Below are positions 1 through 64,000 of a stretch of 64,000 nucleotides of DNA, in pieces. Made by a program: the position numbers and the translations under genes. Under the pieces are notes generated by a model. That model did no database searches. It was given only the letters and a program-made list of their open reading frames with translations, and was not told where the DNA came from. Within the stretch, counting starts at the first letter, position 1. Each line of letters begins with the position of its first letter. This stretch comes from Nitratireductor alexandrii (GTDB lineage: Bacteria > Pseudomonadota > Alphaproteobacteria > Rhizobiales > Rhizobiaceae): the NCBI RefSeq assembly GCF_004000215.1, contig NZ_RBVY01000005.1, positions 310,001-374,000 of the forward strand, written 5' to 3'.

Positions 1-666
1 CACTACCGGGTGACGAACGCGACCAGCCGCACGCTCGGCCCCGGCGAGCTTTTTCTGGTCGATTCGGGCGGGCAATACGAGGACGGCACCACCGACATCA
101 CCCGCACGGTCGCCATCGGCGCGCCGAACGCGGAAATGCGCGAGCGTTACACGCTGGTGCTCAAGGGGCTGATCGGCATCACGGTGCTGAAATTTCCGCC
201 CGGCACCCGCGGCAGCGACATCGACGCCGTCGCCCGCATGGCGCTGTGGAAGGCCGGCCTCGATTACGGCCACGGCACCGGCCACGGCGTCGGTTCCTAC
301 CTGTCCGTGCACGAAGGCCCCCAGCGCCTGGCCAGGACGGGAACCGAAAAGCTGCTTGCCGGCATGATCCTGTCCAACGAGCCCGGCTACTACAAGGAAG
401 GCGCCTACGGCATCCGCATCGAAAACCTGATCGTCGTCGGCGAGGCGACGCCCGTTCCCGGCGGCGACAAGCCGATGCACGGTTTCGAGACGCTGACGCT
501 CGCCCCCTTCGACCGCCGGCTGATCGCCGAGGACTTGCTGACCAAAGAGGAACTGCAATGGCTCGACGGCTACCACGCCCGCGTGCTGGCCGAGATCGGG
601 CCGATGCTGGACGGCGAGGACCGCGCCTGGCTGGAACGCGCCGCCGCGCCGCTGGCCCGCCACTGA
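1..666 (+). CDS. Aminopeptidase P family M24 metallopeptidase, C-terminal part
   Basis: The gene is cut by the window edge; the frame is open from base 1 and the visible 221 residues are the pita-bread catalytic domain plus a C-terminal extension. All five M24 metal ligands are visible: Asp in DSGGQY, Asp in TTDITRT, the second His in HGTGHGVG, Glu in NEPGYY and Glu in IRIENL. The tail beginning at ETLTLAPF resembles the extra C-terminal domain of the long (about 600-residue) aminopeptidase P form, which removes an N-terminal residue preceding proline from peptides in the cytoplasm, usually with two manganese ions. It converges on azlD with a stem-loop between them. Family assignment is firm; the exact substrate is inferred. 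Confidence 0.93.
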   Translation, partial: HYRVTNATSRTLGPGELFLVDSGGQYEDGTTDITRTVAIGAPNAEMRERYTLVLKGLIGITVLKFPPGTRGSDIDAVARMALWKAGLDYGHGTGHGVGSYLSVHEGPQRLARTGTEKLLAGMILSNEPGYYKEGAYGIRIENLIVVGEATPVPGGDKPMHGFETLTLAPFDRRLIAEDLLTKEELQWLDGYHARVLAEIGPMLDGEDRAWLERAAAPLARH

Positions 667-742
667 CCGCCCGGATTAAGCGTTTACAGGCGAAACGGAA
701 GCCGGTTCACCGTTCAAAAAACGTTTCAAAACAATAAGGTGA

Positions 743-777
743 AGCCGATCTGCGATTGCGTGAAAAGCAGACCGGCT
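743..777 (-). terminator. Putative rho-independent terminator of azlD
   Basis: Arms AGCCGATCTGC (743-753) and GCAGACCGGCT (767-777) pair with one mismatch around a 13-base loop. The minus-strand continuation is rich in T. The stem abuts the azlD stop codon and lies between convergent genes, so it may also slow transcription from the plus-strand peptidase gene. Confidence 0.6.
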
Positions 778-1074
778 CTAGCCGAAAAACTGGCGCCCGG
801 CGATCAGCACCGCGGCCCCGCCGAAAAACACGCTCATCATGCCGCCGCGCAGCCCGATCAGGCCGGCGGCGACCAGCGCCAGCGCCTCGGCCGGCCCGGC
901 CGTGTAGGCGGCCGGCGCCACCAGCGTCGTCAGCACCGCCGTCGGCACCGCGTTCAGCCCCGCCTCCACGCGCGGATGGATGCGCGAAAACCGCGACAGC
1001 ACGAGATGGCCGCCGCACCGCGTCAGATAGGTCAGCACCGCGCTGGCCAGGATGATCCAGGTGATCTGGCTCAT
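778..1074 (-). CDS. azlD: AzlD-type branched-chain amino acid exporter subunit
   Basis: This 98-residue protein is mostly hydrophobic, with three or four predicted membrane segments, and has the usual AzlD length and pattern (an early TYLTR motif, then a conserved NAVPTAVLTT-like stretch). In characterised systems AzlD is the small partner of AzlC in export of branched-chain amino acids and their analogues across the inner membrane. Its start codon overlaps the azlC stop in an ATGA arrangement (1071-1074), indicating translational coupling, and there is a terminator-like stem just after its stop codon. The transported substrate is inferred from the family, not shown by the sequence. Confidence 0.9.
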   Translation of the reverse strand: MSQITWIILASAVLTYLTRCGGHLVLSRFSRIHPRVEAGLNAVPTAVLTTLVAPAAYTAGPAEALALVAAGLIGLRGGMMSVFFGGAAVLIAGRQFFG

Positions 1075-1832
1075 ACGCCCTGCCCCGACTGGTCCGGCGG
1101 CGGATCGTCGTAATCCGCCCGCGCCTGCGGGCTCGGCGGCATCGCCGCCGCCAGCACGACGCCCGCCAGCGCGCCGACCGAGATGTGCCACGGCGATCCG
1201 ATCGCCTTGTAGGCCAAGATCGACACGACCGCGCTGACCAGCACCACCGGCAACCACAGCGGCCGGTTGCGGAAACCGACGACGAGGCCGAGAAAATAGA
1301 TCGGCAGCAGGAAGTCGATGCCGAGCGCGTGCGGATCGGGGATCAGCGAACCGAAGCGCGCGCCGAGCCAGGAATTGAACACCCAAAACACATAGACCGG
1401 CAGCGCCATGCCCAGATACCAGGCAAAGCCGACCGACCGGCCGCTTTCGCCGCGGCGCTCCGCTTCCGCGTATTGCGGATCGACCAGGAAGAAAAAGCCG
1501 ACGGCCTTTTGCCAGGCGGTCCACCCGCCCATGCGCCGCCCGACGGCGGCGGAATAAAGGATATGGCGGAAATTGACGGCGAAGATCGAAAACACCACCA
1601 GCCAGGGGGCGATCGTCTGGCCGAACAGTTCCAGGCCGACCATCTGGCTGGCGCCGGCGAAAATGGTCGCGCTCATCAACACGACCTCGAATTCGCTGAA
1701 CCCGTTCTGGATCGCCAGTGCGCCGAACAGGGCGGCGAAGGGCGCCACCGCCACGATGATCGGCAGGCCGAGCCGCACCCCGGCCCAGAATTCGGACGTG
1801 CCGTCGGACGCATAGCTTGTTTCTACGGACAT
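1071..1832 (-). CDS. azlC: AzlC-type branched-chain amino acid exporter subunit
   Basis: This 253-residue integral membrane protein has the AzlC hallmarks: an N-terminal GVRLGLPIIVAVAPFAALFG-like segment, the FAGASQ motif and NFRHILY. It forms the large subunit of a two-component inner-membrane exporter with AzlD, which follows with a 4-base overlap. The ATG at 1832 is preceded by GGAGAG at suitable spacing, supporting this start. No adjacent Lrp- or TetR-type regulator is present; the only nearby regulatory candidate is a 15-bp palindrome at 1903-1917. The charged, proline-rich C-terminal tail (PPSPQARADYDD) is probably cytoplasmic. Confidence 0.92.
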   Translation of the reverse strand: MSVETSYASDGTSEFWAGVRLGLPIIVAVAPFAALFGALAIQNGFSEFEVVLMSATIFAGASQMVGLELFGQTIAPWLVVFSIFAVNFRHILYSAAVGRRMGGWTAWQKAVGFFFLVDPQYAEAERRGESGRSVGFAWYLGMALPVYVFWVFNSWLGARFGSLIPDPHALGIDFLLPIYFLGLVVGFRNRPLWLPVVLVSAVVSILAYKAIGSPWHISVGALAGVVLAAAMPPSPQARADYDDPPPDQSGQGV

Positions 1833-1902
1833 GGGCTCTCCAGAACCGGCCTTATGTAGGAACGCGCGGCCGGCCTGTCACATGAATTCGCTTGAGCCAG
1901 CA

Positions 1903-1917
1903 ATCAGCGGCGCTGAT
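1903..1917. promoter_or_regulatory. 15-bp palindrome upstream of azlC
   Basis: ATCAGCG-G-CGCTGAT is a perfect inverted repeat about 70 bp upstream of azlC and about 35 bp past the ligA stop. It could be an operator for azlCD or part of the ligA transcript end. No neighbouring regulator points to a protein. Confidence 0.25.
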
Positions 1918-1951
1918 GAGCGGCGCCGGCAAACGGCCGTGCCGTGGCCGC

Positions 1952-4159
<2,208 letters not shown>

Positions 4160-5833
4160 TCAACTGACAGCCGCGTTCTCGCCCAGAAGCCTGCTCGCGG
4201 CGGCGCGCGCCTCGTCGGTGATCGTGGCGCCGGCGAGCATACGCGCGATCTCCTCGCGCCGCGCCGCCTCGGCCAGCGCCTCGACCCCGGTCGCCACGCT
4301 TTCGGCGGTGCCGGTCTTGGAGATCAGGAAGTGATTCGCCGCCCGCGCCGCCACCTGGGGGGCGTGCGTCACCGATAGCACCTGCACCCGCTCCGCCAGC
4401 CGCGCCAGCCTCTTGCCGATCGCGTCGGCGACCGCGCCGCCGACACCGGTGTCGATTTCGTCGAAGACCAGCGTCGGCGCCGAACCGCGGTCGGCCAGCG
4501 CCACCTTCAGCGCCAGGAGGAAGCGCGACAACTCGCCGCCGGAGGCGATCTTGACCATCGGTCCCGGCCGCGAGCCGGGATTGGTGCGTACCCAGAACTC
4601 GACCTGGTCGATGCCGTCCTCGCGCCGGTCGTCGGGCTCGCTGTCGATCTGGACGATGAATTCGGCCCGGTCGAGCTTCAGCGCGGGCAATTCCGCCATC
4701 ACCGCCGCCGACAGGGTTGCCGCGGCGGCGTGACGGTCGGCCGAAAGCGCGGCCGCGGCCCGGTCATACGCCGCGCGCGCGGCAAGGGCCGCCTTTTCCA
4801 GCCCGGCCAGGCGTTCCTCGCCCGCATCGAGATCGGCGAGGTCGGCCGCCATGCCGTCGCGCAGTTCGGCAAGCGCCTCGACCGCGACATTGTGCTTGCG
4901 CGCGGCTGCGCGCAGCGCGAACAGCCGCTCCTCGGCCTCCTCCAGCCGCTTGGGGTCGAATTCGGTCGCCCGCATCGCCGCGTCGATGCCGCTTTGCACC
5001 GAATCGAGCGCGATCAGCGCCTCGTCGAGCGCCTTGATCGTGTCCTCCAGCAGGCCCGGCGCCTCGCCGGCCTTGCGTTCCAGACGCCTGAGCAGGCTGG
5101 CAAGCTGCGGCACCGGCGAGGCGGGACCGGAAAAGACCTCCTGTGCGTCGCTGATCTCGGTCGCGATCTTCTCGGCCCGCATCATCGTGGCGCGCAGGCC
5201 GGCAAGCTCCTCCTCCTCGCCGGGCATGGGACCGAGCCTGTTGAGTTCGTCCACGGACGCGCGCAGATAATCGGCCTCGCGCGCGGCGGCCTCGACCCGG
5301 GCGCGGTGCCGCGCCAGGTCCTGATCGGCCGCGCGCCACGCCTGCCAGCACGCCCGTACCGCTTCGGCCCGCTGGCCCAGCCCGCCAAACGCGTCGAGCA
5401 GGTCGCGATGCGCATCGGGGTCGACCAGCGCGCGCTCGTCGTGCTGGCCGTGGATTTCCACCAGCGCGCGTCCGACCTGACGCATCAGGCCGACGCTCGA
5501 GGGCCGGTCGTTGACGAAGACGCGCGTGCGGCCGTCCGCCGTCTGCACCCGGCGCAAAACGATGTCGCCGTCGTCCTCCATGGCGTTGTCGCGCAGGATG
5601 GCACGGGCGGGATGATCGGCGGCAACGTCGAAGGCGGCCACGACCTGGCCCTGCGCCGCGCCGGAGCGCACCAGCCCGGCATCGCCGCGCATGCCGAGCG
5701 CCAGCGACAGCGCGTCGAGCAGGATCGACTTGCCGGCGCCGGTTTCGCCGGTCAGCACCGACAGGCCGCCGTCAAACCCGATATCGAGTTTTTCGATCAG
5801 GACGATATCGCGGATCGAAAGCTGGACGAGCAT
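4160..5833 (-). CDS. recN: DNA repair protein RecN
   Basis: RecN is an SMC-like ATPase that gathers DNA ends during double-strand break repair. The 557-residue protein has the Walker A site GETGAGKS near residue 30, a long central coiled coil rich in Ala, Glu and Arg, and a C-terminal half-site with the SGGELSRF signature and Walker B VFDEIDTGVGG. Length and order are typical. The neighbours bamD upstream and ligA downstream are the usual ones in the rhizobial arrangement, so it is probably expressed with the division block; no LexA-type site was recognised immediately upstream (the gap to bamD is 18 bp). Confidence 0.97.
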   Translation of the reverse strand: MLVQLSIRDIVLIEKLDIGFDGGLSVLTGETGAGKSILLDALSLALGMRGDAGLVRSGAAQGQVVAAFDVAADHPARAILRDNAMEDDGDIVLRRVQTADGRTRVFVNDRPSSVGLMRQVGRALVEIHGQHDERALVDPDAHRDLLDAFGGLGQRAEAVRACWQAWRAADQDLARHRARVEAAAREADYLRASVDELNRLGPMPGEEEELAGLRATMMRAEKIATEISDAQEVFSGPASPVPQLASLLRRLERKAGEAPGLLEDTIKALDEALIALDSVQSGIDAAMRATEFDPKRLEEAEERLFALRAAARKHNVAVEALAELRDGMAADLADLDAGEERLAGLEKAALAARAAYDRAAAALSADRHAAAATLSAAVMAELPALKLDRAEFIVQIDSEPDDRREDGIDQVEFWVRTNPGSRPGPMVKIASGGELSRFLLALKVALADRGSAPTLVFDEIDTGVGGAVADAIGKRLARLAERVQVLSVTHAPQVAARAANHFLISKTGTAESVATGVEALAEAARREEIARMLAGATITDEARAAASRLLGENAAVS

Positions 5834-5851
5834 TGCAAACGCCCGCTCTCG

Positions 5852-6718
5852 TCAGCCGCCCAGAATGGCAGCTCCGGCCTTCGACAGCCACGACTTCCTG
5901 TTTTCGCGCGGCTCGAGCCCCCCGGTCTGCAGGAGCGCGTAGGAATCGCGATACCACTGGCTGTCGGGATAATTGTGTCCGAGCACGGCGGCTGCGGTCT
6001 GCGCCTCGGAGGCCAGCCCCATGGCGAAATAGGCTTCCGTCAGCCGCGCCAGCGCCTCCTCGACATGGCGCGTGTCCGAATAGGCCTCGACCACCAGGCG
6101 GAACCGCTTGATCCCGGCGACATATTCGCGCCGCTCGAGATAATAGCGGCCGATCTGCATTTCCTTGCCGGCGAGCTGGTCGCGGGCGAATCGCTTCTTG
6201 GTCTTGGCGTCCTCGACATACTCGGATTCGGGCCAGCGGGTGATCACCTCGTCCATGGCCTCGATCGTGCGCCGCGCGTCCTTCTGGTCCTGCGTGACGT
6301 CGGGGATCTGCCGGAAATAGCTCAACCCGACAATATATTGCGCATAGGCCGCGTCATCCGTGTAGGGATAGAGCGACACATAGCGCTTGCCCGTGTTGAT
6401 GGCGTCCTGGTAGTTGCCCTGCCGGTAATTGGTGAAGGCGTGCATCACCATCGCGCGGCGGGCGAACTCCGAATAGGGATGCTGGCGGTCGACGGCCTCG
6501 AACTTGGCGATCGCCTCGCTCATCCGTCCGGCTTCGAGATTGGCCAGGCCCTGATTGTAGAGCGTATCCGCCGGCTCGATATCCTCCACATAGCTGGCGA
6601 GATCGATATCCTTTTCCGAAGCGCAACCGGCCGCGGCGAGCGGGAGCGCAAGCACCGACAGCGCCAACAAAAAATTGCCCGCGCGCCTGCTTGGCCTAGA
6701 AATTCGATCGGATCGCAT
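5852..6718 (-). CDS. bamD: Outer membrane assembly lipoprotein BamD (ComL)
   Basis: BamD is the essential lipoprotein partner of BamA in inserting beta-barrel proteins into the outer membrane. The 288 residues begin with a basic N-terminus and a hydrophobic segment ending in the lipobox LAAAGC (lipidated Cys at residue 32). TPR-like repeats follow (for example the [21 protein letters not shown] and KRYVSLYPY regions) and the YxxxxDYxxAI-like pattern of the family. The ATG at 6718 is chosen because it puts the lipobox at a normal distance; an upstream in-frame ATG at 6772 would add 18 residues. Position between lpxC and recN is typical for rhizobia and couples envelope assembly with division genes. 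Confidence 0.96.
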
Positions 6719-6856
6719 CTGTGCTCTGGTCCCTCGGGCCGATACGGCCTGTCGACCGACGCCATAAATCACAGCATCGGCTTTCGGGCAACGCTATCGC
6801 CCCTCAATCGCGCAATTTTGTGGCGAAACGCCGTCCAGCGGGCGCCCGCACAGTCT

Positions 6857-7807
6857 TCATAGCCGCCACGGCGCATAGGCCGGCGCGTTCACCGCCACTA
6901 GTTCCGCCGAGCGGCCGCGCTCGCGACGTCCGGTCTCGACGATCTCGAAGGCCGACGGATCGGACAACAACAGCCGCAGCGCGGTGGCGTTGAGGCTGTG
7001 GCCGCCGCGATAGGAGCGGAAACAGCCGATGAAACGCGCGCCCGCCAAAGCGAGATCGCCCATCGCGTCGAGCGTCTTGTGCCGCACGAACTCGTCCTCG
7101 TAGCGCAGGCCCTCGATATTCACGATGCTGTCGTCGTCGGCGATCACCAGCGAATTCTCCAGCGACGAGCCGAGCGCGTAGCCGGCCGCCCACAAGCGCT
7201 GCACGTCCTTCATGAACCCGAAGGTGCGCGCGCGTGAGATTTCGCGCTTGAACACGCCGGGATCGATGTCCGACGCGAAGAGCTGGCGCCCGATCGCCTT
7301 GCTGTCGAAATCGATCTCGACCTCGAACCGGGTTCCGTCATAGGGCAGGAATTCGGCCCACGAACCGCCCTTCTCGACCCGAATCGGCTTCAGGACACGG
7401 ATGTAGCGACGCTTGACGGCGAGCGGGCGAATGCCGGCCTGTTCGAACGCCTCGACGAAATTCTCGCTGCTGCCGTCCATGATCGGCACTTCGGGCCCGT
7501 CAATGTCGATCGACACATTGTCGATGCCGAGCGCGAACAGAGCCGCCATGAGATGCTCGACCGTCGCGATCTGCGGCCCGCCGGGCGCGCCGAGCGCGGT
7601 ACACAGGTCGGTCGCGCCGATCTCGGAGACCAAGGCGCGAATCTCGACCGGTTCCCCCGCCCCGTCCTGATAGGAAAACACGACGCCCGAATCGGCATCG
7701 GCGGGATTGAAATGGATCGTCACCGGCTTGCCGCAATGCACGCCCACTCCCGAAAGAGAGACGCGCGATTTCAGCGTGGTCTGATATTCGTGCAATTCCA
7801 ATCCCAT
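6857..7807 (-). CDS. lpxC: UDP-3-O-acyl-N-acetylglucosamine deacetylase
   Basis: LpxC carries out the committed step of lipid A synthesis, a zinc-dependent deacetylation in the cytoplasm. The 316-residue protein starts with the conserved YQTTLK segment and VGVHCGKP motif, has the zinc ligand His85 in VEHLMAAL and the second zinc site HKTLDAMGD near residue 245, followed by the glycine-rich HSLNATAL end. The ATG at 7807 is preceded by a purine-rich GGGGCGGGG and fits family length; an in-frame ATG 150 bases upstream would add non-conserved sequence. It lies between ftsZ and bamD. A candidate promoter with a GANTC site in its spacer lies at 7924-7952, so it can probably be transcribed separately from ftsZ. 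Confidence 0.97.
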   Translation of the reverse strand: MGLELHEYQTTLKSRVSLSGVGVHCGKPVTIHFNPADADSGVVFSYQDGAGEPVEIRALVSEIGATDLCTALGAPGGPQIATVEHLMAALFALGIDNVSIDIDGPEVPIMDGSSENFVEAFEQAGIRPLAVKRRYIRVLKPIRVEKGGSWAEFLPYDGTRFEVEIDFDSKAIGRQLFASDIDPGVFKREISRARTFGFMKDVQRLWAAGYALGSSLENSLVIADDDSIVNIEGLRYEDEFVRHKTLDAMGDLALAGARFIGCFRSYRGGHSLNATALRLLLSDPSAFEIVETGRRERGRSAELVAVNAPAYAPWRL

Positions 7808-7923
7808 CGCCCCGCCCCGTACGACACCGCTTGACCGATCGCAAGCCCGCGGGTCCTTTGCGCGTACGTTCAGGAACTCCAATCCCCGAAAGCCCTGCAC
7901 TGCGCCTGTACAAATCGGGGCCG

Positions 7924-7952
7924 AAGATACTGTCCGCGCGGAGAGTCGCCAA
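7924..7952 (-). promoter_or_regulatory. Candidate lpxC promoter with GANTC site
   Basis: On the minus strand TTGGCG (7947-7952) and TATCTT (7924-7929) are 17 bp apart, giving a 4/6 plus 4/6 match to the housekeeping promoter. A GANTC methylation site (7943-7947) lies in the spacer, overlapping one base of the -35 hexamer. This placement resembles GcrA/CcrM-controlled promoters of alphaproteobacteria. The call is inferred from pattern only. Confidence 0.42.
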
Positions 7953-8032
7953 ATCACGGTTTCTTACTCAGTGTTACGAGTTTCTTTGTTGAAGCTGCTC
8001 CCGTTACACCCTGATTTCGTTGATGAAACGAA

Positions 8033-8068
8033 GGAAGCGGACTGAAGGTTTCCCTCCGGCCCGCTTCC
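8033..8068 (-). terminator. Putative ftsZ transcript terminator
   Basis: Arms GGAAGCGG (8033-8040) and CCGCTTCC (8061-8068) are perfectly complementary around a 20-base loop, about 25 bp after the ftsZ stop. The minus-strand continuation TTCGTTTC is only moderately T-rich, so termination may be partial and leave lpxC co-transcribed. Confidence 0.45.
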
Positions 8069-8093
8069 GGTTGTTAACAGGCTCGTCGGCCCC

Positions 8094-9713
8094 TCAGTTG
8101 GCTTGCCGGCGCAGGAATGCCGGGATCTCGAGCTGGTCGTCTTCCTGCGGCGCACGCGAGGCCGGCGTCAGGCGCCCGTGGTCGTCGAGCTGCCCCTGCC
8201 GAGGCGCATAGAGCTGCGCGTCCTGGCTGGCGAGGCGCCGGGCTTCGGGCTGGCGCACCAATTGCGGCTCGCGTGGCGCGCCGGCACTGCGGGCCGGCTC
8301 GTCTTCGCGCCGCGACAGGCCGGTGGTCAGCCGCTTCAACAGTCCCATCGGCCCCTTGTCTTCGGCCCCGGCCTCGGCGCCGGAGCGCGCCTGCAGCTCG
8401 GCCTTCACGACCGGCGGAAAATCCTCCACGCGCGGCATGCGGGGCTGGGCCTCGGCGGCAGGCTGCATCCGCGGCGCGGCGGGCCTGGCCGGCGCGGCCG
8501 CGGCCTGCTCGGGCGGTGCCTGGAAGATGCGGCTTTGCGGGCGGAACTCCGGTTGCTGCCCACCGCGTTCGGCGTCGCGGATCGCTTCGGCTACCGGGTC
8601 CTCGGCGGGGGCGGCTTCGGCGGCCGGCGCGGCCGCCGGCGCCGGAGCGGGACGTGCCTCGGGCGCCTGCTGCGGGGTTGCCGCGCGCGGCGCGACCGGC
8701 TTCGGCTGCTGGCGGATTTCGACCGGCGTGGCCGCGATCTCCGAAGCCTTCTTGTCGATGCCGGTGGCAACGACCGAGACCCGGATCACGCCTTCCAGAT
8801 CCTCGGCGAAGGTGGCGCCGAGAATGATATTGGCTTCCTGGTCGACTTCCTCGCGGATGCGCGTCGCCGCCTCGTCGACCTCGAACAGGGTCAGGTCGCG
8901 GCCGCCGGTGATCGAGATCAACAGGCCCTTGGCGCCCTTCATCGAGCTTTCGTCGAGCAGCGGGTTGGCGATCGCAGCCTCGGCCGCGGCCATCGCGCGC
9001 CCCTCGCCGGACGCCTCGCCGGTGCCCATCATCGCCTTGCCCATCTCGCGCATCACCGAGCGCACGTCGGCGAAGTCGAGATTGATCAGCCCTTCCTTGA
9101 CCATCAGGTCGGTGATGCAGGCAACGCCCGAGTAGAGCACCTGGTCGGCCATCGCGAAAGCATCGGCGAAGGTCGTCTTGTCATTGGCGATGCGGAACAG
9201 GTTCTGGTTGGGGATGACGATCAGCGTGTCGACCGACTTCTGCAACTCCTCGATGCCGTGATCGGCGATCTTCATGCGCCGCTGGCCCTCGAAATGGAAC
9301 GGCTTGGTGACGACGCCGACGGTCAAAATGCCCTTTTCGCGCGCGGCCTGCGCGACCACGGGCGCCGCACCCGTGCCGGTGCCGCCGCCCATGCCGGCGG
9401 TGACGAAGCACATATGCGTGCCGGCGAGATGGTCGACGATCTCGTCGATGCATTCTTCCGCTGCCGCGCGGCCCACTTCCGGCTGCGACCCCGCGCCGAG
9501 CCCCTCGGTCACATGGGCGCCAAGCTGGATCAGCCGGTCGGCCTTCGACATCGTCAGCGCCTGCGCGTCGGTATTGGCGACCACGAAATCGATCCCCTTG
9601 AGGCCGGCCGTGATCATGTTGTTGACGGCGTTGCCGCCACCGCCGCCGACACCGAAAACGGTGATGCGCGGCTTTAGCTCGGTGATGTCCGGCTTTTGCA
9701 GATTGATTGTCAT
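8094..9713 (-). CDS. ftsZ: Cell division GTPase FtsZ
   Basis: FtsZ polymerises into the Z ring that directs septation. The 539-residue protein has the tubulin signature GGGTGTG at residues 109-115, the T7 synergy loop around [11 protein letters not shown], a GTPase core to about residue 320, then an unusually long Ala/Pro/Gln-rich disordered linker of roughly 200 residues and a conserved C-terminal peptide ending in [10 protein letters not shown], which binds FtsA and other partners. Long linkers are typical of alphaproteobacterial FtsZ. The ATG at 9713 follows an AAGGAC ribosome site. It is 67 bp downstream of ftsA on the same strand. Confidence 0.98.
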
Positions 9714-9780
9714 GTCGTCGTCCTTTTCGCCTTTCTCGCCGCATCGCCGCCGCGGCCGCCAGGAGGTGTGATCCTCAAAG

Positions 9781-11091
9781 TTAGAAACTGTCTCTCAACC
9801 ATTGACCCATACGCAGGAACCGCCCGCCCGTTCCGGTCGCGCGCATGCCCATGAACTTCGAAACCCGGCTGTTTTCGAACGAGGCCACCTGGGGATAGAT
9901 CATCAGTCCGGCCACAGCCGCGAAGGCCGGTCCCTTGGCCGCCTCGGGAAGACCGGCCACGCCGAGCGGTCGCCCGATGCGCACGCTGCGTCCCAATATG
10001 CGCCGCGCCGCCTCCGGCAGGCCGACCAGCTGGCTCGCGCCGCCGGTCAGAACCACGCGCTTGCCGATCGTGCTGCCGTAACCCGAACGTCCCAGCCGCT
10101 CGCGCACCAGTTCCAGCGTCTCCTCGACTCGCGCGCGGATGATGCGCGTCATCACCGCGCGCGGCACCTGCAGCGGCTCGTCGCCGTCGCCGCTGCCGAC
10201 CGAGGGGACATTGACGATGTCGCGCTCGTCGGCGGTGCTCGGCAGCGCCGAGCCGTGCATGACCTTGAAACGCTCGGCCACCTCGACGCTGGTCGACAGG
10301 CCGCGCGCCAGATCGAGGGTCACATGGTTGCCGCCGACCGGAATCGATTCGGCGTGAACGAATTTTCCTTCCGCAAACACCGACAGCGTCGTGGTGCCGC
10401 CGCCCATGTCGATGCAGGCCGCGCCAAGCTCGGCCTCGTCGTCGACCAGCGCCGCCAGGCCGCTCGCATAGGGCGTGGCCACCATGCGCTCGACCGACAA
10501 ATGGGCACGGTTGATGCACAGTTCGAGATTGCGAATCGGCGCCGCGTCCGCGGTCAGCACATGCATGTCGACGCCCAGCGTCTCGCCGACCATGCCGCGC
10601 GGATCGCGGATGCCGCGTTCGGCATCGAGCGCAAACCCGACGGCCAGCGAGTGCAACAATTCGCGCTCGGCCTCCAGGGCCTGCTTGGCGCCGGCGGCGA
10701 GCACCTTCTTGATGTCGGAGGCGTCGACGGCATGGCCGCCGAGATTGACCGTGGCGGTCGAAACCTCGCTTTTCAACCGGCCGGCCGACAGGTTGACGAT
10801 CAGCGAATCGACGGTGACGCCCGCCATCCGCTCGGCCGCGTCGACCGCCAATCGAATGGCGTGCTCGGCGCGGTCGAGATCGACGACCATGCCGGACTTC
10901 ACGCCCTGCGATTTCTGGTGGCCGATGCCGACGATGCGGACCTGGTGCGTGCGCCCCTTCAAAAGCTGGCCGCCTTCGGCCGGCCTGAGCTTGCCGATGA
11001 TGCAGCAGATCTTGCTCGATCCGACATCGAGCACGGTCACCACGCCGGAGCGGCGGGCGGCGGTATCGCGGGGGGCGGCAAGCCAGCTCAT
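9781..11091 (-). CDS. ftsA: Cell division protein FtsA
   Basis: FtsA is the actin-like ATPase that anchors FtsZ filaments to the membrane and recruits late divisome proteins. The 436 residues contain the phosphate-1 motif [14 protein letters not shown], the SHS2 insert, phosphate-2 [14 protein letters not shown], the adenosine motif [13 protein letters not shown], and a C-terminal amphipathic membrane-targeting helix ending GQWLRDSF. The start ATG at 11091 overlaps the ftsQ stop as ATGA, so translation is coupled and this start is well supported despite a much longer open frame upstream. It is followed by ftsZ. Confidence 0.98.
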
Positions 11092-12038
11092 ATCGATCGC
11101 CCCTTGCGCTTGCCCTTGATGCGCCCGCTCAAGGCCGCGTCGCGCCGCTCCGCCCCTTCGGGCGTCAGCTTGACTACCAGACGGTCCTCCAGCCGCATGT
11201 CGACGGCGGCGATATCGCGTTCCAAAAGCCCGTGCGTGCGCTCGAGCGCGGCCAGTTCGGCGATCGCGCGGTCTTCCTCGTTCTCCGGCAGCTTGACGGT
11301 CACGCCGTTGGCGAGCCGCAAATCCCAGCGCCGATCGGCCACCCGCACGAACCCCCTGACGCGCCCGGCAAGCGCGGGATGGGCCGCAAGCTTGCGCACG
11401 ATTGCCTGCGCGCGCTCGGCCGCGCCCGTGCCCACCACCAGCGGCAGCTGGGCGTAGCGGTCGCTGCGATAGGGCGCGATCTCGGCCCCGTCGCGCTCGA
11501 TCAGCGTCAGGTCGCTGCCGCGCTGCCAGATCGCGAACGGCTGTTTCTCGACGATCTCGATCTCGATCGCGTCGGGATAGATCTTGCGCACCGAGGCCGA
11601 GCGCACCCACGGCATGGCGGCGATCCGCGTGCGCGCGGTGTCGGCGTCGAACCCGACCAGCGAGGTCCATCCGTCGAGTTCCAGCCGGCCGAGAATGTCG
11701 ATCTCGGACGTTTCGACATGACCTGAAATGCGAACATCGTTGACCGCGAAGCCGCTGCGCGCGGTCACCGCCTTGACGATCGACGGCGTATGGCCGCCGA
11801 GGACGGCGCCATAGGCGCCGGTCGCCGCCAGCATGCCGAGCGTGACGACCAGCATGGCGTGACGCGGCACTTCGACCGCATCGACATCCAGGCGCGACAG
11901 GAAGCGCGCCGGCCGGCGCAGCAATGGCGGCAGAACGCCGTCCGAAAAGCCGGCAAGCGTCCGCGACGGGAGCGAAGCGCCCGTTTTGCGGTTTTTTGCC
12001 GGTCTCAACGCAAACACGAAGCGTCCTCCACCATCCAA
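11088..12038 (-). CDS. ftsQ: Cell division protein FtsQ
   Basis: FtsQ is a bitopic inner-membrane protein that links early and late divisome components through FtsB/FtsL. The protein has a basic cytoplasmic N-terminus, one membrane segment around residues 60-80, a POTRA domain ([13 protein letters not shown] onward), and the FtsQ domain with the conserved [13 protein letters not shown] stretch; its C-terminus is Lys/Arg-rich. The ATG at 12038 overlaps the end of ddlB by 34 bases; an alternative GTG at 12017 would shorten it by seven residues. It overlaps ftsA by four bases. Length of 316 fits alphaproteobacterial FtsQ. Confidence 0.95.
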
Positions 12039-12931
12039 CGCAGCAACTCACCAAACCCGTGCCCGGCATGCGCGGCCAGTTCCGGCACGAGCGATGTCGG
12101 CGTCATGCCCGGCTGCGTGTTGACCTCGAGCCAGATCAGCTCGCCATTGTCCGAATGGCGGTCGTCGTAGCGGAAGTCGGACCGGGTCACGCCCCGGCAG
12201 CCGATGGCTTGGTGAGCCTTGAGCGCGAGTGTCTGTATTTTTTGGTAAATATTCGGTGAAATTTTTGCGGGGCATTCGTGTTTTGAGCCCCCTGCCGCAT
12301 ACTTTGCATCGTAGTCGTAGAAGGAATGGCCCACCGGCACGATTTCCGTGACGCCGAGCGCCACGTCGCCCATCACCGCGCAGGTCAATTCGCGCCCGTG
12401 CACGAATCGCTCGATCATGACGACGTCGCCGTATTTCCAGTCGTCCGACTGGATGATTTGCGGCGGATGCGGCTGATCGGCCTTGACGATGACGACGCCG
12501 AAGCTCGACCCCTCATTGACCGGCTTGACCACGTAAGGCGGTTTCATGGGATGCCGGGAGCCGATCTCGAAACGGTTGCGGATCTTCGATTCGGCGACCG
12601 GAATACCCGACGCCCTGGCGACGAGTTTGGCCTTTTCCTTGTCCATGGCCAGCGCCGAGGCCAACACGCCGGAATGAGTGTAGGGAATTTCGAGATATTC
12701 GAGGATGCCCTGAACCTTGCCGTCCTCGCCGAACGGCCCGTGCAGCGCGTTGAAGGCGACATCGGGCCGCAGCTCGGCCAGCACCCGGCCGAGATCGCGG
12801 CCGACATCGACCCGCGTGACGCGATACCCCTCGCCCTCCAGCGCGTCCGCGCAGGCCTTGCCCGACGACAGCGAAACAGGCCGCTCGGAGGAAAAGCCCC
12901 CCAACAGAACGGCAACGTGTTTTTTCGCCAT
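12005..12931 (-). CDS. ddlB: D-alanine-D-alanine ligase
   Basis: Ddl joins two D-alanines using ATP, supplying the terminal dipeptide that MurF adds to the peptidoglycan precursor. The 308-residue ATP-grasp enzyme shows the N-terminal [14 protein letters not shown] motif, the [12 protein letters not shown] region, the ATP-binding lysines around [14 protein letters not shown], and the metal-binding [16 protein letters not shown] motif near the C-terminus. The ATG at 12931 (MAKKHV) is supported by an AGGGGAAG ribosome site; upstream in-frame codons would add 28 unconserved residues. A 240-bp gap separates it from murB and holds a GANTC-rich candidate promoter. Its 3' end overlaps ftsQ. Confidence 0.97.
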
Positions 12932-12979
12932 ACCCAGACTTCCCCTGCTTCGGCGGGCCTCTCCGCGCAATCCGGGTTT

Positions 12980-13072
12980 GAGTCCGAGTCCACCGGCGGA
13001 AGACCCCCCAGTCAAAAACGCGGCGAACGCGTGAAACGACTCAAATCAGGAAACGCTTGGCCCCAAAGAATC
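12980..13072 (-). promoter_or_regulatory. GANTC cluster and candidate ddlB-ftsQAZ promoter
   Basis: Four GANTC sites lie at 12980-12984, 12986-12990, 13038-13042 and 13068-13072. A -35-like TTGACT on the minus strand (13010-13015) puts the 12986-12990 site over the expected -10 position. In alphaproteobacteria such sites are methylated by CcrM and read by GcrA to time division genes. The regulatory role here is inferred. Confidence 0.5.
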
Positions 13073-13171
13073 AGAGCTTTAGCCCGCTGGCAAGTCTGGA
13101 ATGTCGGGTTGCGGCCGCTCGTGCCCGGATTGCCCGCTTCGGCGCGGCGCGCCTCGCGGCAAGGGTGCCGG

Positions 13172-14134
13172 CTACAGCATCTGCCCCAGGAACTCGTCGA
13201 TCTCGTGACCGGGCTTGAAGGCGCCGATGCGCCGGATTTCCCAGGTCAGCCTGATGCCGGAATGTTCCAGCACCCGGGCGCGCACGGTCTCGCCCAGAAG
13301 CTCGAGATCGTATCCGGTCGCGGTGCCGGTGTTGATCATGAAATTGCAATGCATGGGCGACATCTGCGCGCCGCCGATCATCAGGCCCCGGCAGCCGGCC
13401 TTGTCGATCTCCTTCCAGGCCGACGTTCCTTCCGGGTTCTTGAAGGTCGAGCCGCCGGTCTTCTCGCGGATCGGCTGCACGGTCTCGCGATGATGCTGGA
13501 CGGCGTCCATCGCCGCCCTGATCTCGTCCTTATCGGCGGGCTCGCCGGCGAAAATCGCCTCGGTGAAGATCAGGTCCTTCGGCGCGGCCGAATGGCGATA
13601 GGCATATCCCATATCGGCATCCGAAAGGACGTGGAGCGTACCGTCGCGGTCGAGCGCGCGCACTTCCACGACGCGCTCGCGCGTCTCCACGCCATTGGCG
13701 CCGGCATTCATGCGCAGCGCCCCGCCAATGCCGCCGGGAATGCCGTGATAAAAATGGAAGCCGCCGAGACCGGCCTCGAGCGCCACGGCCGCCACGCGCT
13801 TGTCGGGCGCCGCCGCGCCGGCGCGAAGGCGATCGTCGCCGATCGCCTGCACCGCGCCGAACCCCTTGGCCGACAGCCTGACGACGAACCCGCGAATGCC
13901 GCCCTCGCGCACCAGCAGGTTGGAACCGATGCCGACGACGGTGATCGGGATGTCGTGCGGCACCGCTTTCAAGAACGCGGCCAGATCCTGTTCGTCGGCG
14001 GGCTGGAACAGCGCATCCGCCGTGCCGCCGGCCCGAAACCAGGTGATCTTGTCCATGGCCGCGTCGGGCGTGATGCGCCCGCGCACGGCCGAAAGCCGGT
14101 CTCCCAGCCGCTCCAGGAGCGCCGCACCGCTCAT
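13172..14134 (-). CDS. murB: UDP-N-acetylenolpyruvoylglucosamine reductase
   Basis: MurB is the FAD enzyme that reduces UDP-GlcNAc-enolpyruvate to UDP-MurNAc with NADPH, the second committed step of peptidoglycan precursor synthesis. The 320 residues include the FAD-binding [14 protein letters not shown] motif, the [17 protein letters not shown] segment, the YRHS motif, and the catalytic Ser in [10 protein letters not shown] followed by a C-terminal [15 protein letters not shown] stretch, features of the short alphaproteobacterial form. The start ATG at 14134 overlaps the murC stop (ATGA at 14131-14134), fixing the start inside a longer open frame. It ends about 240 bp before ddlB. Confidence 0.97.
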
Positions 14135-15537
14135 GCCCCGCCCCCGGCAAGCGCCTCGGGCACCTGATAGGCCCATTGAGTGATGTTGCCGGCGCCCAGA
14201 AAGATCACGTAGTCGCCGTCGCGGGCGAGATCGCGCACGATCGGCGCGATCGCCTGCGGCCCGGCGATCGCGCGCGCGTCGCGGTGGCCGCCCGCGCGCA
14301 TGCGCGCCACCAGCGTCTCGGCCGACACGCCGTCGATCGGGTCTTCGCCCGCCGCATAGACGGGCGCCACCAGAACCGTGTCGGCATCGTTGAAGCAGGA
14401 GGCGAAATCGTCGAACAGATCGTGCAGCCGGGTGAAGCGGTGCGGCTGCGCTATCGCGATGACGCGGCCCTTGCAGGTCTCGCGGGCGGCGTCCAGAACC
14501 GCGGAGATCTCGACCGGGTGATGGCCGTAATCGTCGAAAAAATGGACCCCGTTCCAGGTGCCGGTCGGGGTGAAGCGCCGCTTGACACCGCCGAACGATA
14601 GCAGCCCCTTGCGGATGTCGTCGGCCGAAATACCCAGTTCGTGCGCCACCGCGATCGCCGCCGTCGCGTTGGCGACATTGTGACGGCCGGGCATCGGCAG
14701 GCGCAGGCCGCGAATGTCGCTGACCCGACCGGTCTTGCGGTCGCGCACGACGATGTCGAACAGGGAATGGGTTCCCTCCGTGCTGACATTTTCGAACCGA
14801 ACGGCGGCCTGCGGATTGCCGCCATAGGTGATGACGCGCCGGTCCTCGATGCGCGAAACCAGCGCCTGCACCTCGGGATGGTCGATACACATCACGCCGA
14901 ACCCGTAAAACGGCACGTTTTCGACGAATTGGCGGAACGCCTCGCGCACGCCGTCGAAACTGCCGTAATGGTCGAGATGCTCGGGATCGATATTGGTCAC
15001 CACCGCGATCTCGGCCGGCAGCTTCAAGAAGGTGCCGTCGCTCTCGTCGGCCTCGACCACCATCCAATCGCCTTCGCCCATACGCGCATTGGTGCCGTAG
15101 GCGTTGATGATGCCGCCATTGATCACCGTCGGATCGAGTCCGCCGGCATCGAGCAGCGTGGCCACCATCGATGTCGTTGTGGTCTTGCCATGGGTGCCGC
15201 CGATGGCCACCGCCTGGCGGAAGCGCATCAGTTCGGCCAGCATCTCGGCGCGCCGGACCACCGGCAGGAGGCGTTCGCGCGCGGCGGCGAGCTCGGGATT
15301 GTCCTTCTTGATCGCCGTCGACACCACCACCACCTCGGCCTCCCCGAGATTGGCCGCGTCGTGGCCGACGAAAACGCGGATGCCCTTGTCGCGCAGCCGC
15401 TGCACATTGGCGTTGTCGGACTGGTCGGAGCCCTGCACCTCGTAACCGAGATTGTCGAGCGCCTCGGCGATGCCGCTCATGCCGATGCCGCCGATGCCGA
15501 CGAAATGAACCAGGCCGATCGTCTCGGGCATCTTCAT
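14131..15537 (-). CDS. murC: UDP-N-acetylmuramate-L-alanine ligase
   Basis: MurC adds L-alanine to UDP-MurNAc in an ATP-dependent step in the cytoplasm. The 468-residue protein has the Rossmann-like N-terminus [15 protein letters not shown], the P-loop [10 protein letters not shown] near residue 110, the central conserved EADESDGTF and [11 protein letters not shown] motifs, and the C-terminal [10 protein letters not shown] element of Mur ligases. It overlaps murG upstream (stop of murG at 15534) and murB downstream by four bases each, indicating coupled translation. All key ligase residues are present. Confidence 0.98.
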
Positions 15538-16658
15538 GATCGGACTCCTTGCTTGAATGCGTCAACCGACAGACCCGACGCAATAACGTCCGTCAAGTCG
15601 GCGAGCAACCGGGTCGCATCCGGCTTGCCGGCCGTCCTGGCGGCCGCCGCGATGGCGCCCAGTCTCGCGGGATCGCGCATCAAGCCGTCGAGGAGGTCGC
15701 GCAGTGTCTGCGGCGTCAGCGTCGCCTGGGCATGGACTTCCGCCCCGCCGGCCGCCTCCAGCGCGGCGGCGTTGGCCGCCTGGTCGTGATCGAGCGCATA
15801 CGGATAAGGCACCAGCAGCGCCGGGCGCCCGATCGCCGCGATTTCTGACACGGTCGACGCGCCGGCGCGCGCGATCACCAGATGCGCGCGCGCGATCCGC
15901 GCCGCCATGTCGGTGAAGAACGGCGATATCTCGGCCGCGACGCCCATCGCCTCATAGGCCGCGCGCACCGCCGCCTCGTCTTCCGGCCGGGCCTGCTGGG
16001 TGACGCGCAGGCGCCGGCGCGCCTCGTCGGGCAGGGCCGCGATGGCCGGCGGCACGGCTTGCGAGAAAAACTGCGCGCCCTGGCTGCCGCCGAACACCAG
16101 AAGCGCGAACGGCGCGTCGGGCGCCGGCGGCCGGTACGTCGTGGCGGCGGCCTCGATCACGGCCGGGCGCACGGGGTTGCCGGTCTCAACGATCCGGCCG
16201 GCCAGCGCCCCCTCGGCCTTCAAAAACCCGCCGGCGATGGCGGTCACACGGGTCGACAGCGCCCGGTTGGCCCGTCCCATCACCGCGTTCTGCTCGTGGA
16301 TCAGGGTGGGGATGCCGCGCCGGGTCGCGGCGAAGACGGGCGGCAGGGTCGGATAGCCGCCGAAGCCGACCACCGCCTTCGGCTTCAGCCGCTGCAGCAG
16401 CGCCGAGGCCTCGCGATAACCGCGCCACAGCGCCCAGAAGGCGCGCGCGACCGCGAGCGGGTTGCGCGAGCCGATCGTGGCCGAGGTGATCTCGTGATGA
16501 CCGTCGGCGGGAAAGGAGCCGGCATAACGGGCGGCGCGGTCGTCGCTGGCCAGATGCACGCTCCAGCCGCGCGCCTTGAGCGCGTGCGCCAGCGCCTCGG
16601 CCGGAAACAGATGGCCGCCGGTGCCCCCGGCCGACAGCAGGATGGTTCCGCGGCTCAT
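15534..16658 (-). CDS. murG: Lipid II synthase MurG (GlcNAc transferase)
   Basis: MurG transfers GlcNAc from UDP-GlcNAc to lipid I on the inner face of the cytoplasmic membrane, producing lipid II. The 374-residue GT-B enzyme begins with the signature [16 protein letters not shown] loop, has the [11 protein letters not shown] motif and the NAVMGRANR segment in the acceptor half, and the C-terminal donor site with FGGSQGA and [22 protein letters not shown]-type motifs. It lies one base after the ftsW stop and overlaps murC by four bases. It acts with MraY (six genes' span away in the same block). Confidence 0.98.
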
Positions 16659-16659
16659 C

Positions 16660-17814
16660 CTACTTGGCCGCGAAGGCGCTGCCGGGCGCGAACGGGAAAT
16701 CCGACGTCTTGCGCCGTTCCGGCCGGCGTCGCGTCAGCGCCAGCACCATGCCCATCGAGATCGCCATCGCGATCAGCGACGAGCCGCCATAGGAGATGAA
16801 CGGCAGCGTCATGCCCTTGGCCGGCATCAGCTGGAGATTGACGGAAATGTTGATGACCGACTGGAAGCCCAAAAGCACGACCAGCCCGCAGACGGCGTAG
16901 CGGACGAAATCGTCCTCCTCGCGCAGCGCCGAGCGCAAGCCGCGCAGCACGACGAAGGCGAACAGGCCGACGATGATGAAGCATAAAACGATGCCGAACT
17001 CCTCCGCCGCCACGGCGAAGATGAAGTCGGTGTGGCTGTCGGGCAAAATGCGCTTGACGGTGCCCTCGCCGGGGCCCTCGCCCCACCAGCCGCCGCGGAT
17101 GATCGCCTCGCGCCCGGTATCGACCTGAAACGTGTCGCCCTCGCCGGTGACGAAGCGGTCGATACGGTCGGCGACATGCGGGAAGATCGAATAGGCGGCG
17201 ACCGCGCCGGCCGCGCCGAGACCGCCGAGCACGGCGATCCACAGCCACGGCATGCCGGCCAGGAAAAACATCGCCCCCCAGGTGCCCAGCACCAGCATGG
17301 TCTGGCCGAGATCGGGCTGGGCGACAAGCAATGCCAGCGCCAGGCCCAGAAGGATGATGGCGAACAGATTGCCGGGAATGTCGGGCTGGCGCGCATGTTC
17401 GGCAAACAGCCACGCGCAGATCACCACGAAGGCCGGCTTGAGAAATTCCGACGGCTGGACGGAGACGCCCAGAAGCGAGATCCAGCGCCGCGCGCCCTTG
17501 ACCTCGACCCCGACGAAAAGCACCAGCACCATTGCGACCAGCGACCCGGCCAGCATGACCAGCGCCAGCCTGCGGATGTTGCGCGGCGACAGGAAGGAGA
17601 CCGCGAGCATGGCGCCGACCGCCGGCAGCATGAAGATGATCTGGCGTTCCACGAAATGGAATTCCGACAGGCCGATGCGCTCGGCCACTGCCGGGCTGGC
17701 CGCGAAGGACAACACGACGCCAAGCACCATCAGGCTTAAAAAGGCGGCCAGAAACCAGCGATCGACCGTCCACCACCAATTGGCGACCGGCCCTTTGTCG
17801 ACACGACTGACCAT
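16660..17814 (-). CDS. ftsW: Peptidoglycan glycosyltransferase FtsW (SEDS family)
   Basis: FtsW is the divisome SEDS polymerase that works with FtsI to build septal glycan strands from lipid II. The 384-residue protein has about ten membrane segments, the cytoplasmic GARRWISL and [10 protein letters not shown] motifs, the large periplasmic loop containing [18 protein letters not shown], and the conserved [11 protein letters not shown] element near the C-terminus. Its start ATG shares one base with the murD stop (TGATG), and its stop is one base before the murG start. Position between murD and murG is the standard dcw order. Confidence 0.98.
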
Positions 17815-19214
17815 CAGCTTGTCCCTCCGATCGGTTCGATATTGGCAAGGCCGCGCACGGCAGCCTTGAAGGCGTCGCCGCGCACCTCGAAATTCCTATA
17901 CTGATCGAAGCTTGCGCAAGCCGGGGATAACAGCACAACCGCCTCGCCGGCCGGGTCGTTCTGCGCGTCGGCGGCCGCATGGGCGACCGCGGCGTCGAGC
18001 GTGCCGGCGATTTCGTAGGGCACCATGTCGCCCAGCGTCGCCGAAAAGGCCGGCGCCGCCTCGCCGATCAGATACGCCTTGGCGACACGCGGAAACAGGC
18101 CGCGCAGCGGCTCGATGCCGCCCTCCTTGGCGAGCCCGCCGGCAATCCAGTAGATGCGCGGATAGCTCGACAGCGCAGGGGCCGCGGCATCGGCGTTGGT
18201 GGCCTTGGAATCGTTGACGAACAGCACATGTCCGCGCCGCGCCACCTGCTCCATGCGGTGGACCAGGCCGGGGAAGCTCGCAAGCCCCGCCTGGATGTCG
18301 GCGTCGCAGACGCCGATCTTGCGGCAGGCGGCGATCGCGGCGAGCGCGTTCTGGGCGTTGTGCTGACCGCGCAGCGCACCGATTCCGGCCAGTGAGGCGA
18401 GCCGGCGCACCTTGCCCTCGCGGGCCTGCTTCAGTTCCGTGCCTTCGGCAAACAGCCCGTTGGCGAGCGCCAGGCGCTTGGAGATACGAACCAGCTCGGC
18501 GCCGGTCTGTTCGAGCCGGTCGGCGATCTGCGCGCCCCACACGTCGTCGACGCCGACGATCGCCAGATCGCTGCCGGCGACCAGCCGCTGCTTGATCGCG
18601 GCGTAATGCTGCATGGTGCCGTGGCGGTCGAGATGGTCGGGCGAAAGATTGAGCAGGATGCCGGCGGTCGGCCGGATCGAGGGCGCCAGGTCGATCTGAA
18701 AGGACGAACATTCCACCACGTAGGAGCGGCCGGCGGCCGGCGGATCGAGCGTCATCACCGCGCGCCCGATATTGCCGCCGATCTGCGCATCGCGACCGCT
18801 ATGGGTCAGGATATGCCCGATCAGCGCGGTCGTGGTCGATTTCCCGTTTGTGCCGGTGATCGCGATGAACGGCGCGTCGGGCGCGCGTGCGGCGCGCTCG
18901 CGCGAAAACAGTTCGACATCGCCGATGATCTCGGCATCGGCAGCCCGCGCCAGCTCCACGCTCCAGTGCGGCTTGGGATGGGTCAGGGGCACGCCGGGCG
19001 ACAGAACCAGCGAGGCAACGCCGCTCCAGTCGATGGCGCGCAGGTCCTGCGTGGCGATCGCCTCGCGCCCGGCCCGCGCCACGCTTTCGGGATTGTCGTC
19101 CCAGGCGATCACCCGCGCCCCGCCGGCGGCGAGCGCGGCCGCCGTGGCGATGCCCGACCCGCCGAGCCCGAACAGGGCGACGGTCTTGCCGTTGAAACTG
19201 CGCGCTGCGATCAT
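17814..19214 (-). CDS. murD: UDP-N-acetylmuramoylalanine-D-glutamate ligase
   Basis: MurD adds D-glutamate to UDP-MurNAc-L-Ala. The 466-residue protein shows the N-terminal nucleotide fold [12 protein letters not shown], the P-loop [16 protein letters not shown] near residue 118, the ECSSFQID and [11 protein letters not shown] motifs of the central domain, and the C-terminal [11 protein letters not shown] and [12 protein letters not shown] signatures. The ATG at 19214 is two bases after the mraY stop and is chosen over a much longer open frame that reads through mraY in another phase. It shares one base with ftsW. Confidence 0.97.
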
Positions 19215-19216
19215 CT

Positions 19217-20299
19217 CTATCTCAGCTTCAGCGTCGACAGGCCGATCAGCGCCAGGATGACCGCGATGATCCAGAAGCGGATCACGATCTGGCTTTCCGT
19301 CCAGCCCATCTTCTCGAAATGATGGTGGATCGGCGCCATCAGGAAGACGCGCTTGCCCGTCATCTTGAACACCGCCACCTGGATGATGACCGACAGCGCC
19401 TCCATCACGAACAGCCCGCCGATGATCGCCAGCACGATCTCGTGTTTGGTGGCGATCGCGATCGTGCCGATCAGGCCGCCCAGCGCCAGCGAGCCGGTAT
19501 CGCCCATGAAGATGGCGGCCGGCGGCGCGTTGAACCACAAAAACCCGAGCCCGGCACCGATGACGGCCCCCAGCACCACGGCCAGCTCGCCCGTGCCCGG
19601 CACGAAATGGATCTGCAGATAGTCGGCGAAGACCGCGTTGCCGGAAAGATAGGCGATGACGCCGAAGGACGAGGCCGCGATCATCACCGGCACGATGGCG
19701 AGCCCGTCGAGACCGTCGGTGAGATTGACCGCGTTGCCGGCCCCGACGATGACGAAGGCGGCGAACGGCACGAAAAAGATGCCCAGATTGATGATCAGGT
19801 CCTTGAAGAAGGGAAAGGTGAGCGATGAGGAGAACGGCGCCTGGCCGTTGCGCATGATGATCCAGGCCGCGGTGCCGGCGATCAGGAATTCCGCCAGGAG
19901 CCGCACTTTGCCCGATATGCCGAGATGCGACTGCTTCGTCACCTTCATGTAGTCGTCGTAAAAGCCGATCGCGCCGAACAGCAGCGTGACCAGGAGCACG
20001 GTCCAGACATAGACGCTCGACAGATTTGCCCACAAAAGCGACGAGCAGATGATGCCGGTCATGATCATCAGGCCGCCCATGGTCGGCGTGCCCGCTTTCT
20101 TGAAATGGGTCTGCGGCCCGTCGGCGCGGATCGGCTGGCCGCGGCCCTGGCGCACGCGCAGCGAATTGATGATCACCGGTCCGAACATGAACACGATCAG
20201 CGCCGACGTGATCAGCGCGCCTCCCGTGCGGAAGGTGATGTAGCGAAAGACGTTGAAGACCGAGAACTGGTCGGCCGCACTTACCAGCAAGGTGAGCAT
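19217..20299 (-). CDS. mraY: Phospho-N-acetylmuramoyl-pentapeptide transferase
   Basis: MraY transfers phospho-MurNAc-pentapeptide from UDP to undecaprenyl phosphate, forming lipid I at the membrane. The 360-residue protein has ten predicted membrane segments, the [12 protein letters not shown] motif after segment one, the catalytic aspartate region [15 protein letters not shown], the [10 protein letters not shown] motif and the cytoplasmic [13 protein letters not shown] loop near the C-terminus. The ATG at 20299 has a strong AGAGGGGG ribosome site upstream and gives normal family length; an in-frame start at 20392 would run into murF. It sits between murF and murD. Confidence 0.98.
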
Positions 20300-20318
20300 G
20301 TGCTGGAAATCCCCCTCT

Positions 20319-21758
20319 TCACCCCTCGTCCGCCGCGGTCGAAGTCTGTTGCGGAGGATATTTTTCCAAAAGCGCGTCGACCAGCCCGGCAAAGCCGAGC
20401 CGAAGCGACGATTTGACCATCACCGCGTCGCCGCCCCCGACCCCGGCGACCAGCACCGGCTGCAATTCCTCGCGCGTCGGGCGATAGTCGACCGCGACAT
20501 GCTGTGCAAGCGCGTCGCGCAGGGCCGCCATCGCCTCGCCGGCCAGATAGACCCGGTCGATCCCGGCCTCCAGGATCGCCTCGGCGAGCCCGGCATGTTC
20601 CCCGGCCGAATGCGCGCCGAGTTCGAGCATGTCGCCCAGAACCGCGATCCGGCGTCCGTCCTGGCCGGTCTGCGTGCCGGCAAGCAGCGCGATCGCCGCC
20701 TTCATCGAGGCCGGGTTGGCGTTGTAGCTTTCGTCGATCAGCGTGACCGGCCCGTCGGGATGGGCAAGCACATGGCGCGCGCCGCGGCCCTTTTCCGCCT
20801 GGAAGGCGCCGAGCGCGCCGGCCGCCTTGGCGACATCGGCGCCGACCAGATGCGCCGCGCCCAGCACCGCGAGCGCGTTTTGCACCATATGCCGGCCAGG
20901 CGCGCCGATCCGCGCCACGATTTCGCTGCCGCCGATCCGCGCGGTGATGCTCGAATGATCGGGCTTCAGAACCGCCTGGACCAGCCTGTAGGTGGCGCGG
21001 GCATGCTCGCCGAAGCCGTGAATATGCTTTACGCCGGCATCCTTGGCGGCCTTTCGCAGGATGCGCCAGCGCGCGTCGTCGCGGTTGATCAGCGCATGGC
21101 CGTCCGGCTCCAGCCCCTCGAAAATCTCGGCCTTGGCGCGGGCGATGTCGTCGAGCGAATGGAAATGGCCGAGATGCGCGGCCGCGACAAGGGTGACGAT
21201 CGCCACATGCGGGCGCACCAGCTTGACCAGCGGGCGGATTTCGCCGGCATGGTTCATGCCGATCTCGAACACGCCGAAATCGGTGTCCGCGGGCATACGC
21301 GCCAGGGTCAGCGGCACGCCCCAATGATTGTTGAAGGAGCGTTCCGCCGCGTGCACCGTGCCCGAACCGGAAAGCGCGCGCCTGAGCGCTTCCTTGGTCG
21401 TGGTCTTGCCGGCCGAGCCGGTGACGGCGATGATTTTGGCCTTCGAGCGCCGGCGGCTGGCTTCTGCCAGCCGTTCCAGCGCGATGAGCACGTCGCCGAC
21501 GACGATCATCGGACAGGTCAGCCGACCGAGCCCCGGCAGGCGCCCTTCGGAGACCACAAGCAGCGCCGCGCCGGCGGCAACCGCCGCGGTCGCGAAATCG
21601 TGGCCGTCGAAGGTCTCGCCCTTGATGGCGAAAAACGCCTCGCCCGGATTGAGCGTGCGCGTATCAATCGAAACGCCGGAAACCGATTTGGGCAACTGCC
21701 CGAACGGGCGGCCTTCCATGGCCGCGACCATCGCCTCCGCCGTCCACAATTCGCTCAT
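20319..21758 (-). CDS. murF: UDP-MurNAc-tripeptide-D-alanyl-D-alanine ligase
   Basis: MurF attaches the D-Ala-D-Ala made by Ddl to the muramyl tripeptide, completing the cytoplasmic pentapeptide precursor. The 479 residues include the N-terminal [19 protein letters not shown] motif, the P-loop [15 protein letters not shown], the [10 protein letters not shown] and [12 protein letters not shown] elements of the MurF group, and the C-terminal [15 protein letters not shown] motif. It overlaps murE by four bases (ATGA, 21755-21758) and is 19 bp upstream of mraY. Confidence 0.98.
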
Positions 21759-23209
21759 GTCCGCTGCTCCGCCAATGCCTTGCGGAGTTCGGCGTGATCG
21801 GAGAACGGATGGGTCACCTCGCCGATCGTCTGCCCCTCCTCGTGTCCCTTGCCGGCCACCACCAGCGTGTCGCCGGCACGCAGCATCGAGACCGCCGTGC
21901 GGATCGCCTCGCGCCGGTCGCCGATCTCGACCGCGCCCGGCGCGGCGGCGAGGATTTCGGCGCGGATTTCCGCCGGCACCTCGCTGCGCGGATTGTCGTC
22001 GGTCACGATCGCCACGTCGGCGAGCCGCGTCGCGATCGCGCCCATGATCGGCCGCTTGCCGCGGTCGCGGTCGCCGCCGCAGCCGAACACGACCACCACC
22101 CGGCCGGTGGTGAACGGCCGCACCGCGGAAAGCGCGTTTTCGAGCGCCTCGGGCTTGTGGGCGTAGTCGACATAGACCGGCGCGCCGGCACCGGTCTGGC
22201 CGACCAGTTCGAGCCGGCCCGAGGCGCCGCGCAAATCTTCCAGCGCCCGCAGCGCGGCCTCGGTCTCGGTACCCGTCGCGACCGCCAGCCCGGCGGCCAC
22301 CAGCGCGTTGGCGATCTGGAAATCGCCGGCGAGCGGCAGCACGATCTCGTGAATCTTGCCGTCCGCCTCGATTTCGGCACGCTGGCGCTGGCGCTCGTGC
22401 TCGACGCGCTTCAGGCTCATGAATTTGCCGCGGCGGCCGACGGTCAACACCTTGCAGCCGGCGCGTTCGGCCGCCTCGATGGTGGCCGCCGACCAGGGAT
22501 CGTCGGCGAACACGACCGCCGCCGCCCCCTTCGGCAACAGCGTGTCGAACAGGCGCATCTTGGCGCGATGATAGTCTTCGAGCGTCGGGTGGTAGTCGAG
22601 ATGGTCGCGCCCCAGATTGGTGAACGCGGCCGCGGCAAGCCGCACCCCGTCGAGGCGGCGCTGGTCGAGCCCGTGGCTGGAGGCTTCCATCGCGGCATGG
22701 GTGACGCCGGCATCGGCCAGTTCGCGCAACAATTTCTGCAGCGCCACCGGGTCCGGCGTGGTCAGCGATCCGTATTCCTCGCGGCCGGGCGCGCTCAGCC
22801 CGGTGGTGCCGATGCTGGCGGCCTTTTGGCCGGTGCGCTCCCAGATCTGGCGCACGAAGGAGGCGACGGAGGTCTTGCCGGCCGTGCCCGTCACCGCGAC
22901 CATGGTTTCGGGCTGGCCGGCATAAAAGCGCGCCGCCGCCAGCGCCAGCGTGCGGCGCGGGTCGGAGACGCGAAGAACCGGTATGTCGAGATCCGCCGCA
23001 TCCGCGTCCGGCCCGGCCAGGATGGCGACCGCGCCCGCCTGGGCGGCCTGGCGCGCATAGGCCATGCCGTCCGTCTTCACGCCTTTCAGCGCGGCGAACA
23101 GAAAGCCGGGGCCGACCGCCCGCGAATCCGAGCTGAGCCCGGCGAGCGCGACCCCGCCGCTCGGCACGGTGTTGTCGGGGAAGAGATCGGCAAGGTCGCT
23201 GAGCTTCAT
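21755..23209 (-). CDS. murE: UDP-MurNAc-dipeptide:meso-diaminopimelate ligase
   Basis: MurE adds the third amino acid of the stem peptide. The 484-residue protein has the [18 protein letters not shown] start, the P-loop [13 protein letters not shown], the [12 protein letters not shown] and [10 protein letters not shown] motifs, and the C-terminal DDNPRSE motif; DNPR is the signature of enzymes that use meso-diaminopimelate rather than lysine, as expected for a Gram-negative wall. The ATG at 23209 is chosen inside a longer open frame because it gives family length. A 41-bp gap separates it from ftsI, the largest in this part of the block. Confidence 0.98.
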
Positions 23210-23250
23210 GTAAATCCGTGTGGCTGCCGCCGGGTCTGACCGGCGCAGAA

Positions 23251-24990
23251 TCATTGGTGCGAGACCAGCGTTGCGGCGTCTTCTTGGCCGAAATCCGGCT
23301 TCACGCCAAGAAGCGGCGCCGCGCGGCGGATGATATTGGCCACAACCGGGGCCGCATTGAGGCCGGCCGTCGCGCCGATTCCGGGCCGCTCCGGCTGGGG
23401 TTCGTCGACGATCGACAGCACGATATATTGCGGGTCCTCCATCGGCAGCGCGGCCAGGAAGGCATTGAAGCGCTTGCTGCTGGAATAGCGGCCATTGACC
23501 ACTTTCTCGGCCGTGCCGGTCTTGCCGCCGACCCGGTAGCCGGGCACTTCGGCGCGCCGGCCCGAGCCCTTTTCCGCGTTGAGACGATAGAGATAACGCA
23601 TCGCGGCACTGGTTTCGGGCGCAAGCACCTGCTCGGCGATCGCGGCCGCCTCGGCCTCGGTGCGCGGCAGGAAGGTCGGCGGGATCAGCTTGCCGCCATT
23701 CATCAGCGCGGCCGCGCCGACCGCGGTCTGCAGCGGCGTCGTCGACATGCCGTGCCCGAAGGAGATCGTGATCGAATTGATCCGTTTCCACGTCGCCGGC
23801 TCGGTCGGGGTCGCGATTTCAGGCAGTTCGGTTTGCATGCGGTCCAGCAGGCCGATGCGCTTCAGGAACGCCCTGTGCCCCTCGATGCCGACGGCCTCGG
23901 CCATGCGGCCGGAAGCGATGTTGGAGGAATAGATGAACACTTCCGGCACCGTCAGCACGCGCCCCTTGCCGTGGAAGTCGCGGATGGTGAAGCCGCCGAT
24001 CCTCAGCGGGCGGGTGGCGTCGAAGCGGCTTTCAAGCGTCGCCTTGCCGGAATCCAGCACCATCGCGGTGGTGAAGCTCTTGATCGTCGAGCCCATCTCG
24101 AACACGCCGGCCGTCATCCGGTTCAGCCGGTCCTTCTGGTGCGCGGTGACCGGATTGTTGGGATCGAAGTCCGGCAGCGAGGCCATCGCCACCACCTCGC
24201 CGGTCTTGGCGTTGAGCACGACCGCGCCGGCCGCGATCGCCTGATAGCGCTCCATCGCGCCGGCCAGTTCGTCGCGCACGATATGCTGCACGCGCAGATC
24301 GATCGACAATTGCACCGGCGCCAGCGCGGCATCGCTGACCAGCCCGGCCGCGCGCAGATCCGCCAGCCCCTGATCGTCGACATATTTCTCGATGCCGGCG
24401 ATGCCCTGATTGTCGACATTGACCAGGCCCAGAATGTGCGAGGCGGTCGGCCCGCCCGGATAGAAGCGGCGCTTTTCAGGGCGGAAACCGATGCCGGGAA
24501 TGCCGAGCTGCAGGATCTCGTTCTGCTGCTTGGGCGTGATCTCGCGCTTGAGCCAGGCAAAGCCGGCGCCGCTCTTGAGCCTGGAATAGGTGCGTTCGTA
24601 GTCGAGCGACGGCAGCACCGTGGCCAGACGCTCGACCGCCTCGTCCGCATCGACGATGCGGCGCGGCTCGGCGTAGAGCGAGGCGGACTTGATGTCGGTC
24701 GCCAGCACCTGGCCGTTGCGGTCGACAATGTCGGGGCGCGCGGCCAGCAAGCGGTCGGCACCCGGCACATAGGTCACCTCCACGTCCTGCAGGCCGAGAT
24801 AGACCAACCGGCCGGCGATCGCGCCGTAAAGGGCGAAAAACACCCCCATCGCCATGATGACGCGCGAGCGCGAGCGCCCGCCGCTGGACTTGCGCGCGCC
24901 CTCGACCACGATGGAGCCGCCGGGGCGTCCCTCGCCGCCGCGTTTTGCGAAACGGGCCAGAATGTTGCGGAGACCGGGCATGCCCCTCAT
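23251..24990 (-). CDS. ftsI: Septal peptidoglycan transpeptidase FtsI (PBP3)
   Basis: FtsI is the class B penicillin-binding protein that cross-links septal peptidoglycan in partnership with FtsW. The 579 residues show a basic cytoplasmic N-terminus, one membrane anchor at about 44-66, a pedestal domain beginning near [18 protein letters not shown], and a transpeptidase domain with the active-site Ser in GSTIKSFT, the YSSN motif and the KTGTAEK box. The ATG at 24990 overlaps the ftsL stop (ATGA). Upstream in-frame starts would extend through ftsL with Arg-rich non-family sequence. This is a main target of beta-lactams. Confidence 0.98.
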
Positions 24991-25361
24991 GGTTCGGTGC
25001 TCCCGGTGACGATCCCGTCCGCGCCCGCCTGCCCGGCCGCGCCGGCGGTCGTCGACGGGTCGGGTTCGGGCTCGGCCGGCCGTTCGGGAAGCTCCGCCGG
25101 ACCGGCGATCTGGTAGGGTTCGACCGGCTCGAGCGCGAGCTCTTCGCGATAGGTTTCCGCCAGTTTTTGCAGGCGCGAGGGTTGCGTGAGCAGGCTCCAA
25201 TCGGCCTTCAGGAGATCGATGGTCTCCCGCTCCAGGCGAAGCCGCGCCTCGATCTTGCGCAGGGCGTCCAACTGGTTTTCGGCCTCGTGCTTGGTTTTGT
25301 AGGTGAAGGCGGCCGCCGAGATCATGACCGCGATCAAAACCATGTCGGTCGTGCGAAACAC
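24987..25361 (-). CDS. ftsL: Cell division protein FtsL
   Basis: FtsL is a short bitopic protein that joins FtsB and FtsQ in the core divisome complex. The 124 residues start VFRTTDM, have one membrane segment at about residues 6-20 (VLIAVMISAAAF), then a coiled coil (ENQLDALRKIEARLRLERE) and a Pro/Glu-rich C-terminal tail. I chose the GTG at 25361 because AAAGGAG lies five bases upstream and because it begins one base after the rsmH stop; an ATG 102 bases upstream would overlap rsmH with non-conserved residues. It overlaps ftsI by four bases. Confidence 0.93.
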   Translation of the reverse strand: MFRTTDMVLIAVMISAAAFTYKTKHEAENQLDALRKIEARLRLERETIDLLKADWSLLTQPSRLQKLAETYREELALEPVEPYQIAGPAELPERPAEPEPDPSTTAGAAGQAGADGIVTGSTEP

Positions 25362-25362
25362 G

Positions 25363-26385
25363 CTAGCTCCTTTCCGCGCCGTGGCCGGGCGCCGGCAGCT
25401 TCGGCAAGCCAAACAGGGTGAAATCCGCCGCGCCGGCTTGTGCGTCGAGCCGCGTGGCGGCACGCAATTTGGCCGAGCGCGCCCGCGGATTGGCCGCGGC
25501 CTCCGCGTCGGAGGCCGCGATCATGCGGTCCGGCTTGTCGAAGGTGGCGATCTTGGCGGCCGGTTCGGGCAGGTGGCGCGAACCGCCGGCCGCGCCGGAG
25601 CGGTCGGCCAGGAAACGCTTCACGATCCGGTCTTCCAGCGAATGGAAGGTCACGACCGCAAGCCGGCCGCCCGGACGCAGCGCCCGCTCGGCGGCGAACA
25701 AGGCCCGGGCCAGCTCGCCGAGTTCGTCATTGACGAAAATCCGCAGCCCCTGGAAACAGCGGGTCGCGGGGTGGATCTTGTCCTTGGGGTGGCGGCCGAC
25801 CAGCGCCTCGATCGCATCGGCGAGATCGCGCGTGCGCGTGAAGGGTTTTTGGACCCGCCGGCGCTCGATCAGGCGCGCGATCCGTCCGGCATGGCGCTCC
25901 TCGCCAAGAATCCCGAAAATCCGCGCCAGGTCGCCGGGCTTGAAACTGTTGACGATGTCGGCGGCGGACGGTCCGGAGCGCTCCATGCGCATGTCGAGCG
26001 GGCCGTCGCGGCGGAAGGAAAAGCCGCGCTCGGCCTGGTCGAGCTGCATGGAGGAAACACCGATATCGAGCACGACGCCGTCGACCGGCTCGCCGGCAAG
26101 CCTGTCGAGTTCGGAAAAGCGACCCTCTACGAGCCGCAGCCGGCCGCCGGACGCCTGGACGAGAGCCGCGCCGTGACGGATCGCGTCCGGGTCGCGGTCG
26201 ATGCCGATCACCCTGGCGCCGGCCGCGATCAGGGCACGCGTATAGCCGCCGGCGCCGAACGTGCCGTCGACGACAAGCGCGTCGCGTTGCGGACGCAGGG
26301 CGGCGATCACCGCGTCGAGCAGGACGGGAATGTGGCGGGCCGGTCCGCCACCGGCGTCCTCGCGGCCGCCGGGGCCCGCCATCAT
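25363..26385 (-). CDS. rsmH: 16S rRNA (cytosine-1402-N4)-methyltransferase
   Basis: RsmH (MraW) methylates N4 of C1402 in 16S rRNA using S-adenosylmethionine. The 340-residue protein has the N-terminal [13 protein letters not shown] motif, the SAM-binding [14 protein letters not shown] loop, the [10 protein letters not shown] and [14 protein letters not shown] motifs, and the C-terminal [12 protein letters not shown] element. Its ATG at 26385 overlaps the mraZ stop; a much longer open frame continues upstream through the mraZ leader but carries no family sequence. It is the second gene of the block after mraZ, as is standard. Confidence 0.97.
25367..25373 (-). promoter_or_regulatory. Ribosome binding site deciding the ftsL GTG start
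   Basis: AAAGGAG on the minus strand lies five bases before the GTG at 25361, inside the last codons of rsmH. It supports the short FtsL reading over the longer ATG frame. Confidence 0.75.
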
Positions 26386-26849
26386 TCCCGGTCCTCGCCC
26401 GGTCGCCCCCGAACCGCGGACTGACGCAGTTTCGCAAGCCGCGCGCGCACCTCCGCCCCGTAGGCCTTCAAGCGCTCCGGCTGCCAGATCTGAAAAAAAT
26501 GCCCCCGTCCGACAAAGGCGACATCCGCGTCGATGCCGGTATGCTCGCGCATGAAATCGCTCACCATGATGCGCCCCTCGCGGTCGATCTTCAAAAAGGC
26601 CCCGTCGCCGTGGCAGAAGAAGGACATGTCGTCCGCGGTCTGCAGAAACGGGTCTTCCTGCTCGATCCGCGCCTCGTAGCGGTCCAGCAGATCGAGCCCG
26701 CCCACGTCCAGGGCCGGAATGTCGAGCGCACGCAGCGCGTAGAGTTCGGCAAATCCCTTCTTTTGCAGCACAGCGCGAAAATGCGCTGGCACCGACACTC
26801 TGCCCTTGGCGTCGATCCGGTTGACTGCACTGGAAAGGAAACGATCCAT
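26382..26849 (-). CDS. mraZ: Division/cell-wall cluster regulator MraZ
   Basis: MraZ is an AbrB-like (swapped-hairpin) DNA-binding protein that represses its own cluster by binding TGGGN repeats; it forms ring-shaped oligomers. The 155-residue protein has two MraZ domains: the first with [16 protein letters not shown], the second with [20 protein letters not shown]. The ATG at 26849 is used; the preceding codon is GTG, so the start could be one residue longer. It is the first gene of the dcw block. Four matching boxes and a promoter lie about 185 bp upstream at 27032-27066, consistent with autoregulation. Confidence 0.96.
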
Positions 26850-27031
26850 CACGCGACACGGACGCCGTCGACGCCGCCAATTCCTTCATTCTTTTTTCCG
26901 CGCCGAAACACGGTCTCCGGCGCCCCCCGCCCGATTCATGTCCAACGGCAAACATCCCCGCACCCGCCGCCGCGACGGCCGGATGAAAAGACGCTTCACT
27001 CGCCACTGGAACGAAATTCGGAATGTGCTTT
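26850..27031 (-). other. Long mraZ 5' leader, no gene seen
   Basis: About 180 bases separate the candidate promoter from the mraZ start. The stretch holds one GANTC site (26933-26937) and open frames without family sequence; no convincing small gene, riboswitch or terminator was recognised. Together with the promoter and the PLP-enzyme leader this makes a 399-bp gene-free gap. Confidence 0.5.
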
Positions 27032-27066
27032 TGGGATATCATGGGCCAATATGGGCGTCAATGGGA
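27032..27066 (-). promoter_or_regulatory. Pmra promoter overlapped by four MraZ boxes
   Basis: TGGGN occurs at 27032, 27042, 27052 and 27062 on the plus strand, each separated by five bases, so the period is exactly 10 bp. This is the published MraZ recognition pattern. On the minus strand TTGACG (27056-27061) and TATCCC (27033-27038) form a 17-bp-spaced promoter facing mraZ, so bound MraZ would cover both hexamers. The boxes read TGGG on the strand opposite to the gene. Confidence 0.82.
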
Positions 27067-27248
27067 TTATGCCAGCTTCCCTTCTCACCGAAGCGATCTC
27101 GCGCGCGCACCTCGCCGCGATGCCTGATTTATGCTCCATTAAGCCTAACGAAGGGTTAGGGCCCTGTTTCGGGGCCTCCGCGGCCGAAACCGCCTACGGC
27201 TTCACGCGCTTTCGTTGCCCCGTCGCCCCTGCAAAAAGGCAAGACAGC

Positions 27249-28355
27249 ATGACCGACAGTTCCAGCGACCGCGCCGCCCGCGTGTCCCATCTGCGCCGCG
27301 CCGGCCTGGACAAGGGCGACCCGGTGCCGTTGCCGCTCACCATGGCGGCGATGTTCCACCTGCCCGGCGACCCGGCCGGCGTCAGCCAGTACGGCCGCTT
27401 CGCCAACCCGACCTGGGACGGCGTGGAAAAGCTGCTGGGTCATCTGGAGGACGCGCCGGCCGTCGCCTTCCCCTCCGGCATGGCCGCGATCTCGGCGGTG
27501 CTGTTTTCGCTGCTGAAAACCGGCGAGCGCGTGCTGTTGCCGGCCGACGGCTATTACACGGTCCGCGTTCTGGCCGAGCGTTTTCTGGCGCCGATGGGGA
27601 TCGGCTTCGACACCCGTCCGACCGCCGGCTTTCTCGACGGCGGTTTCGACGGCTATCGGCTGGTCTTCATCGAGACGCCGGCCAATCCCGGTCTCGATCT
27701 CTGCGACATCGCCGCCGTCGCTGCCAGGGCACGGGCGGCCGGCGCGCTGGTCGTGGCCGACAACACCACCATGACCCCTTACGGCCAGCGTCCGCTCGAC
27801 CTCGGCGTCGACGTCGTCGTCGCCGCCGACACCAAGGCGCCCAACGGCCATTCCGACGCGCTGTTCGGCCATGTGGCAAGCCGCAACGAGACGATTGTCG
27901 CGTCGGTGCGCGACTGGCGCAAGCTCGCCGGCGGCATACCCGGCCCGTTCGAGGCCTGGCTGGTGCATCGCGGCCTGGAGACGCTGGAGGTGCGCTTCGA
28001 GCGCATGTGCAATTCGGCCGAGCTGATCGCCACGCGGCTGCGGGAGCACCCGCGCGTGCGTGCGCTGCGCTATCCCGGCCTGAAGGACGATCCCGGCCAC
28101 GCGCTCGCCGCCCGCCAGATGCAGCGCTTCGGCTTCCTGATCGGCCTCACCCTCGCCTCCGCGGAGGAGGCCGAAACCTTCATCGAGCGCTGTACGCTCA
28201 TCCAGCCGGCCACCTCGTTCGGCGGGGTCCACACCTCCGCCGAACGGCGCGCGCGCTGGGGCGATGCCGTCGATCCGGGCTTCGTGCGGCTGTCGGTCGG
28301 CTGCGAACCGACGGAAGAACTGTGGAAGGCGATCGCCGCGGCCCTCGCGGCCTGA
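27249..28355 (+). CDS. PLP-dependent Cys/Met metabolism enzyme (cystathionine gamma-lyase-like)
   Basis: This 368-residue protein belongs to the cystathionine gamma-synthase/lyase group of fold-type I PLP enzymes, which make or break thioether bonds in cysteine and methionine metabolism. The PLP-binding lysine is Lys196 in DTKAPNGHSD, the cofactor-ring aspartate is Asp171 in VVADNTTMTPYGQRPL, and the N-terminal YGRFANPTWDGVEKLLGHLE segment is typical. Sequence alone does not separate lyase from synthase or a methionine gamma-lyase. The ATG at 27249 has AAAAGGCAAG upstream. It is transcribed away from mraZ and converges on rnpB. Confidence 0.88.
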   Translation: MTDSSSDRAARVSHLRRAGLDKGDPVPLPLTMAAMFHLPGDPAGVSQYGRFANPTWDGVEKLLGHLEDAPAVAFPSGMAAISAVLFSLLKTGERVLLPADGYYTVRVLAERFLAPMGIGFDTRPTAGFLDGGFDGYRLVFIETPANPGLDLCDIAAVAARARAAGALVVADNTTMTPYGQRPLDLGVDVVVAADTKAPNGHSDALFGHVASRNETIVASVRDWRKLAGGIPGPFEAWLVHRGLETLEVRFERMCNSAELIATRLREHPRVRALRYPGLKDDPGHALAARQMQRFGFLIGLTLASAEEAETFIERCTLIQPATSFGGVHTSAERRARWGDAVDPGFVRLSVGCEPTEELWKAIAAALAA

Positions 28356-28378
28356 CGTCAAGACGAGTTGCCGGCCGC

Positions 28379-28412
28379 GCGTGATTCGGCGCGCGAGGAC
28401 GCTGAATCACGC
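28379..28412 (+). terminator. Inverted repeat after the PLP enzyme, possible terminator
   Basis: GCGTGATTC (28379-28387) and GAATCACGC (28404-28412) are perfect 9-bp arms around 16 bases, starting 24 bp after the stop. No T-run follows, so it is a weak intrinsic terminator. Each arm carries a GANTC site, and a third lies at 28425-28429. Confidence 0.4.
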
Positions 28413-28443
28413 ACGCAACAACGTGAATCGACATGTTATGGAA

Positions 28444-28461
28444 TGCGGGCAACCGCCCGCA
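28444..28461. terminator. Hairpin between convergent PLP gene and rnpB
   Basis: TGCGGGC-AACC-GCCCGCA is a perfect 7-bp stem with a four-base loop, 15 bases past the rnpB 3' end. Between the two, the minus strand reads a short T-run (about 28470-28474). It could help end rnpB or the plus-strand transcript. Confidence 0.4.
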
Positions 28462-28476
28462 AACACGAGAAAAATG

Positions 28477-28912
28477 CCAGTCGGCCTATAAGCCGGGTTC
28501 TGTATGGCCCCGGCCCCCGAGGGCGCCGGAACGTGGCGGCCATTCATCTGGGACGGACGTTGCCGCCCGCCTCTTGCAACCAACCCGGACGGCTGGGCCG
28601 GAAACTGCCCGGGAGTCGCCTCCCGCACCGTCCCTATTCGGTTTTGCTCCCGGTGGGGCTTGCCGTGCCGCTGCTGTTACCAGCAGCGCGGTGGGCTCTT
28701 ACCCCACCCTTTCACCCTTGCCCCGCCAACGAACCGGTCCGCGCGGGCTGTGCGCGGCGACCGGTTTGCAGGCGGGGCGGTTTGCTTTCTGTGGCGCTTT
28801 CCCTGGGGTCGCCCCCGCCGGCCATTAGCCGGCACCGTGTTTCCATGGAGCCCGGACTTTCCTCGCACGCCGCCTTTCGGCGCTTGCGCGCGCGGCCGCC
28901 CGGCCGACTGGC
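28477..28912 (-). ncRNA. rnpB: RNase P RNA, bacterial class A
   Basis: The minus strand carries the catalytic RNA of RNase P, which trims tRNA 5' leaders. About 436 nt long, it shows the class A conserved cores in order: GAGGAAAGTCCGGGCTCC near the 5' end (28847-28864), the AGGGTGAAAGGGTGGGGTAAGAGCCC region in the middle, and AGATGAATGGCCGCC and ACAGAACCCGGCTTA near the 3' end. The 5' GCCAGTCGGCC and 3' GGCCGACTGGC ends pair to form helix P1, which fixes the boundaries to within a few bases. Several open reading frames cross this region but are by-products of its GC-rich helices. Confidence 0.96.
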
Positions 28913-28918
28913 AGAACG

Positions 28919-28947
28919 CATAAAGGCATCGGCGGGCGAAAACGCAA
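28919..28947 (-). promoter_or_regulatory. Candidate rnpB promoter
   Basis: TTGCGT (28942-28947) and TTTATG (28919-28924) on the minus strand are 17 bp apart, and the expected start point falls at the P1 5' end near 28912. The extended CTTGCG resembles the CTTGAC preference of alphaproteobacterial stable-RNA promoters. Confidence 0.5.
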
Positions 28948-29010
28948 GCCCCGCGCCGCATTTCTTGCAGCACGGGTCACGCCCGTTGCGACACCCGCGC
29001 GGCCGGCGGG

Positions 29011-29814
29011 TCAGCCGCCCAGATGCCGCTTGACCTTGCTGCAATAGGCCGCCGAAATGCGGTTCATGCGCTTGGCGCCGTGGCCGGCATTGTATTTCAG
29101 GATCGTTCCGCAGGTGGAGCCGCCGCCGAGCTTGTGCGCCTTGGCGAGATATTTCATGCCGTATTTGATGTTGGTCTCGGGATTGAACAGCCCCTTGGTC
29201 GAACCGCGATACCCCATCATGCGCGCCGTGGCCGGCTTGATCTGCATCAGCCCGATCTCACCGGCCTTGCCGCGCGCGTTCGCCCGGAAATTGCTTTCCA
29301 CCCGTACCACGGCCCGCGCCAGGCTGACGGGCACACCGTAGCTGGAGGCATAACGGGCGATGATGCCGTGGTAACCGCCCTTGCCGCCCTTTGTGGCCTT
29401 AACGGTCTTGGCGGTCTTGGCTGCCTTGGCGGTCTTGCCGACTTTGGCCGTCTGGCTGGCCTCGGCGGGTTTCCGCCTGGCCTTCACCTTGTCGCTGCTG
29501 CGCGCGAAATTCTTCGCCTCGCCGCGTTCGATCGCACCGGTCGTCATCTTGTCGATTGCCCGGCTTGCCGCGCGCTCCGCCTCGGCCTTGGCATAGCTGG
29601 TCGCATAGCGGACCTCGCCATCGCGCGCCGCCGCGGCCGACTTCGACGCGTCGGCGGACTTGGCCTTGCCGGCCCGCTCGGCCTTCGCGTCGGTTTTGGT
29701 AAAGACCTTTTCGAGGTTGGCGGGATGAAGGCTCGTCGGCTGCTCCTGGGCATGGGCGACAGGCATCGTCAGTCCGGCGACGAGCATCGCCGAAATCAGG
29801 CTTCGTTTCTTCAT
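29011..29814 (-). CDS. Secreted lytic transglycosylase, SLT family 1
   Basis: This 267-residue protein cleaves the MurNAc-GlcNAc bond of peptidoglycan with formation of a 1,6-anhydro end, in the periplasm. It has a signal peptide (MKKRSL, hydrophobic core, cleavage near AHAQ), then a Lys/Ala/Thr-rich low-complexity linker to about residue 148, and a C-terminal SLT domain with catalytic Glu173 in VRVESNF, GLMQIKPATARMMG and the late KYNAGHG motif. Two cysteines near the C-terminus may pair. The ATG at 29814 is chosen because the upstream 24 residues are charged and would mask the signal peptide. It follows the amidase gene on the same strand. Confidence 0.9.
   Translation of the reverse strand: MKKRSLISAMLVAGLTMPVAHAQEQPTSLHPANLEKVFTKTDAKAERAGKAKSADASKSAAAARDGEVRYATSYAKAEAERAASRAIDKMTTGAIERGEAKNFARSSDKVKARRKPAEASQTAKVGKTAKAAKTAKTVKATKGGKGGYHGIIARYASSYGVPVSLARAVVRVESNFRANARGKAGEIGLMQIKPATARMMGYRGSTKGLFNPETNIKYGMKYLAKAHKLGGGSTCGTILKYNAGHGAKRMNRISAAYCSKVKRHLGG
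29396..29460 (-). repeat. Short tandem repeats encoding a Lys-Ala-Thr linker
   Basis: Imperfect repeats of a GGTCTTGGC-type 9-mer on the plus strand encode alternating K-T-A-K-A units at about residues 119-142 of the transglycosylase. Such repeats can expand or contract by slippage. Confidence 0.6.
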
Positions 29815-30014
29815 GTTGTCTTGGGTCTCTGGCTTGGCGTCCGCGTTCGGGGACGGCGGTTTTCCGATACGCTCCCGGATCCACACACAAAGGACCCGGA
29901 ACGAGTGCGAAACCGCCAGATGCCGCCGGATTGGGCGGCAAAAATGGCCGTCAAGCTCAACTTTTTTCTCTTTGTGTTACAAGAAGATAGAGGAAGCGAT
30001 CCGCTTACGCAGCG

Positions 30015-30770
30015 TCAAGCGGGGGACGCCTCCAGAAGCCGGGTCAATGTATTGACGGTCGCCGGATCGGCGCGGCCGTCGACCCGCGCCGGGCGGAAAT
30101 GCCTTTGAAAGGCCGCGACCACCGTCCCGGTCCACTCGTCGAAAAGGTCATCGATTTCAATAAGATAGCCGTAGATTGCGAGATCGCTTCGCAAGCGCGC
30201 GACCGACGGACCGCTGTCGCCCAGTCCCAGAACCGGACCCGTCGTCTCGGGCGCGGGCGTCACCAGATGACCGATCCCGGCGGCGTGCAACCGCGCCCAG
30301 GGAAATTTCTCGCCGGGGTCGATCTTGCGTCCCGGCGCCACGTCCGAATGCGCCAGAACCCGCGCCGGCGCGACCGCATGCCGCACTGCAACATCGCGGC
30401 ACAGAGCGATCACCGCCTCGATCTGGGCGTCCGGAAAGGCCCTGTACCCCAGAACATGGCCCGGATTGACGATTTCGATCCCGACCGAGCGCGAATTGAT
30501 GTCGCTCTCGCCCTGCCAGAAGCTCTTGCCGGCATGCCAGGCGCGCGCGGCCTCCGCCACCATCTGCACCACGGCACCGTCCTCATGGACGAGATAATGC
30601 GACGACACCCCGCTTTGCGGGTCGCATAGCCAGTCCTCGGCCCCCTGCCCGCTCTCCATCCCGGTATAGTGCAGCACGATCATGTCGGGTCCGGCGACGC
30701 CCCGGCGTTCGCCATGATTGGGCGACGGCCTGACCCGCGCGCCCTGGTGGTCGGCGGCAAAGCCGCTCAT
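30015..30770 (-). CDS. N-acetylmuramoyl-L-alanine amidase, amidase_2 type (AmiD-like)
   Basis: The enzyme cuts the amide between MurNAc and L-alanine in peptidoglycan or its fragments, using zinc. The 251 residues carry the amidase_2 fold with likely zinc ligands His34 in IVLHYTGM, His141 in LAHSDVAPGRK and Asp151 in KIDPGEKFPW, plus the SSHYLVHEDG segment, followed by a peptidoglycan-binding domain (LGDSGPSVARLRSDLAIYGY). No signal peptide is visible at this start, so it may be cytoplasmic like AmpD or exported by another route. The ATG at 30770 overlaps the stop of the upstream DnaJ-domain gene as ATGA, so the two are coupled. Confidence 0.9.
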   Translation of the reverse strand: MSGFAADHQGARVRPSPNHGERRGVAGPDMIVLHYTGMESGQGAEDWLCDPQSGVSSHYLVHEDGAVVQMVAEAARAWHAGKSFWQGESDINSRSVGIEIVNPGHVLGYRAFPDAQIEAVIALCRDVAVRHAVAPARVLAHSDVAPGRKIDPGEKFPWARLHAAGIGHLVTPAPETTGPVLGLGDSGPSVARLRSDLAIYGYLIEIDDLFDEWTGTVVAAFQRHFRPARVDGRADPATVNTLTRLLEASPA

Positions 30771-31486
30771 GCCGAAACGCGGCCGCGCTCGATCGCCTCG
30801 TAGGCGGCGTTGATGGCGGCGGCGCGATCGTTGGCGATCGCCAAAAACTCCTCCGGCACGCCACGCGCGATCAGCCGGTCGGGATGGTTTTCGGCCACCA
30901 GTTCGCGGTAGCGCCGGCGCACCGCCTCGAACGGCGTGTCGCGCGTCACACCCAGGACCGCGTAGGGGTCGTCGGCCGGCCGCACGGCGTGGCGGGCGAG
31001 AATACCGTCGAAGCGCCGCGCGTCGATCGCAAAGATCTCCGCGACCCGATGCAGGAACGCGACCTCGCGCTCGTGCAGATAGCCATCGGCCTTGGCGATG
31101 TGGAACAGCCCGTCGAGAATATCCTCCAGCATGCGGCAATTGCGTTCGCCCGAACCGCACAGCCGCGCCATGCGTTCGGCATAGGCCTCGAACCCGGCGG
31201 TGTCGGCGGTGGCGAGATCGTAGAGGCGCGCGACATTGCGTTCCTGCTCGCGCGGCACGGCAAAAATCTCGTGGAAGGCACGCACCTCGTCCTGGGTGAC
31301 GATGCCGTCGGCCTTGGCCATCTTGGCCGACAGCGCGATCATGGCGATCGAAAACGCCACCTTGCGGCGCAGTTCCGGATCGCCCTCGAAGGCGGTGCGC
31401 ACCGCCTCCACGACGTCGGCCACGCCGGCGACCGCGCCCGACGTCACCCGGCTGATGAATTCACCAAATCGGCCCCAGATCGACAT
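30767..31486 (-). CDS. TerB/DnaJ domain protein, DjlA-like
   Basis: This 239-residue protein has an N-terminal all-helical TerB-like domain (residues about 40-165, including MAKADGIVTQDEV and IAKADGYLHERE repeats) and a C-terminal J domain with the diagnostic HPD tripeptide in ENHPDRL, which stimulates DnaK ATPase. E. coli DjlA has a membrane anchor at its N-terminus; here only a weakly hydrophobic segment is seen, so attachment is uncertain. It is translationally coupled to the amidase gene downstream, a pairing often seen in rhizobia. The cellular role is not established by the sequence. Confidence 0.88.
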   Translation of the reverse strand: MSIWGRFGEFISRVTSGAVAGVADVVEAVRTAFEGDPELRRKVAFSIAMIALSAKMAKADGIVTQDEVRAFHEIFAVPREQERNVARLYDLATADTAGFEAYAERMARLCGSGERNCRMLEDILDGLFHIAKADGYLHEREVAFLHRVAEIFAIDARRFDGILARHAVRPADDPYAVLGVTRDTPFEAVRRRYRELVAENHPDRLIARGVPEEFLAIANDRAAAINAAYEAIERGRVSA

Positions 31487-31624
31487 GGGCCCTGTCTAAA
31501 GTGAATCGGCGACGAATGCGAGCGCTGCCCCGGCGATAATCCGTCGCGGGAGCGATCGACTGCGACCTGTCGTTTCGGCGCCATTGCGTTCCCCGGAGGC
31601 GGCGCGCCAAAGCCCGAAACGCGA

Positions 31625-31647
31625 AAAGCCGGCGCAAGGCCGGCTTT
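31625..31647 (-). terminator. Rho-independent terminator of the small lipoprotein gene
   Basis: AAAGCCGGC (31625-31633) and GCCGGCTTT (31639-31647) form a perfect 9-bp stem with a five-base loop, followed on the minus strand by TTCG. It starts about 40 bases after the lipoprotein stop codon. Confidence 0.7.
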
Positions 31648-31684
31648 CCCGTCGGGCCTGGCTGGCTTGCAGCCGTGTACAAGC

Positions 31685-31891
31685 CTAGTCGACCGGGCGC
31701 ACTTCGCCGTCGTCGGCCGGCTGCTCTTCGGACGGCGCCGGCGCCGCGTTCGGATCGGCCGGCTCGATCGGCTGGGTCTCCTGCACATCGGGCTCCACGC
31801 TCTGGGTGGTGGTGGTGTCGGTATTGTCGCTGCAGGCCGCGAGCCCCAGCAGCGCGATGGCCGATGTCGTGGCGACGATCAGTTTTTTCAT
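31685..31891 (-). CDS. Small predicted lipoprotein, unknown function
   Basis: A 68-residue protein with a short basic start (MKKLIV), a hydrophobic segment and the lipobox GLAAC, giving a mature lipidated peptide of about 48 residues that is rich in Thr, Pro, Glu and Asp and strongly acidic. No domain is recognised. The ATG at 31891 has an AAAGGAG ribosome site six bases upstream and a terminator follows, so it looks like a genuine monocistronic gene. The residue after the lipid Cys is Ser, which favours sorting to the outer membrane by the usual rule. Function cannot be assigned. Confidence 0.8.
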   Translation of the reverse strand: MKKLIVATTSAIALLGLAACSDNTDTTTTQSVEPDVQETQPIEPADPNAAPAPSEEQPADDGEVRPVD

Positions 31892-32014
31892 GACGGGCTC
31901 CTTTCTTCGAAATCCTGGCCGCTTGAGGCCGTTGCCGGAAAAACTCCGGCCGAAAGGAAACGTTTCGTCACATCGGCTTACGGCAGGACACAATCCGTAA
32001 ACGGCCAAAACGGC

Positions 32015-32536
32015 CTACATGGTCACCGCGCTGCGCGCTGCCTGATCGTATTGTCCCGACAGGGCACGCATCAGCGCGGCGATCCGGCTCACCTCGTCCT
32101 CGTCGGTATTCAGGGCCTTCACGCCCGACACCAGCAGCGCCTCGCGCACCTCGCGATAGCGTCGGCAGGCGGCCGCACCCGTCTCGGTGATCGTTACGGT
32201 CTTTTCCTTCGCCCGGCGTCCGGTTTCCACCAGCCCCATGCTCTCCAGCTTCTTGAGCGCATAGGACACGACATGCGTGTCCTCGATGTTGAACACCATG
32301 CACAGTTCGGCCAGCGTCTTTTCGCGGCCGCGATGATGGACGGCGTGCAGGATATGAACGTCGATCGGCGCGAGCCCGGTGACGCCGGCCGCGGCCATGC
32401 AGCGCACCATCCAGCGCTGAAACGCGTTGGTGAGCACGGTCAGCGCGAATTCCATTTCCGACAGTGCGGGCATGGTGCCCTCGGCCAGATGCGAGGCCAG
32501 CACGACGGGCCCGATTGTTGGCGTGGTTTCGCTCAT
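32015..32536 (-). CDS. MarR-like winged-helix regulator
   Basis: This 173-residue protein has a winged-helix DNA-binding domain: helix-turn-helix around KTLAELCMVFNIEDTHVVSYALKKLE-type sequence (residues about 73-98), then the wing with RRAKEKTVTITETG, flanked by helices used for dimerisation. MarR-family dimers typically bind palindromes and are released by small ligands. It is transcribed divergently from the 5-oxoprolinase-like gene, with 106 bp between them containing two overlapping palindromes (32578-32606), so control of that gene and of itself is likely. The ligand is unknown. Confidence 0.85.
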   Translation of the reverse strand: MSETTPTIGPVVLASHLAEGTMPALSEMEFALTVLTNAFQRWMVRCMAAAGVTGLAPIDVHILHAVHHRGREKTLAELCMVFNIEDTHVVSYALKKLESMGLVETGRRAKEKTVTITETGAAACRRYREVREALLVSGVKALNTDEDEVSRIAALMRALSGQYDQAARSAVTM

Positions 32537-32570
32537 GGCGCGCTCTCAATCTCGATTTATCTATAAAATG

Positions 32571-32606
32571 TTGACGAAAATCATTTGATTTGCTGTATAG
32601 CAAATC
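32571..32606 (+). promoter_or_regulatory. Candidate promoter and operator of the oxoprolinase gene
   Basis: GATTTGCTGTATAGCAAATC (32587-32606) has perfect 7-bp arms, and AAATCATTTGATTT (32578-32591) overlaps it. A TTGACG -35 (32571-32576) puts the -10 position at TGTATA (32594-32599), in the centre of the palindrome. A bound dimer would block the promoter. Confidence 0.6.
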
Positions 32607-32642
32607 CGGCATCACACTGTCCATCAATGCGTGGAGACACCG

Positions 32643-35600
32643 ATGAGCGCGACCTGGGACTTCTGGATCGATCGCGGCGGCACGTTCACCGACATTATCG
32701 GCCGCGACCCGGAGGGCGGTCTGCACGCGCGCAAGCTTTTGTCGGAAAACCCGGAAGCCTATGACGACGCCGCCGTCCAGGGCATCCGCGACCTGCTGGG
32801 CGTCGCGGCGAGCGAGCCGGTGCCCTCGCAGCGCATCGGCGAGGTCAAGATGGGCACCACGGTCGCCACCAACGCGCTTTTGGAGCGCAAGGGCGACCGG
32901 GTCCTTTTGCTGATCACCAAGGGCTTCCGCGACGCGCTCAAGATCGCCTACCAGGCCAGGCCCGACATTTTCGCCAAGCAAATCCTCCTGCCGGAGCAGC
33001 TTTACGAGCGCGTCATCGAGATCGACGAGCGGGTGCGCGCCGACGGGCTGGTCGAGACCGTGCCGGATTTCGACGCCGTCGAGGACGAGATCGCCCAGGC
33101 CCGCCGCGACGGCATCGACGCGGTCGCCATCGTCTTCATGCATGCCTGGAACGCGCCCGGCCACGAGGTGATGGCGGCAAGCCTGTGCCACCGCATCGGC
33201 TTTTCGCAGATATCCGTCAGCCACCAGGTTTCGCCGTTGATCAAGCTGGTCGGCCGCGGCGACACCACCGTGGTCGACGCCTATCTGTCGCCGATCCTGG
33301 CGCGTTATGTCCGCCGGGTCGCCGACGCGCTCAACATCGAGACCGACGGCGACCAGGCCGCGGCGACGGCGCGCCTGATGTTCATGATGTCGTCGGGCGG
33401 CCTCACCGCCGCCGACCGCTTCCAGGGCAAGGACGCGATCCTGTCCGGACCCGCCGGCGGCGTGGTCGGCATGGTGGAGACCGCGCGCAGCGCCGGTTTC
33501 GAAAAAGCCATCGGCTTCGACATGGGCGGCACCTCGACCGACGTCACCCACTATGACGGCGAATATGAGCGCGTGTTCGATTCCGAGGTCGCCGGCGTGC
33601 GCATCCGCGCGCCGATGATGCGCATCCACACGGTGGCCGCCGGCGGCGGGTCCGTGCTGCATTTCCAGGACGGGCGCTTCCAGGTCGGGCCGGATTCGGC
33701 CGGCGCCAATCCGGGTCCCGCCTGCTACCGGCGCGGCGGCCCGCTCGCCGTCACCGACGCCAATGTCATGCTCGGCAAGCTGCAGCCCGATTTCTTCCCG
33801 GCGATCTTCGGCCCCGGCCAGGACCAGGCGCTCGACGCAGCGGCGGTGCGCGAGGCCTTCCAGGCCATGGCCGCCGAAATCGGCGACGGCCGCTCGCCCG
33901 AGGCGGTCGCCGAAGGTTTCATCACGATCGCGGTCGAGAACATGGCCAATGCGATCAAGAAGATCTCGGTCCAGCGCGGCCACGACGTTACCGGCTACCT
34001 GCTCAACTCCTTCGGCGGCGCCGGCGGCCAGCACGCCTGCCTGGTCGCCGACGCGCTCGGCATGGAATCGGTCCTGATCCACCCGTTCTCCGGCCTGCTG
34101 TCGGCCTACGGCATCGGGCTTGCCGCCGTCTTCGCCTCGCGCCAGCAGGCTTTGCTGAAACCGCTTGCCGAGGCCTCGCTGAACGATATCCGCCTTGCCG
34201 TGCGCGGCTTGAAGAAAGCGGTCTTTGCCGAACTGACGGATCAGGGCATCGCCGAGGACGAAATCGCCTGGCGCCCGGTGCTTCAGGTTCGCTACGACGG
34301 CACCGACACCGCCCTGCCGGTCGATTTCGAAAGCTTTTCGGTCGCCGACGCCGTCGCCGGCTTCGAGGCCGCGCACAAGGCCCAGTTCGGCTTCGTCTAC
34401 GACGACAAGCCGATGATCGTCGAGGCGATCAGCGTCGAGGGCATCGACATGCGCGACCAGGGCACCGACGAGACCGAGGCCCGCCTCGACGCGGTCGATG
34501 CGAACGCAGGCGAGACGACGCAGTTCTTCAGCGAGGGCGAGTGGCGCGACGCCCGCGTCGTGCGGCGCGGCGATCTGGCGCCCGGACACCGGCTCGCCGG
34601 GCCGGCGCTGATCATCGAGGATCACCAGACGATCGTCGTGGAGCCGGGCTGGCGCGCCGAGATCACGGCGCGCAACCACGTTCTCCTGAGCCGTGTCGAG
34701 CGCAAGGCGCGCCAGGCCGCGATCGGCACCGAGGCCGATCCGGTCATGCTGGAAGTGTTCAACAACCTGTTCATGTCGATCGCCGAGCAGATGGGCGTGA
34801 CGCTGCAGAACACCGCCTACTCGGTCAACATCAAGGAACGGCTCGATTTCTCCTGCGCGGTGTTCGACCGCGACGGCGCGCTTGTGGCCAACGCACCGCA
34901 TATGCCGGTGCATCTGGGATCGATGGACCGCTCCGTCGAAACCGTCATCCGCCTGAACCGGGGTGACATCGCGCCGGGCGACGTTTTTGCCCTGAACGCG
35001 CCCTATAATGGCGGCACCCATCTGCCCGACATCACCGTGGTCACCCCGGTCTTCAACGAGGCCGGCGAAAAAATCCTGTTCTGGGCCGCCTCGCGCGGCC
35101 ACCACGCCGATGTCGGCGGCACCGCGCCGGGCTCGATGACCCCGCTCGCCACCACCGTCGACGAGGAAGGCGTGTTGTTCGACAATTTCCGGCTGGTGGA
35201 ACGCGGGCGCTTCCGCGAGAAGGAACTGCACGAGCTTTTGACCGACCACGCCTGGCCGGCGCGCAACCCGCACCAGAACATCGCCGATCTCAAGGCCCAG
35301 ATCGCCGCCAACGAAAAGGGCGTCGCCGAGCTCGGCAAGATGGTCGCCCAGTTCGGGCTCGACGTGGTCGAGGCCTATATGGGCCATGTCCAGGACAATG
35401 CTGCCGAAAGCGTGCGCCGCGTGCTCGACCGGCTGCCCGACGTGTCGGAATACGAATATCCCACCGACACCGGCCAGCTGATCAAGGTGAAAATCTCCGT
35501 CGACCGGCAAAAGCGCGAGGCGACCGTCGACTTCACCGGCACCTCGCCGGTGCACAACAACAATTTCAACGCCCCCGAACCGGTGGCCCGCGCGGCCGTG

Positions 35601-36281
35601 CTTTATGCCTTCCGCGTCATGGTCGAGGATCAGATCCCGATGAATGCCGGCTGCCTGCGGCCGGTCAACATCGTCATCCCGGAGGGATGCATGCTACGGC
35701 CGGCCTATCCGGCGGCCGTCGTCGCCGGCAATGTCGAGACCTCCCAGCACGTCACCAACGCCATGTTCGGCGCCATGGGCGCGCTCGCCAACGCCCAGGG
35801 CACGATGAACAATCTCACCTTCGGCAACGCCACCTACCAATATTACGAGACCATCTGTTCGGGCTCGCCGGCCGGGCGCATGAACGACGGCCGCGGCTTT
35901 GACGGCACCTCCGGCGTGCATACCCACATGACCAATTCGCGCCTGACCGACCCCGAAGTGCTGGAATTGCGGTTTCCCGTGCTGCTGGAGGATTTCCACA
36001 TCCGCACCGGCTCCGGCGGCACCGGAAAATGGAACGCCGGCGACGGCACCCGCCGCACCATCCGCTTCCTGGAGGAGATGGAATGCGCGATCCTGTCCTC
36101 GCACCGCCAACGCCCGCCGCGCGGCGCGGCCGGCGGCGGCGACGGCCAGGTCGGCCGGACCGAGGTACGCCGCGCCGACGGCACGCTCGAGACGCTGAAG
36201 GCCTGCGACCAGACCGTCATCGAGGCGGGCGAGGCGGTGATCGTGACCACCCCGACGGCGGGCGGGTTCGGCCGCGGCTAA
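32643..36281 (+). CDS. 5-oxoprolinase/hydantoinase A-B fusion
   Basis: A 1212-residue ATP-dependent amidohydrolase of the OPLAH/HyuAB group, which opens the lactam or imide ring of 5-oxoproline, hydantoins or related compounds. The HyuA half (about 1-690) starts with the DRGGTFTDI phosphate motif and contains [25 protein letters not shown] and [10 protein letters not shown]; the HyuB half (about 700-1210) starts near [20 protein letters not shown] and includes [21 protein letters not shown] and a glycine-rich end. In many bacteria the halves are separate genes. The ATG at 32643 has GGAG seven bases upstream. Substrate is not resolved by sequence. Confidence 0.93.
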
Positions 36282-36294
36282 TTCGGCCCCATCC

Positions 36295-36684
36295 CTATTC
36301 CAGGTCGGTCTGGATCCAGCGCGGCGAAAGGTGGATGTCGAGCGTCTGCAGCCGTCCGGGCCCGCGATTGACGAAGCGGTGCGGCACGCCGGCCGGTCCG
36401 AGCACGGTTTCGCCGGCCTCGGCGTCGATCACCGCCTCGCCGACGAAAAACCGCGCCCGCCCCTGCTGGACGACGAAGACCTCGTCATAGGGATGGACGT
36501 GCAGCACCGGACCGGTGCCGGGTTCGTCATTGCCGTAGGTGAGCACGGTGACCTGCGTGGCCAGAGCCTCCCCTTCCACGGAGCCCCGATAGGGCCCTTC
36601 GCGCGTGCCGTCGAAAAGCCGGGCCTTCGCCGGCGGGCGACCGTCGGGGGCAACGGTCGCGGGGTCGAAATCATGTCGGGACAT
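36295..36684 (-). CDS. Cupin-domain protein
   Basis: A 129-residue single-cupin protein with the first metal-binding motif in VLHVHPYDEVFVVQQGRARF and the second in GVPHRFVNRG, so a metal-binding double-stranded beta-helix fold is likely. Cupins of this size act as isomerases, dioxygenases or sensors; none can be chosen here. The ATG at 36684 has GGAGG nine bases upstream, which favours it over an ATG 114 bases earlier. It converges on the oxoprolinase gene with only 13 bp between stop codons, but no terminator was seen there. Confidence 0.8.
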   Translation of the reverse strand: MSRHDFDPATVAPDGRPPAKARLFDGTREGPYRGSVEGEALATQVTVLTYGNDEPGTGPVLHVHPYDEVFVVQQGRARFFVGEAVIDAEAGETVLGPAGVPHRFVNRGPGRLQTLDIHLSPRWIQTDLE

Positions 36685-36838
36685 TGTTGCAAACCTCCGC
36701 CGGCAGGATGATCGACACGAACGGGTCCGGCAAGCCGCGCCCGCGGGCTGCGCCGCACTCGCATCGTCTGCCTGCCGGAACAGAATCCGTGACCTCAAAT
36801 GGCTTCCATCTGGAGAAAATCCGCTTTAGACCAAAGCC

Positions 36839-37642
36839 ATGATCGTCTTTACGGATCTGGACGGAACGCTTCTCGAGCCCGATACCTGCGACCATCATGC
36901 CGCCCTGCCGGCGCTCGCCGCCCTGGCCGCGCGCGCCGTTCCGGTGGTGGTGGCGACCGACAGGACGGCGGCGGAGATCGGACCGGTCCTGGTCGAGCTC
37001 AAGCTCGATACGCCGGCCATCGTCGAAAATGGCGGCGGCGTCTTCTGGCCGGCCGCCCCCGCCGGGCCTGCCGAGGCCGATGCCTGCTACGACGAGATTC
37101 GCGCCTGTCTCGACGCCCTGCCGGCAAGGCTGAAAGGCTGTTTCGCCGGGTTCGGCGACATGGATGCCCGTCGCATCGCCGCCCTGACCGGGCTGAACAG
37201 GGCACGGGCCGCCCGCGCGTCCCGGCGCGGCTTTTCCGAACCGGGCCTTTTTACCGGCAGCGAAACCCAGCTCGTTGCTTTGCGCCGGCACCTGGCCGCG
37301 CACGGCCTGTGCGCCGAACGTCATGGCCGGTTCCTGACCGTCTCGCGCGGCGGCTCCAAGGCCGGACGCATGAACGCCGTGCGCGCGCTTGTGGAAAGGC
37401 GCGACGGCCGGCGCTATTGGCCGCTGGTCGCCCTGGGCGACGCCGAGGAGGACCGGGAGATGCTGGAAGCCGCCGATTACGGCGTCGTGGTGGCCAATCC
37501 CGCCCATCCGCCGCTGGCCGAGCTCGACGGCGAGCGCGAGGGGCGTGTCATCCGCACCGAACTGCCCGGCCCGATGGGCTGGAACGCCGCGATGATCGAA
37601 ATCCTCAGGCGGCTCGCGGGCTCCGCCGAATTCGACGCCTGA
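36839..37642 (+). CDS. HAD-IIB phosphatase, mannosyl-3-phosphoglycerate phosphatase-like
   Basis: A 267-residue HAD-superfamily hydrolase. Motif I is DLDGTLL with the nucleophile Asp near residue 6, motif II is the Thr in VVVATDRTAAE, motif III the Lys in GGSKAGRM, and motif IV the LGDAEEDREML acidic pair; the C2B-type cap lies between. This fits the YedP/MpgP group that dephosphorylates mannosyl-3-phosphoglycerate, but no mannosyl-phosphoglycerate synthase is visible here, so the substrate is uncertain. It is upstream of btaA on the same strand, with a PHO box in the 111-bp gap, so btaAB probably has its own promoter. Confidence 0.8.
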   Translation: MIVFTDLDGTLLEPDTCDHHAALPALAALAARAVPVVVATDRTAAEIGPVLVELKLDTPAIVENGGGVFWPAAPAGPAEADACYDEIRACLDALPARLKGCFAGFGDMDARRIAALTGLNRARAARASRRGFSEPGLFTGSETQLVALRRHLAAHGLCAERHGRFLTVSRGGSKAGRMNAVRALVERRDGRRYWPLVALGDAEEDREMLEAADYGVVVANPAHPPLAELDGEREGRVIRTELPGPMGWNAAMIEILRRLAGSAEFDA

Positions 37643-37685
37643 CCGCCCCGCGCCCGACCGCCCCACCCGCAATCTGCGTCTTTGC

Positions 37686-37703
37686 CTGTCACGCCGCTGT
37701 CAT
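37686..37703 (+). promoter_or_regulatory. PHO box (PhoB operator) upstream of btaA
   Basis: CTGTCACGCCGCTGTCAT contains two 7-mers separated by four bases; 13 of 14 positions match the direct repeat CTGTCAT-N4-CTGTCAT bound by PhoB. It ends 50 bp before the btaA start, at an appropriate distance to replace a -35 region. Confidence 0.8.
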
Positions 37704-37753
37704 CGCGCTCGACTACCCGCATGTCGATGCCCTTGCAAAGCGGGAGCCGCGCC

Positions 37754-39001
37754 ATGACAGACCTTTCGGCCGAAATCGGCCTTTCCGCCTCGCGCCCGAT
37801 CGGCAACGCCGTCTACCAGCATCGCGCGCTCAGCCGGGCCGGCATATCGGAGCGGCTGTTCGCGCTGTTGTTTTCCGGCCTGGTCTATCCGCAGATCTGG
37901 GAAGACCCCGAAATCGACATGGATGCGATGGAATTGTGCGAACGCCACCGGGTGGTGACGATCGCGTCGGGCGGCTGCAACGTGCTCGCCTATCTGACGC
38001 GCCGGCCCGCCCGTATCGACGCCGTCGACCTCAACCGCGCCCATGTCGCGCTCAACCGTCTCAAGCTCGCGGCCGCCGCCCACCTGCCCTCGCACGGCGA
38101 TTTCCATCGTTTCTTCGGCGCCGCCGGCAACCGCCACAACGCGATCGCCTATGACCGGTTCATCGCCCCGCATCTCGACCCCGCCAGCCGCCGCTACTGG
38201 GAAGGGCGCGACTGGCGCGGCCGGCGCCGCGTCACCGTCTTTGCCCGCGACTTCTACCGCACCGGCCTGCTCGGCCTGTTCATCGCCCTCGGCCACGGCG
38301 TCGCCAGGCTGCACGGCGTCGACCCGGCCGAGATCATGGCGGCGCGCACCACGCGTCAGCAGAAAGCCTTTTTCGACGACCGGCTGCGCCCCCTGTTCGA
38401 CAAGCCGCTGATCCGCTGGGCGACCTCGAAAAAGGCGTCGCTGTTCGGCCTGGGCATTCCGCCCGCGCAATATGACAGCCTGATCGGCGCCGGCAGCGGC
38501 ACCATGGCCGAGGTGCTGGCGGCGCGGCTGGAAAAGCTCGCCTGCCACTTTCCGCTCGCCGAGAACTATTTCGCCTGGCAGGCTTTTGCCCGTCGCTACG
38601 CACGTCCGGGCGAAGCCGTGCTGCCGGCCTATCTCGACAAGGCAAATCACGACACGATCCGCGCCCATGCCGGGCGCGTCGCCGTGCACCGGGCGAATTT
38701 CACCGAATTCCTGGCCGGCAAGCCGGCCGGTTCGCTCGACCGCTACGTGCTGCTCGACGCGCAGGACTGGATGAACGACCGGCAACTGAACGCCTTGTGG
38801 GCCGAAATCACCCGCACCGCCGCCCCCGGCGCGCGCGTCATCTTCCGCACCGCCGCCGCGCCGTCGATCCTGCCCGGCCGGGTCGCGGCCGAAACGCTCG
38901 GCCATTGGCGTTACGAAAAGCAACGCTCGCTGGAACTCGGCGCGCGCGACCGCTCCGCCATCTATGGCGGTTTTCATCTCTACGTGCGCGCGGATCGATG
39001 A
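37754..39001 (+). CDS. btaA: BtaA: SAM:diacylglycerol 3-amino-3-carboxypropyltransferase
   Basis: BtaA moves the 3-amino-3-carboxypropyl group of S-adenosylmethionine onto diacylglycerol to make diacylglyceryl homoserine, the first step of the phosphorus-free betaine lipid DGTS. The 415-residue protein matches the DUF3419/BtaA group: LVYPQIWEDPEIDMDAM near the N-terminus, the SAM-site TIASGGCNVLAYL followed by VDLNRAH, and the VLLDAQDWMND acidic segment. The ATG at 37754 has GGGAG upstream. It overlaps btaB by four bases, and a PHO box at 37686-37703 indicates induction by phosphate limitation, as reported for Sinorhizobium. Confidence 0.93.
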   Translation: MTDLSAEIGLSASRPIGNAVYQHRALSRAGISERLFALLFSGLVYPQIWEDPEIDMDAMELCERHRVVTIASGGCNVLAYLTRRPARIDAVDLNRAHVALNRLKLAAAAHLPSHGDFHRFFGAAGNRHNAIAYDRFIAPHLDPASRRYWEGRDWRGRRRVTVFARDFYRTGLLGLFIALGHGVARLHGVDPAEIMAARTTRQQKAFFDDRLRPLFDKPLIRWATSKKASLFGLGIPPAQYDSLIGAGSGTMAEVLAARLEKLACHFPLAENYFAWQAFARRYARPGEAVLPAYLDKANHDTIRAHAGRVAVHRANFTEFLAGKPAGSLDRYVLLDAQDWMNDRQLNALWAEITRTAAPGARVIFRTAAAPSILPGRVAAETLGHWRYEKQRSLELGARDRSAIYGGFHLYVRADR

Positions 39002-39726
39002 CGGCCGGCGCGCACGGCGGCGATCACGCCGCGCTGATGGATGCCAATTACCGTTTCCAGCGGCATGTCTACGACCTGACCCGCAAATATTACCTGCTCG
39101 GACGCGACCGGCTGGTCGACGCGCTGCAGGTGCCGGCCGGCGGCAGCGTGCTGGAACTGGGCTGCGGCACCGGGCGCAACCTCGTCCAGGTCGCGAGGCG
39201 CTATCCGCATGCCCGCCTGTTCGGCCTCGACATCTCGCACGCAATGCTGGCGACCGCGCACAAGACCCTCGCCCGCCGGGGCCTTGGCGGGCGCACCCGG
39301 CTCGCCCGCGCCGACGCCACGGACTTCGACCAGCAAGCCCTGTTCGGCCACCAGAAATTCGAGCGCGTCTTCGTCTCCTACGCGCTGTCGATGATCCCGG
39401 GCTGGGAGCGCACCGTCGCCGCCGGCCTCGCATGCCTGGCGCCGGGCGGTTCGCTGCATATCGTCGATTTCGGCGGCCAGGAGCGGCTGCCGCGCTGGTT
39501 CGGCTCGATGCTGCGCGCCTGGCTGGAGCGCTTCCACGTCGCGCCGCGCGACGGCCTGCGCGAAGTGCTGGAATCGGAATCTCAACGTTTCGGCGCAAGC
39601 CTCCGCTTCGATTCGCTTTTTCGCGGTTACGCCGTTCACGCGGTCGTCACCCGGCCATCCGGCGCCGCACGGCACAGCAACGCCACGGGCAACCAGCGCA
39701 TCGAAGCGGTCCTCCACCGGTTCTAG
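38998..39726 (+). CDS. btaB: BtaB: SAM-dependent N-methyltransferase of betaine lipid synthesis
   Basis: BtaB trimethylates the amino group of diacylglyceryl homoserine to yield DGTS, acting at the inner membrane. The 242-residue class I methyltransferase shows motif I VLELGCGTGRNLVQ, the acidic LFGLDISHAML, and the post-motif YALSMIPGWE, and a YDLTRKYYLLGRDRL segment near the N-terminus typical of BtaB. Start and stop overlap with btaA (ATGA at 38998-39001) show translational coupling. Its stop codon overlaps by two bases that of the convergent DUF2293 gene. Confidence 0.92.
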   Translation: MTAGAHGGDHAALMDANYRFQRHVYDLTRKYYLLGRDRLVDALQVPAGGSVLELGCGTGRNLVQVARRYPHARLFGLDISHAMLATAHKTLARRGLGGRTRLARADATDFDQQALFGHQKFERVFVSYALSMIPGWERTVAAGLACLAPGGSLHIVDFGGQERLPRWFGSMLRAWLERFHVAPRDGLREVLESESQRFGASLRFDSLFRGYAVHAVVTRPSGAARHSNATGNQRIEAVLHRF

Positions 39727-40037
39727 GCGTCGGTGTCGTCGGGATCGAGCAGCCGGGTGGCGCGCCATGCCGTCAGGGTCCGGTTGATCTCGTCGATGAC
39801 GAAGAAGCGGGCCGAGTCGCGGTCGTAGCCCTCGGCCAGCAGCGTCTCATAGGCGGAATGCTCGTGGCGCACATGCGCGACGGCGGCAAGCCAAACGGCG
39901 AGCGACACCGGCAGCGCTTTCAGGTGCGGCGCCAGCGATTCGGCACGGATTTTTTCGATGTCGGCATAGGGCGCGGCCGGCAGGAGCAGGGTCAGCGCCT
40001 TGGCGATGGCGCGCTGGCGGCCGGTGCGGGCGATCAT
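39723..40037 (-). CDS. DUF2293 domain protein
   Basis: A 104-residue protein that matches the DUF2293 pattern of rhizobia and fungi: an N-terminal basic helix, LLPAAPYADIEKIR, AVWLAAVAHVRHEHSAYE and a C-terminal helix around RFFVIDEINRTLTAW. It contains conserved His, Tyr and Arg that might bind nucleic acid or metal, but no function is known. The ATG at 40037 overlaps the stop of the upstream TrmO-like gene (ATGA), so both are probably made from one message. It converges directly on btaB. Confidence 0.82.
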   Translation of the reverse strand: MIARTGRQRAIAKALTLLLPAAPYADIEKIRAESLAPHLKALPVSLAVWLAAVAHVRHEHSAYETLLAEGYDRDSARFFVIDEINRTLTAWRATRLLDPDDTDA

Positions 40038-40537
40038 GTCTTGCCGCTGTCGCGCCGGCTGCGCGCATCGGCGAAGGCGTCGATGCTGGCGAAATAGGGT
40101 TTTATGTCGATTACCGGCGTACCGTCGAGCACGTCGATGGCGTCGATCTCGATCAGCCCCGCCGCCTGGTCGAGCGCGGTGATGCGCGCCACGTGCAGGC
40201 CGACGGGATTGGGCCGCGCCGGCGAGCGCAGCGAAAACACGCCGCGCGGCGCCTCGACATGGCGCGGCATCTGCCGGATCAGGTTGCGCGGCGCGCGGTC
40301 GAGCCAGGTCAGCACGGCAACGTGGCTGAACTCCTCCAGGCCCGACAGGCCGGGCCGGTAGGGCGCGTCGATCTCGATCCGGGCGCCGCGACCGGCCTCG
40401 CGCGCGCTCGCCATGTTGCGCGGGCACGCACCGCGCTCCGTCCAGGGCGAGGCGATCCGGCCGATGAAGACCACGCCGGCGTCGGCCGCCGCATCCTTCG
40501 GGTCGAACTCCAGGGCCGTCTCGCCGTCGCGCTGCAT
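40034..40537 (-). CDS. TrmO/TsaA-like tRNA methyltransferase domain protein
   Basis: TsaA-like (TrmO, YaeB) enzymes methylate N6 of t6A37 in tRNA for threonine using SAM and have an unusual all-beta fold. This 167-residue protein carries the family pattern: FIGRIASPWTERGACPRNM, the EEFSHVAVLTWLDRAP region, SPARPNPVGLHVARI, and DVLDGTPVIDIKPY. It lacks the C-terminal domain of the 235-residue E. coli protein, as in many alphaproteobacterial and archaeal homologues. The ATG at 40537 has GAGGA upstream. The divergent methionine operon lies on the other side of a 146-bp intergenic region. Confidence 0.85.
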   Translation of the reverse strand: MQRDGETALEFDPKDAAADAGVVFIGRIASPWTERGACPRNMASAREAGRGARIEIDAPYRPGLSGLEEFSHVAVLTWLDRAPRNLIRQMPRHVEAPRGVFSLRSPARPNPVGLHVARITALDQAAGLIEIDAIDVLDGTPVIDIKPYFASIDAFADARSRRDSGKT

Positions 40538-40647
40538 GGTTTTCCTCGCCGTTTTTTGCCGATCCGGCCGCCGGTTGCGCCGCGAAACGGATCCTGCGCC
40601 ATTTTCTGGCCCATCTACGACACCAGCCTTGCGTCCATCGCAAAATC

Positions 40648-40669
40648 GATATAAAGATATCTTTATATC
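40648..40669 (+). promoter_or_regulatory. 22-bp perfect palindrome, ArsR-type operator for the metF operon
   Basis: The half site GATATAAAGAT is followed directly by its reverse complement, with no spacer or mismatch. It ends 14 bp before the ArsR-methyltransferase start, over the expected transcription start. It resembles AT-rich palindromes predicted for ArsR-family methionine-cycle regulators (SamR/SahR) in alphaproteobacteria. Confidence 0.75.
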
Positions 40670-40683
40670 ATTTGGAGACTTGG

Positions 40684-41706
40684 ATGCTGTCACGCAGCCA
40701 GATCGACCTCAACCTGCTGGTAGATAGCTTGAAGGCGGCGGCCGAATCCAGCCGCATGCGGATTCTGTTTTTGCTGTCGCGCGGCGATCTGACCGTCTCG
40801 GACGTCACCGAGGTGCTCGGCCAGTCGCAGCCGCGCGTGTCGCGCCATCTCAAGCTGTTGCTCGATGAAGGGCTGATCGAGCGCTATCAGGAGGGATCCT
40901 GGGCCTATTTCCGCCTCGCCGACAGCGGTTTCGAGCGCGAACTGGTCGCCAGCCTGATCGCGCGCATCGATGCCACCCAGTCTCCGGTCGACCGCGATCT
41001 GGAACGGCTGACCGACGTCAAACGCAAGCGCGAGGAGAAGGCGGCCGCCTATTTCAGCGAAAACGCCGATGCCTGGGACCGTATCCGCTCGCTGCATGTG
41101 CCCGAAAAGGCGGTGGAAGACGCGATCCTGACGCTGATGGCCGAGCGGCCGTTCCGCACCATGCTCGATCTCGGCACCGGCACGGGGCGCATGCTGGAAA
41201 TCCTGTCGCCGCTCTATCAGCGCGGCGTCGGGGTGGACATGTCGCGCGAGATGCTGACCGTGGCACGCTCCAATCTCGACAAGGCGGCGGTGGAAAACGC
41301 CCAGGTCCGGCAGGGCGACATTTTCGCGCCCCCGGTCGAGCGCGACGCCTTCGATCTGGTCACCATCCATCAGGTGCTGCATTATCTCGACGATCCCCAG
41401 GCGGCGATCCGCGAGGCGGCGCGCCTGTTGCGTCCGTCCGGACGCATGCTGATCGTGGATTTCGCGCCCCACGATCTCGAATTTTTGCGCGCCGAGCACG
41501 CCCATGCGCGGCTCGGCTTTTCCGATCGCCAGATCACGGAATGGCTCGACGAGGCCGGTCTCGACCTGGAAAGGGCGTTGGATTTCGCCCCGACCGGCGT
41601 CGCCGGCGACAAGCTTACCGTGAAACTCTGGCTCGGCCGCGACCGCAGGCTCCTCGTCGCGGCCGACAACACTGCCGAGGGGCAACCAACGGAGATGACT
41701 TCGTGA
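40684..41706 (+). CDS. ArsR-type repressor fused to a SAM-dependent methyltransferase
   Basis: The 340-residue protein joins an ArsR winged helix (residues about 10-95; recognition helix in LGQSQPRVSRHLKLL) to a class I methyltransferase domain with motif I LDLGTGTGRMLEIL at 161-174 and downstream VGVDMSREML. It has none of the cysteine metal sites of classic ArsR sensors. In alphaproteobacteria such fusions precede metF and are thought to sense SAM or S-adenosylhomocysteine with the methyltransferase domain. The ATG at 40684 has GGAGA upstream; it ends in a GTGA overlap with metF. Autoregulation through the palindrome 14 bp upstream is likely. Confidence 0.9.
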   Translation: MLSRSQIDLNLLVDSLKAAAESSRMRILFLLSRGDLTVSDVTEVLGQSQPRVSRHLKLLLDEGLIERYQEGSWAYFRLADSGFERELVASLIARIDATQSPVDRDLERLTDVKRKREEKAAAYFSENADAWDRIRSLHVPEKAVEDAILTLMAERPFRTMLDLGTGTGRMLEILSPLYQRGVGVDMSREMLTVARSNLDKAAVENAQVRQGDIFAPPVERDAFDLVTIHQVLHYLDDPQAAIREAARLLRPSGRMLIVDFAPHDLEFLRAEHAHARLGFSDRQITEWLDEAGLDLERALDFAPTGVAGDKLTVKLWLGRDRRLLVAADNTAEGQPTEMTS

Positions 41707-42623
41707 ACCAGTTCCGACTTTCGCGGCGACCCGACATAGGCGATCAGATCGACGTATCGTTCGAGTTCTTTCCGCCGAAAAACGATGCCATGGAAGCCCG
41801 TCTTTGGGAGACGACCGAGCGGCTGCAGCCGCTTTCGCCCTCATTCGTGTCGGTGACCTACGGCGCCGGCGGCTCCACGCGCGAACGCACCGCCCGCACC
41901 GTCGAGCGCATTATCCGCGAAACCGCGCTGACGCCGGCCGCGCATCTGACCTGCGTCGACGCCACCCGCGAGGAGGCCGACCAGGTGATTCGGCAGTTCC
42001 TCGACCTCGGCGTATCGCGTTTCGTCGCCCTGCGCGGCGATCCGGCCGAAGGCGTCGGCGCGCGCTACACGCCGCATCCGGGCGGCTACGCCAACGCGGC
42101 CGAACTGGTCGAGGCGCTCGCCCGGCACGGCGCCAAGGACATCTCGGTCGCCGCCTATCCGGAAAAGCACCCCGAAAGCCCGGATTTCGCAACCGATATC
42201 GACATGCTCAAGCGCAAGGTCGACAACGGCGCCAAACGCGCCATCACCCAGTTCTTTTTCGACAACGACCTCTACGAGCGTTATGTCGAGCGCGCCCGCC
42301 GGGCCGGCATCTACGTGCCGATCGTTCCGGGCATCCTGCCGGTGCACAATTTTGGCCAGGTCGCCAATTTCGCCGGCCGCTGCGGCGCGCATGTGCCCGC
42401 ATGGCTGGCCGAACGCTTCGAGGGGCTGGAAAAGGATCCGCAGACCCATGCGCTGGTTGCCGCCGCCGTCGCGGCCGAACAGGTGCTCGACCTGGTCGAG
42501 CGCGGCGTGTCGGATTTCCACTTCTACACGATGAACCGGGCCGATCTGGCCTTCGCGATCTGCCACATGATCGGCATTCGCGCCAATGGCGCCGGCGAGG
42601 ACGCAAAACCCGCGGCGGCGTGA
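41703..42623 (+). CDS. metF: 5,10-methylenetetrahydrofolate reductase
   Basis: MetF reduces methylene-THF to methyl-THF, the methyl donor for methionine synthesis, with FAD as cofactor. The 306-residue TIM-barrel protein has the SFEFFPPKN motif, SVTYGAGGSTRERT, ALRGDP, the AAYPEKHPES stretch and FDNDLYERYVERAR of the family. The start is a GTG at 41703, supported by GGAG eight bases upstream and by its overlap with the preceding stop codon. A strong terminator follows at 42705-42733. Its fusion-protein neighbour and the palindrome indicate control by methionine-cycle metabolites. Confidence 0.95.
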   Translation: MNQFRLSRRPDIGDQIDVSFEFFPPKNDAMEARLWETTERLQPLSPSFVSVTYGAGGSTRERTARTVERIIRETALTPAAHLTCVDATREEADQVIRQFLDLGVSRFVALRGDPAEGVGARYTPHPGGYANAAELVEALARHGAKDISVAAYPEKHPESPDFATDIDMLKRKVDNGAKRAITQFFFDNDLYERYVERARRAGIYVPIVPGILPVHNFGQVANFAGRCGAHVPAWLAERFEGLEKDPQTHALVAAAVAAEQVLDLVERGVSDFHFYTMNRADLAFAICHMIGIRANGAGEDAKPAAA

Positions 42624-42704
42624 ACCCGGCCTATATGCCGACGGCCGATTGGCCAGCGATCGTCGGGAGGCACCGCCCCCGTCCGGCGATCGCCTTCGAA
42701 AAGG

Positions 42705-42733
42705 AAACGGCCGGGCGTGGGTCCCGGCCGTTT
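42705..42733 (+). terminator. Bidirectional terminator after metF
   Basis: AAACGGCCGGG (42705-42715) and CCCGGCCGTTT (42723-42733) form a perfect 11-bp stem with a seven-base loop, followed by CGATTTTCG on the plus strand and CCTTTTCG on the minus strand. It can end both metF and the convergent 28-residue gene. Confidence 0.82.
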
Positions 42734-42777
42734 CGATTTTCGTTGGCTGTCTTGCCGAGGCTTCCCCCGCGAAAGCT

Positions 42778-42864
42778 TTAGGGAAGAGCCCCCAGAATGA
42801 GGGCGCCGATGAAGGCGAACGCAGCACAAACCATCAAAGCGTTGATTGGCTTCGTCAGTCCCAT
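42778..42864 (-). CDS. 28-residue single-pass membrane peptide, unknown
   Basis: A short gene on the minus strand encodes 28 residues beginning MGLTKPINALM, with a hydrophobic stretch from about residue 10 to 26 (VCAAFAFIGALILGAL) and a TAA stop. The ATG is preceded by a textbook AGGAGG seven bases away and by a promoter-like TTGTCA/TACACT pair at 42895-42922, and a strong terminator follows. These four aligned signals make a real gene likely despite its size. One membrane helix with a short Lys-containing N-terminus is predicted. No function can be assigned; it may bind a larger membrane complex. Confidence 0.7.
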   Translation of the reverse strand: MGLTKPINALMVCAAFAFIGALILGALP

Positions 42865-42871
42865 CTCATAG

Positions 42872-42877
42872 CCTCCT
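42872..42877 (-). promoter_or_regulatory. Shine-Dalgarno site of the 28-residue gene
   Basis: AGGAGG on the minus strand, seven bases before the ATG at 42864, is the perfect anti-16S complement and is the main evidence for translation. Confidence 0.75.
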
Positions 42878-42894
42878 CTTTAGACTATGCCAAA

Positions 42895-42922
42895 AGTGTA
42901 GGTGAGTTTGGCCCACTGACAA
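42895..42922 (-). promoter_or_regulatory. Candidate promoter of the 28-residue gene
   Basis: TTGTCA (42917-42922) and TACACT (42895-42900) on the minus strand are 16 bp apart, with the start predicted about 25 bases before the ATG. Confidence 0.55.
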
Positions 42923-43011
42923 GCGGATTTTGTGCTGCGCTGCGGCAAGCTTGTGCAGAACCGGCCTGCGACCAAAGTCTTAGTCCTTGAAATTCCGGGC
43001 TCTCCGGTCTG

Positions 43012-43995
43012 TCAGGAACCTGTGGATTTTTTTTCCGATCGCCCGGCTGCGGACCGCGTTTCCGACGCCGCGGCAGCACCGGTTCGCCCGCGCAGGACGC
43101 GCCCGTCGATGACCAACAATCCGCAGGCGATCAAGCCCATGCCGGCCAGTTCGAACCGTTCGAGCCGCTCGCCCAGAAACAGCGCGCCGAGCACGATGGC
43201 GCTCACCGGCACGATCAGCGTCACCAGCGAGGCGTTGGTGGCGCCGGCGGCCGCCACGATCCGGAAATAAAGAATATAGGCGGCGGCGGTCGACAAAAGC
43301 GCAAGCCCGGCCACGGCCGCCCAGGTGCCGGCGCCGACCGTTGCCAGCGCGGCCGTTTCCTGGGTCAGCGCGACGACCGGCAGCATGATCGCCGTGGAGG
43401 CCGAAAGCTGGCCGGCCGCGACCACGGCCGGCGCCAGGCCGGTCAAACGGCGGGCCACGACGAAGGCGAACGCATAGGAAAACGCCATGCCGAGCAGCGC
43501 CATCTTGGCCCAGACGGGACCGCCGAGCCCGGCGGCAAGACCCGGTCCGACCATCACGGCGGTGCCCGCAATACCGAGCGCGATGCCGAACAGCTTGGCC
43601 AGGCTCGCTTTTTCGTCGGCGATGAACAGGCTCGCCACGATGATGGTCCAAAACGGCGTGGTCGCATTGAGGACCGAGGCGGTGCCGGCGCCGAGCGCGG
43701 TCTGGCCGAGAAACATCAGCGAGAACGGGATCACGTTGTTGACCAGCGCCAGCAGCGCGAAGACCGGCCATTTTTTCAGCACCGGGGCAAACGCGATGCC
43801 GCGCGCGGCGAGATAAAGCTGCAATGCCGCCGCCGCGATCGCGACCCGCAACAGCACCAACGTCAGCGGCGCGATTTCCAGCACCGCGATGCGGGCGAAA
43901 AAGAACGATCCGCCCCAGATCGTGCCGAGCACGACGAGTTGCGCCCATACGACCACCGTCATCGGCGGCTGCGCGGCCTGTTTGATCTCCGTCAC
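43012..43995 (-). CDS. EamA/DMT family transporter
   Basis: A 327-residue inner-membrane protein with ten predicted helices in two EamA repeats (first from VWAQLVVLGTIWGGSFF, second from WAKMALLGMAFSYAF). The family exports amino acids, metabolites or drugs by proton exchange or facilitated diffusion; the substrate here is unknown. I used a GTG start at 43995 because GAGGGGG lies just upstream; the earlier ATG at 44151 would add 52 Arg/Trp-rich residues without membrane character. The C-terminus is Ser/Lys-rich. It is divergent from the ornithine decarboxylase-like gene. Confidence 0.88.
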   Translation of the reverse strand: MTEIKQAAQPPMTVVVWAQLVVLGTIWGGSFFFARIAVLEIAPLTLVLLRVAIAAAALQLYLAARGIAFAPVLKKWPVFALLALVNNVIPFSLMFLGQTALGAGTASVLNATTPFWTIIVASLFIADEKASLAKLFGIALGIAGTAVMVGPGLAAGLGGPVWAKMALLGMAFSYAFAFVVARRLTGLAPAVVAAGQLSASTAIMLPVVALTQETAALATVGAGTWAAVAGLALLSTAAAYILYFRIVAAAGATNASLVTLIVPVSAIVLGALFLGERLERFELAGMGLIACGLLVIDGRVLRGRTGAAAASETRSAAGRSEKKSTGS

Positions 43996-44144
43996 GGCAA
44001 TCCCCCTCACGCGTTGCGTCGAGGTAGCGTTTCCGGCCTTAACCGGCCACCCGATTCGCGCCCAGCGCCACGGTCGCGGCATGCGCCATGCCACGGGTCC
44101 GGCCACGGCCCGCCCGCAACGGCCCCAGCGCGCGAAAAACGCGG

Positions 44145-44156
44145 TTTTCATGAAAA
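44145..44156. promoter_or_regulatory. 12-bp palindrome upstream of the decarboxylase gene
   Basis: TTTTCATGAAAA is a perfect palindrome 40 bp before the start at 44197, flanked by GCGG and GCCGC. A regulatory role is possible but nothing else supports it. Confidence 0.25.
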
Positions 44157-44196
44157 TGCCGCATGGTCTAGCCTATGCCGGCACTCAGGAGCACCC

Positions 44197-45414
44197 ATGC
44201 AACGATTCGACAATGCCCGCGACGCGGCCCTGACACTGAGGCCGGACGATCCGGTCTACTGCTTCCGTCCGGAGGTGCTGAAGGCGGATGCGCGCCGTTT
44301 CATGGCGCTGTTTCCGGGCAAGACGGCCTATGCGGTCAAGACCAACGGCGAACCGATGGTGCTAAAGGCGCTGGCCGAAGCCGGCATCGAGGCCTTCGAC
44401 GTGGCCTCCCCGGCCGAGTTCGAGGCGGTGCGCGCGGCCTCGCCCGAGGCGGAAATGCTCTACATGCACCCGGTCAAGGCCCAGTCCGACATCCGGCTGG
44501 CGCTGGAGACCTACGGCATTCGGGTCGTCGCCGTCGACCACGAGGACGAGATCACCAAGCTGTCGCGCGTCGTCCAGGCGCTCGATATCGATCCCGGCTC
44601 GCTCACCGTGTTCGTGCGCATCCAGACCAAGGGAAGCGCCGCCTACGAATTGTCGAAGAAATTCGGCGCCGGACCGGCCCATGCCGTCGAGCTTCTCAGG
44701 CGGCTCGACCGCAACGGCTACAAGGTCGGCATCTGCTTTCATGTCGGCAGCCAGATCGCCGATCCCGAAACCTATGAGCGCGCGCTGCGCTCGGCCGACT
44801 GGGTCCGCAACCGCGCCGCCGTGCCGCTCGCCGGCCTCGACGTCGGCGGCGGCTTTCCGGCCGAATACGGCCACGACCCCAACCGCAAGGCGCCCGACCT
44901 GCCCTCGCTGGAGGAGCTGATGGCCAGGCTGCGGGCCGATCTCGAGGAATGGGCGTTCATGGACATGCCGCTGGTGGCCGAACCCGGCCGGGTGATCTGC
45001 GCGCACGCCTTTTCGCTGATCGTCAGGGTGATGCTGCGCAAGGGCAGACGGCTTTACATCAATGACGGCATCTGGTCGTCGCTGTCGGACAGCTGGACCG
45101 GCAAGATCACCCTGCCGGCCCGCTTCATCCCCGACCCGGCGATCCGCAGCCGCAACGGCGACAAGAGCAAGATCGTGCCGTTCAAGGTGTGCGGGGCGAC
45201 CTGCGATTCGGTCGACATCCTGTCGCGGCCGTTCTGGCTGCCCGAAACGGTCGATACCGGCGACTGGATCGAGATCGGCCATATCGGCGCCTATTCGATG
45301 TCGCTCAGGACGCGCTTCAACGGGTTCTATCCCGACACGTTCGTGGAGGTGACGACGCCGTTCGAGCAGGGCGGCGCGCCCGAAAGCTTCGCCAGCCTGG
45401 AGACGATGGCCTGA
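44197..45414 (+). CDS. Ornithine/diaminopimelate-type PLP decarboxylase (fold III)
   Basis: This 405-residue protein belongs to the alanine-racemase-fold decarboxylases, which make putrescine from ornithine or act on lysine or related amino acids. The PLP lysine is Lys48 in AYAVKTN, the phosphate-binding AEPGR lies at 261-265, and the catalytic Cys-Asp pair of the ODC group is Cys336-Asp337 in VCGATCDSVD. The GGGFPAEYG glycine loop is also present. The ATG at 44197 has AGGAG five bases upstream. Preference between ornithine and lysine cannot be read off. It converges on mltB with 16 bp between stop codons. Confidence 0.88.
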   Translation: MQRFDNARDAALTLRPDDPVYCFRPEVLKADARRFMALFPGKTAYAVKTNGEPMVLKALAEAGIEAFDVASPAEFEAVRAASPEAEMLYMHPVKAQSDIRLALETYGIRVVAVDHEDEITKLSRVVQALDIDPGSLTVFVRIQTKGSAAYELSKKFGAGPAHAVELLRRLDRNGYKVGICFHVGSQIADPETYERALRSADWVRNRAAVPLAGLDVGGGFPAEYGHDPNRKAPDLPSLEELMARLRADLEEWAFMDMPLVAEPGRVICAHAFSLIVRVMLRKGRRLYINDGIWSSLSDSWTGKITLPARFIPDPAIRSRNGDKSKIVPFKVCGATCDSVDILSRPFWLPETVDTGDWIEIGHIGAYSMSLRTRFNGFYPDTFVEVTTPFEQGGAPESFASLETMA

Positions 45415-45430
45415 TCTTGCGCCCGGCCGG

Positions 45431-46606
45431 CTACAGCGCGGCCAGCAGCGCCTGGGTCGGCCAGCCGTCGACGGCCATGCCGAGCCGCGCCTGTTCCTTG
45501 CGCACCGCCTCGCGCGTGTTGACGCCGAGCACGCCGTCGACGCCGCCGACATCGTGGCCGCGGGCGACGAGCTTTTCCTGCAGCGCCCGCATCTCTTCGG
45601 GATTGAGGCCGGGCTCGGGATAGCCCTTGCGATAGGGTGGGTCGCCGGCGAACCGGCGGGCGAGATGGGCCGCCGTCAGCGTGTAGACGAAGGATTTGTT
45701 CCATTCCAGATAGACGTCGTAATTGGCGTAGACGAGGAAGGCCGGCCCCTTGCGCCCCATCGGCAGCACGAGACCGGCATCGGGCCCCTCGCCCAGCGTG
45801 CCACCGTCGCGTGTGGTCACGCCCCACGACGCCCACTGCGCCAGCGGCAGCCGGTTGGTGCGTCCGGTCTCCTCCCACGGCATCGTTTCTGGAACGCGCA
45901 CTTCCTGCATCCAGGGTTCGTTGGCGCGCCAGCCGAGCGCGGCGATCAGGCGCGCGGCGGTCATGATGACGTCCGCCACGCTGCCGCGCAGGTCGACCCG
46001 TCCGTCGCCGTCGCCGTCGACGCCCTTTTCCAGATAGTCGCCCGGCAGCATCTGGATCTGGCCGATCTCGCCGGCCCAGGCGCCCTCCACGTCGGCCGGC
46101 AGCACGTCCCGGTCGATCAGTTTCAACAGCGCGATCAGATGCGGACGGAACAGTTCGGGCCGGCGGCAGTCATGGGCGAGCGTGGCGAGCGCGTCGAGGG
46201 TCGAGAAATCGCCCTGCACAGCCCCGAAATCGGTCTCAAGCGCCCAGAACGCGGTGATGACGGGAGCCGGAACCCCATAGGTCTGCTGCGCCAGCGAAAA
46301 GGCGCCGGCATATTTTTTCATCCGCGCCGCCCCGTGCTGGAGGCGGTAATCGTTGACCATGCGGCCGGAAAACTGGATGAAATCCTGGGTGAACACGCCC
46401 TGCGCGCGGTCGCGGGCGAGAACGCGCGTGTCGAAACGCGCTTGAGACAGCGCGTCGAGCCCGGCGGCACCGACGCCTTCGGCGCTGGCCTGGCTCGCCA
46501 CCGCGGCGCGCCAGGTCTCGAAGTCGCCGCCGCATTGCTCGGCCGCCGCGGGACGGGGAACGGCAGTCGCGATGGCCGCACACAGGGCCGCAAGCCAGAC
46601 TTTCAT
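45431..46606 (-). CDS. Lytic murein transglycosylase, MltB family
   Basis: A 391-residue periplasmic enzyme that cleaves glycan strands of peptidoglycan. It has a signal peptide (MKVWLAALCAA, cleavage near AAAEQ), an SLT_2 catalytic domain with Glu124 in FWALETDFG, the EIGQIQMLPGDYLEKGVDGDGDG stretch, and a C-terminal peptidoglycan-binding domain with two repeats (MRALQEKLVARGHDVGGVDG). The signal peptide lacks a lipobox, unlike E. coli MltB. The ATG at 46606 gives a normal signal peptide; the upstream ATG would add 15 residues. The neighbouring GH25 gene, also a wall hydrolase, precedes it on the same strand. Confidence 0.92.
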   Translation of the reverse strand: MKVWLAALCAAIATAVPRPAAAEQCGGDFETWRAAVASQASAEGVGAAGLDALSQARFDTRVLARDRAQGVFTQDFIQFSGRMVNDYRLQHGAARMKKYAGAFSLAQQTYGVPAPVITAFWALETDFGAVQGDFSTLDALATLAHDCRRPELFRPHLIALLKLIDRDVLPADVEGAWAGEIGQIQMLPGDYLEKGVDGDGDGRVDLRGSVADVIMTAARLIAALGWRANEPWMQEVRVPETMPWEETGRTNRLPLAQWASWGVTTRDGGTLGEGPDAGLVLPMGRKGPAFLVYANYDVYLEWNKSFVYTLTAAHLARRFAGDPPYRKGYPEPGLNPEEMRALQEKLVARGHDVGGVDGVLGVNTREAVRKEQARLGMAVDGWPTQALLAAL

Positions 46607-46735
46607 CGCAACGCCTTTCGTATCACGCCATATCTCGCCAACGCCGGCCACGGTTGCAGCATGCTGCGGCGACAGGCGTTTGACAAGCGAGCGGTCGGAA
46701 CGGCGATCATTGGCCGGGGCTGCGTGGCCTGCGGG

Positions 46736-47527
46736 TCATTTGGTGTTGGCGGCAAGCCATTTGCGCCAGGCCTTGCGGTCGCCGTTGAAGACGTTGATGT
46801 CGGTGTCGCCGTTTATGCCCGGCACGATGCCGGTGCCGGTATACTGCCAGAACAGGAACGGATGGCGGCCGTATTTCTCGTCGGGATGGCCGGCGACCGA
46901 GCGCAGCCAGAACGGGTAGCCCTTGAAATTCGCCAGCCGGTTGTCGTCGAAAAAGTCGATCGAGGTGTAGATGATCGGCTTCTTGCCGTAATGGTTCTCG
47001 ATCGTCTTGAGGAAGATGCGCATCTCCTTCTGCACGGTCGCGGCCGGCGGGCGCAGCTTGCAGGTCGGCGAAAGATGGTTCCATTCCATGTCGAGCACCG
47101 GCGGCAGGGCGGAGGCGTCGCGCGGCACGTTGCGGATATACCAGCGCGCCTGTTCGATCGCCGGGCGGCAGAAATAGAAGAAGTGATAGGCGCTGCGGGG
47201 GATGCCGGCGACCTTGGCGCCGTTCCAGTTGCGGTGGAAATAGTCGTCGAGACGGTCGCCGCCCTCCGTGGCCTTGATGAAGGCGAAGGAAATGCCGCTC
47301 GCCTTGGCCTTTTTCCAGTCGATATCCTTTTGATATTTGGCCACGTCGGTGCCGTGGATCGGATAGGTCCACGGCGCGCGCCGCGACCAGTCGTGCGGAT
47401 CGCGGTCGCCGAAGCGCGGATTGGTGACGGCGACCGTCGTGGACGGCGCGACGTCGGCGAAGTCGTAATTGACGGACGTGCAGCCCGCCGCCAGCGCGAT
47501 CGCAACCAGCCCCGCCCAGCGCCGCAT
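46736..47527 (-). CDS. GH25-type lysozyme lipoprotein
   Basis: A 263-residue protein of the glycoside hydrolase 25 family (Chalaropsis-type lysozyme), which cuts MurNAc-GlcNAc bonds. The lipobox LAAGC puts the lipidated Cys at residue 16. Catalytic features are the DVAKYQKDIDW start of the barrel (Asp61), FIKATEGG, and the Asp146-Glu148 pair in VLDMEWN, plus FWQYTGTG near the end. The ATG at 47527 has GGGAGG upstream. It probably sits at the outer membrane facing the wall. No immunity gene or secretion cluster is seen, so a housekeeping or remodelling role is more likely than an effector. Confidence 0.87.
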   Translation of the reverse strand: MRRWAGLVAIALAAGCTSVNYDFADVAPSTTVAVTNPRFGDRDPHDWSRRAPWTYPIHGTDVAKYQKDIDWKKAKASGISFAFIKATEGGDRLDDYFHRNWNGAKVAGIPRSAYHFFYFCRPAIEQARWYIRNVPRDASALPPVLDMEWNHLSPTCKLRPPAATVQKEMRIFLKTIENHYGKKPIIYTSIDFFDDNRLANFKGYPFWLRSVAGHPDEKYGRHPFLFWQYTGTGIVPGINGDTDINVFNGDRKAWRKWLAANTK

Positions 47528-47726
47528 AGCGTTATCCTCCCATTGCCGAATCACATCCAGGCCAGACCGAGCATGGCCAATTGTGACCCGGCCAGCGACC
47601 CCTTCCCGTTTGACGTGGCCGTTTTGGCTGTTGCTTTTGCCGTGTCGCCGCCCGAGATTGCCCCGGTAAACAAGGAAGATGGCGGGGATGTGGTGGGACC
47701 GCCGGCGGCCACGAACGGAGTTTTGG

Positions 47727-49106
47727 ATGCGGATTCTGGCGAAAATCGCGATTTTTGTGATCGCACTGGCGGTGCTGGCGGTCGTCGGCCTGGCCGGATG
47801 GCTTTATGTCGCGCCGCCGGCCCTGATCAGGGTGGGCGCGGCCTATTCGGCCAAGATGGTGTGTTCCAACGTCTTCCTCGCCGACCGCGATGCGACCCGG
47901 GTGCTGGCCGAGGACGTACAGGCGCCCGGCCATCCGCTGCTGGGCTATATCCGGATCGAGGTCGACGACGCGCACCGCGCGGTCTCCGCCGCCCTGCTCG
48001 GCCTTTTCGGACGCGAGCGCGCGGTGATGCGCGAGGGGCTGGGCTGCACGGTGGTGTCGGGTGATGGACTCCTGGAGGGGCTCTCGGCGTCCCAGGCCGC
48101 GCCCGCCGACACACAGGCGCCATGGCCCGAAGGCGAGATCGTCGCCCCCTCGCAGAACCCCGAACTGGCGGCGATCCTCGCCGATGACGACCTGACCGGG
48201 CCGGGCATGCGCGCGGTGGTGGTGGTCAAGAACGGCCGCATCGTCGGCGAACGCTATGGCGAGGGGTTTTCCGCCGTGACGCCGCTGCTCGGCTGGTCGA
48301 TGACCAAGACGGTGACGGCGGCCATCATCGGCACGGTGATCGCCGAAGGCAAACTCGCCCAGGGCCAGGAAAAACTCCTGGAAATCTGGAACGGCGACGA
48401 GCGCAGCGACATCACGCTCGCCGATCTGATGGCGATGTCGAGCGGGCTCGCCTTCAACGAGGATTATGGCGACGTCACCGACGTCACCCGCATGCTCTAT
48501 CTCGAGCCAGACATGGCCGGCTTCGCCGCCGCCAAGCCGCTCGCCGCGGAGCCGGGCACCGATTTTTCCTATTCGAGCGGCACGACGCTGATCCTGTCGC
48601 GGCTGTGGCAGGACGCGCTCGGCGAACCGCAGGCCGCGCTCGACTGGCCGCGCGAAGCGCTGTTCGACCGCATCGGCATGGCGAGCGCGGTGCTGGAGGC
48701 CGACGCGTCTGGCACCTTCGTCGGCTCGTCCTATCTCTACGCCACGGCGCGCGACTGGGCCCGCTTCGGCCAATTGCTGCTGCAGGACGGGCGCTGGAAC
48801 GGCGCCGACGTGCTGCCGTTCGGTTATGTCGCCTGGATGCGCCAGGCCGCGCCGGCCTCCGACGGCGCCTATGGCCGCGGCCAATTATGGCTGCACGGCC
48901 CGCGCGGCACCACGCCGGAAGGCACGCATGCCGATGCCGGCTTCGACCTGCCCGAGGACGCGTTCTGGCTGCTCGGCCATGACGGCCAGACCGTCACCGT
49001 CTTACCCTCGCAGGACCTGGTGGTGGTGCGGCTCGGCCTGACGCCGTCCAAGCTCGGCTACAAGCCCCAGGCGCTGGTCGAGGCCTTGGTCGAGGCGCTG
49101 CCGTAA
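47727..49106 (+). CDS. Serine hydrolase of the class C beta-lactamase/esterase fold
   Basis: A 459-residue protein with one N-terminal membrane helix (about 5-27) and a beta-lactamase-related domain from about residue 135. The catalytic SxxK is Ser191-Lys194 in GWSMTKTV; the second motif YSSG lies near residue 278, and a HDGQ motif near the C-terminus takes the place of the KTG box. These features match the group that includes 6-aminohexanoate-dimer hydrolases and esterases; resistance activity is not implied. The ATG at 47727 has CGGAG upstream. It is divergent from the lysozyme gene. Confidence 0.88.
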   Translation: MRILAKIAIFVIALAVLAVVGLAGWLYVAPPALIRVGAAYSAKMVCSNVFLADRDATRVLAEDVQAPGHPLLGYIRIEVDDAHRAVSAALLGLFGRERAVMREGLGCTVVSGDGLLEGLSASQAAPADTQAPWPEGEIVAPSQNPELAAILADDDLTGPGMRAVVVVKNGRIVGERYGEGFSAVTPLLGWSMTKTVTAAIIGTVIAEGKLAQGQEKLLEIWNGDERSDITLADLMAMSSGLAFNEDYGDVTDVTRMLYLEPDMAGFAAAKPLAAEPGTDFSYSSGTTLILSRLWQDALGEPQAALDWPREALFDRIGMASAVLEADASGTFVGSSYLYATARDWARFGQLLLQDGRWNGADVLPFGYVAWMRQAAPASDGAYGRGQLWLHGPRGTTPEGTHADAGFDLPEDAFWLLGHDGQTVTVLPSQDLVVVRLGLTPSKLGYKPQALVEALVEALP

Positions 49107-49155
49107 CCCGGCGCGCACCGCGCCGCGCCGCGTCCCAGGCTCTGCCGCCGAGCCG

Positions 49156-49773
49156 TCAGGGCCGATAAATCCATTGTTCGGGAATGCGCACCGACACCGC
49201 CTCGCCCGTCGCGATCCGGCCGGGTTTTTCCACCCAGGCCACCAGCCCGCGCCGGCGCCTGCCGGCTTTGGGAAACGCCAGCGCGCCGGCCTCGCGGTCG
49301 GGCATGCCCGCATGGTCGGCGACCGAGCGCCCGGCGATGCGGCACGGCCCGTTCTGGCTGTCGACCTTCAAAGTGACGCCGTTCTTGAAGAAAAGCAGCG
49401 TGCCGGCCGGCAGCATCGACAGCCGCGGCACGCCCGAGAAAACGAGATTGGCGCCGATCCATTCCGGCCGGATCTCGCTTATCCCCATGCCGCGCGCGAT
49501 CGCGGCCATCTCGTCGGCCGCCACGATCGAAATCTGGCGTTCGTTGCGCATTTGCGTGCCGCGCGGATACCACGGCTCGCGCCCGCCCGAGCGGCGTGTC
49601 GCGCCGGCGTGAAAGTCGCCTTTGATACCGTCGAAATCGAGATCGAGCGCATCCACGGCCTGGGTGACGAACCCGTCAGACAGCGCGGCGTAGACGCCGT
49701 CGGCACATGCCGAGAGTTTTCGCGTCGGCACGATCTCCGGCTCCGGGTCGAACCGTGTCAGCGGCAAGTCCAT
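49156..49773 (-). CDS. MOSC-domain protein
   Basis: A 205-residue protein of the MOSC family, beta-barrel domains that handle sulfur or bind molybdenum cofactor with a conserved cysteine. The central features are FDGIKGDFHAG, the RNERQISIVAADE region, the IRPEWIGANLVFSG segment and the conserved Cys144 in SQNGPCRIAG, which aligns with the catalytic Cys of the MOSC fold. Small stand-alone MOSC proteins reduce N-hydroxylated substrates in E. coli (YiiM/YcbX); the function here is inferred at family level only. The ATG at 49773 has GGGAGGG upstream. Confidence 0.87.
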   Translation of the reverse strand: MDLPLTRFDPEPEIVPTRKLSACADGVYAALSDGFVTQAVDALDLDFDGIKGDFHAGATRRSGGREPWYPRGTQMRNERQISIVAADEMAAIARGMGISEIRPEWIGANLVFSGVPRLSMLPAGTLLFFKNGVTLKVDSQNGPCRIAGRSVADHAGMPDREAGALAFPKAGRRRRGLVAWVEKPGRIATGEAVSVRIPEQWIYRP

Positions 49774-49846
49774 CGCGCTTCCCTCCCGTGAAAGGCGCGC
49801 ACCTTGGCGCGCGGAGCGGACGAATTCCAGTCAATTGGGATGATCG

Positions 49847-49869
49847 ACCGATCACGCGGATCGATCGGT
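49847..49869 (-). terminator. Stem-loop after the ketoacyl synthase gene
   Basis: ACCGATC (49847-49853) and GATCGGT (49863-49869) form a 7-bp stem in a GATC-rich stretch 23 bases past the synthase stop. No T-run follows, so termination is doubtful. Confidence 0.35.
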
Positions 49870-49891
49870 GAGCCGAGCTCCGAGCGCGGCC

Positions 49892-51100
49892 TCACATCAT
49901 GCGCAACAGCGCCCCGCCGAGCGAATAGCCCGCCCCATAGGTGCACAACAGGCCGAAATCGCCGGCCGTCATGTCGCGATGGTTTTCCGACAACGCGACC
50001 ACGGCGCCGGCGGCGGCGGTGTTGCCGAGCCGGTCGAGCACCATCGGCGCGCGGTCGTGGCCGACCTCCTCGCCGAAGGCGAGCTTCAAGATCATGCCGT
50101 TCATGCGCGCATTGGCCTGGTGCAGCCAGAAGCGGCGCACGGTCTGCGGCGTATGGCCGTGCTCGGCCAGAAAATCGACGATGAAGCGGTGGCTGGCGAT
50201 GGTGACTTCCTTGAACACCTTGTTGCCCTGCTGCTTGATCAGCTTGCCTTCGGTGTCGATGACGCCGACATCGTCCTGCGCGGCCCGGTTCAGATAGGAG
50301 AAATTGGAACGGATATTGTTGGAGAACTGGGTCCAGCTCCGCGTGTCCATCACCTCGAACCGGCCCGGCCGCTCCTCGTCGGGCCCGATCGCCTCGACGA
50401 GCATCGCCGTCGCCGCGTCGCCGAAGATGAAATGGGTCTGCCGGTCGCGGAAATTCAGATGCGGGGTGATCAGCTCCGGCGTGACGACCAGCGCCCGGCG
50501 ATGCGCGCCCGAACGCAAGAGATTGAAGGCGACATGCAGCCCGCCGCTCGCCGACGAGCAGCCGAGGCTGAGATCGAACGCCGCGCCCCGGGCGCCGATC
50601 TCCTTCTGGATCTCGATGCCGATCGCCGGGTAGAGCCGTTCCAGATGCGAGGCCGCGCAGATCACCAGATCGACGTCGGAGGCCGCGATGCCGGCATCGT
50701 CGAGCGCCGCGCGCGCCGCGCGCGCGCCGAACTCGGCCAGCACCGACAGATCGTCGTCGGCCCGCGCGGCGATGCGCGGCGCCATGCGGTCCGGATCGAG
50801 AATGCCCTCCGGGGTGTGGACGTGGCGCTGCCGGATGCCCGAGGCGTGCTCGATGAAGGCCGCGCTCGACTTTTGCAGCGGCGCGCCGCCGTCGGCCGCC
50901 CGGCGCCGGTTTTCGCGCTCGACCCACAGATTGAAACAATCGACCAGCGCTTCGTTGTCGATAAAGGCCTCGGGAATGCTGACCCCGATGCCCGACAGCG
51001 CCACCCGGGCCATCTCGGTTCGGCCGCCGCCCTTGTCCGGCGTGGCGAGGGGGGCGGGCGCGAGGCGCTCCTTGGCTGTGAATGCGCGTGATGCTTCCAT
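49892..51100 (-). CDS. Beta-ketoacyl-ACP synthase III-like protein
   Basis: A 402-residue thiolase-fold protein of the FabH group, which condenses an acyl-CoA or acyl-ACP with malonyl-ACP. The catalytic triad is visible as Cys181 in SLGCSSA, His327 in WLHQAN and Asn360 in GNTAAAG; the last motif is NTSAAS in typical FabH, so the pocket may differ. The inserted N-terminal segment makes it longer than E. coli FabH (317). The ATG at 51100 fits a promoter at 51120-51148; a later ATG at 51013 (MARVAL) is possible but lacks a ribosome site. It stands alone without plsX or other fatty-acid genes, which suggests a specialised lipid or starter-unit role. Confidence 0.88.
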   Translation of the reverse strand: MEASRAFTAKERLAPAPLATPDKGGGRTEMARVALSGIGVSIPEAFIDNEALVDCFNLWVERENRRRAADGGAPLQKSSAAFIEHASGIRQRHVHTPEGILDPDRMAPRIAARADDDLSVLAEFGARAARAALDDAGIAASDVDLVICAASHLERLYPAIGIEIQKEIGARGAAFDLSLGCSSASGGLHVAFNLLRSGAHRRALVVTPELITPHLNFRDRQTHFIFGDAATAMLVEAIGPDEERPGRFEVMDTRSWTQFSNNIRSNFSYLNRAAQDDVGVIDTEGKLIKQQGNKVFKEVTIASHRFIVDFLAEHGHTPQTVRRFWLHQANARMNGMILKLAFGEEVGHDRAPMVLDRLGNTAAAGAVVALSENHRDMTAGDFGLLCTYGAGYSLGGALLRMM

Positions 51101-51119
51101 GCCTGCTCTTTATGCCCGT

Positions 51120-51148
51120 TTTATATCGCAGTGCAACGCAATTGCCAC
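51120..51148 (-). promoter_or_regulatory. Candidate promoter of the ketoacyl synthase gene
   Basis: GTGGCA (51143-51148) and TATAAA (51120-51125) on the minus strand are 17 bp apart; the start point would fall about 12 bases before the ATG at 51100, giving a very short leader. Confidence 0.5.
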
Positions 51149-51194
51149 GGCGCGGTCGCGGCACGCGCCTTGCCGGCGCCGCGGCGCACCCGCC

Positions 51195-51527
51195 TCACCA
51201 GGCACAGATCTTGGTGCTGGTCTGCGGATTGTTCCAGCACGCCGCGTCGTCGCGGCTGCGCACATATTCGCCCGGCAGTGCAATGTTGCGGTCGCCGAAA
51301 TTGACGAACCCGAAGGCGAAGCCCGGCCGGTCGATCACCAGCGAATAGGTCGGGTAGCCGTTCGCCGCGATGACGAACGAGCCGGCCCCGTCGACACCGC
51401 GAAAATCGCAATTGTAATAACCGTCATCGGTGGTGAAGCAGCGCGCCGGCTTGGCGAATGCGGCCGCGCTGCCGAGGCCGAGAGCTGCGACGGCGAGCAG
51501 CGGCGCGGCTAAGAAAAGACGTTTCAT
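51195..51527 (-). CDS. Small secreted protein, unknown function
   Basis: A 110-residue protein with a clear signal peptide (MKRLFLAAPLLAVAALGLG, cleavage near AFAKP) and a mature part of about 86 residues containing four cysteines (CFTT, YNCDF, ACWNN, KICAW), which could form two disulfides in the periplasm. The rest is rich in Gly, Tyr, Phe and Asp, with a YYNCDFRGVDGAGSF segment. No named domain was recognised. The ATG at 51527 has GGAGGG about 11 bases upstream. It is divergent from another small secreted gene at 51707. Confidence 0.78.
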   Translation of the reverse strand: MKRLFLAAPLLAVAALGLGSAAAFAKPARCFTTDDGYYNCDFRGVDGAGSFVIAANGYPTYSLVIDRPGFAFGFVNFGDRNIALPGEYVRSRDDAACWNNPQTSTKICAW

Positions 51528-51693
51528 CGGCAGATTTCCCTCCACAACAAGCGTTGATCGGCCGCGCATTTATCGAGCCACGCACCGCGCGACGGGTCAA
51601 GCGATCCGGTCGCGCATTCACCATCGCCGACGCAACTTCTTTACCGGTGTTGCAGCTCGGCATAGGATCGGCTTGCGGGGAACAACGTGACCG

Positions 51694-51700
51694 AAGGAGG
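51694..51700 (+). promoter_or_regulatory. Ribosome binding site deciding a GTG start
   Basis: AAGGAGG lies six bases before the GTG at 51707 and makes that codon the best start within a longer open frame that begins at 51458. Confidence 0.7.
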
Positions 51701-51706
51701 TCCGCC

Positions 51707-52120
51707 GTGCATATTCGCGCCCTCACCGCACTTGCCGCCATCGCCGTTGCCGCGTCGTCGGGCACCACTGCGGCGGCCGACTACACCTGCAACAGCCTCG
51801 TTCCGTTCGGCCAGAAGATGATCTGTCCCGGCTTCGAGCCCAACTGGGCGGTCGAACTCCTGTGCGAGGGACCGCAAATGACGTCGACCTTCATCGACGC
51901 CTTTTCGGGCGGCGACATCACGACCACGCCCGGCACGGTCACTTTCTCCTCGGAAGACCCGTGGGCCTTCGAGACCAGCCATCCCGTGACCGGCTCGATC
52001 GCCTATACGCCCGCCGGCTGCACCGACGAGGGCGACACCGTCCACGATTTCACCTTCACGCCGACCGGCGCGCCGGGGCTGTCCGGACCGTTCTTCCCGT
52101 TCTGCTGCCGGCTGGAATGA
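51707..52120 (+). CDS. Small secreted Cys-containing protein, COG3650-like segment
   Basis: A 137-residue protein starting with GTG (VHIRALTALAAIAVAA), a signal peptide cleaved near AAADY, and a mature domain with six cysteines. The stretch CPGFEPNWAVELLC recalls the GxEPFW motif of the COG3650 family of periplasmic proteins, and it ends FPFCCRLE. Function is unknown. The GTG start is supported by AAGGAGG six bases upstream; the longer open frame upstream has no family content. Disulfide formation in the periplasm is likely. It is divergent from the 110-residue secreted gene. Confidence 0.72.
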   Translation: MHIRALTALAAIAVAASSGTTAAADYTCNSLVPFGQKMICPGFEPNWAVELLCEGPQMTSTFIDAFSGGDITTTPGTVTFSSEDPWAFETSHPVTGSIAYTPAGCTDEGDTVHDFTFTPTGAPGLSGPFFPFCCRLE

Positions 52121-52236
52121 AGGCGCGCACCGGCACCGATCGTCCGGTTTCCGACGATCGCAGCGATATCCGATGCCAGGACGCGCGCGACAGGGATTTA
52201 CCGGCAAGGGGCGAGCCCCGGCCGCGCCGAGCCTCG

Positions 52237-52656
52237 TCATGACGTGTCGTTTGGCAATCCGGTCCAGCTGCGGCTGAACGCAAACCCATGCTGGCGCGGG
52301 CCGGGACACCGGGGCGCGCCGCCGGCGCGACCGCTCGGGCAGCGAGAACGCCCGCTCAGGCGCAACAGCGCGGCGAGCGCGGCCGCCAGCGCCCTGAAAC
52401 AGACGGCGAGACGCAGCGCCTCGACCGCGTCATTGCGGATACCAGGCATCGGCTCGAGGGCCGATGGCGGCAGGCCCGTCGCCTCGGCGACAAACCCTCT
52501 CGCCACGGGCTCGGCCCGCCGCAATATACACAAAACCAAACAGCGAACGGGCCAGGAGCGGGCGCCGGCGCGCTCGGCCAGCACGGCGAGCGCGCCGAGC
52601 AGCGTCATGATGCGCCGCAAATTCCGCCGGTCCCCTCTCGCCACATCCACGTCCAT
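52237..52656 (-). CDS. Hypothetical protein, Ala/Leu/Arg-rich
   Basis: A possible gene of 139 residues with no recognised domain. After a charged N-terminus there is a hydrophobic stretch (MTLLGALAVLAERAG, then VRCLVLCILRRAEPVARGFV), and near the end many Arg, Gly and Pro residues. The start at 52656 has AAGGG upstream; an inner ATG at 52608 gives 123 residues. The composition of the first 90 residues is protein-like, but the Arg/Gly/Pro-rich tail resembles chance translation of GC-rich DNA, so it may be truncated, misframed or not a gene. It fills an otherwise empty 817-bp gap. Confidence 0.4.
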   Translation of the reverse strand: MDVDVARGDRRNLRRIMTLLGALAVLAERAGARSWPVRCLVLCILRRAEPVARGFVAEATGLPPSALEPMPGIRNDAVEALRLAVCFRALAAALAALLRLSGRSRCPSGRAGGAPRCPGPRQHGFAFSRSWTGLPNDTS

Positions 52657-52937
52657 CTTCGATGGCCCTTCGTTCGCCGGCCGCCATTGTCCATCCGCTT
52701 ATCAGCGGTGTGGACCGGCGCAGGGCGGATTTCGCGCAAGACGTTGATTTTGCGAGGAGCGGTGCCGGCATGTGTCCACACGCCGGCGGCGATGACGGGC
52801 CGGCAGGCGGCTCGTGCCGCTGCAGCGCTCCATGATTGCTGAGTTCTCGATCCCGCTTCAGCGATCAGAACGCGTGCTGCGAGCGAAAGCGGGTGACAGG
52901 CGGATAGCGGCGACTTCAGGCCAGTCGCGCGACCGCC
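52657..52937. other. Intergenic stretch, no gene recognised
   Basis: About 280 bases between the hypothetical gene and relE. I see no clear promoter, repeat, RNA gene or coding frame with family similarity. If the hypothetical gene is not real, the empty region is 52121-52937. Confidence 0.5.
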
Positions 52938-53201
52938 TTAGCGATAGACCTCTCGCCGGTTGCCGATCCGGACGACGAAAATGGTGACCTGCCGGTCCTC
53001 GATTTTCGCAATCACCCGGTAATCTCCAACGCGGTATTTCCAGAAGCCCGAAAGCGGGCCGGCAAGTGCCTCGCCAAGATCACGCGGGTTGGCGAGCGGC
53101 GCGACGCGTTCGCGCAGGAAACGCAAGATGCGCTGGCGATCCCTTGGCGCGAGCCGCGCCATGTCCTTGTCGACCTTGGCGTCGAACTCGATCGTCCACA
53201 C
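52938..53201 (-). CDS. RelE/ParE-superfamily toxin
   Basis: An 87-residue toxin of the RelE/StbE type II toxin-antitoxin superfamily. RelE members cut mRNA in the ribosomal A site, ParE members poison gyrase; this sequence has the RelE-like core WKYRVGDYRVIAKIEDRQ and an Arg/Lys/Tyr-rich C-terminus (RIGNRREVYR), consistent with RNase activity but not proof. It starts with GTG at 53201, two bases after the antitoxin stop, so translation is coupled. The antitoxin precedes it and a perfect palindrome upstream likely controls both. Confidence 0.88.
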   Translation of the reverse strand: MWTIEFDAKVDKDMARLAPRDRQRILRFLRERVAPLANPRDLGEALAGPLSGFWKYRVGDYRVIAKIEDRQVTIFVVRIGNRREVYR

Positions 53202-53203
53202 AC

Positions 53204-53428
53204 TCAGGTCTCGTCGTCGGTGCCGAGACCGTATTTTTCAATCATGGCGTCGAGCGGGACACGCGGCCCGTTTTCCTCGACCCGCCGTTGGGCAAGGTAA
53301 AGGTCTTCGAGGTCGTCGATGTGCTCGATCAACGCCTCGCGCGCATAGAAACTCTTGGTGCGGCCGGTTTTGCGGGCAAGGTCATCAAGGCGCTTCTCAA
53401 GCTCCGGCGGCAAGCGAAGTGCAAGCAT
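53204..53428 (-). CDS. RelB/ribbon-helix-helix antitoxin
   Basis: A 74-residue protein with an N-terminal ribbon-helix-helix fold (MLALRLPPELEKRLDDLARKT-like pattern, DNA-contacting beta strand first) and an acidic C-terminal tail (IDDLEDLYLAQRRVEEN, GLGTDDET) that would neutralise the toxin. It represses its own operon through the palindrome at 53441-53456. The start at 53428 is set by AAGGAG six bases upstream; the ATG at 53449 lies inside the operator and lacks a ribosome site. The downstream toxin is coupled with a two-base gap. No mobile element is seen around the pair. Confidence 0.87.
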   Translation of the reverse strand: MLALRLPPELEKRLDDLARKTGRTKSFYAREALIEHIDDLEDLYLAQRRVEENGPRVPLDAMIEKYGLGTDDET

Positions 53429-53440
53429 GAGCGTCTCCTT

Positions 53441-53456
53441 GCTATACATGTATAGC
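53441..53456. promoter_or_regulatory. Autoregulatory palindrome of the toxin-antitoxin operon
   Basis: GCTATACATGTATAGC is a perfect 16-bp palindrome 12 bp upstream of the antitoxin start, overlapping TATACA/TATAGC -10-like hexamers. The ribbon-helix-helix antitoxin is the likely binder. Confidence 0.75.
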
Positions 53457-53479
53457 GGTGAAGCCCCGCCCGCAATCCC

Positions 53480-55129
<1,650 letters not shown>

Positions 55130-55153
55130 GGCGCGCGTCGCACTCCGTAAGCT

Positions 55154-55260
55154 GGGCTGCGGGGAAAGGGTCGCGGCGTATGTAGGCGAAAGCACCGCCC
55201 GGAGCAATGGGCCAGCGCCGGGCGACCCGGCACCTCGCCGGGCGGCTCGCCCCGCAGCCC
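55154..55260 (-). repeat. Structured intergenic inverted repeat between RNase T2 and ettA
   Basis: GGGCTGCGGGG (55154-55164) and CCCCGCAGCCC (55250-55260) are perfect 11-bp arms enclosing 85 bases that contain a further hairpin, GCCGGG-CGA-CCCGGC. The right arm ends one base before the RNase T2 stop. A candidate ettA promoter (TTGCTC, 17 bp, TACATA) lies inside the loop. Confidence 0.45.
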
Positions 55261-56283
55261 CTATTGCAGGCCGGCGGCGTCGATAATGCCTTTCTGGCAG
55301 CCGCTACTGCCGGTCGGCCGCGCGGCGTGGATGAGCTCGCCCAGCCGCGCCTCCGGCTCCAGGGCGCCCGACAGCGCGATGGTGATCTCGCCGATCAGCC
55401 GGCGCCCGCTCGACGGATCGTCGACGCAGACGACCCGCACCCTTTTCCCCGCGCCTTTGCCGAACGCGGCGTCGAAGGCGCGCCGGATCTCGCCGGCGGT
55501 GACCGTCTCGCCGATCCGCGCGGCGAAGAAGGCGCGCGCCTCGGAGCCGTTGAGCGCCCGCATCAGCGCCAGCGAGCGGCGATAATAGGTCTCGGCGTCG
55601 CCGCCGTAGCACGCGCCGTGCTTGATCCATTCGTGCCGGTGCAGATAGGAGGCCGCGCCCGGCATGACGGTGACGAGCTCGCGCAGCGTCTTCGTCTGCA
55701 GGCCGAGTTCTGGAAGGGTTTTCCAGGCCCCCGCCTTGTCGCGCTCGACAAGGGCGGCCGGCACGCCGCAATAGGCCGTGCCCGGCGGCTGCGGCCACAG
55801 GCCGTGCAGAGAAAAATGCGACGCGTCGAAACGCGCGGCCGTCTGCGTGCGGCATTCGCGCACCGAGGGCCGCGTTTCGCAAAAGCCGGGCTGCCAATTG
55901 ACCGCCAGCACATGGCGGGTCCGGCGGGGCGCTTGTGCGCGCTCCCGCGCGGCCGCCGTCGTGCCGTCGCCGCGGCGGCCGGCCTCGCCCTGCACGAGGC
56001 GTCCGCAGCCGGCCCGCACCCAGCGCCGTTCCGGCGCCGCCCCCGGCATCAGCACCAGATAGTGGGTCGGGTCGGCCCGGTTGGCGGCCAGCGCCGCATA
56101 GGCCTGGCCGGCGCGCGTCCTGACGTTGCCGGGATTGGCCTTTTTGCGGATCGACGGCGTCGCCGGACAGGCCCTGTCGGCGACGAACCGCCCGTCGAGC
56201 GCCACCTCCGCCCTTGCCGGCGCCGGCGGGACCAGGCCGAAAGCCAAGGCCAGAAACAGGCTCGTCAACCGCAGGGCAGGCAT
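55261..56283 (-). CDS. Secreted RNase T2 family ribonuclease
   Basis: RNase T2 enzymes are secreted, acid-tolerant endoribonucleases that leave 2',3'-cyclic phosphates. The 340-residue protein has a signal peptide ([16 protein letters not shown], cleavage near ARAEV) and both catalytic segments: CAS I as HGLWPQ with His160 and CAS II as HEWIKHGAC with His217, Glu218 and His222. Five or more cysteines may pair as in other members. The extra N-terminal 100 residues have no family match. The ATG at 56283 is chosen for its signal peptide and the GGAG upstream. A periplasmic or extracellular role in RNA scavenging is likely. Confidence 0.9.
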
Positions 56284-56375
56284 CGCGGACTCCGGAAACG
56301 GGTCGGGTTTCGGACGAAACGGGCATGTTCCTGGCCCGGCAAGGGGCCTGCCTTCCCATATCCGATGGCCCTGTT

Positions 56376-57230
56376 TCAAGTCGCATCGTCGCGCGGACGG
56401 CTCAGCAGCTTCAGCACCGCCTCGCCTCCGGAGGCGGAAAACCCGTCGCCCGCGGCCGGCGCGACGTACCGGACGATGCGCAGCCGCGATCCAGGGACCG
56501 TGGCGGCGCGCACGATATCGTCGGGAACGATGGCATAACGGCCCTGGGTGTAGCGCACCGGCAGCTCGAATTCGGGAAAGACGCCGGCCACGAGTTCGGC
56601 GCAGGTCAGCCGCGCCTTGTCCGTCCAGTCGAAATTATAGTCGAACGGCCGTCCGATCGCCGTGAACAGGCCGGCATATTTTTCGCGCGCCCAGCCCCGT
56701 CCGCCCGGACGCGGGCGCAAAATGACGATTTCGTCGACATCGGTGATCTCGCGCATCGGCGACAGTTGCACGGCGTCGCGCGCCGCCTCGAACACCGGCC
56801 GCCCCGCCCGCAGCCGCTCGCGGTAAGGCCTGACCGCGCTCAGCGACCACGCGCCGAGCGCCCGCATCTCGGCCGGCGTCCCCAGCCACACCGTGGCGTG
56901 GGTGAAATGGCCGGGAATGAGGAGACGGGTCGCGGCCGGGCGCGAGCGGATCACCACGATGTCGAGCGGCCGCAACGCGTCGCGCAGGAACCGCTCCAGC
57001 CCCGCCCGCCCGTGCAGGCGGCCGTGCGGCGCCCTGAGATTGCGCACGATCGGCGCCAGCGGCGCGCCGATCACGCGGGTGAGGGCCAGCCGCGGGTCGA
57101 CATACCCGTCCTTGGCATAGGCCGGCGCGTCTTCGGCCGCGACATAGGTCCTGGCCGCCGCGCATGCGGCCAGCACGGCCGTCAGCATCAGCGCGGCCAG
57201 CCGCGCCGGTGTCGAGCACCCCGAACCCAT
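56376..57230 (-). CDS. YiiX-like permuted papain-fold lipoprotein
   Basis: A 284-residue predicted lipoprotein: lipobox LAAC at residue 23, then a domain of the YiiX/permuted NlpC-P60 group of cysteine peptidases or amidases. In this fold the catalytic His precedes the Cys: His111 in GHFTHATVWLG and Cys210 in LTCAELVAGVF, with RGWAREKYAGL and RPFDYNFDWTD between. Known relatives act on peptidoglycan peptides or lipids, so the substrate is open. The ATG at 57230 gives a proper signal sequence; a much longer open frame upstream is not family sequence. It is divergent from the lipase gene and overlaps no neighbour. Confidence 0.84.
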   Translation of the reverse strand: MGSGCSTPARLAALMLTAVLAACAAARTYVAAEDAPAYAKDGYVDPRLALTRVIGAPLAPIVRNLRAPHGRLHGRAGLERFLRDALRPLDIVVIRSRPAATRLLIPGHFTHATVWLGTPAEMRALGAWSLSAVRPYRERLRAGRPVFEAARDAVQLSPMREITDVDEIVILRPRPGGRGWAREKYAGLFTAIGRPFDYNFDWTDKARLTCAELVAGVFPEFELPVRYTQGRYAIVPDDIVRAATVPGSRLRIVRYVAPAAGDGFSASGGEAVLKLLSRPRDDAT

Positions 57231-57344
57231 GGCGAAAAGCCTAGCATGAAACCGCGCCGGCGCCACGTCGACGCCGCGCGCCCGCTTTGCGATTGCCCGC
57301 GCGGCGATATCGCGCCACTCTTGGCCACCAAACGGGGAGCCACC

Positions 57345-58283
57345 ATGTCCTTCGATCAAGAGCTGGATCTCGACACGCCGACCGGCGCGCGGCTGAAACT
57401 CTATGCCCGCCGGCCGCCCGAGGCGCCGCGCGCCGTCGTGCAGATCAATCACGGCCTGGCCGAGCATGCCGCGCGTTACGCCCGCTTCGCCGATTTTCTC
57501 GCCGGCAACGGCATCGCCAGCTTCGCCCACGACCATCGCGGCCACGGCCACACCCGCGCGCCCGACGCGCCGCCGCGCGTCTTTTCCACCGAGGGCGACG
57601 GCGGCGCCAAGGTGATCGCCGACGTCGCCGCCGTCCACGACCATATCGCGCGAACCCATCCCGGCGTGCCGGTGATCGTCTTCGGCCATTCGATGGGCGG
57701 GCTGATCGCGCTGAACTTCGTGCTGCGGCATTCCGGGCGCGTCGCGGCGGCCGCGATCTGGAACGCCAATTTTTCCGCCGGGCTCACCGGCCGCGCGGCG
57801 CAGGCGCTGCTTGCCTGGGAGCGGTTGCGGCTCGGCTCCGACGTGCCCTCGCGCCTCTTGCCGAAGCTCACCTTCCAGGCCTGGGCCAAACAGGTGCCCG
57901 GCCATCGCACCGCGTTCGACTGGCTGTCGCGCGATCCCGACGAGGTCGACGCCTATATCGCCGATCCGCTGTGCGGCTGGGACGCGTCGGTGTCGATGTG
58001 GCGCGACCTGTTTTCCTGGGTGTTCGCCGGCGCCGCCGACGCCAATTTCGCCGATCTGCGCCGCGAGCTTGCCGTGCAACTGGTCGGCGGCGAACACGAC
58101 CCGGCGACCGATGGCGGCAAGGCGATCCACGCGCTTGCGGCGCGCATGCGGGCGATGGGGTTTTCGAATCTGGTTTCAACGGTTTACGCCGAAACCCGCC
58201 ACGAAAGCCTGAACGAGGTCAATCGCGACGCGATCATGGCCGATTTCATCGCCTGGGTGGACCGGGTTCTGGCCACCGGTTGA
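57345..58283 (+). CDS. Alpha/beta hydrolase, monoacylglycerol lipase-like
   Basis: A 312-residue serine hydrolase of the monoacylglycerol lipase/lysophospholipase group. The oxyanion-hole loop is INHGLAEHAARY, the nucleophile is Ser116 in FGHSMGG, the acid is likely Asp in VGGEHDPATDGG near residue 255, and the base His lies in ETRHESLNE near 285. No signal peptide is visible, so it is probably cytoplasmic or membrane-peripheral. The ATG at 57345 has GGGGAG five bases upstream. It shares a divergent region with the YiiX-like gene and is followed, 97 bp on, by the CoA-transferase gene. Confidence 0.88.
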   Translation: MSFDQELDLDTPTGARLKLYARRPPEAPRAVVQINHGLAEHAARYARFADFLAGNGIASFAHDHRGHGHTRAPDAPPRVFSTEGDGGAKVIADVAAVHDHIARTHPGVPVIVFGHSMGGLIALNFVLRHSGRVAAAAIWNANFSAGLTGRAAQALLAWERLRLGSDVPSRLLPKLTFQAWAKQVPGHRTAFDWLSRDPDEVDAYIADPLCGWDASVSMWRDLFSWVFAGAADANFADLRRELAVQLVGGEHDPATDGGKAIHALAARMRAMGFSNLVSTVYAETRHESLNEVNRDAIMADFIAWVDRVLATG

Positions 58284-58380
58284 TGCGCCAAGCGCATAAG
58301 GCGATGCGGCGAATCCGGGCTGACGCTGGGGCGCTGATTTGGTATTCCGGGGCAACCGAAACAACTGGCGCATAATCCCC

Positions 58381-59556
58381 ATGGCAAACCCTCCCCTCGC
58401 CGGCATCCGCGTCATCGAGCTTGCCCGCATCCTGGCCGGCCCCTGGGCGGGGCAGTTGCTCGCCGATCTGGGCGCCGACGTCATCAAGGTGGAGAATCCG
58501 AACGGCGGCGACGACACCCGCCGCTGGGGGCCGCCCTTCGTGAAAAGCCATGACGGCGAAAATCTTTCCGCCGCCTATTACCACTCGACCAATCGCGGCA
58601 AGCGCTCGGTGGCGATCGACTTTTCCACGCCCGAGGGCGCGGAGACCGTCAAGAGGCTGATCGCCACCGCGGACGTGGTGATCGAGAACTTCAAGGTCGG
58701 CGGGCTGAAGAAATACGGCCTCGACTACGAAAGCCTGCGGGCGGACAACCCGCGCCTGGTCTATTGCTCGATCACCGGTTTCGGCCAGACCGGACCCTAT
58801 GCCCGCCGCCCGGGTTACGATTTCATCATCCAGGGCATGGCCGGCATGATGTCGATCACTGGAGAACCCGGCCGCGAGCCGCAAAAGGCCGGCGTCGCGA
58901 TTTCCGACGTCTTCACCGGGCTTTATTCGGTCATCGCCATCCAGGCGGCGCTGCGCCACGCCGAACGCACCGGCGAAGGCCAATATGTCGACATGGCGCT
59001 GTTCGACACCCAGATTTCGGTGCTCGGCAACCAGAACCTCAACTATCTGGTCTCCGGCACGCCGCCGGTGCAGATGGGCAATGCCCATATGAACATCGCC
59101 CCCTACGAAGTCGTGCCGGTCGCCGACGGGCACATCATCCTGGCGGTCGGCAATGACGGCCAGTTCCGCCATTTGTGCCAGGTGCTGGGGCTGGAAGCCC
59201 TTGCCGACGATCCCGACTTCGCCACCAATCCGGCGCGGGTCGAACATCGCCGGCGCCTGCGCGAAAAGCTGGTCGCCACGCTTGCCGGCTGGCAAAAGCA
59301 ACCCTTGCTCGACAGGCTGGAAGCCGCCAACGTGCCCGCGAGCCCGATCAACGATATCGGCGAGGCCTTCGCCGACCCGCAGGCGATCGCGCGCGGCATG
59401 CGCATGGATCTCGACGACGGCCAGGGCAATGCGTTGCCGTCGGTGCGCGCGCCGATGCTGATGTCGAAGACACCCCCTGTCTATGACCGGCCCTCGCCGC
59501 GGCTCGGCGAGCATACTGCCGAGGTTTTGGCCGAACTGGAGGCGAAAGACGCATGA
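58381..59556 (+). CDS. Family III CoA-transferase (CaiB/BaiF type)
   Basis: A 391-residue CoA-transferase that moves CoA between carboxylic acids through an enzyme-bound anhydride. The N-terminal IRVIELARILAGPWAGQLLADLGADVIKVE signature is complete, and the catalytic aspartate is Asp147 in RRPGYDFII. Family members include formyl-CoA, carnitine and succinyl/mesaconyl-CoA transferases; this sequence does not settle which. The ATG at 58381 has no good ribosome site, and a TTG at 58339 would add 14 residues, so the start is uncertain. It overlaps the TPP-enzyme gene by four bases, so the two probably act on one pathway. Confidence 0.88.
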   Translation: MANPPLAGIRVIELARILAGPWAGQLLADLGADVIKVENPNGGDDTRRWGPPFVKSHDGENLSAAYYHSTNRGKRSVAIDFSTPEGAETVKRLIATADVVIENFKVGGLKKYGLDYESLRADNPRLVYCSITGFGQTGPYARRPGYDFIIQGMAGMMSITGEPGREPQKAGVAISDVFTGLYSVIAIQAALRHAERTGEGQYVDMALFDTQISVLGNQNLNYLVSGTPPVQMGNAHMNIAPYEVVPVADGHIILAVGNDGQFRHLCQVLGLEALADDPDFATNPARVEHRRRLREKLVATLAGWQKQPLLDRLEAANVPASPINDIGEAFADPQAIARGMRMDLDDGQGNALPSVRAPMLMSKTPPVYDRPSPRLGEHTAEVLAELEAKDA

Positions 59557-61202
59557 AAACGGGCGGACAACTGGTCGTCGACTGTCTGGAGGCAAACGGC
59601 GTCGAACGCCTCTACAGCGTGCCCGGCGAGAGTTATCTCGCCGTCCTCGACGCCTTGCACGATTCCAAGATCGAGAACGTCGTCTGCCGTCAGGAAGGCG
59701 GCGCGGCGATGATGGCCGACTGCGAGGGAAGGCTGACGGGAAAACCCGGCATCTGCTTCGTGACGCGCGGCCCCGGCGCGACCAACGCCTCCGCCGGCAT
59801 CCACATCGCCCGGCAGGATTCGAATCCCGTGATCCTGTTCGTCGGCCAGGTGGCGCGCGGCAATCTGGAGCGCGAGGCGTTCCAGGAGGTCGACTACAGG
59901 GCCTTTTTCGGCACGATGGCGAAATGGGTGGTGCAGATCGACGACGCGGCACGCGTTCCCGAACTCGTCACCCGCGCCTTCGCGGTCGCCACCTCCGGGC
60001 GCCCCGGCCCGGTCGTGGTCGTCCTGCCCGAGGATATGCTCACCGACACGGTCGAGGCGCCGACGCCCCTGCCCTTCGTCGCCGTCGAGACAAGGCCCGG
60101 CCGGCCGGAGATGGATCGGCTGGTCGAACTGCTCGAGGCGGCCGAGCGCCCGTTCCTGGTGCTCGGCGGCACACGCTGGACCGAGGAGGCCGTTAGCCAG
60201 GTCTGCGCCGGCATCAGCCGCTGGCGCCTGCCGGCAGGCTGCTCCTTCCGCCGGCAGACGCTCTGCGACCAGCTGCACGACTGTTATGCCGGCGACATCG
60301 GCATCGGCGCAAACCCGACGCTTGCGGCCTACATCAAGCAAAGCGACCTCGTCATCCTCGTCGGCTGCCGCTTCGGCGAGATGCCGTCGGCCGACTACAC
60401 GCTCGTAAAAAGCCCCTACCCCGACCAGAAACTGGTCCACATCTTCCCCGACCCGGAAGAGCTGGGCCGCGTCTACCGGCCCACTTTGGCGATCAACGCT
60501 TCCAACACGGCCTTCGCCGCGGCGTTTGCCGAGACGGCGCCGGACGCGCGCCCGCGCTGGGCGAAGCGCACCGAGGAATTGCACCAGTCCTATCTGGAGT
60601 GGTCGACGCCGCCGATGGACGGGCCGGGTGCGGTCAAGATCGGCCCGGTGATGGCATGGCTGGAGGAAAACCTGCCCGAGGACGTCATCATCGCCAACGG
60701 CGCCGGCAATTTCGCCACCTGGATGCATCGGTTCCACCGTTACCGCCGCTTCAACGGGCAGGCGGCCCCCACCTCGGGCTCGATGGGCTACGGCGTGCCG
60801 GCCGGCGTGGCGGCAAAGGGCATCTTTCCCGAACGCGAGGTCGTGGTCTGGGCCGGCGACGGCGATTTCTTGATGAACGGGCAGGAATTCGCGACGGCCG
60901 TGCAATACGGCCGGCCGATCATCGTCGTGATCCTCAACAACGGCATCTACGGCACGATCCGCATGCACCAGGAGCGCGACTATCCAGGCCGCGTATCGGG
61001 AACGACGCTGACGAACCCCGATTTCGCCACGCTCGCCCGCGCCTATGGCGGCCATGGCGAGACGGTGCGCGCCACCGCCGAGTTCGCGCCCGCCTTCGAG
61101 CGCGCGCGCGCCAGCGGCAAGCCGGCGATCCTCGACGTGCTCATCGACGCCGAGGCGATCACGCCAACCAGGACGCTGACCGAGATCCGCGAAAAGCGAT
61201 AG
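59553..61202 (+). CDS. Thiamine pyrophosphate enzyme, acetolactate synthase-like
   Basis: A 549-residue TPP enzyme with the three-domain acetolactate synthase/benzoylformate decarboxylase layout. The N-terminal Pyr domain has the activating Glu in CRQEGGAAMMADCEGRLTG, the centre is an FAD/NAD-like spacer, and the PP domain carries the cofactor motif GDGDFLMNGQEF to VVILNN (about residues 433-460). It does not look like oxalyl-CoA decarboxylase in its N-terminal half, nor like IlvB closely enough to claim branched-chain synthesis, and no small regulatory subunit follows. It is coupled by ATGA to the CoA-transferase. Substrate is unknown; decarboxylation of a 2-oxo acid or acyl-CoA is plausible. 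Confidence 0.86.
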   Translation: MKTGGQLVVDCLEANGVERLYSVPGESYLAVLDALHDSKIENVVCRQEGGAAMMADCEGRLTGKPGICFVTRGPGATNASAGIHIARQDSNPVILFVGQVARGNLEREAFQEVDYRAFFGTMAKWVVQIDDAARVPELVTRAFAVATSGRPGPVVVVLPEDMLTDTVEAPTPLPFVAVETRPGRPEMDRLVELLEAAERPFLVLGGTRWTEEAVSQVCAGISRWRLPAGCSFRRQTLCDQLHDCYAGDIGIGANPTLAAYIKQSDLVILVGCRFGEMPSADYTLVKSPYPDQKLVHIFPDPEELGRVYRPTLAINASNTAFAAAFAETAPDARPRWAKRTEELHQSYLEWSTPPMDGPGAVKIGPVMAWLEENLPEDVIIANGAGNFATWMHRFHRYRRFNGQAAPTSGSMGYGVPAGVAAKGIFPEREVVVWAGDGDFLMNGQEFATAVQYGRPIIVVILNNGIYGTIRMHQERDYPGRVSGTTLTNPDFATLARAYGGHGETVRATAEFAPAFERARASGKPAILDVLIDAEAITPTRTLTEIREKR

Positions 61203-61286
61203 GCCGATCACAAGCCTCATTCCGATTCCCGGCCCCGCGTGTTAGTAGCCCGCGTCATCTGGGGCGCGTGAACTGGAAAGAGGCCC

Positions 61287-62027
61287 ATGCACGAGGGAAC
61301 CGGACCCGCGATTTCGATCGTCATTCCCTGCAAGAACGAATCCGCCAATCTGGCCGTGCTGCTCGACGAGATCGACACCGCGCTCGCCGGCCGCGACCAT
61401 GAGGTTCTGGTGATCGACGACGGCTCGAGCGACGACACGCCGGCCATGCTGGCAGGCCGTATCGACGCCGGCGCGCGCCATCTGCGCCATATCCGCCACG
61501 ACCGCTCGGCCGGCCAGAGCGCGGCGGTGCGCTCGGGCGTGTTCGCCGCGCGCGGCGCGGTGGTGGTGACGATCGACGGCGACGGCCAGAACGACCCGCG
61601 CTATCTGCCCGTGCTCGCCGACCGGCTTTTGTCGGCCGACGCCACGGTCGGCATCGTCGCCGGCCAGCGGCTGAAGCGCACCGACACGCTGATCAAGCGC
61701 TGGTCGTCGCGTTTCGCCAATGCCCTGCGCGAGGCGATCCTGCGCGACGGCACGCGCGATTCCGGCTGCGGGCTCAAGGCGCTGCGCACCGAGCTGTTCC
61801 GTCAGCTGCCCTATTTCGACGGCTGGCACCGCTATTTGCCGGCGCTGGTGCTGCGCGAGGGATTCGGCGTGCTGCATGTCGACGTCGTCGACCGCGAACG
61901 CCGGCACGGCACCTCCAATTACGGCATTCTCGACCGCGGCCTGCGCGGCATACTCGACCTGTTCGGCGTGTGGTGGCTGCGCCGACGACGCAAGACCCTC
62001 CCCCGCATCACGGAGCCGTCCCGATGA
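61287..62027 (+). CDS. Glycosyltransferase family 2, polyprenyl-phosphate sugar synthase-like
   Basis: A 246-residue GT2 enzyme similar to dolichyl-phosphate mannose synthase and ArnC-type proteins, which attach a sugar from a nucleotide donor to a polyprenyl phosphate. It has the N-terminal SIVIPCKNES motif, the DDGSSDDT site, the DxD-type TIDGDGQNDPRYL segment at about 96-105, and a basic C-terminus (WLRRRRK). There are no strong membrane helices. It overlaps the next gene by four bases, and the third gene is an ArnT-like transferase, so the set resembles the rhizobial RgtE/RgtF and Rgt galacturonosyl system. The sugar cannot be read from the sequence. Confidence 0.85.
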   Translation: MHEGTGPAISIVIPCKNESANLAVLLDEIDTALAGRDHEVLVIDDGSSDDTPAMLAGRIDAGARHLRHIRHDRSAGQSAAVRSGVFAARGAVVVTIDGDGQNDPRYLPVLADRLLSADATVGIVAGQRLKRTDTLIKRWSSRFANALREAILRDGTRDSGCGLKALRTELFRQLPYFDGWHRYLPALVLREGFGVLHVDVVDRERRHGTSNYGILDRGLRGILDLFGVWWLRRRRKTLPRITEPSR

Positions 62028-62356
62028 CCGACACTTTCCAGTCGCTCTACAACTGGGCCTACCAGGTCTTCGTCGACCAGTTCAGCGCCTGGATCCTGCT
62101 GGGCTTCGTCGCCCAGGCGATGTTCACCATGCGCTTTTTGGTGCAGTGGATCGCCTCGGAGCGCGCCAAGCGCTCGGTGGTGCCGGTCGCGTTCTGGTTC
62201 TTCTCGCTCGGCGGCGGCACGCTGCTTCTGCTTTACGCCATTCACCGCAAGGATCCCGTCTTCATCGCCGGCCAGGCGCTCGGCCTCGTCATCTATATCC
62301 GCAATCTGTGGCTGATCGCCAACGAGCATCGCAGCGCGATGTCAGGCACCGACTGA
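62024..62356 (+). CDS. Lipid A biosynthesis N-terminal (LAB_N) small membrane protein
   Basis: A 110-residue membrane protein with three predicted helices and the LAB_N pattern: ILLGFVAQAMFTMRFLVQWI, RSVVPVAFWFFSLGGGTLLL, and GLVIYIRNLWLI. The same module is fused to the N-terminus of LpxB in some bacteria and occurs alone beside ArnC-like GT2 genes, where it is thought to help make or present a polyprenyl-linked sugar. The ATG at 62024 overlaps the stop of the GT2 gene. Function as a subunit of the adjacent GT2 enzyme is an inference from its position. Confidence 0.85.
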   Translation: MTDTFQSLYNWAYQVFVDQFSAWILLGFVAQAMFTMRFLVQWIASERAKRSVVPVAFWFFSLGGGTLLLLYAIHRKDPVFIAGQALGLVIYIRNLWLIANEHRSAMSGTD

Positions 62357-62364
62357 CCCGTCGC

Positions 62365-64000
62365 ATGAGCGCCAACCGTTCCAACCCGGTCTCGTCCGCC
62401 CGGCCCGCCGCGGGCGCGCTCGGCCTGGCGCATTATCTCGGGCTGGCGCTTTTGTGCCTCTTGCTGTTCGCGCCCGGCATCACCACCCTGCCGCCGACCG
62501 ACCGCGACGAGGCGCGCTTCGTGCAGGCGACCAAGCAGATGGTCGAGAGCGGCGACTATGTCGATATCCGCTTTCAGGACGAGCCGCGCTACAAGAAGCC
62601 GGCCGGCATCTATTGGCTGCAATCGGCGGCGGTCGCCATCAGCGGCCAGGGCGCCGACGCGCCGGTCGCCGTCTACCGCACCGTCTCGATCCTCGGCGCG
62701 ATGCTCGCCGTTCTGGCCACCGCCTGGCTGGGCGCGTGGATGTTCGGCACGACCGCCGGGCTGATCGCGGCCGTTTCGCTCGCCGGCCTGCTGATGCTCG
62801 GCTTCGAGGCCCGCATCGCCAAGACCGACGCGACGCTGCTGGCGACCGGCCTCGTGGCGCAGGCCATGCTGGCGCGGATCTATCTCGGCCACCGCGCCGG
62901 CACGCCGGTTCCCGGCTGGGCGCCGTGGCTGTTCTGGGCCGCGCAGGGCGCCGCGATCCTGATCAAGGGACCGGTAATTCCCTTCCTCAGCCTGCTGACC
63001 GCCGGCTTCCTGCTTGCATTCGACCGCGACCGGGCCTGGCTGACAAAAATGCGCGCGCTGCCCGGCGTCGCCTTGATGCTGCTGGTCGCGGCCCCCTGGC
63101 TTGCGCTGATAACCTATAAGAGCGGGGCGGCGTTCTGGCAGGAGGCGGTCGGCCGCGACCTGCTCGGCAAGATCGGGTCGGGCCAGGAATCGCACGGTTT
63201 TCCGCCCGGCTATTACGTGCTGGTCTATTCGCTCACCATGTGGCCGTTCGGCCTCGCCGCGATCGACGCCGGCCTGCGCGTGCTCAACGGCATGCGCGCC
63301 GATCCACGGCTGCTGTTTCTCGCGGCGTGGTACCTGCCCTACTGGCTGATCATCGAACTGGTGCCGACCAAGCTGCCGCATTACATGCTGCCGGCCTTTC
63401 CGGCCCTGGTTCTGGCGCTCGGCTGGGCGCTCGGCGACCCGGCGGCACGCGACGCGCCGCTGCGGCGCTGGCAGAGCTGGCTGCGCTGGGCGACCGCGTT
63501 CGGCCTCGTCGTCGTCACCGTGGCGCTGGCCGCCATCGCGATCGGCATCACCCCTTACGTGCTGGGCAGTTTTTCCTGGTGGGGCGCGCTCGCGGCGATC
63601 GTCGTCGTCGTCACCGGCTGGCTCGGCAGCGGCTTTCGCCCGCCGCTCGCCGCCCTGCCGCGCACGCTCGCCGCCGCGCTCGGCGCCGGCGCCACGCTGG
63701 CGCTCGCCGCGATCTTCGTGCTGCCGCCGCTGAAGCCGGTCTGGCTCAGCCCGGAAATCGCGCGCCTGTTTGCCGAGCACAAACCCTGCCCGCAGGGCCG
63801 GCTGGTGTCGACGGGCTATTACGAGCCGAGCCTGATCTTTCTCGTCGGCACGAACACGCTGCTGACCGATCCCAAAACCGCCGCCGAGACCCTGGCCGAA
63901 AATCCCGCCTGCACGTTGGCGCTGGTGCGCGGCGACCTCACGCAAGCGTTTTTCGCCGCCCTGCCCGCGGGACAAGCCAGCGTGGCGGCGCGCGGCGCGG
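62365..64000 (+). CDS. ArnT/GT39-like lipid glycosyltransferase, 5' part
   Basis: The frame is open from the ATG at 62365 to the window end (545 residues shown, no stop). It is a multi-span membrane protein with a large C-terminal periplasmic part, matching the ArnT/PMT group that uses a polyprenyl-phosphate sugar as donor. The catalytic loop is PPTDRDEARFVQATKQM, followed by YKKPAGIYWLQ and, after several helices, ELVPTKLPHYMLPAFPA. In Rhizobium, related Rgt proteins add galacturonic acid to lipid A or core. It lies eight bases after the LAB_N gene, so the three form one operon. The truncated end prevents a full length check. Confidence 0.87.
   Translation, partial: MSANRSNPVSSARPAAGALGLAHYLGLALLCLLLFAPGITTLPPTDRDEARFVQATKQMVESGDYVDIRFQDEPRYKKPAGIYWLQSAAVAISGQGADAPVAVYRTVSILGAMLAVLATAWLGAWMFGTTAGLIAAVSLAGLLMLGFEARIAKTDATLLATGLVAQAMLARIYLGHRAGTPVPGWAPWLFWAAQGAAILIKGPVIPFLSLLTAGFLLAFDRDRAWLTKMRALPGVALMLLVAAPWLALITYKSGAAFWQEAVGRDLLGKIGSGQESHGFPPGYYVLVYSLTMWPFGLAAIDAGLRVLNGMRADPRLLFLAAWYLPYWLIIELVPTKLPHYMLPAFPALVLALGWALGDPAARDAPLRRWQSWLRWATAFGLVVVTVALAAIAIGITPYVLGSFSWWGALAAIVVVVTGWLGSGFRPPLAALPRTLAAALGAGATLALAAIFVLPPLKPVWLSPEIARLFAEHKPCPQGRLVSTGYYEPSLIFLVGTNTLLTDPKTAAETLAENPACTLALVRGDLTQAFFAALPAGQASVAARGA

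Follow-up and report, generated by a model that had tools for sequence, protein, structure and literature searches.

A predicted PHO box in front of the betaine-lipid genes btaA and btaB of a Nitratireductor-like bacterium

The genes btaA and btaB of a Nitratireductor-like bacterium are preceded by a predicted PHO box, which is very probably a PhoB-activated promoter element that switches on btaAB in low phosphate. The box (CTGTCACGCCGCTGTCAT) was read from the letters of the window, the whole 64,000-nt stretch of DNA analyzed here. It consists of two direct 7-mers, CTGTCAC and CTGTCAT, separated by GCCG and therefore set at an 11-nt period. The gap between the box and the btaA start codon is 50 nt. 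Thirteen of 14 positions agree with CTGTCAT-N4-CTGTCAT and all 14 with CTGTCAY-N4-CTGTCAY. Hence, the box has the repeat structure that defines a PHO box, two 7-nt CTGTCA(T/C)-type direct repeats with a 4-nt spacer. A preliminary description of this DNA had reported the same repeats, spacer, distance to btaA and 13-of-14 agreement, with which the sequence agrees. It had also proposed that a PhoB-type box controls btaAB, a view supported by the conserved place of the box, the spacing to a downstream TA, the presence of PhoB and the companion boxes elsewhere in the genome.

Table 1 Predicted features around the btaA promoter, in window coordinates
Feature	Coordinates	Strand	Basis or remark
HAD-IIB phosphatase, mannosyl-3-phosphoglycerate phosphatase group	36839..37642	+	NCBIfam (best match under cut-off); judged outside the unit
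PHO box, two direct half-sites	37686..37703	+	Unique exact match in the genome; conserved before btaA
Predicted -10 element CTACCC	37713..37718	+	9 nt 3′ of the box; TA conserved at this offset
Shine-Dalgarno-like GGGAG	37742..37746	+	7 nt 5′ of ATG 37754; putative, from the letters
btaA, predicted SAM:diacylglycerol 3-amino-3-carboxypropyl transferase, 415 aa	37754..39001	+	Pfam DUF3419 (PF11899) and context
btaB, predicted SAM-dependent methyltransferase, 242 aa	38998..39726	+	Methyltransf_25, 6.2e-17

The exact pattern CTGTCAYN4CTGTCAY occurs once in the 4,865,814 bases of the genome, both strands included, and this single match is the btaA box. A reversed control pattern has no exact match in the same bases. 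With up to three mismatches, nine places are found in the window, namely the btaA box and eight others, all of which carry three mismatches. Shuffled versions of the window contain 7.2 such places on average, so that these eight are at chance level. Similarly, up to two mismatches give 43 places genome-wide versus 25 for the reversed control, and near matches alone are therefore little proof. The case for the box rests on the exact match, its location and its conservation across relatives.

In the window, TA stands at offset 10 after the pair of half-sites, and we infer that the TA-containing CTACCC is the -10 element of btaA. Two features count against this reading of the promoter. CTACCC is a poor -10 sequence, and the spacer GCCG is G+C-rich, the spacer of the E. 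coli PHO-box consensus being A+T-rich. No sigma-70 consensus promoter was found between positions 36500 and 40800, which fits an activator-dependent promoter but falls short of proof. Finally, a search of the leader for RNA elements gave no Rfam match at the gathering threshold.

The first gene of the unit was assigned to btaA from its domain and its context. Its product matches PF11899 with an E-value of 1.6e-110 (370.4 bits for a cut-off of 28.2), DUF3419 being what we take to be the Pfam family of BtaA, and a methyltransferase gene overlaps it. No NCBIfam model matched BtaA at E 0.001. Thirty-nine further family genomes carry homologues with 49–73% identity, and the closest named btaA (among the best 80 of 386 loci) is that of Nitratireductor arenosus, 95% identical. 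Relatives’ BtaA proteins begin with MTDLS or similar, so that ATG 37754 is the best supported start; a longer mechanical ORF starting at TTG 37682 is an unlikely candidate for the gene. The ATG of the second gene overlaps the btaA stop codon (ATGA, 38998–39001). This gene is taken as btaB from its position in the operon; none of the NCBIfam matches listed for its product (best 25 of 36) is over the cut-off. A tRNA-Lys (ttt) proposed by ARAGORN on the minus strand, antisense within btaA (38879–38952), has no Rfam match at the gathering threshold and is probably false. One relative (G043, locus L088) has btaA in two pieces with an in-frame stop, possibly through a frameshift or an assembly error; this genome is 76% complete. 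A little 3′ of btaAB, the window contains a fusion of an ArsR-type HTH with a methyltransferase domain (40672–41706), just 5′ of an MTHFR (metF) gene (41541–42623); the btaAB products would consume SAM.

The conservation of the pair was measured in a set of 61 family genomes. Forty of them have a BtaA match, the window’s own included, and the DNA upstream of btaA was examined in all 40. A pair was counted when two half-sites 11 nt apart reached a score of at least 15 within the last 130 nt before btaA. Of the 40 family genera with btaA (own included), 30 have such a pair 5′ of the gene, and TA follows the pair at offset 10 in 24 of the 30. At the other offsets examined, TA occurs in 0 to 2 genera, with the exception of offset 21 (5/30), which we interpret as offset 10 plus one further 11-nt unit. 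Taken singly, ten of the 30 pairs in the family are weak (scores 15.5–17, shuffle frequencies 0.005–0.095) and rest on their shared position and on the TA. Among the named loci, for which the best 80 of 386 were taken, 76 of the 80 carry the pair; TA follows it at offset 10 in 56 of these 76 loci and at offset 11 in another 11. The four loci below the cut-off show a pair by eye, one starting just beyond 130 nt and three scoring 14.5. As a background, 88 of 1916 random 130-nt segments from the same loci reach the cut-off, and TA is at offset 10 in one of these 88. The family and named sets overlap (three promoters are identical over 100 nt) and the species are related, so the counts do not represent independent events. 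In N. arenosus, the box is identical to that of the window. Loci with TA at offset 11 (L116, L119, L122, L124, L126, L129, L130, L133, L134, L148, L158 and L160) belong mostly to the Brucella/Falsochrobactrum group.

The number of half-sites varies between lineages. Several relatives have three to five half-sites before btaA and the window has two; these counts of two to five use a lenient cut-off for the outer half-sites, and the final repeat included in the count runs into the -10 region in L037, L040 and L059. In the Rhizobium/Agrobacterium group, the second half-site before btaA is degenerate (CTGTWGC). Tentatively, and with the odds somewhat against it, the btaA promoters of the family may be viewed as a natural series, with two to five tandem half-sites, a nearly constant gap between the last half-site and the -10, CTGTWGC in Rhizobium/Agrobacterium and, in loci that join plcP to btaAB, the box before plcP. 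The number of half-sites might then tune the phosphate threshold or the promoter strength by lineage, the window carrying the minimal form.

Eight of the ten genera without a btaA pair have plcP directly 5′ of btaA. In these eight genera, a pair scoring 15.5–20 lies 55–90 nt before the extrapolated plcP start, and it is the best of the longer stretch scanned in seven of the eight, tying for second in L083. Another genus without a btaA pair (L057) has the order plcP, another gene, btaA, and the region 5′ of plcP falls outside the locus. In L080, also without a btaA pair by the cut-off, the only pair is weak (score 14.5); CTA comes after it at the usual spacing.

We also examined plcP itself, the reference for PlcP being the metallophosphoesterase SMc00171 of Sinorhizobium meliloti; genes are called plcP-like here from their domain and their likeness among relatives. 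Twenty genomes were searched, one of which had no match, giving 20 loci from 19 genomes. With the window’s genome included, 18 of the 20 plcP loci have a pair scoring at least 16.5 at -55 to -70. The two misses, L186 and L189, score under 16.5. L189 is an additional, distant PlcP-like copy in G023, with 49% identity and no pair by the scoring used. After the plcP pairs, TA is observed at offset 13 in 7 of 18 loci and at offset 11, 12 or 14 in 5 of 18. The btaA-type spacing to the -10 does not extend to plcP, since offset 10 is found in 0 of 18. Across plcP loci L170–L188, the conserved pair is mostly followed by ATGAATC or similar, and the spacing thus differs under a like box. The plcP-like gene of the window’s genome is on a different contig from btaA. 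Its product contains a Metallophos domain and shows 56–67% identity to the products of the genes directly 5′ of btaA in the eight genera, with no NCBIfam match at 1e-20. It is preceded by a weaker pair, GCGTCACATGGCTGTGAC, at -62, with three mismatches and no TA at offset 10.

Phosphate genes elsewhere in the genome provide companion sites. PhoB is encoded (334 bits for a curated cut-off of 296.2), and like sites are found at the core Pho genes pstS, phnC, phnG and ugpB and at a cpdB-like gene. The combined pattern GTCAY-N6-GTCAY-N10-TA has two exact places genome-wide, btaA and phnG. With at most one mismatch, 19 places are found versus 4 for the control; phosphate genes account for 5 of the 19 (btaA, phnG, pstS, ugpB and the cpdB-like gene). 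The remaining 14, judged by eye except for a photolyase-like gene, include sites within coding frames as well as sites preceding genes with no plain link to phosphate. The pstS site, CCGTCATCGAACTGTAAC, lies 71 nt 5′ of the start. This PstS-family gene scores 157.7 bits with TIGR02136, under the cut-off of 206.6, and heads a cluster running towards phoB, whose other members were recognized by eye. The products of phnG, phnC and ugpB are over their NCBIfam cut-offs, and that of the cpdB-like gene is over the cut-off of NF006938. The corresponding sites are CTGTCACGCGAACGTCAT for phnG, three tandem half-sites for phnC, CAGTCATGCGGCCGTCAT for the cpdB-like gene and TTCATAAAACGGTCAT for ugpB. Offset 10 thus characterizes btaA, phnG, phnC, pstS and ugpB here but not plcP, given its absence from all 18 plcP loci.

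The 43 places with up to two mismatches do not constitute a map of the regulon. Twenty-nine of them and 13 more were examined, mostly by eye, and plain phosphate genes were found only at pstS, phnC, phnG and the cpdB-like gene. Two further sites of this genome are worth recording. At positions 1501–1518 of L066 (G000:C36:19790), CTGTCATCGTGCCGACAC has TA at offset 10 and lies about 200 nt 5′ of a photolyase-like frame (Pfam DNA_photolyase); it is possibly an unrecognized Pho promoter. At positions 1501–1518 of L069 (G000:C36:204431, minus strand), CCGTCATCAAACTGTCGT closely resembles the Rhizobium btaA box and lies near the start of an opposite-strand frame for an AraC-type regulator (best NCBIfam match GbdR, under the cut-off).

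Could the two CTGTCAY words stand 11 nt apart by accident in G+C-rich intergenic DNA? The commonness of near matches (43 versus 25 for the control) speaks for it, as does the overlap of 23 of 29 examined loci with a mechanical open frame, a weak test that also flags the phnC, phnG and pstS sites. However, the exact match is unique in the genome, most relatives show the pair with TA at offset 10, and the box is unchanged in N. arenosus, which makes a chance resemblance hardly credible. It is also very unlikely that another response regulator of the OmpR/PhoB family binds the box and couples btaAB to a different signal. Related response regulators can share direct-repeat sites, and besides PhoB the genome encodes nine PhoB-like regulators of full or nearly full length. 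Yet all nine fall short of the PhoB cut-off, and like boxes precede pstS, phnC, phnG, ugpB and the cpdB-like gene. In addition, btaAB is reported as PhoB-regulated in S. meliloti (available portions of PMC3972451 and PMC3596328). Activation by PhoB is the preferred reading.

A further possibility, compatible with PhoB activation, concerns the HAD gene upstream: the box would work, and read-through from this gene would also express btaAB in high phosphate, so that DGTS would not be strictly confined to low phosphate. The HAD gene and btaA are co-directional and 111 nt apart, and a search of the plus strand between them gave no terminator-like site. On the other hand, among 120 btaA loci (own included), the HAD gene is found within the flanks only in the window and in N. 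arenosus (L090). We consider such read-through rather unlikely. The HAD-IIB product has its best NCBIfam match at 4.2e-76 (255.9 bits, under the cut-off of 353). The gene occurs in 10 of the 61 family genomes and, in the other nine, does not adjoin btaA (G048 has no BtaA match). No box lies near it, the nearest upstream site with at most three mismatches being at 36203, more than 600 nt before its start. The lack of a nearby box and of linkage to btaA in the relatives examined speaks against the HAD phosphatase as a member of the btaAB unit. The gene thus appears to be a local neighbor outside the unit, and the view of the preliminary description, that it is probably outside the regulon, stands.

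These observations suggest the following mechanism for the PhoB-activated promoter. The box would act as a minimal PHO box of two half-sites, taking the place of the -35 element in the btaAB promoter. When phosphate is scarce, PhoB in its phosphorylated form would occupy both CTGTCAY repeats in head-to-tail arrangement and bring RNA polymerase to CTACCC, the weak -10. Expression of btaA and btaB would in turn lead to DGTS, a betaine lipid without phosphorus, made from diacylglycerol that the PlcP-like phospholipase, encoded elsewhere with its own weaker box, may supply. The box, its conservation, its spacing to the TA, the presence of PhoB and the boxes at other phosphate genes are read from the sequence; for this bacterium, we infer PhoB binding, low-phosphate induction, the enzyme activities and DGTS production. 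According to the available portions of the sources, btaA and btaB of S. meliloti are PhoB-regulated and induced by phosphate stress, and its PlcP supplies diacylglycerol (PMC3972451, PMC3596328, PMC8829014). As far as the accessible text of PMC4415409 goes, PHO boxes are head-to-tail PhoB sites with 11-nt units. For marine bacteria, the part of PMC4796936 at hand describes plcP-btaAB clusters, DGTS that depends on plcP, and plcP clusters with Pho boxes.

Overall, a Nitratireductor-like bacterium joins the Alphaproteobacteria predicted to replace phospholipids with a betaine lipid at low phosphate. The geometry of the btaA promoter can be read from dozens of relatives, which makes the PhoB-btaA-PlcP prediction directly testable. 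Among the matches listed in a search of open-licence PMC articles, no title contained Nitratireductor, and one paper, on a seaweed, named the genus. The kind of switch proposed is already known for btaAB, and it adds little to what has been published for Sinorhizobium and marine bacteria. The comparative point, two to five half-sites at a nearly fixed distance from the -10 together with the CTGTWGC variant, appears mildly new.

Like the PHO boxes known from E. coli and rhizobia, as presented in the available part of PMC4415409, the window box has two 7-nt direct repeats with 4-nt spacing, forming 11-nt units. It likewise belongs to boxes that precede phosphate genes, 5′ of a -10-like TA. It differs in its G+C-rich spacer and in having only two half-sites, against three to five in several relatives. 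The gene pair is the same as btaA-btaB of S. meliloti and Rhodobacter sphaeroides; the S. meliloti genes are PhoB-regulated according to the portions available of PMC3972451 and PMC8829014, and the window BtaA was assigned from Pfam DUF3419 and context. Compared with the Type 1 plcP-btaAB clusters of marine bacteria, in which plcP and btaAB are linked to Pho boxes (PMC4796936, in the part at hand), the window’s genome differs in having its plcP-like gene on another contig with a weaker box of its own. Eight of the 40 family genera resemble the Type 1 clusters, with plcP directly 5′ of btaA and the pair before plcP.
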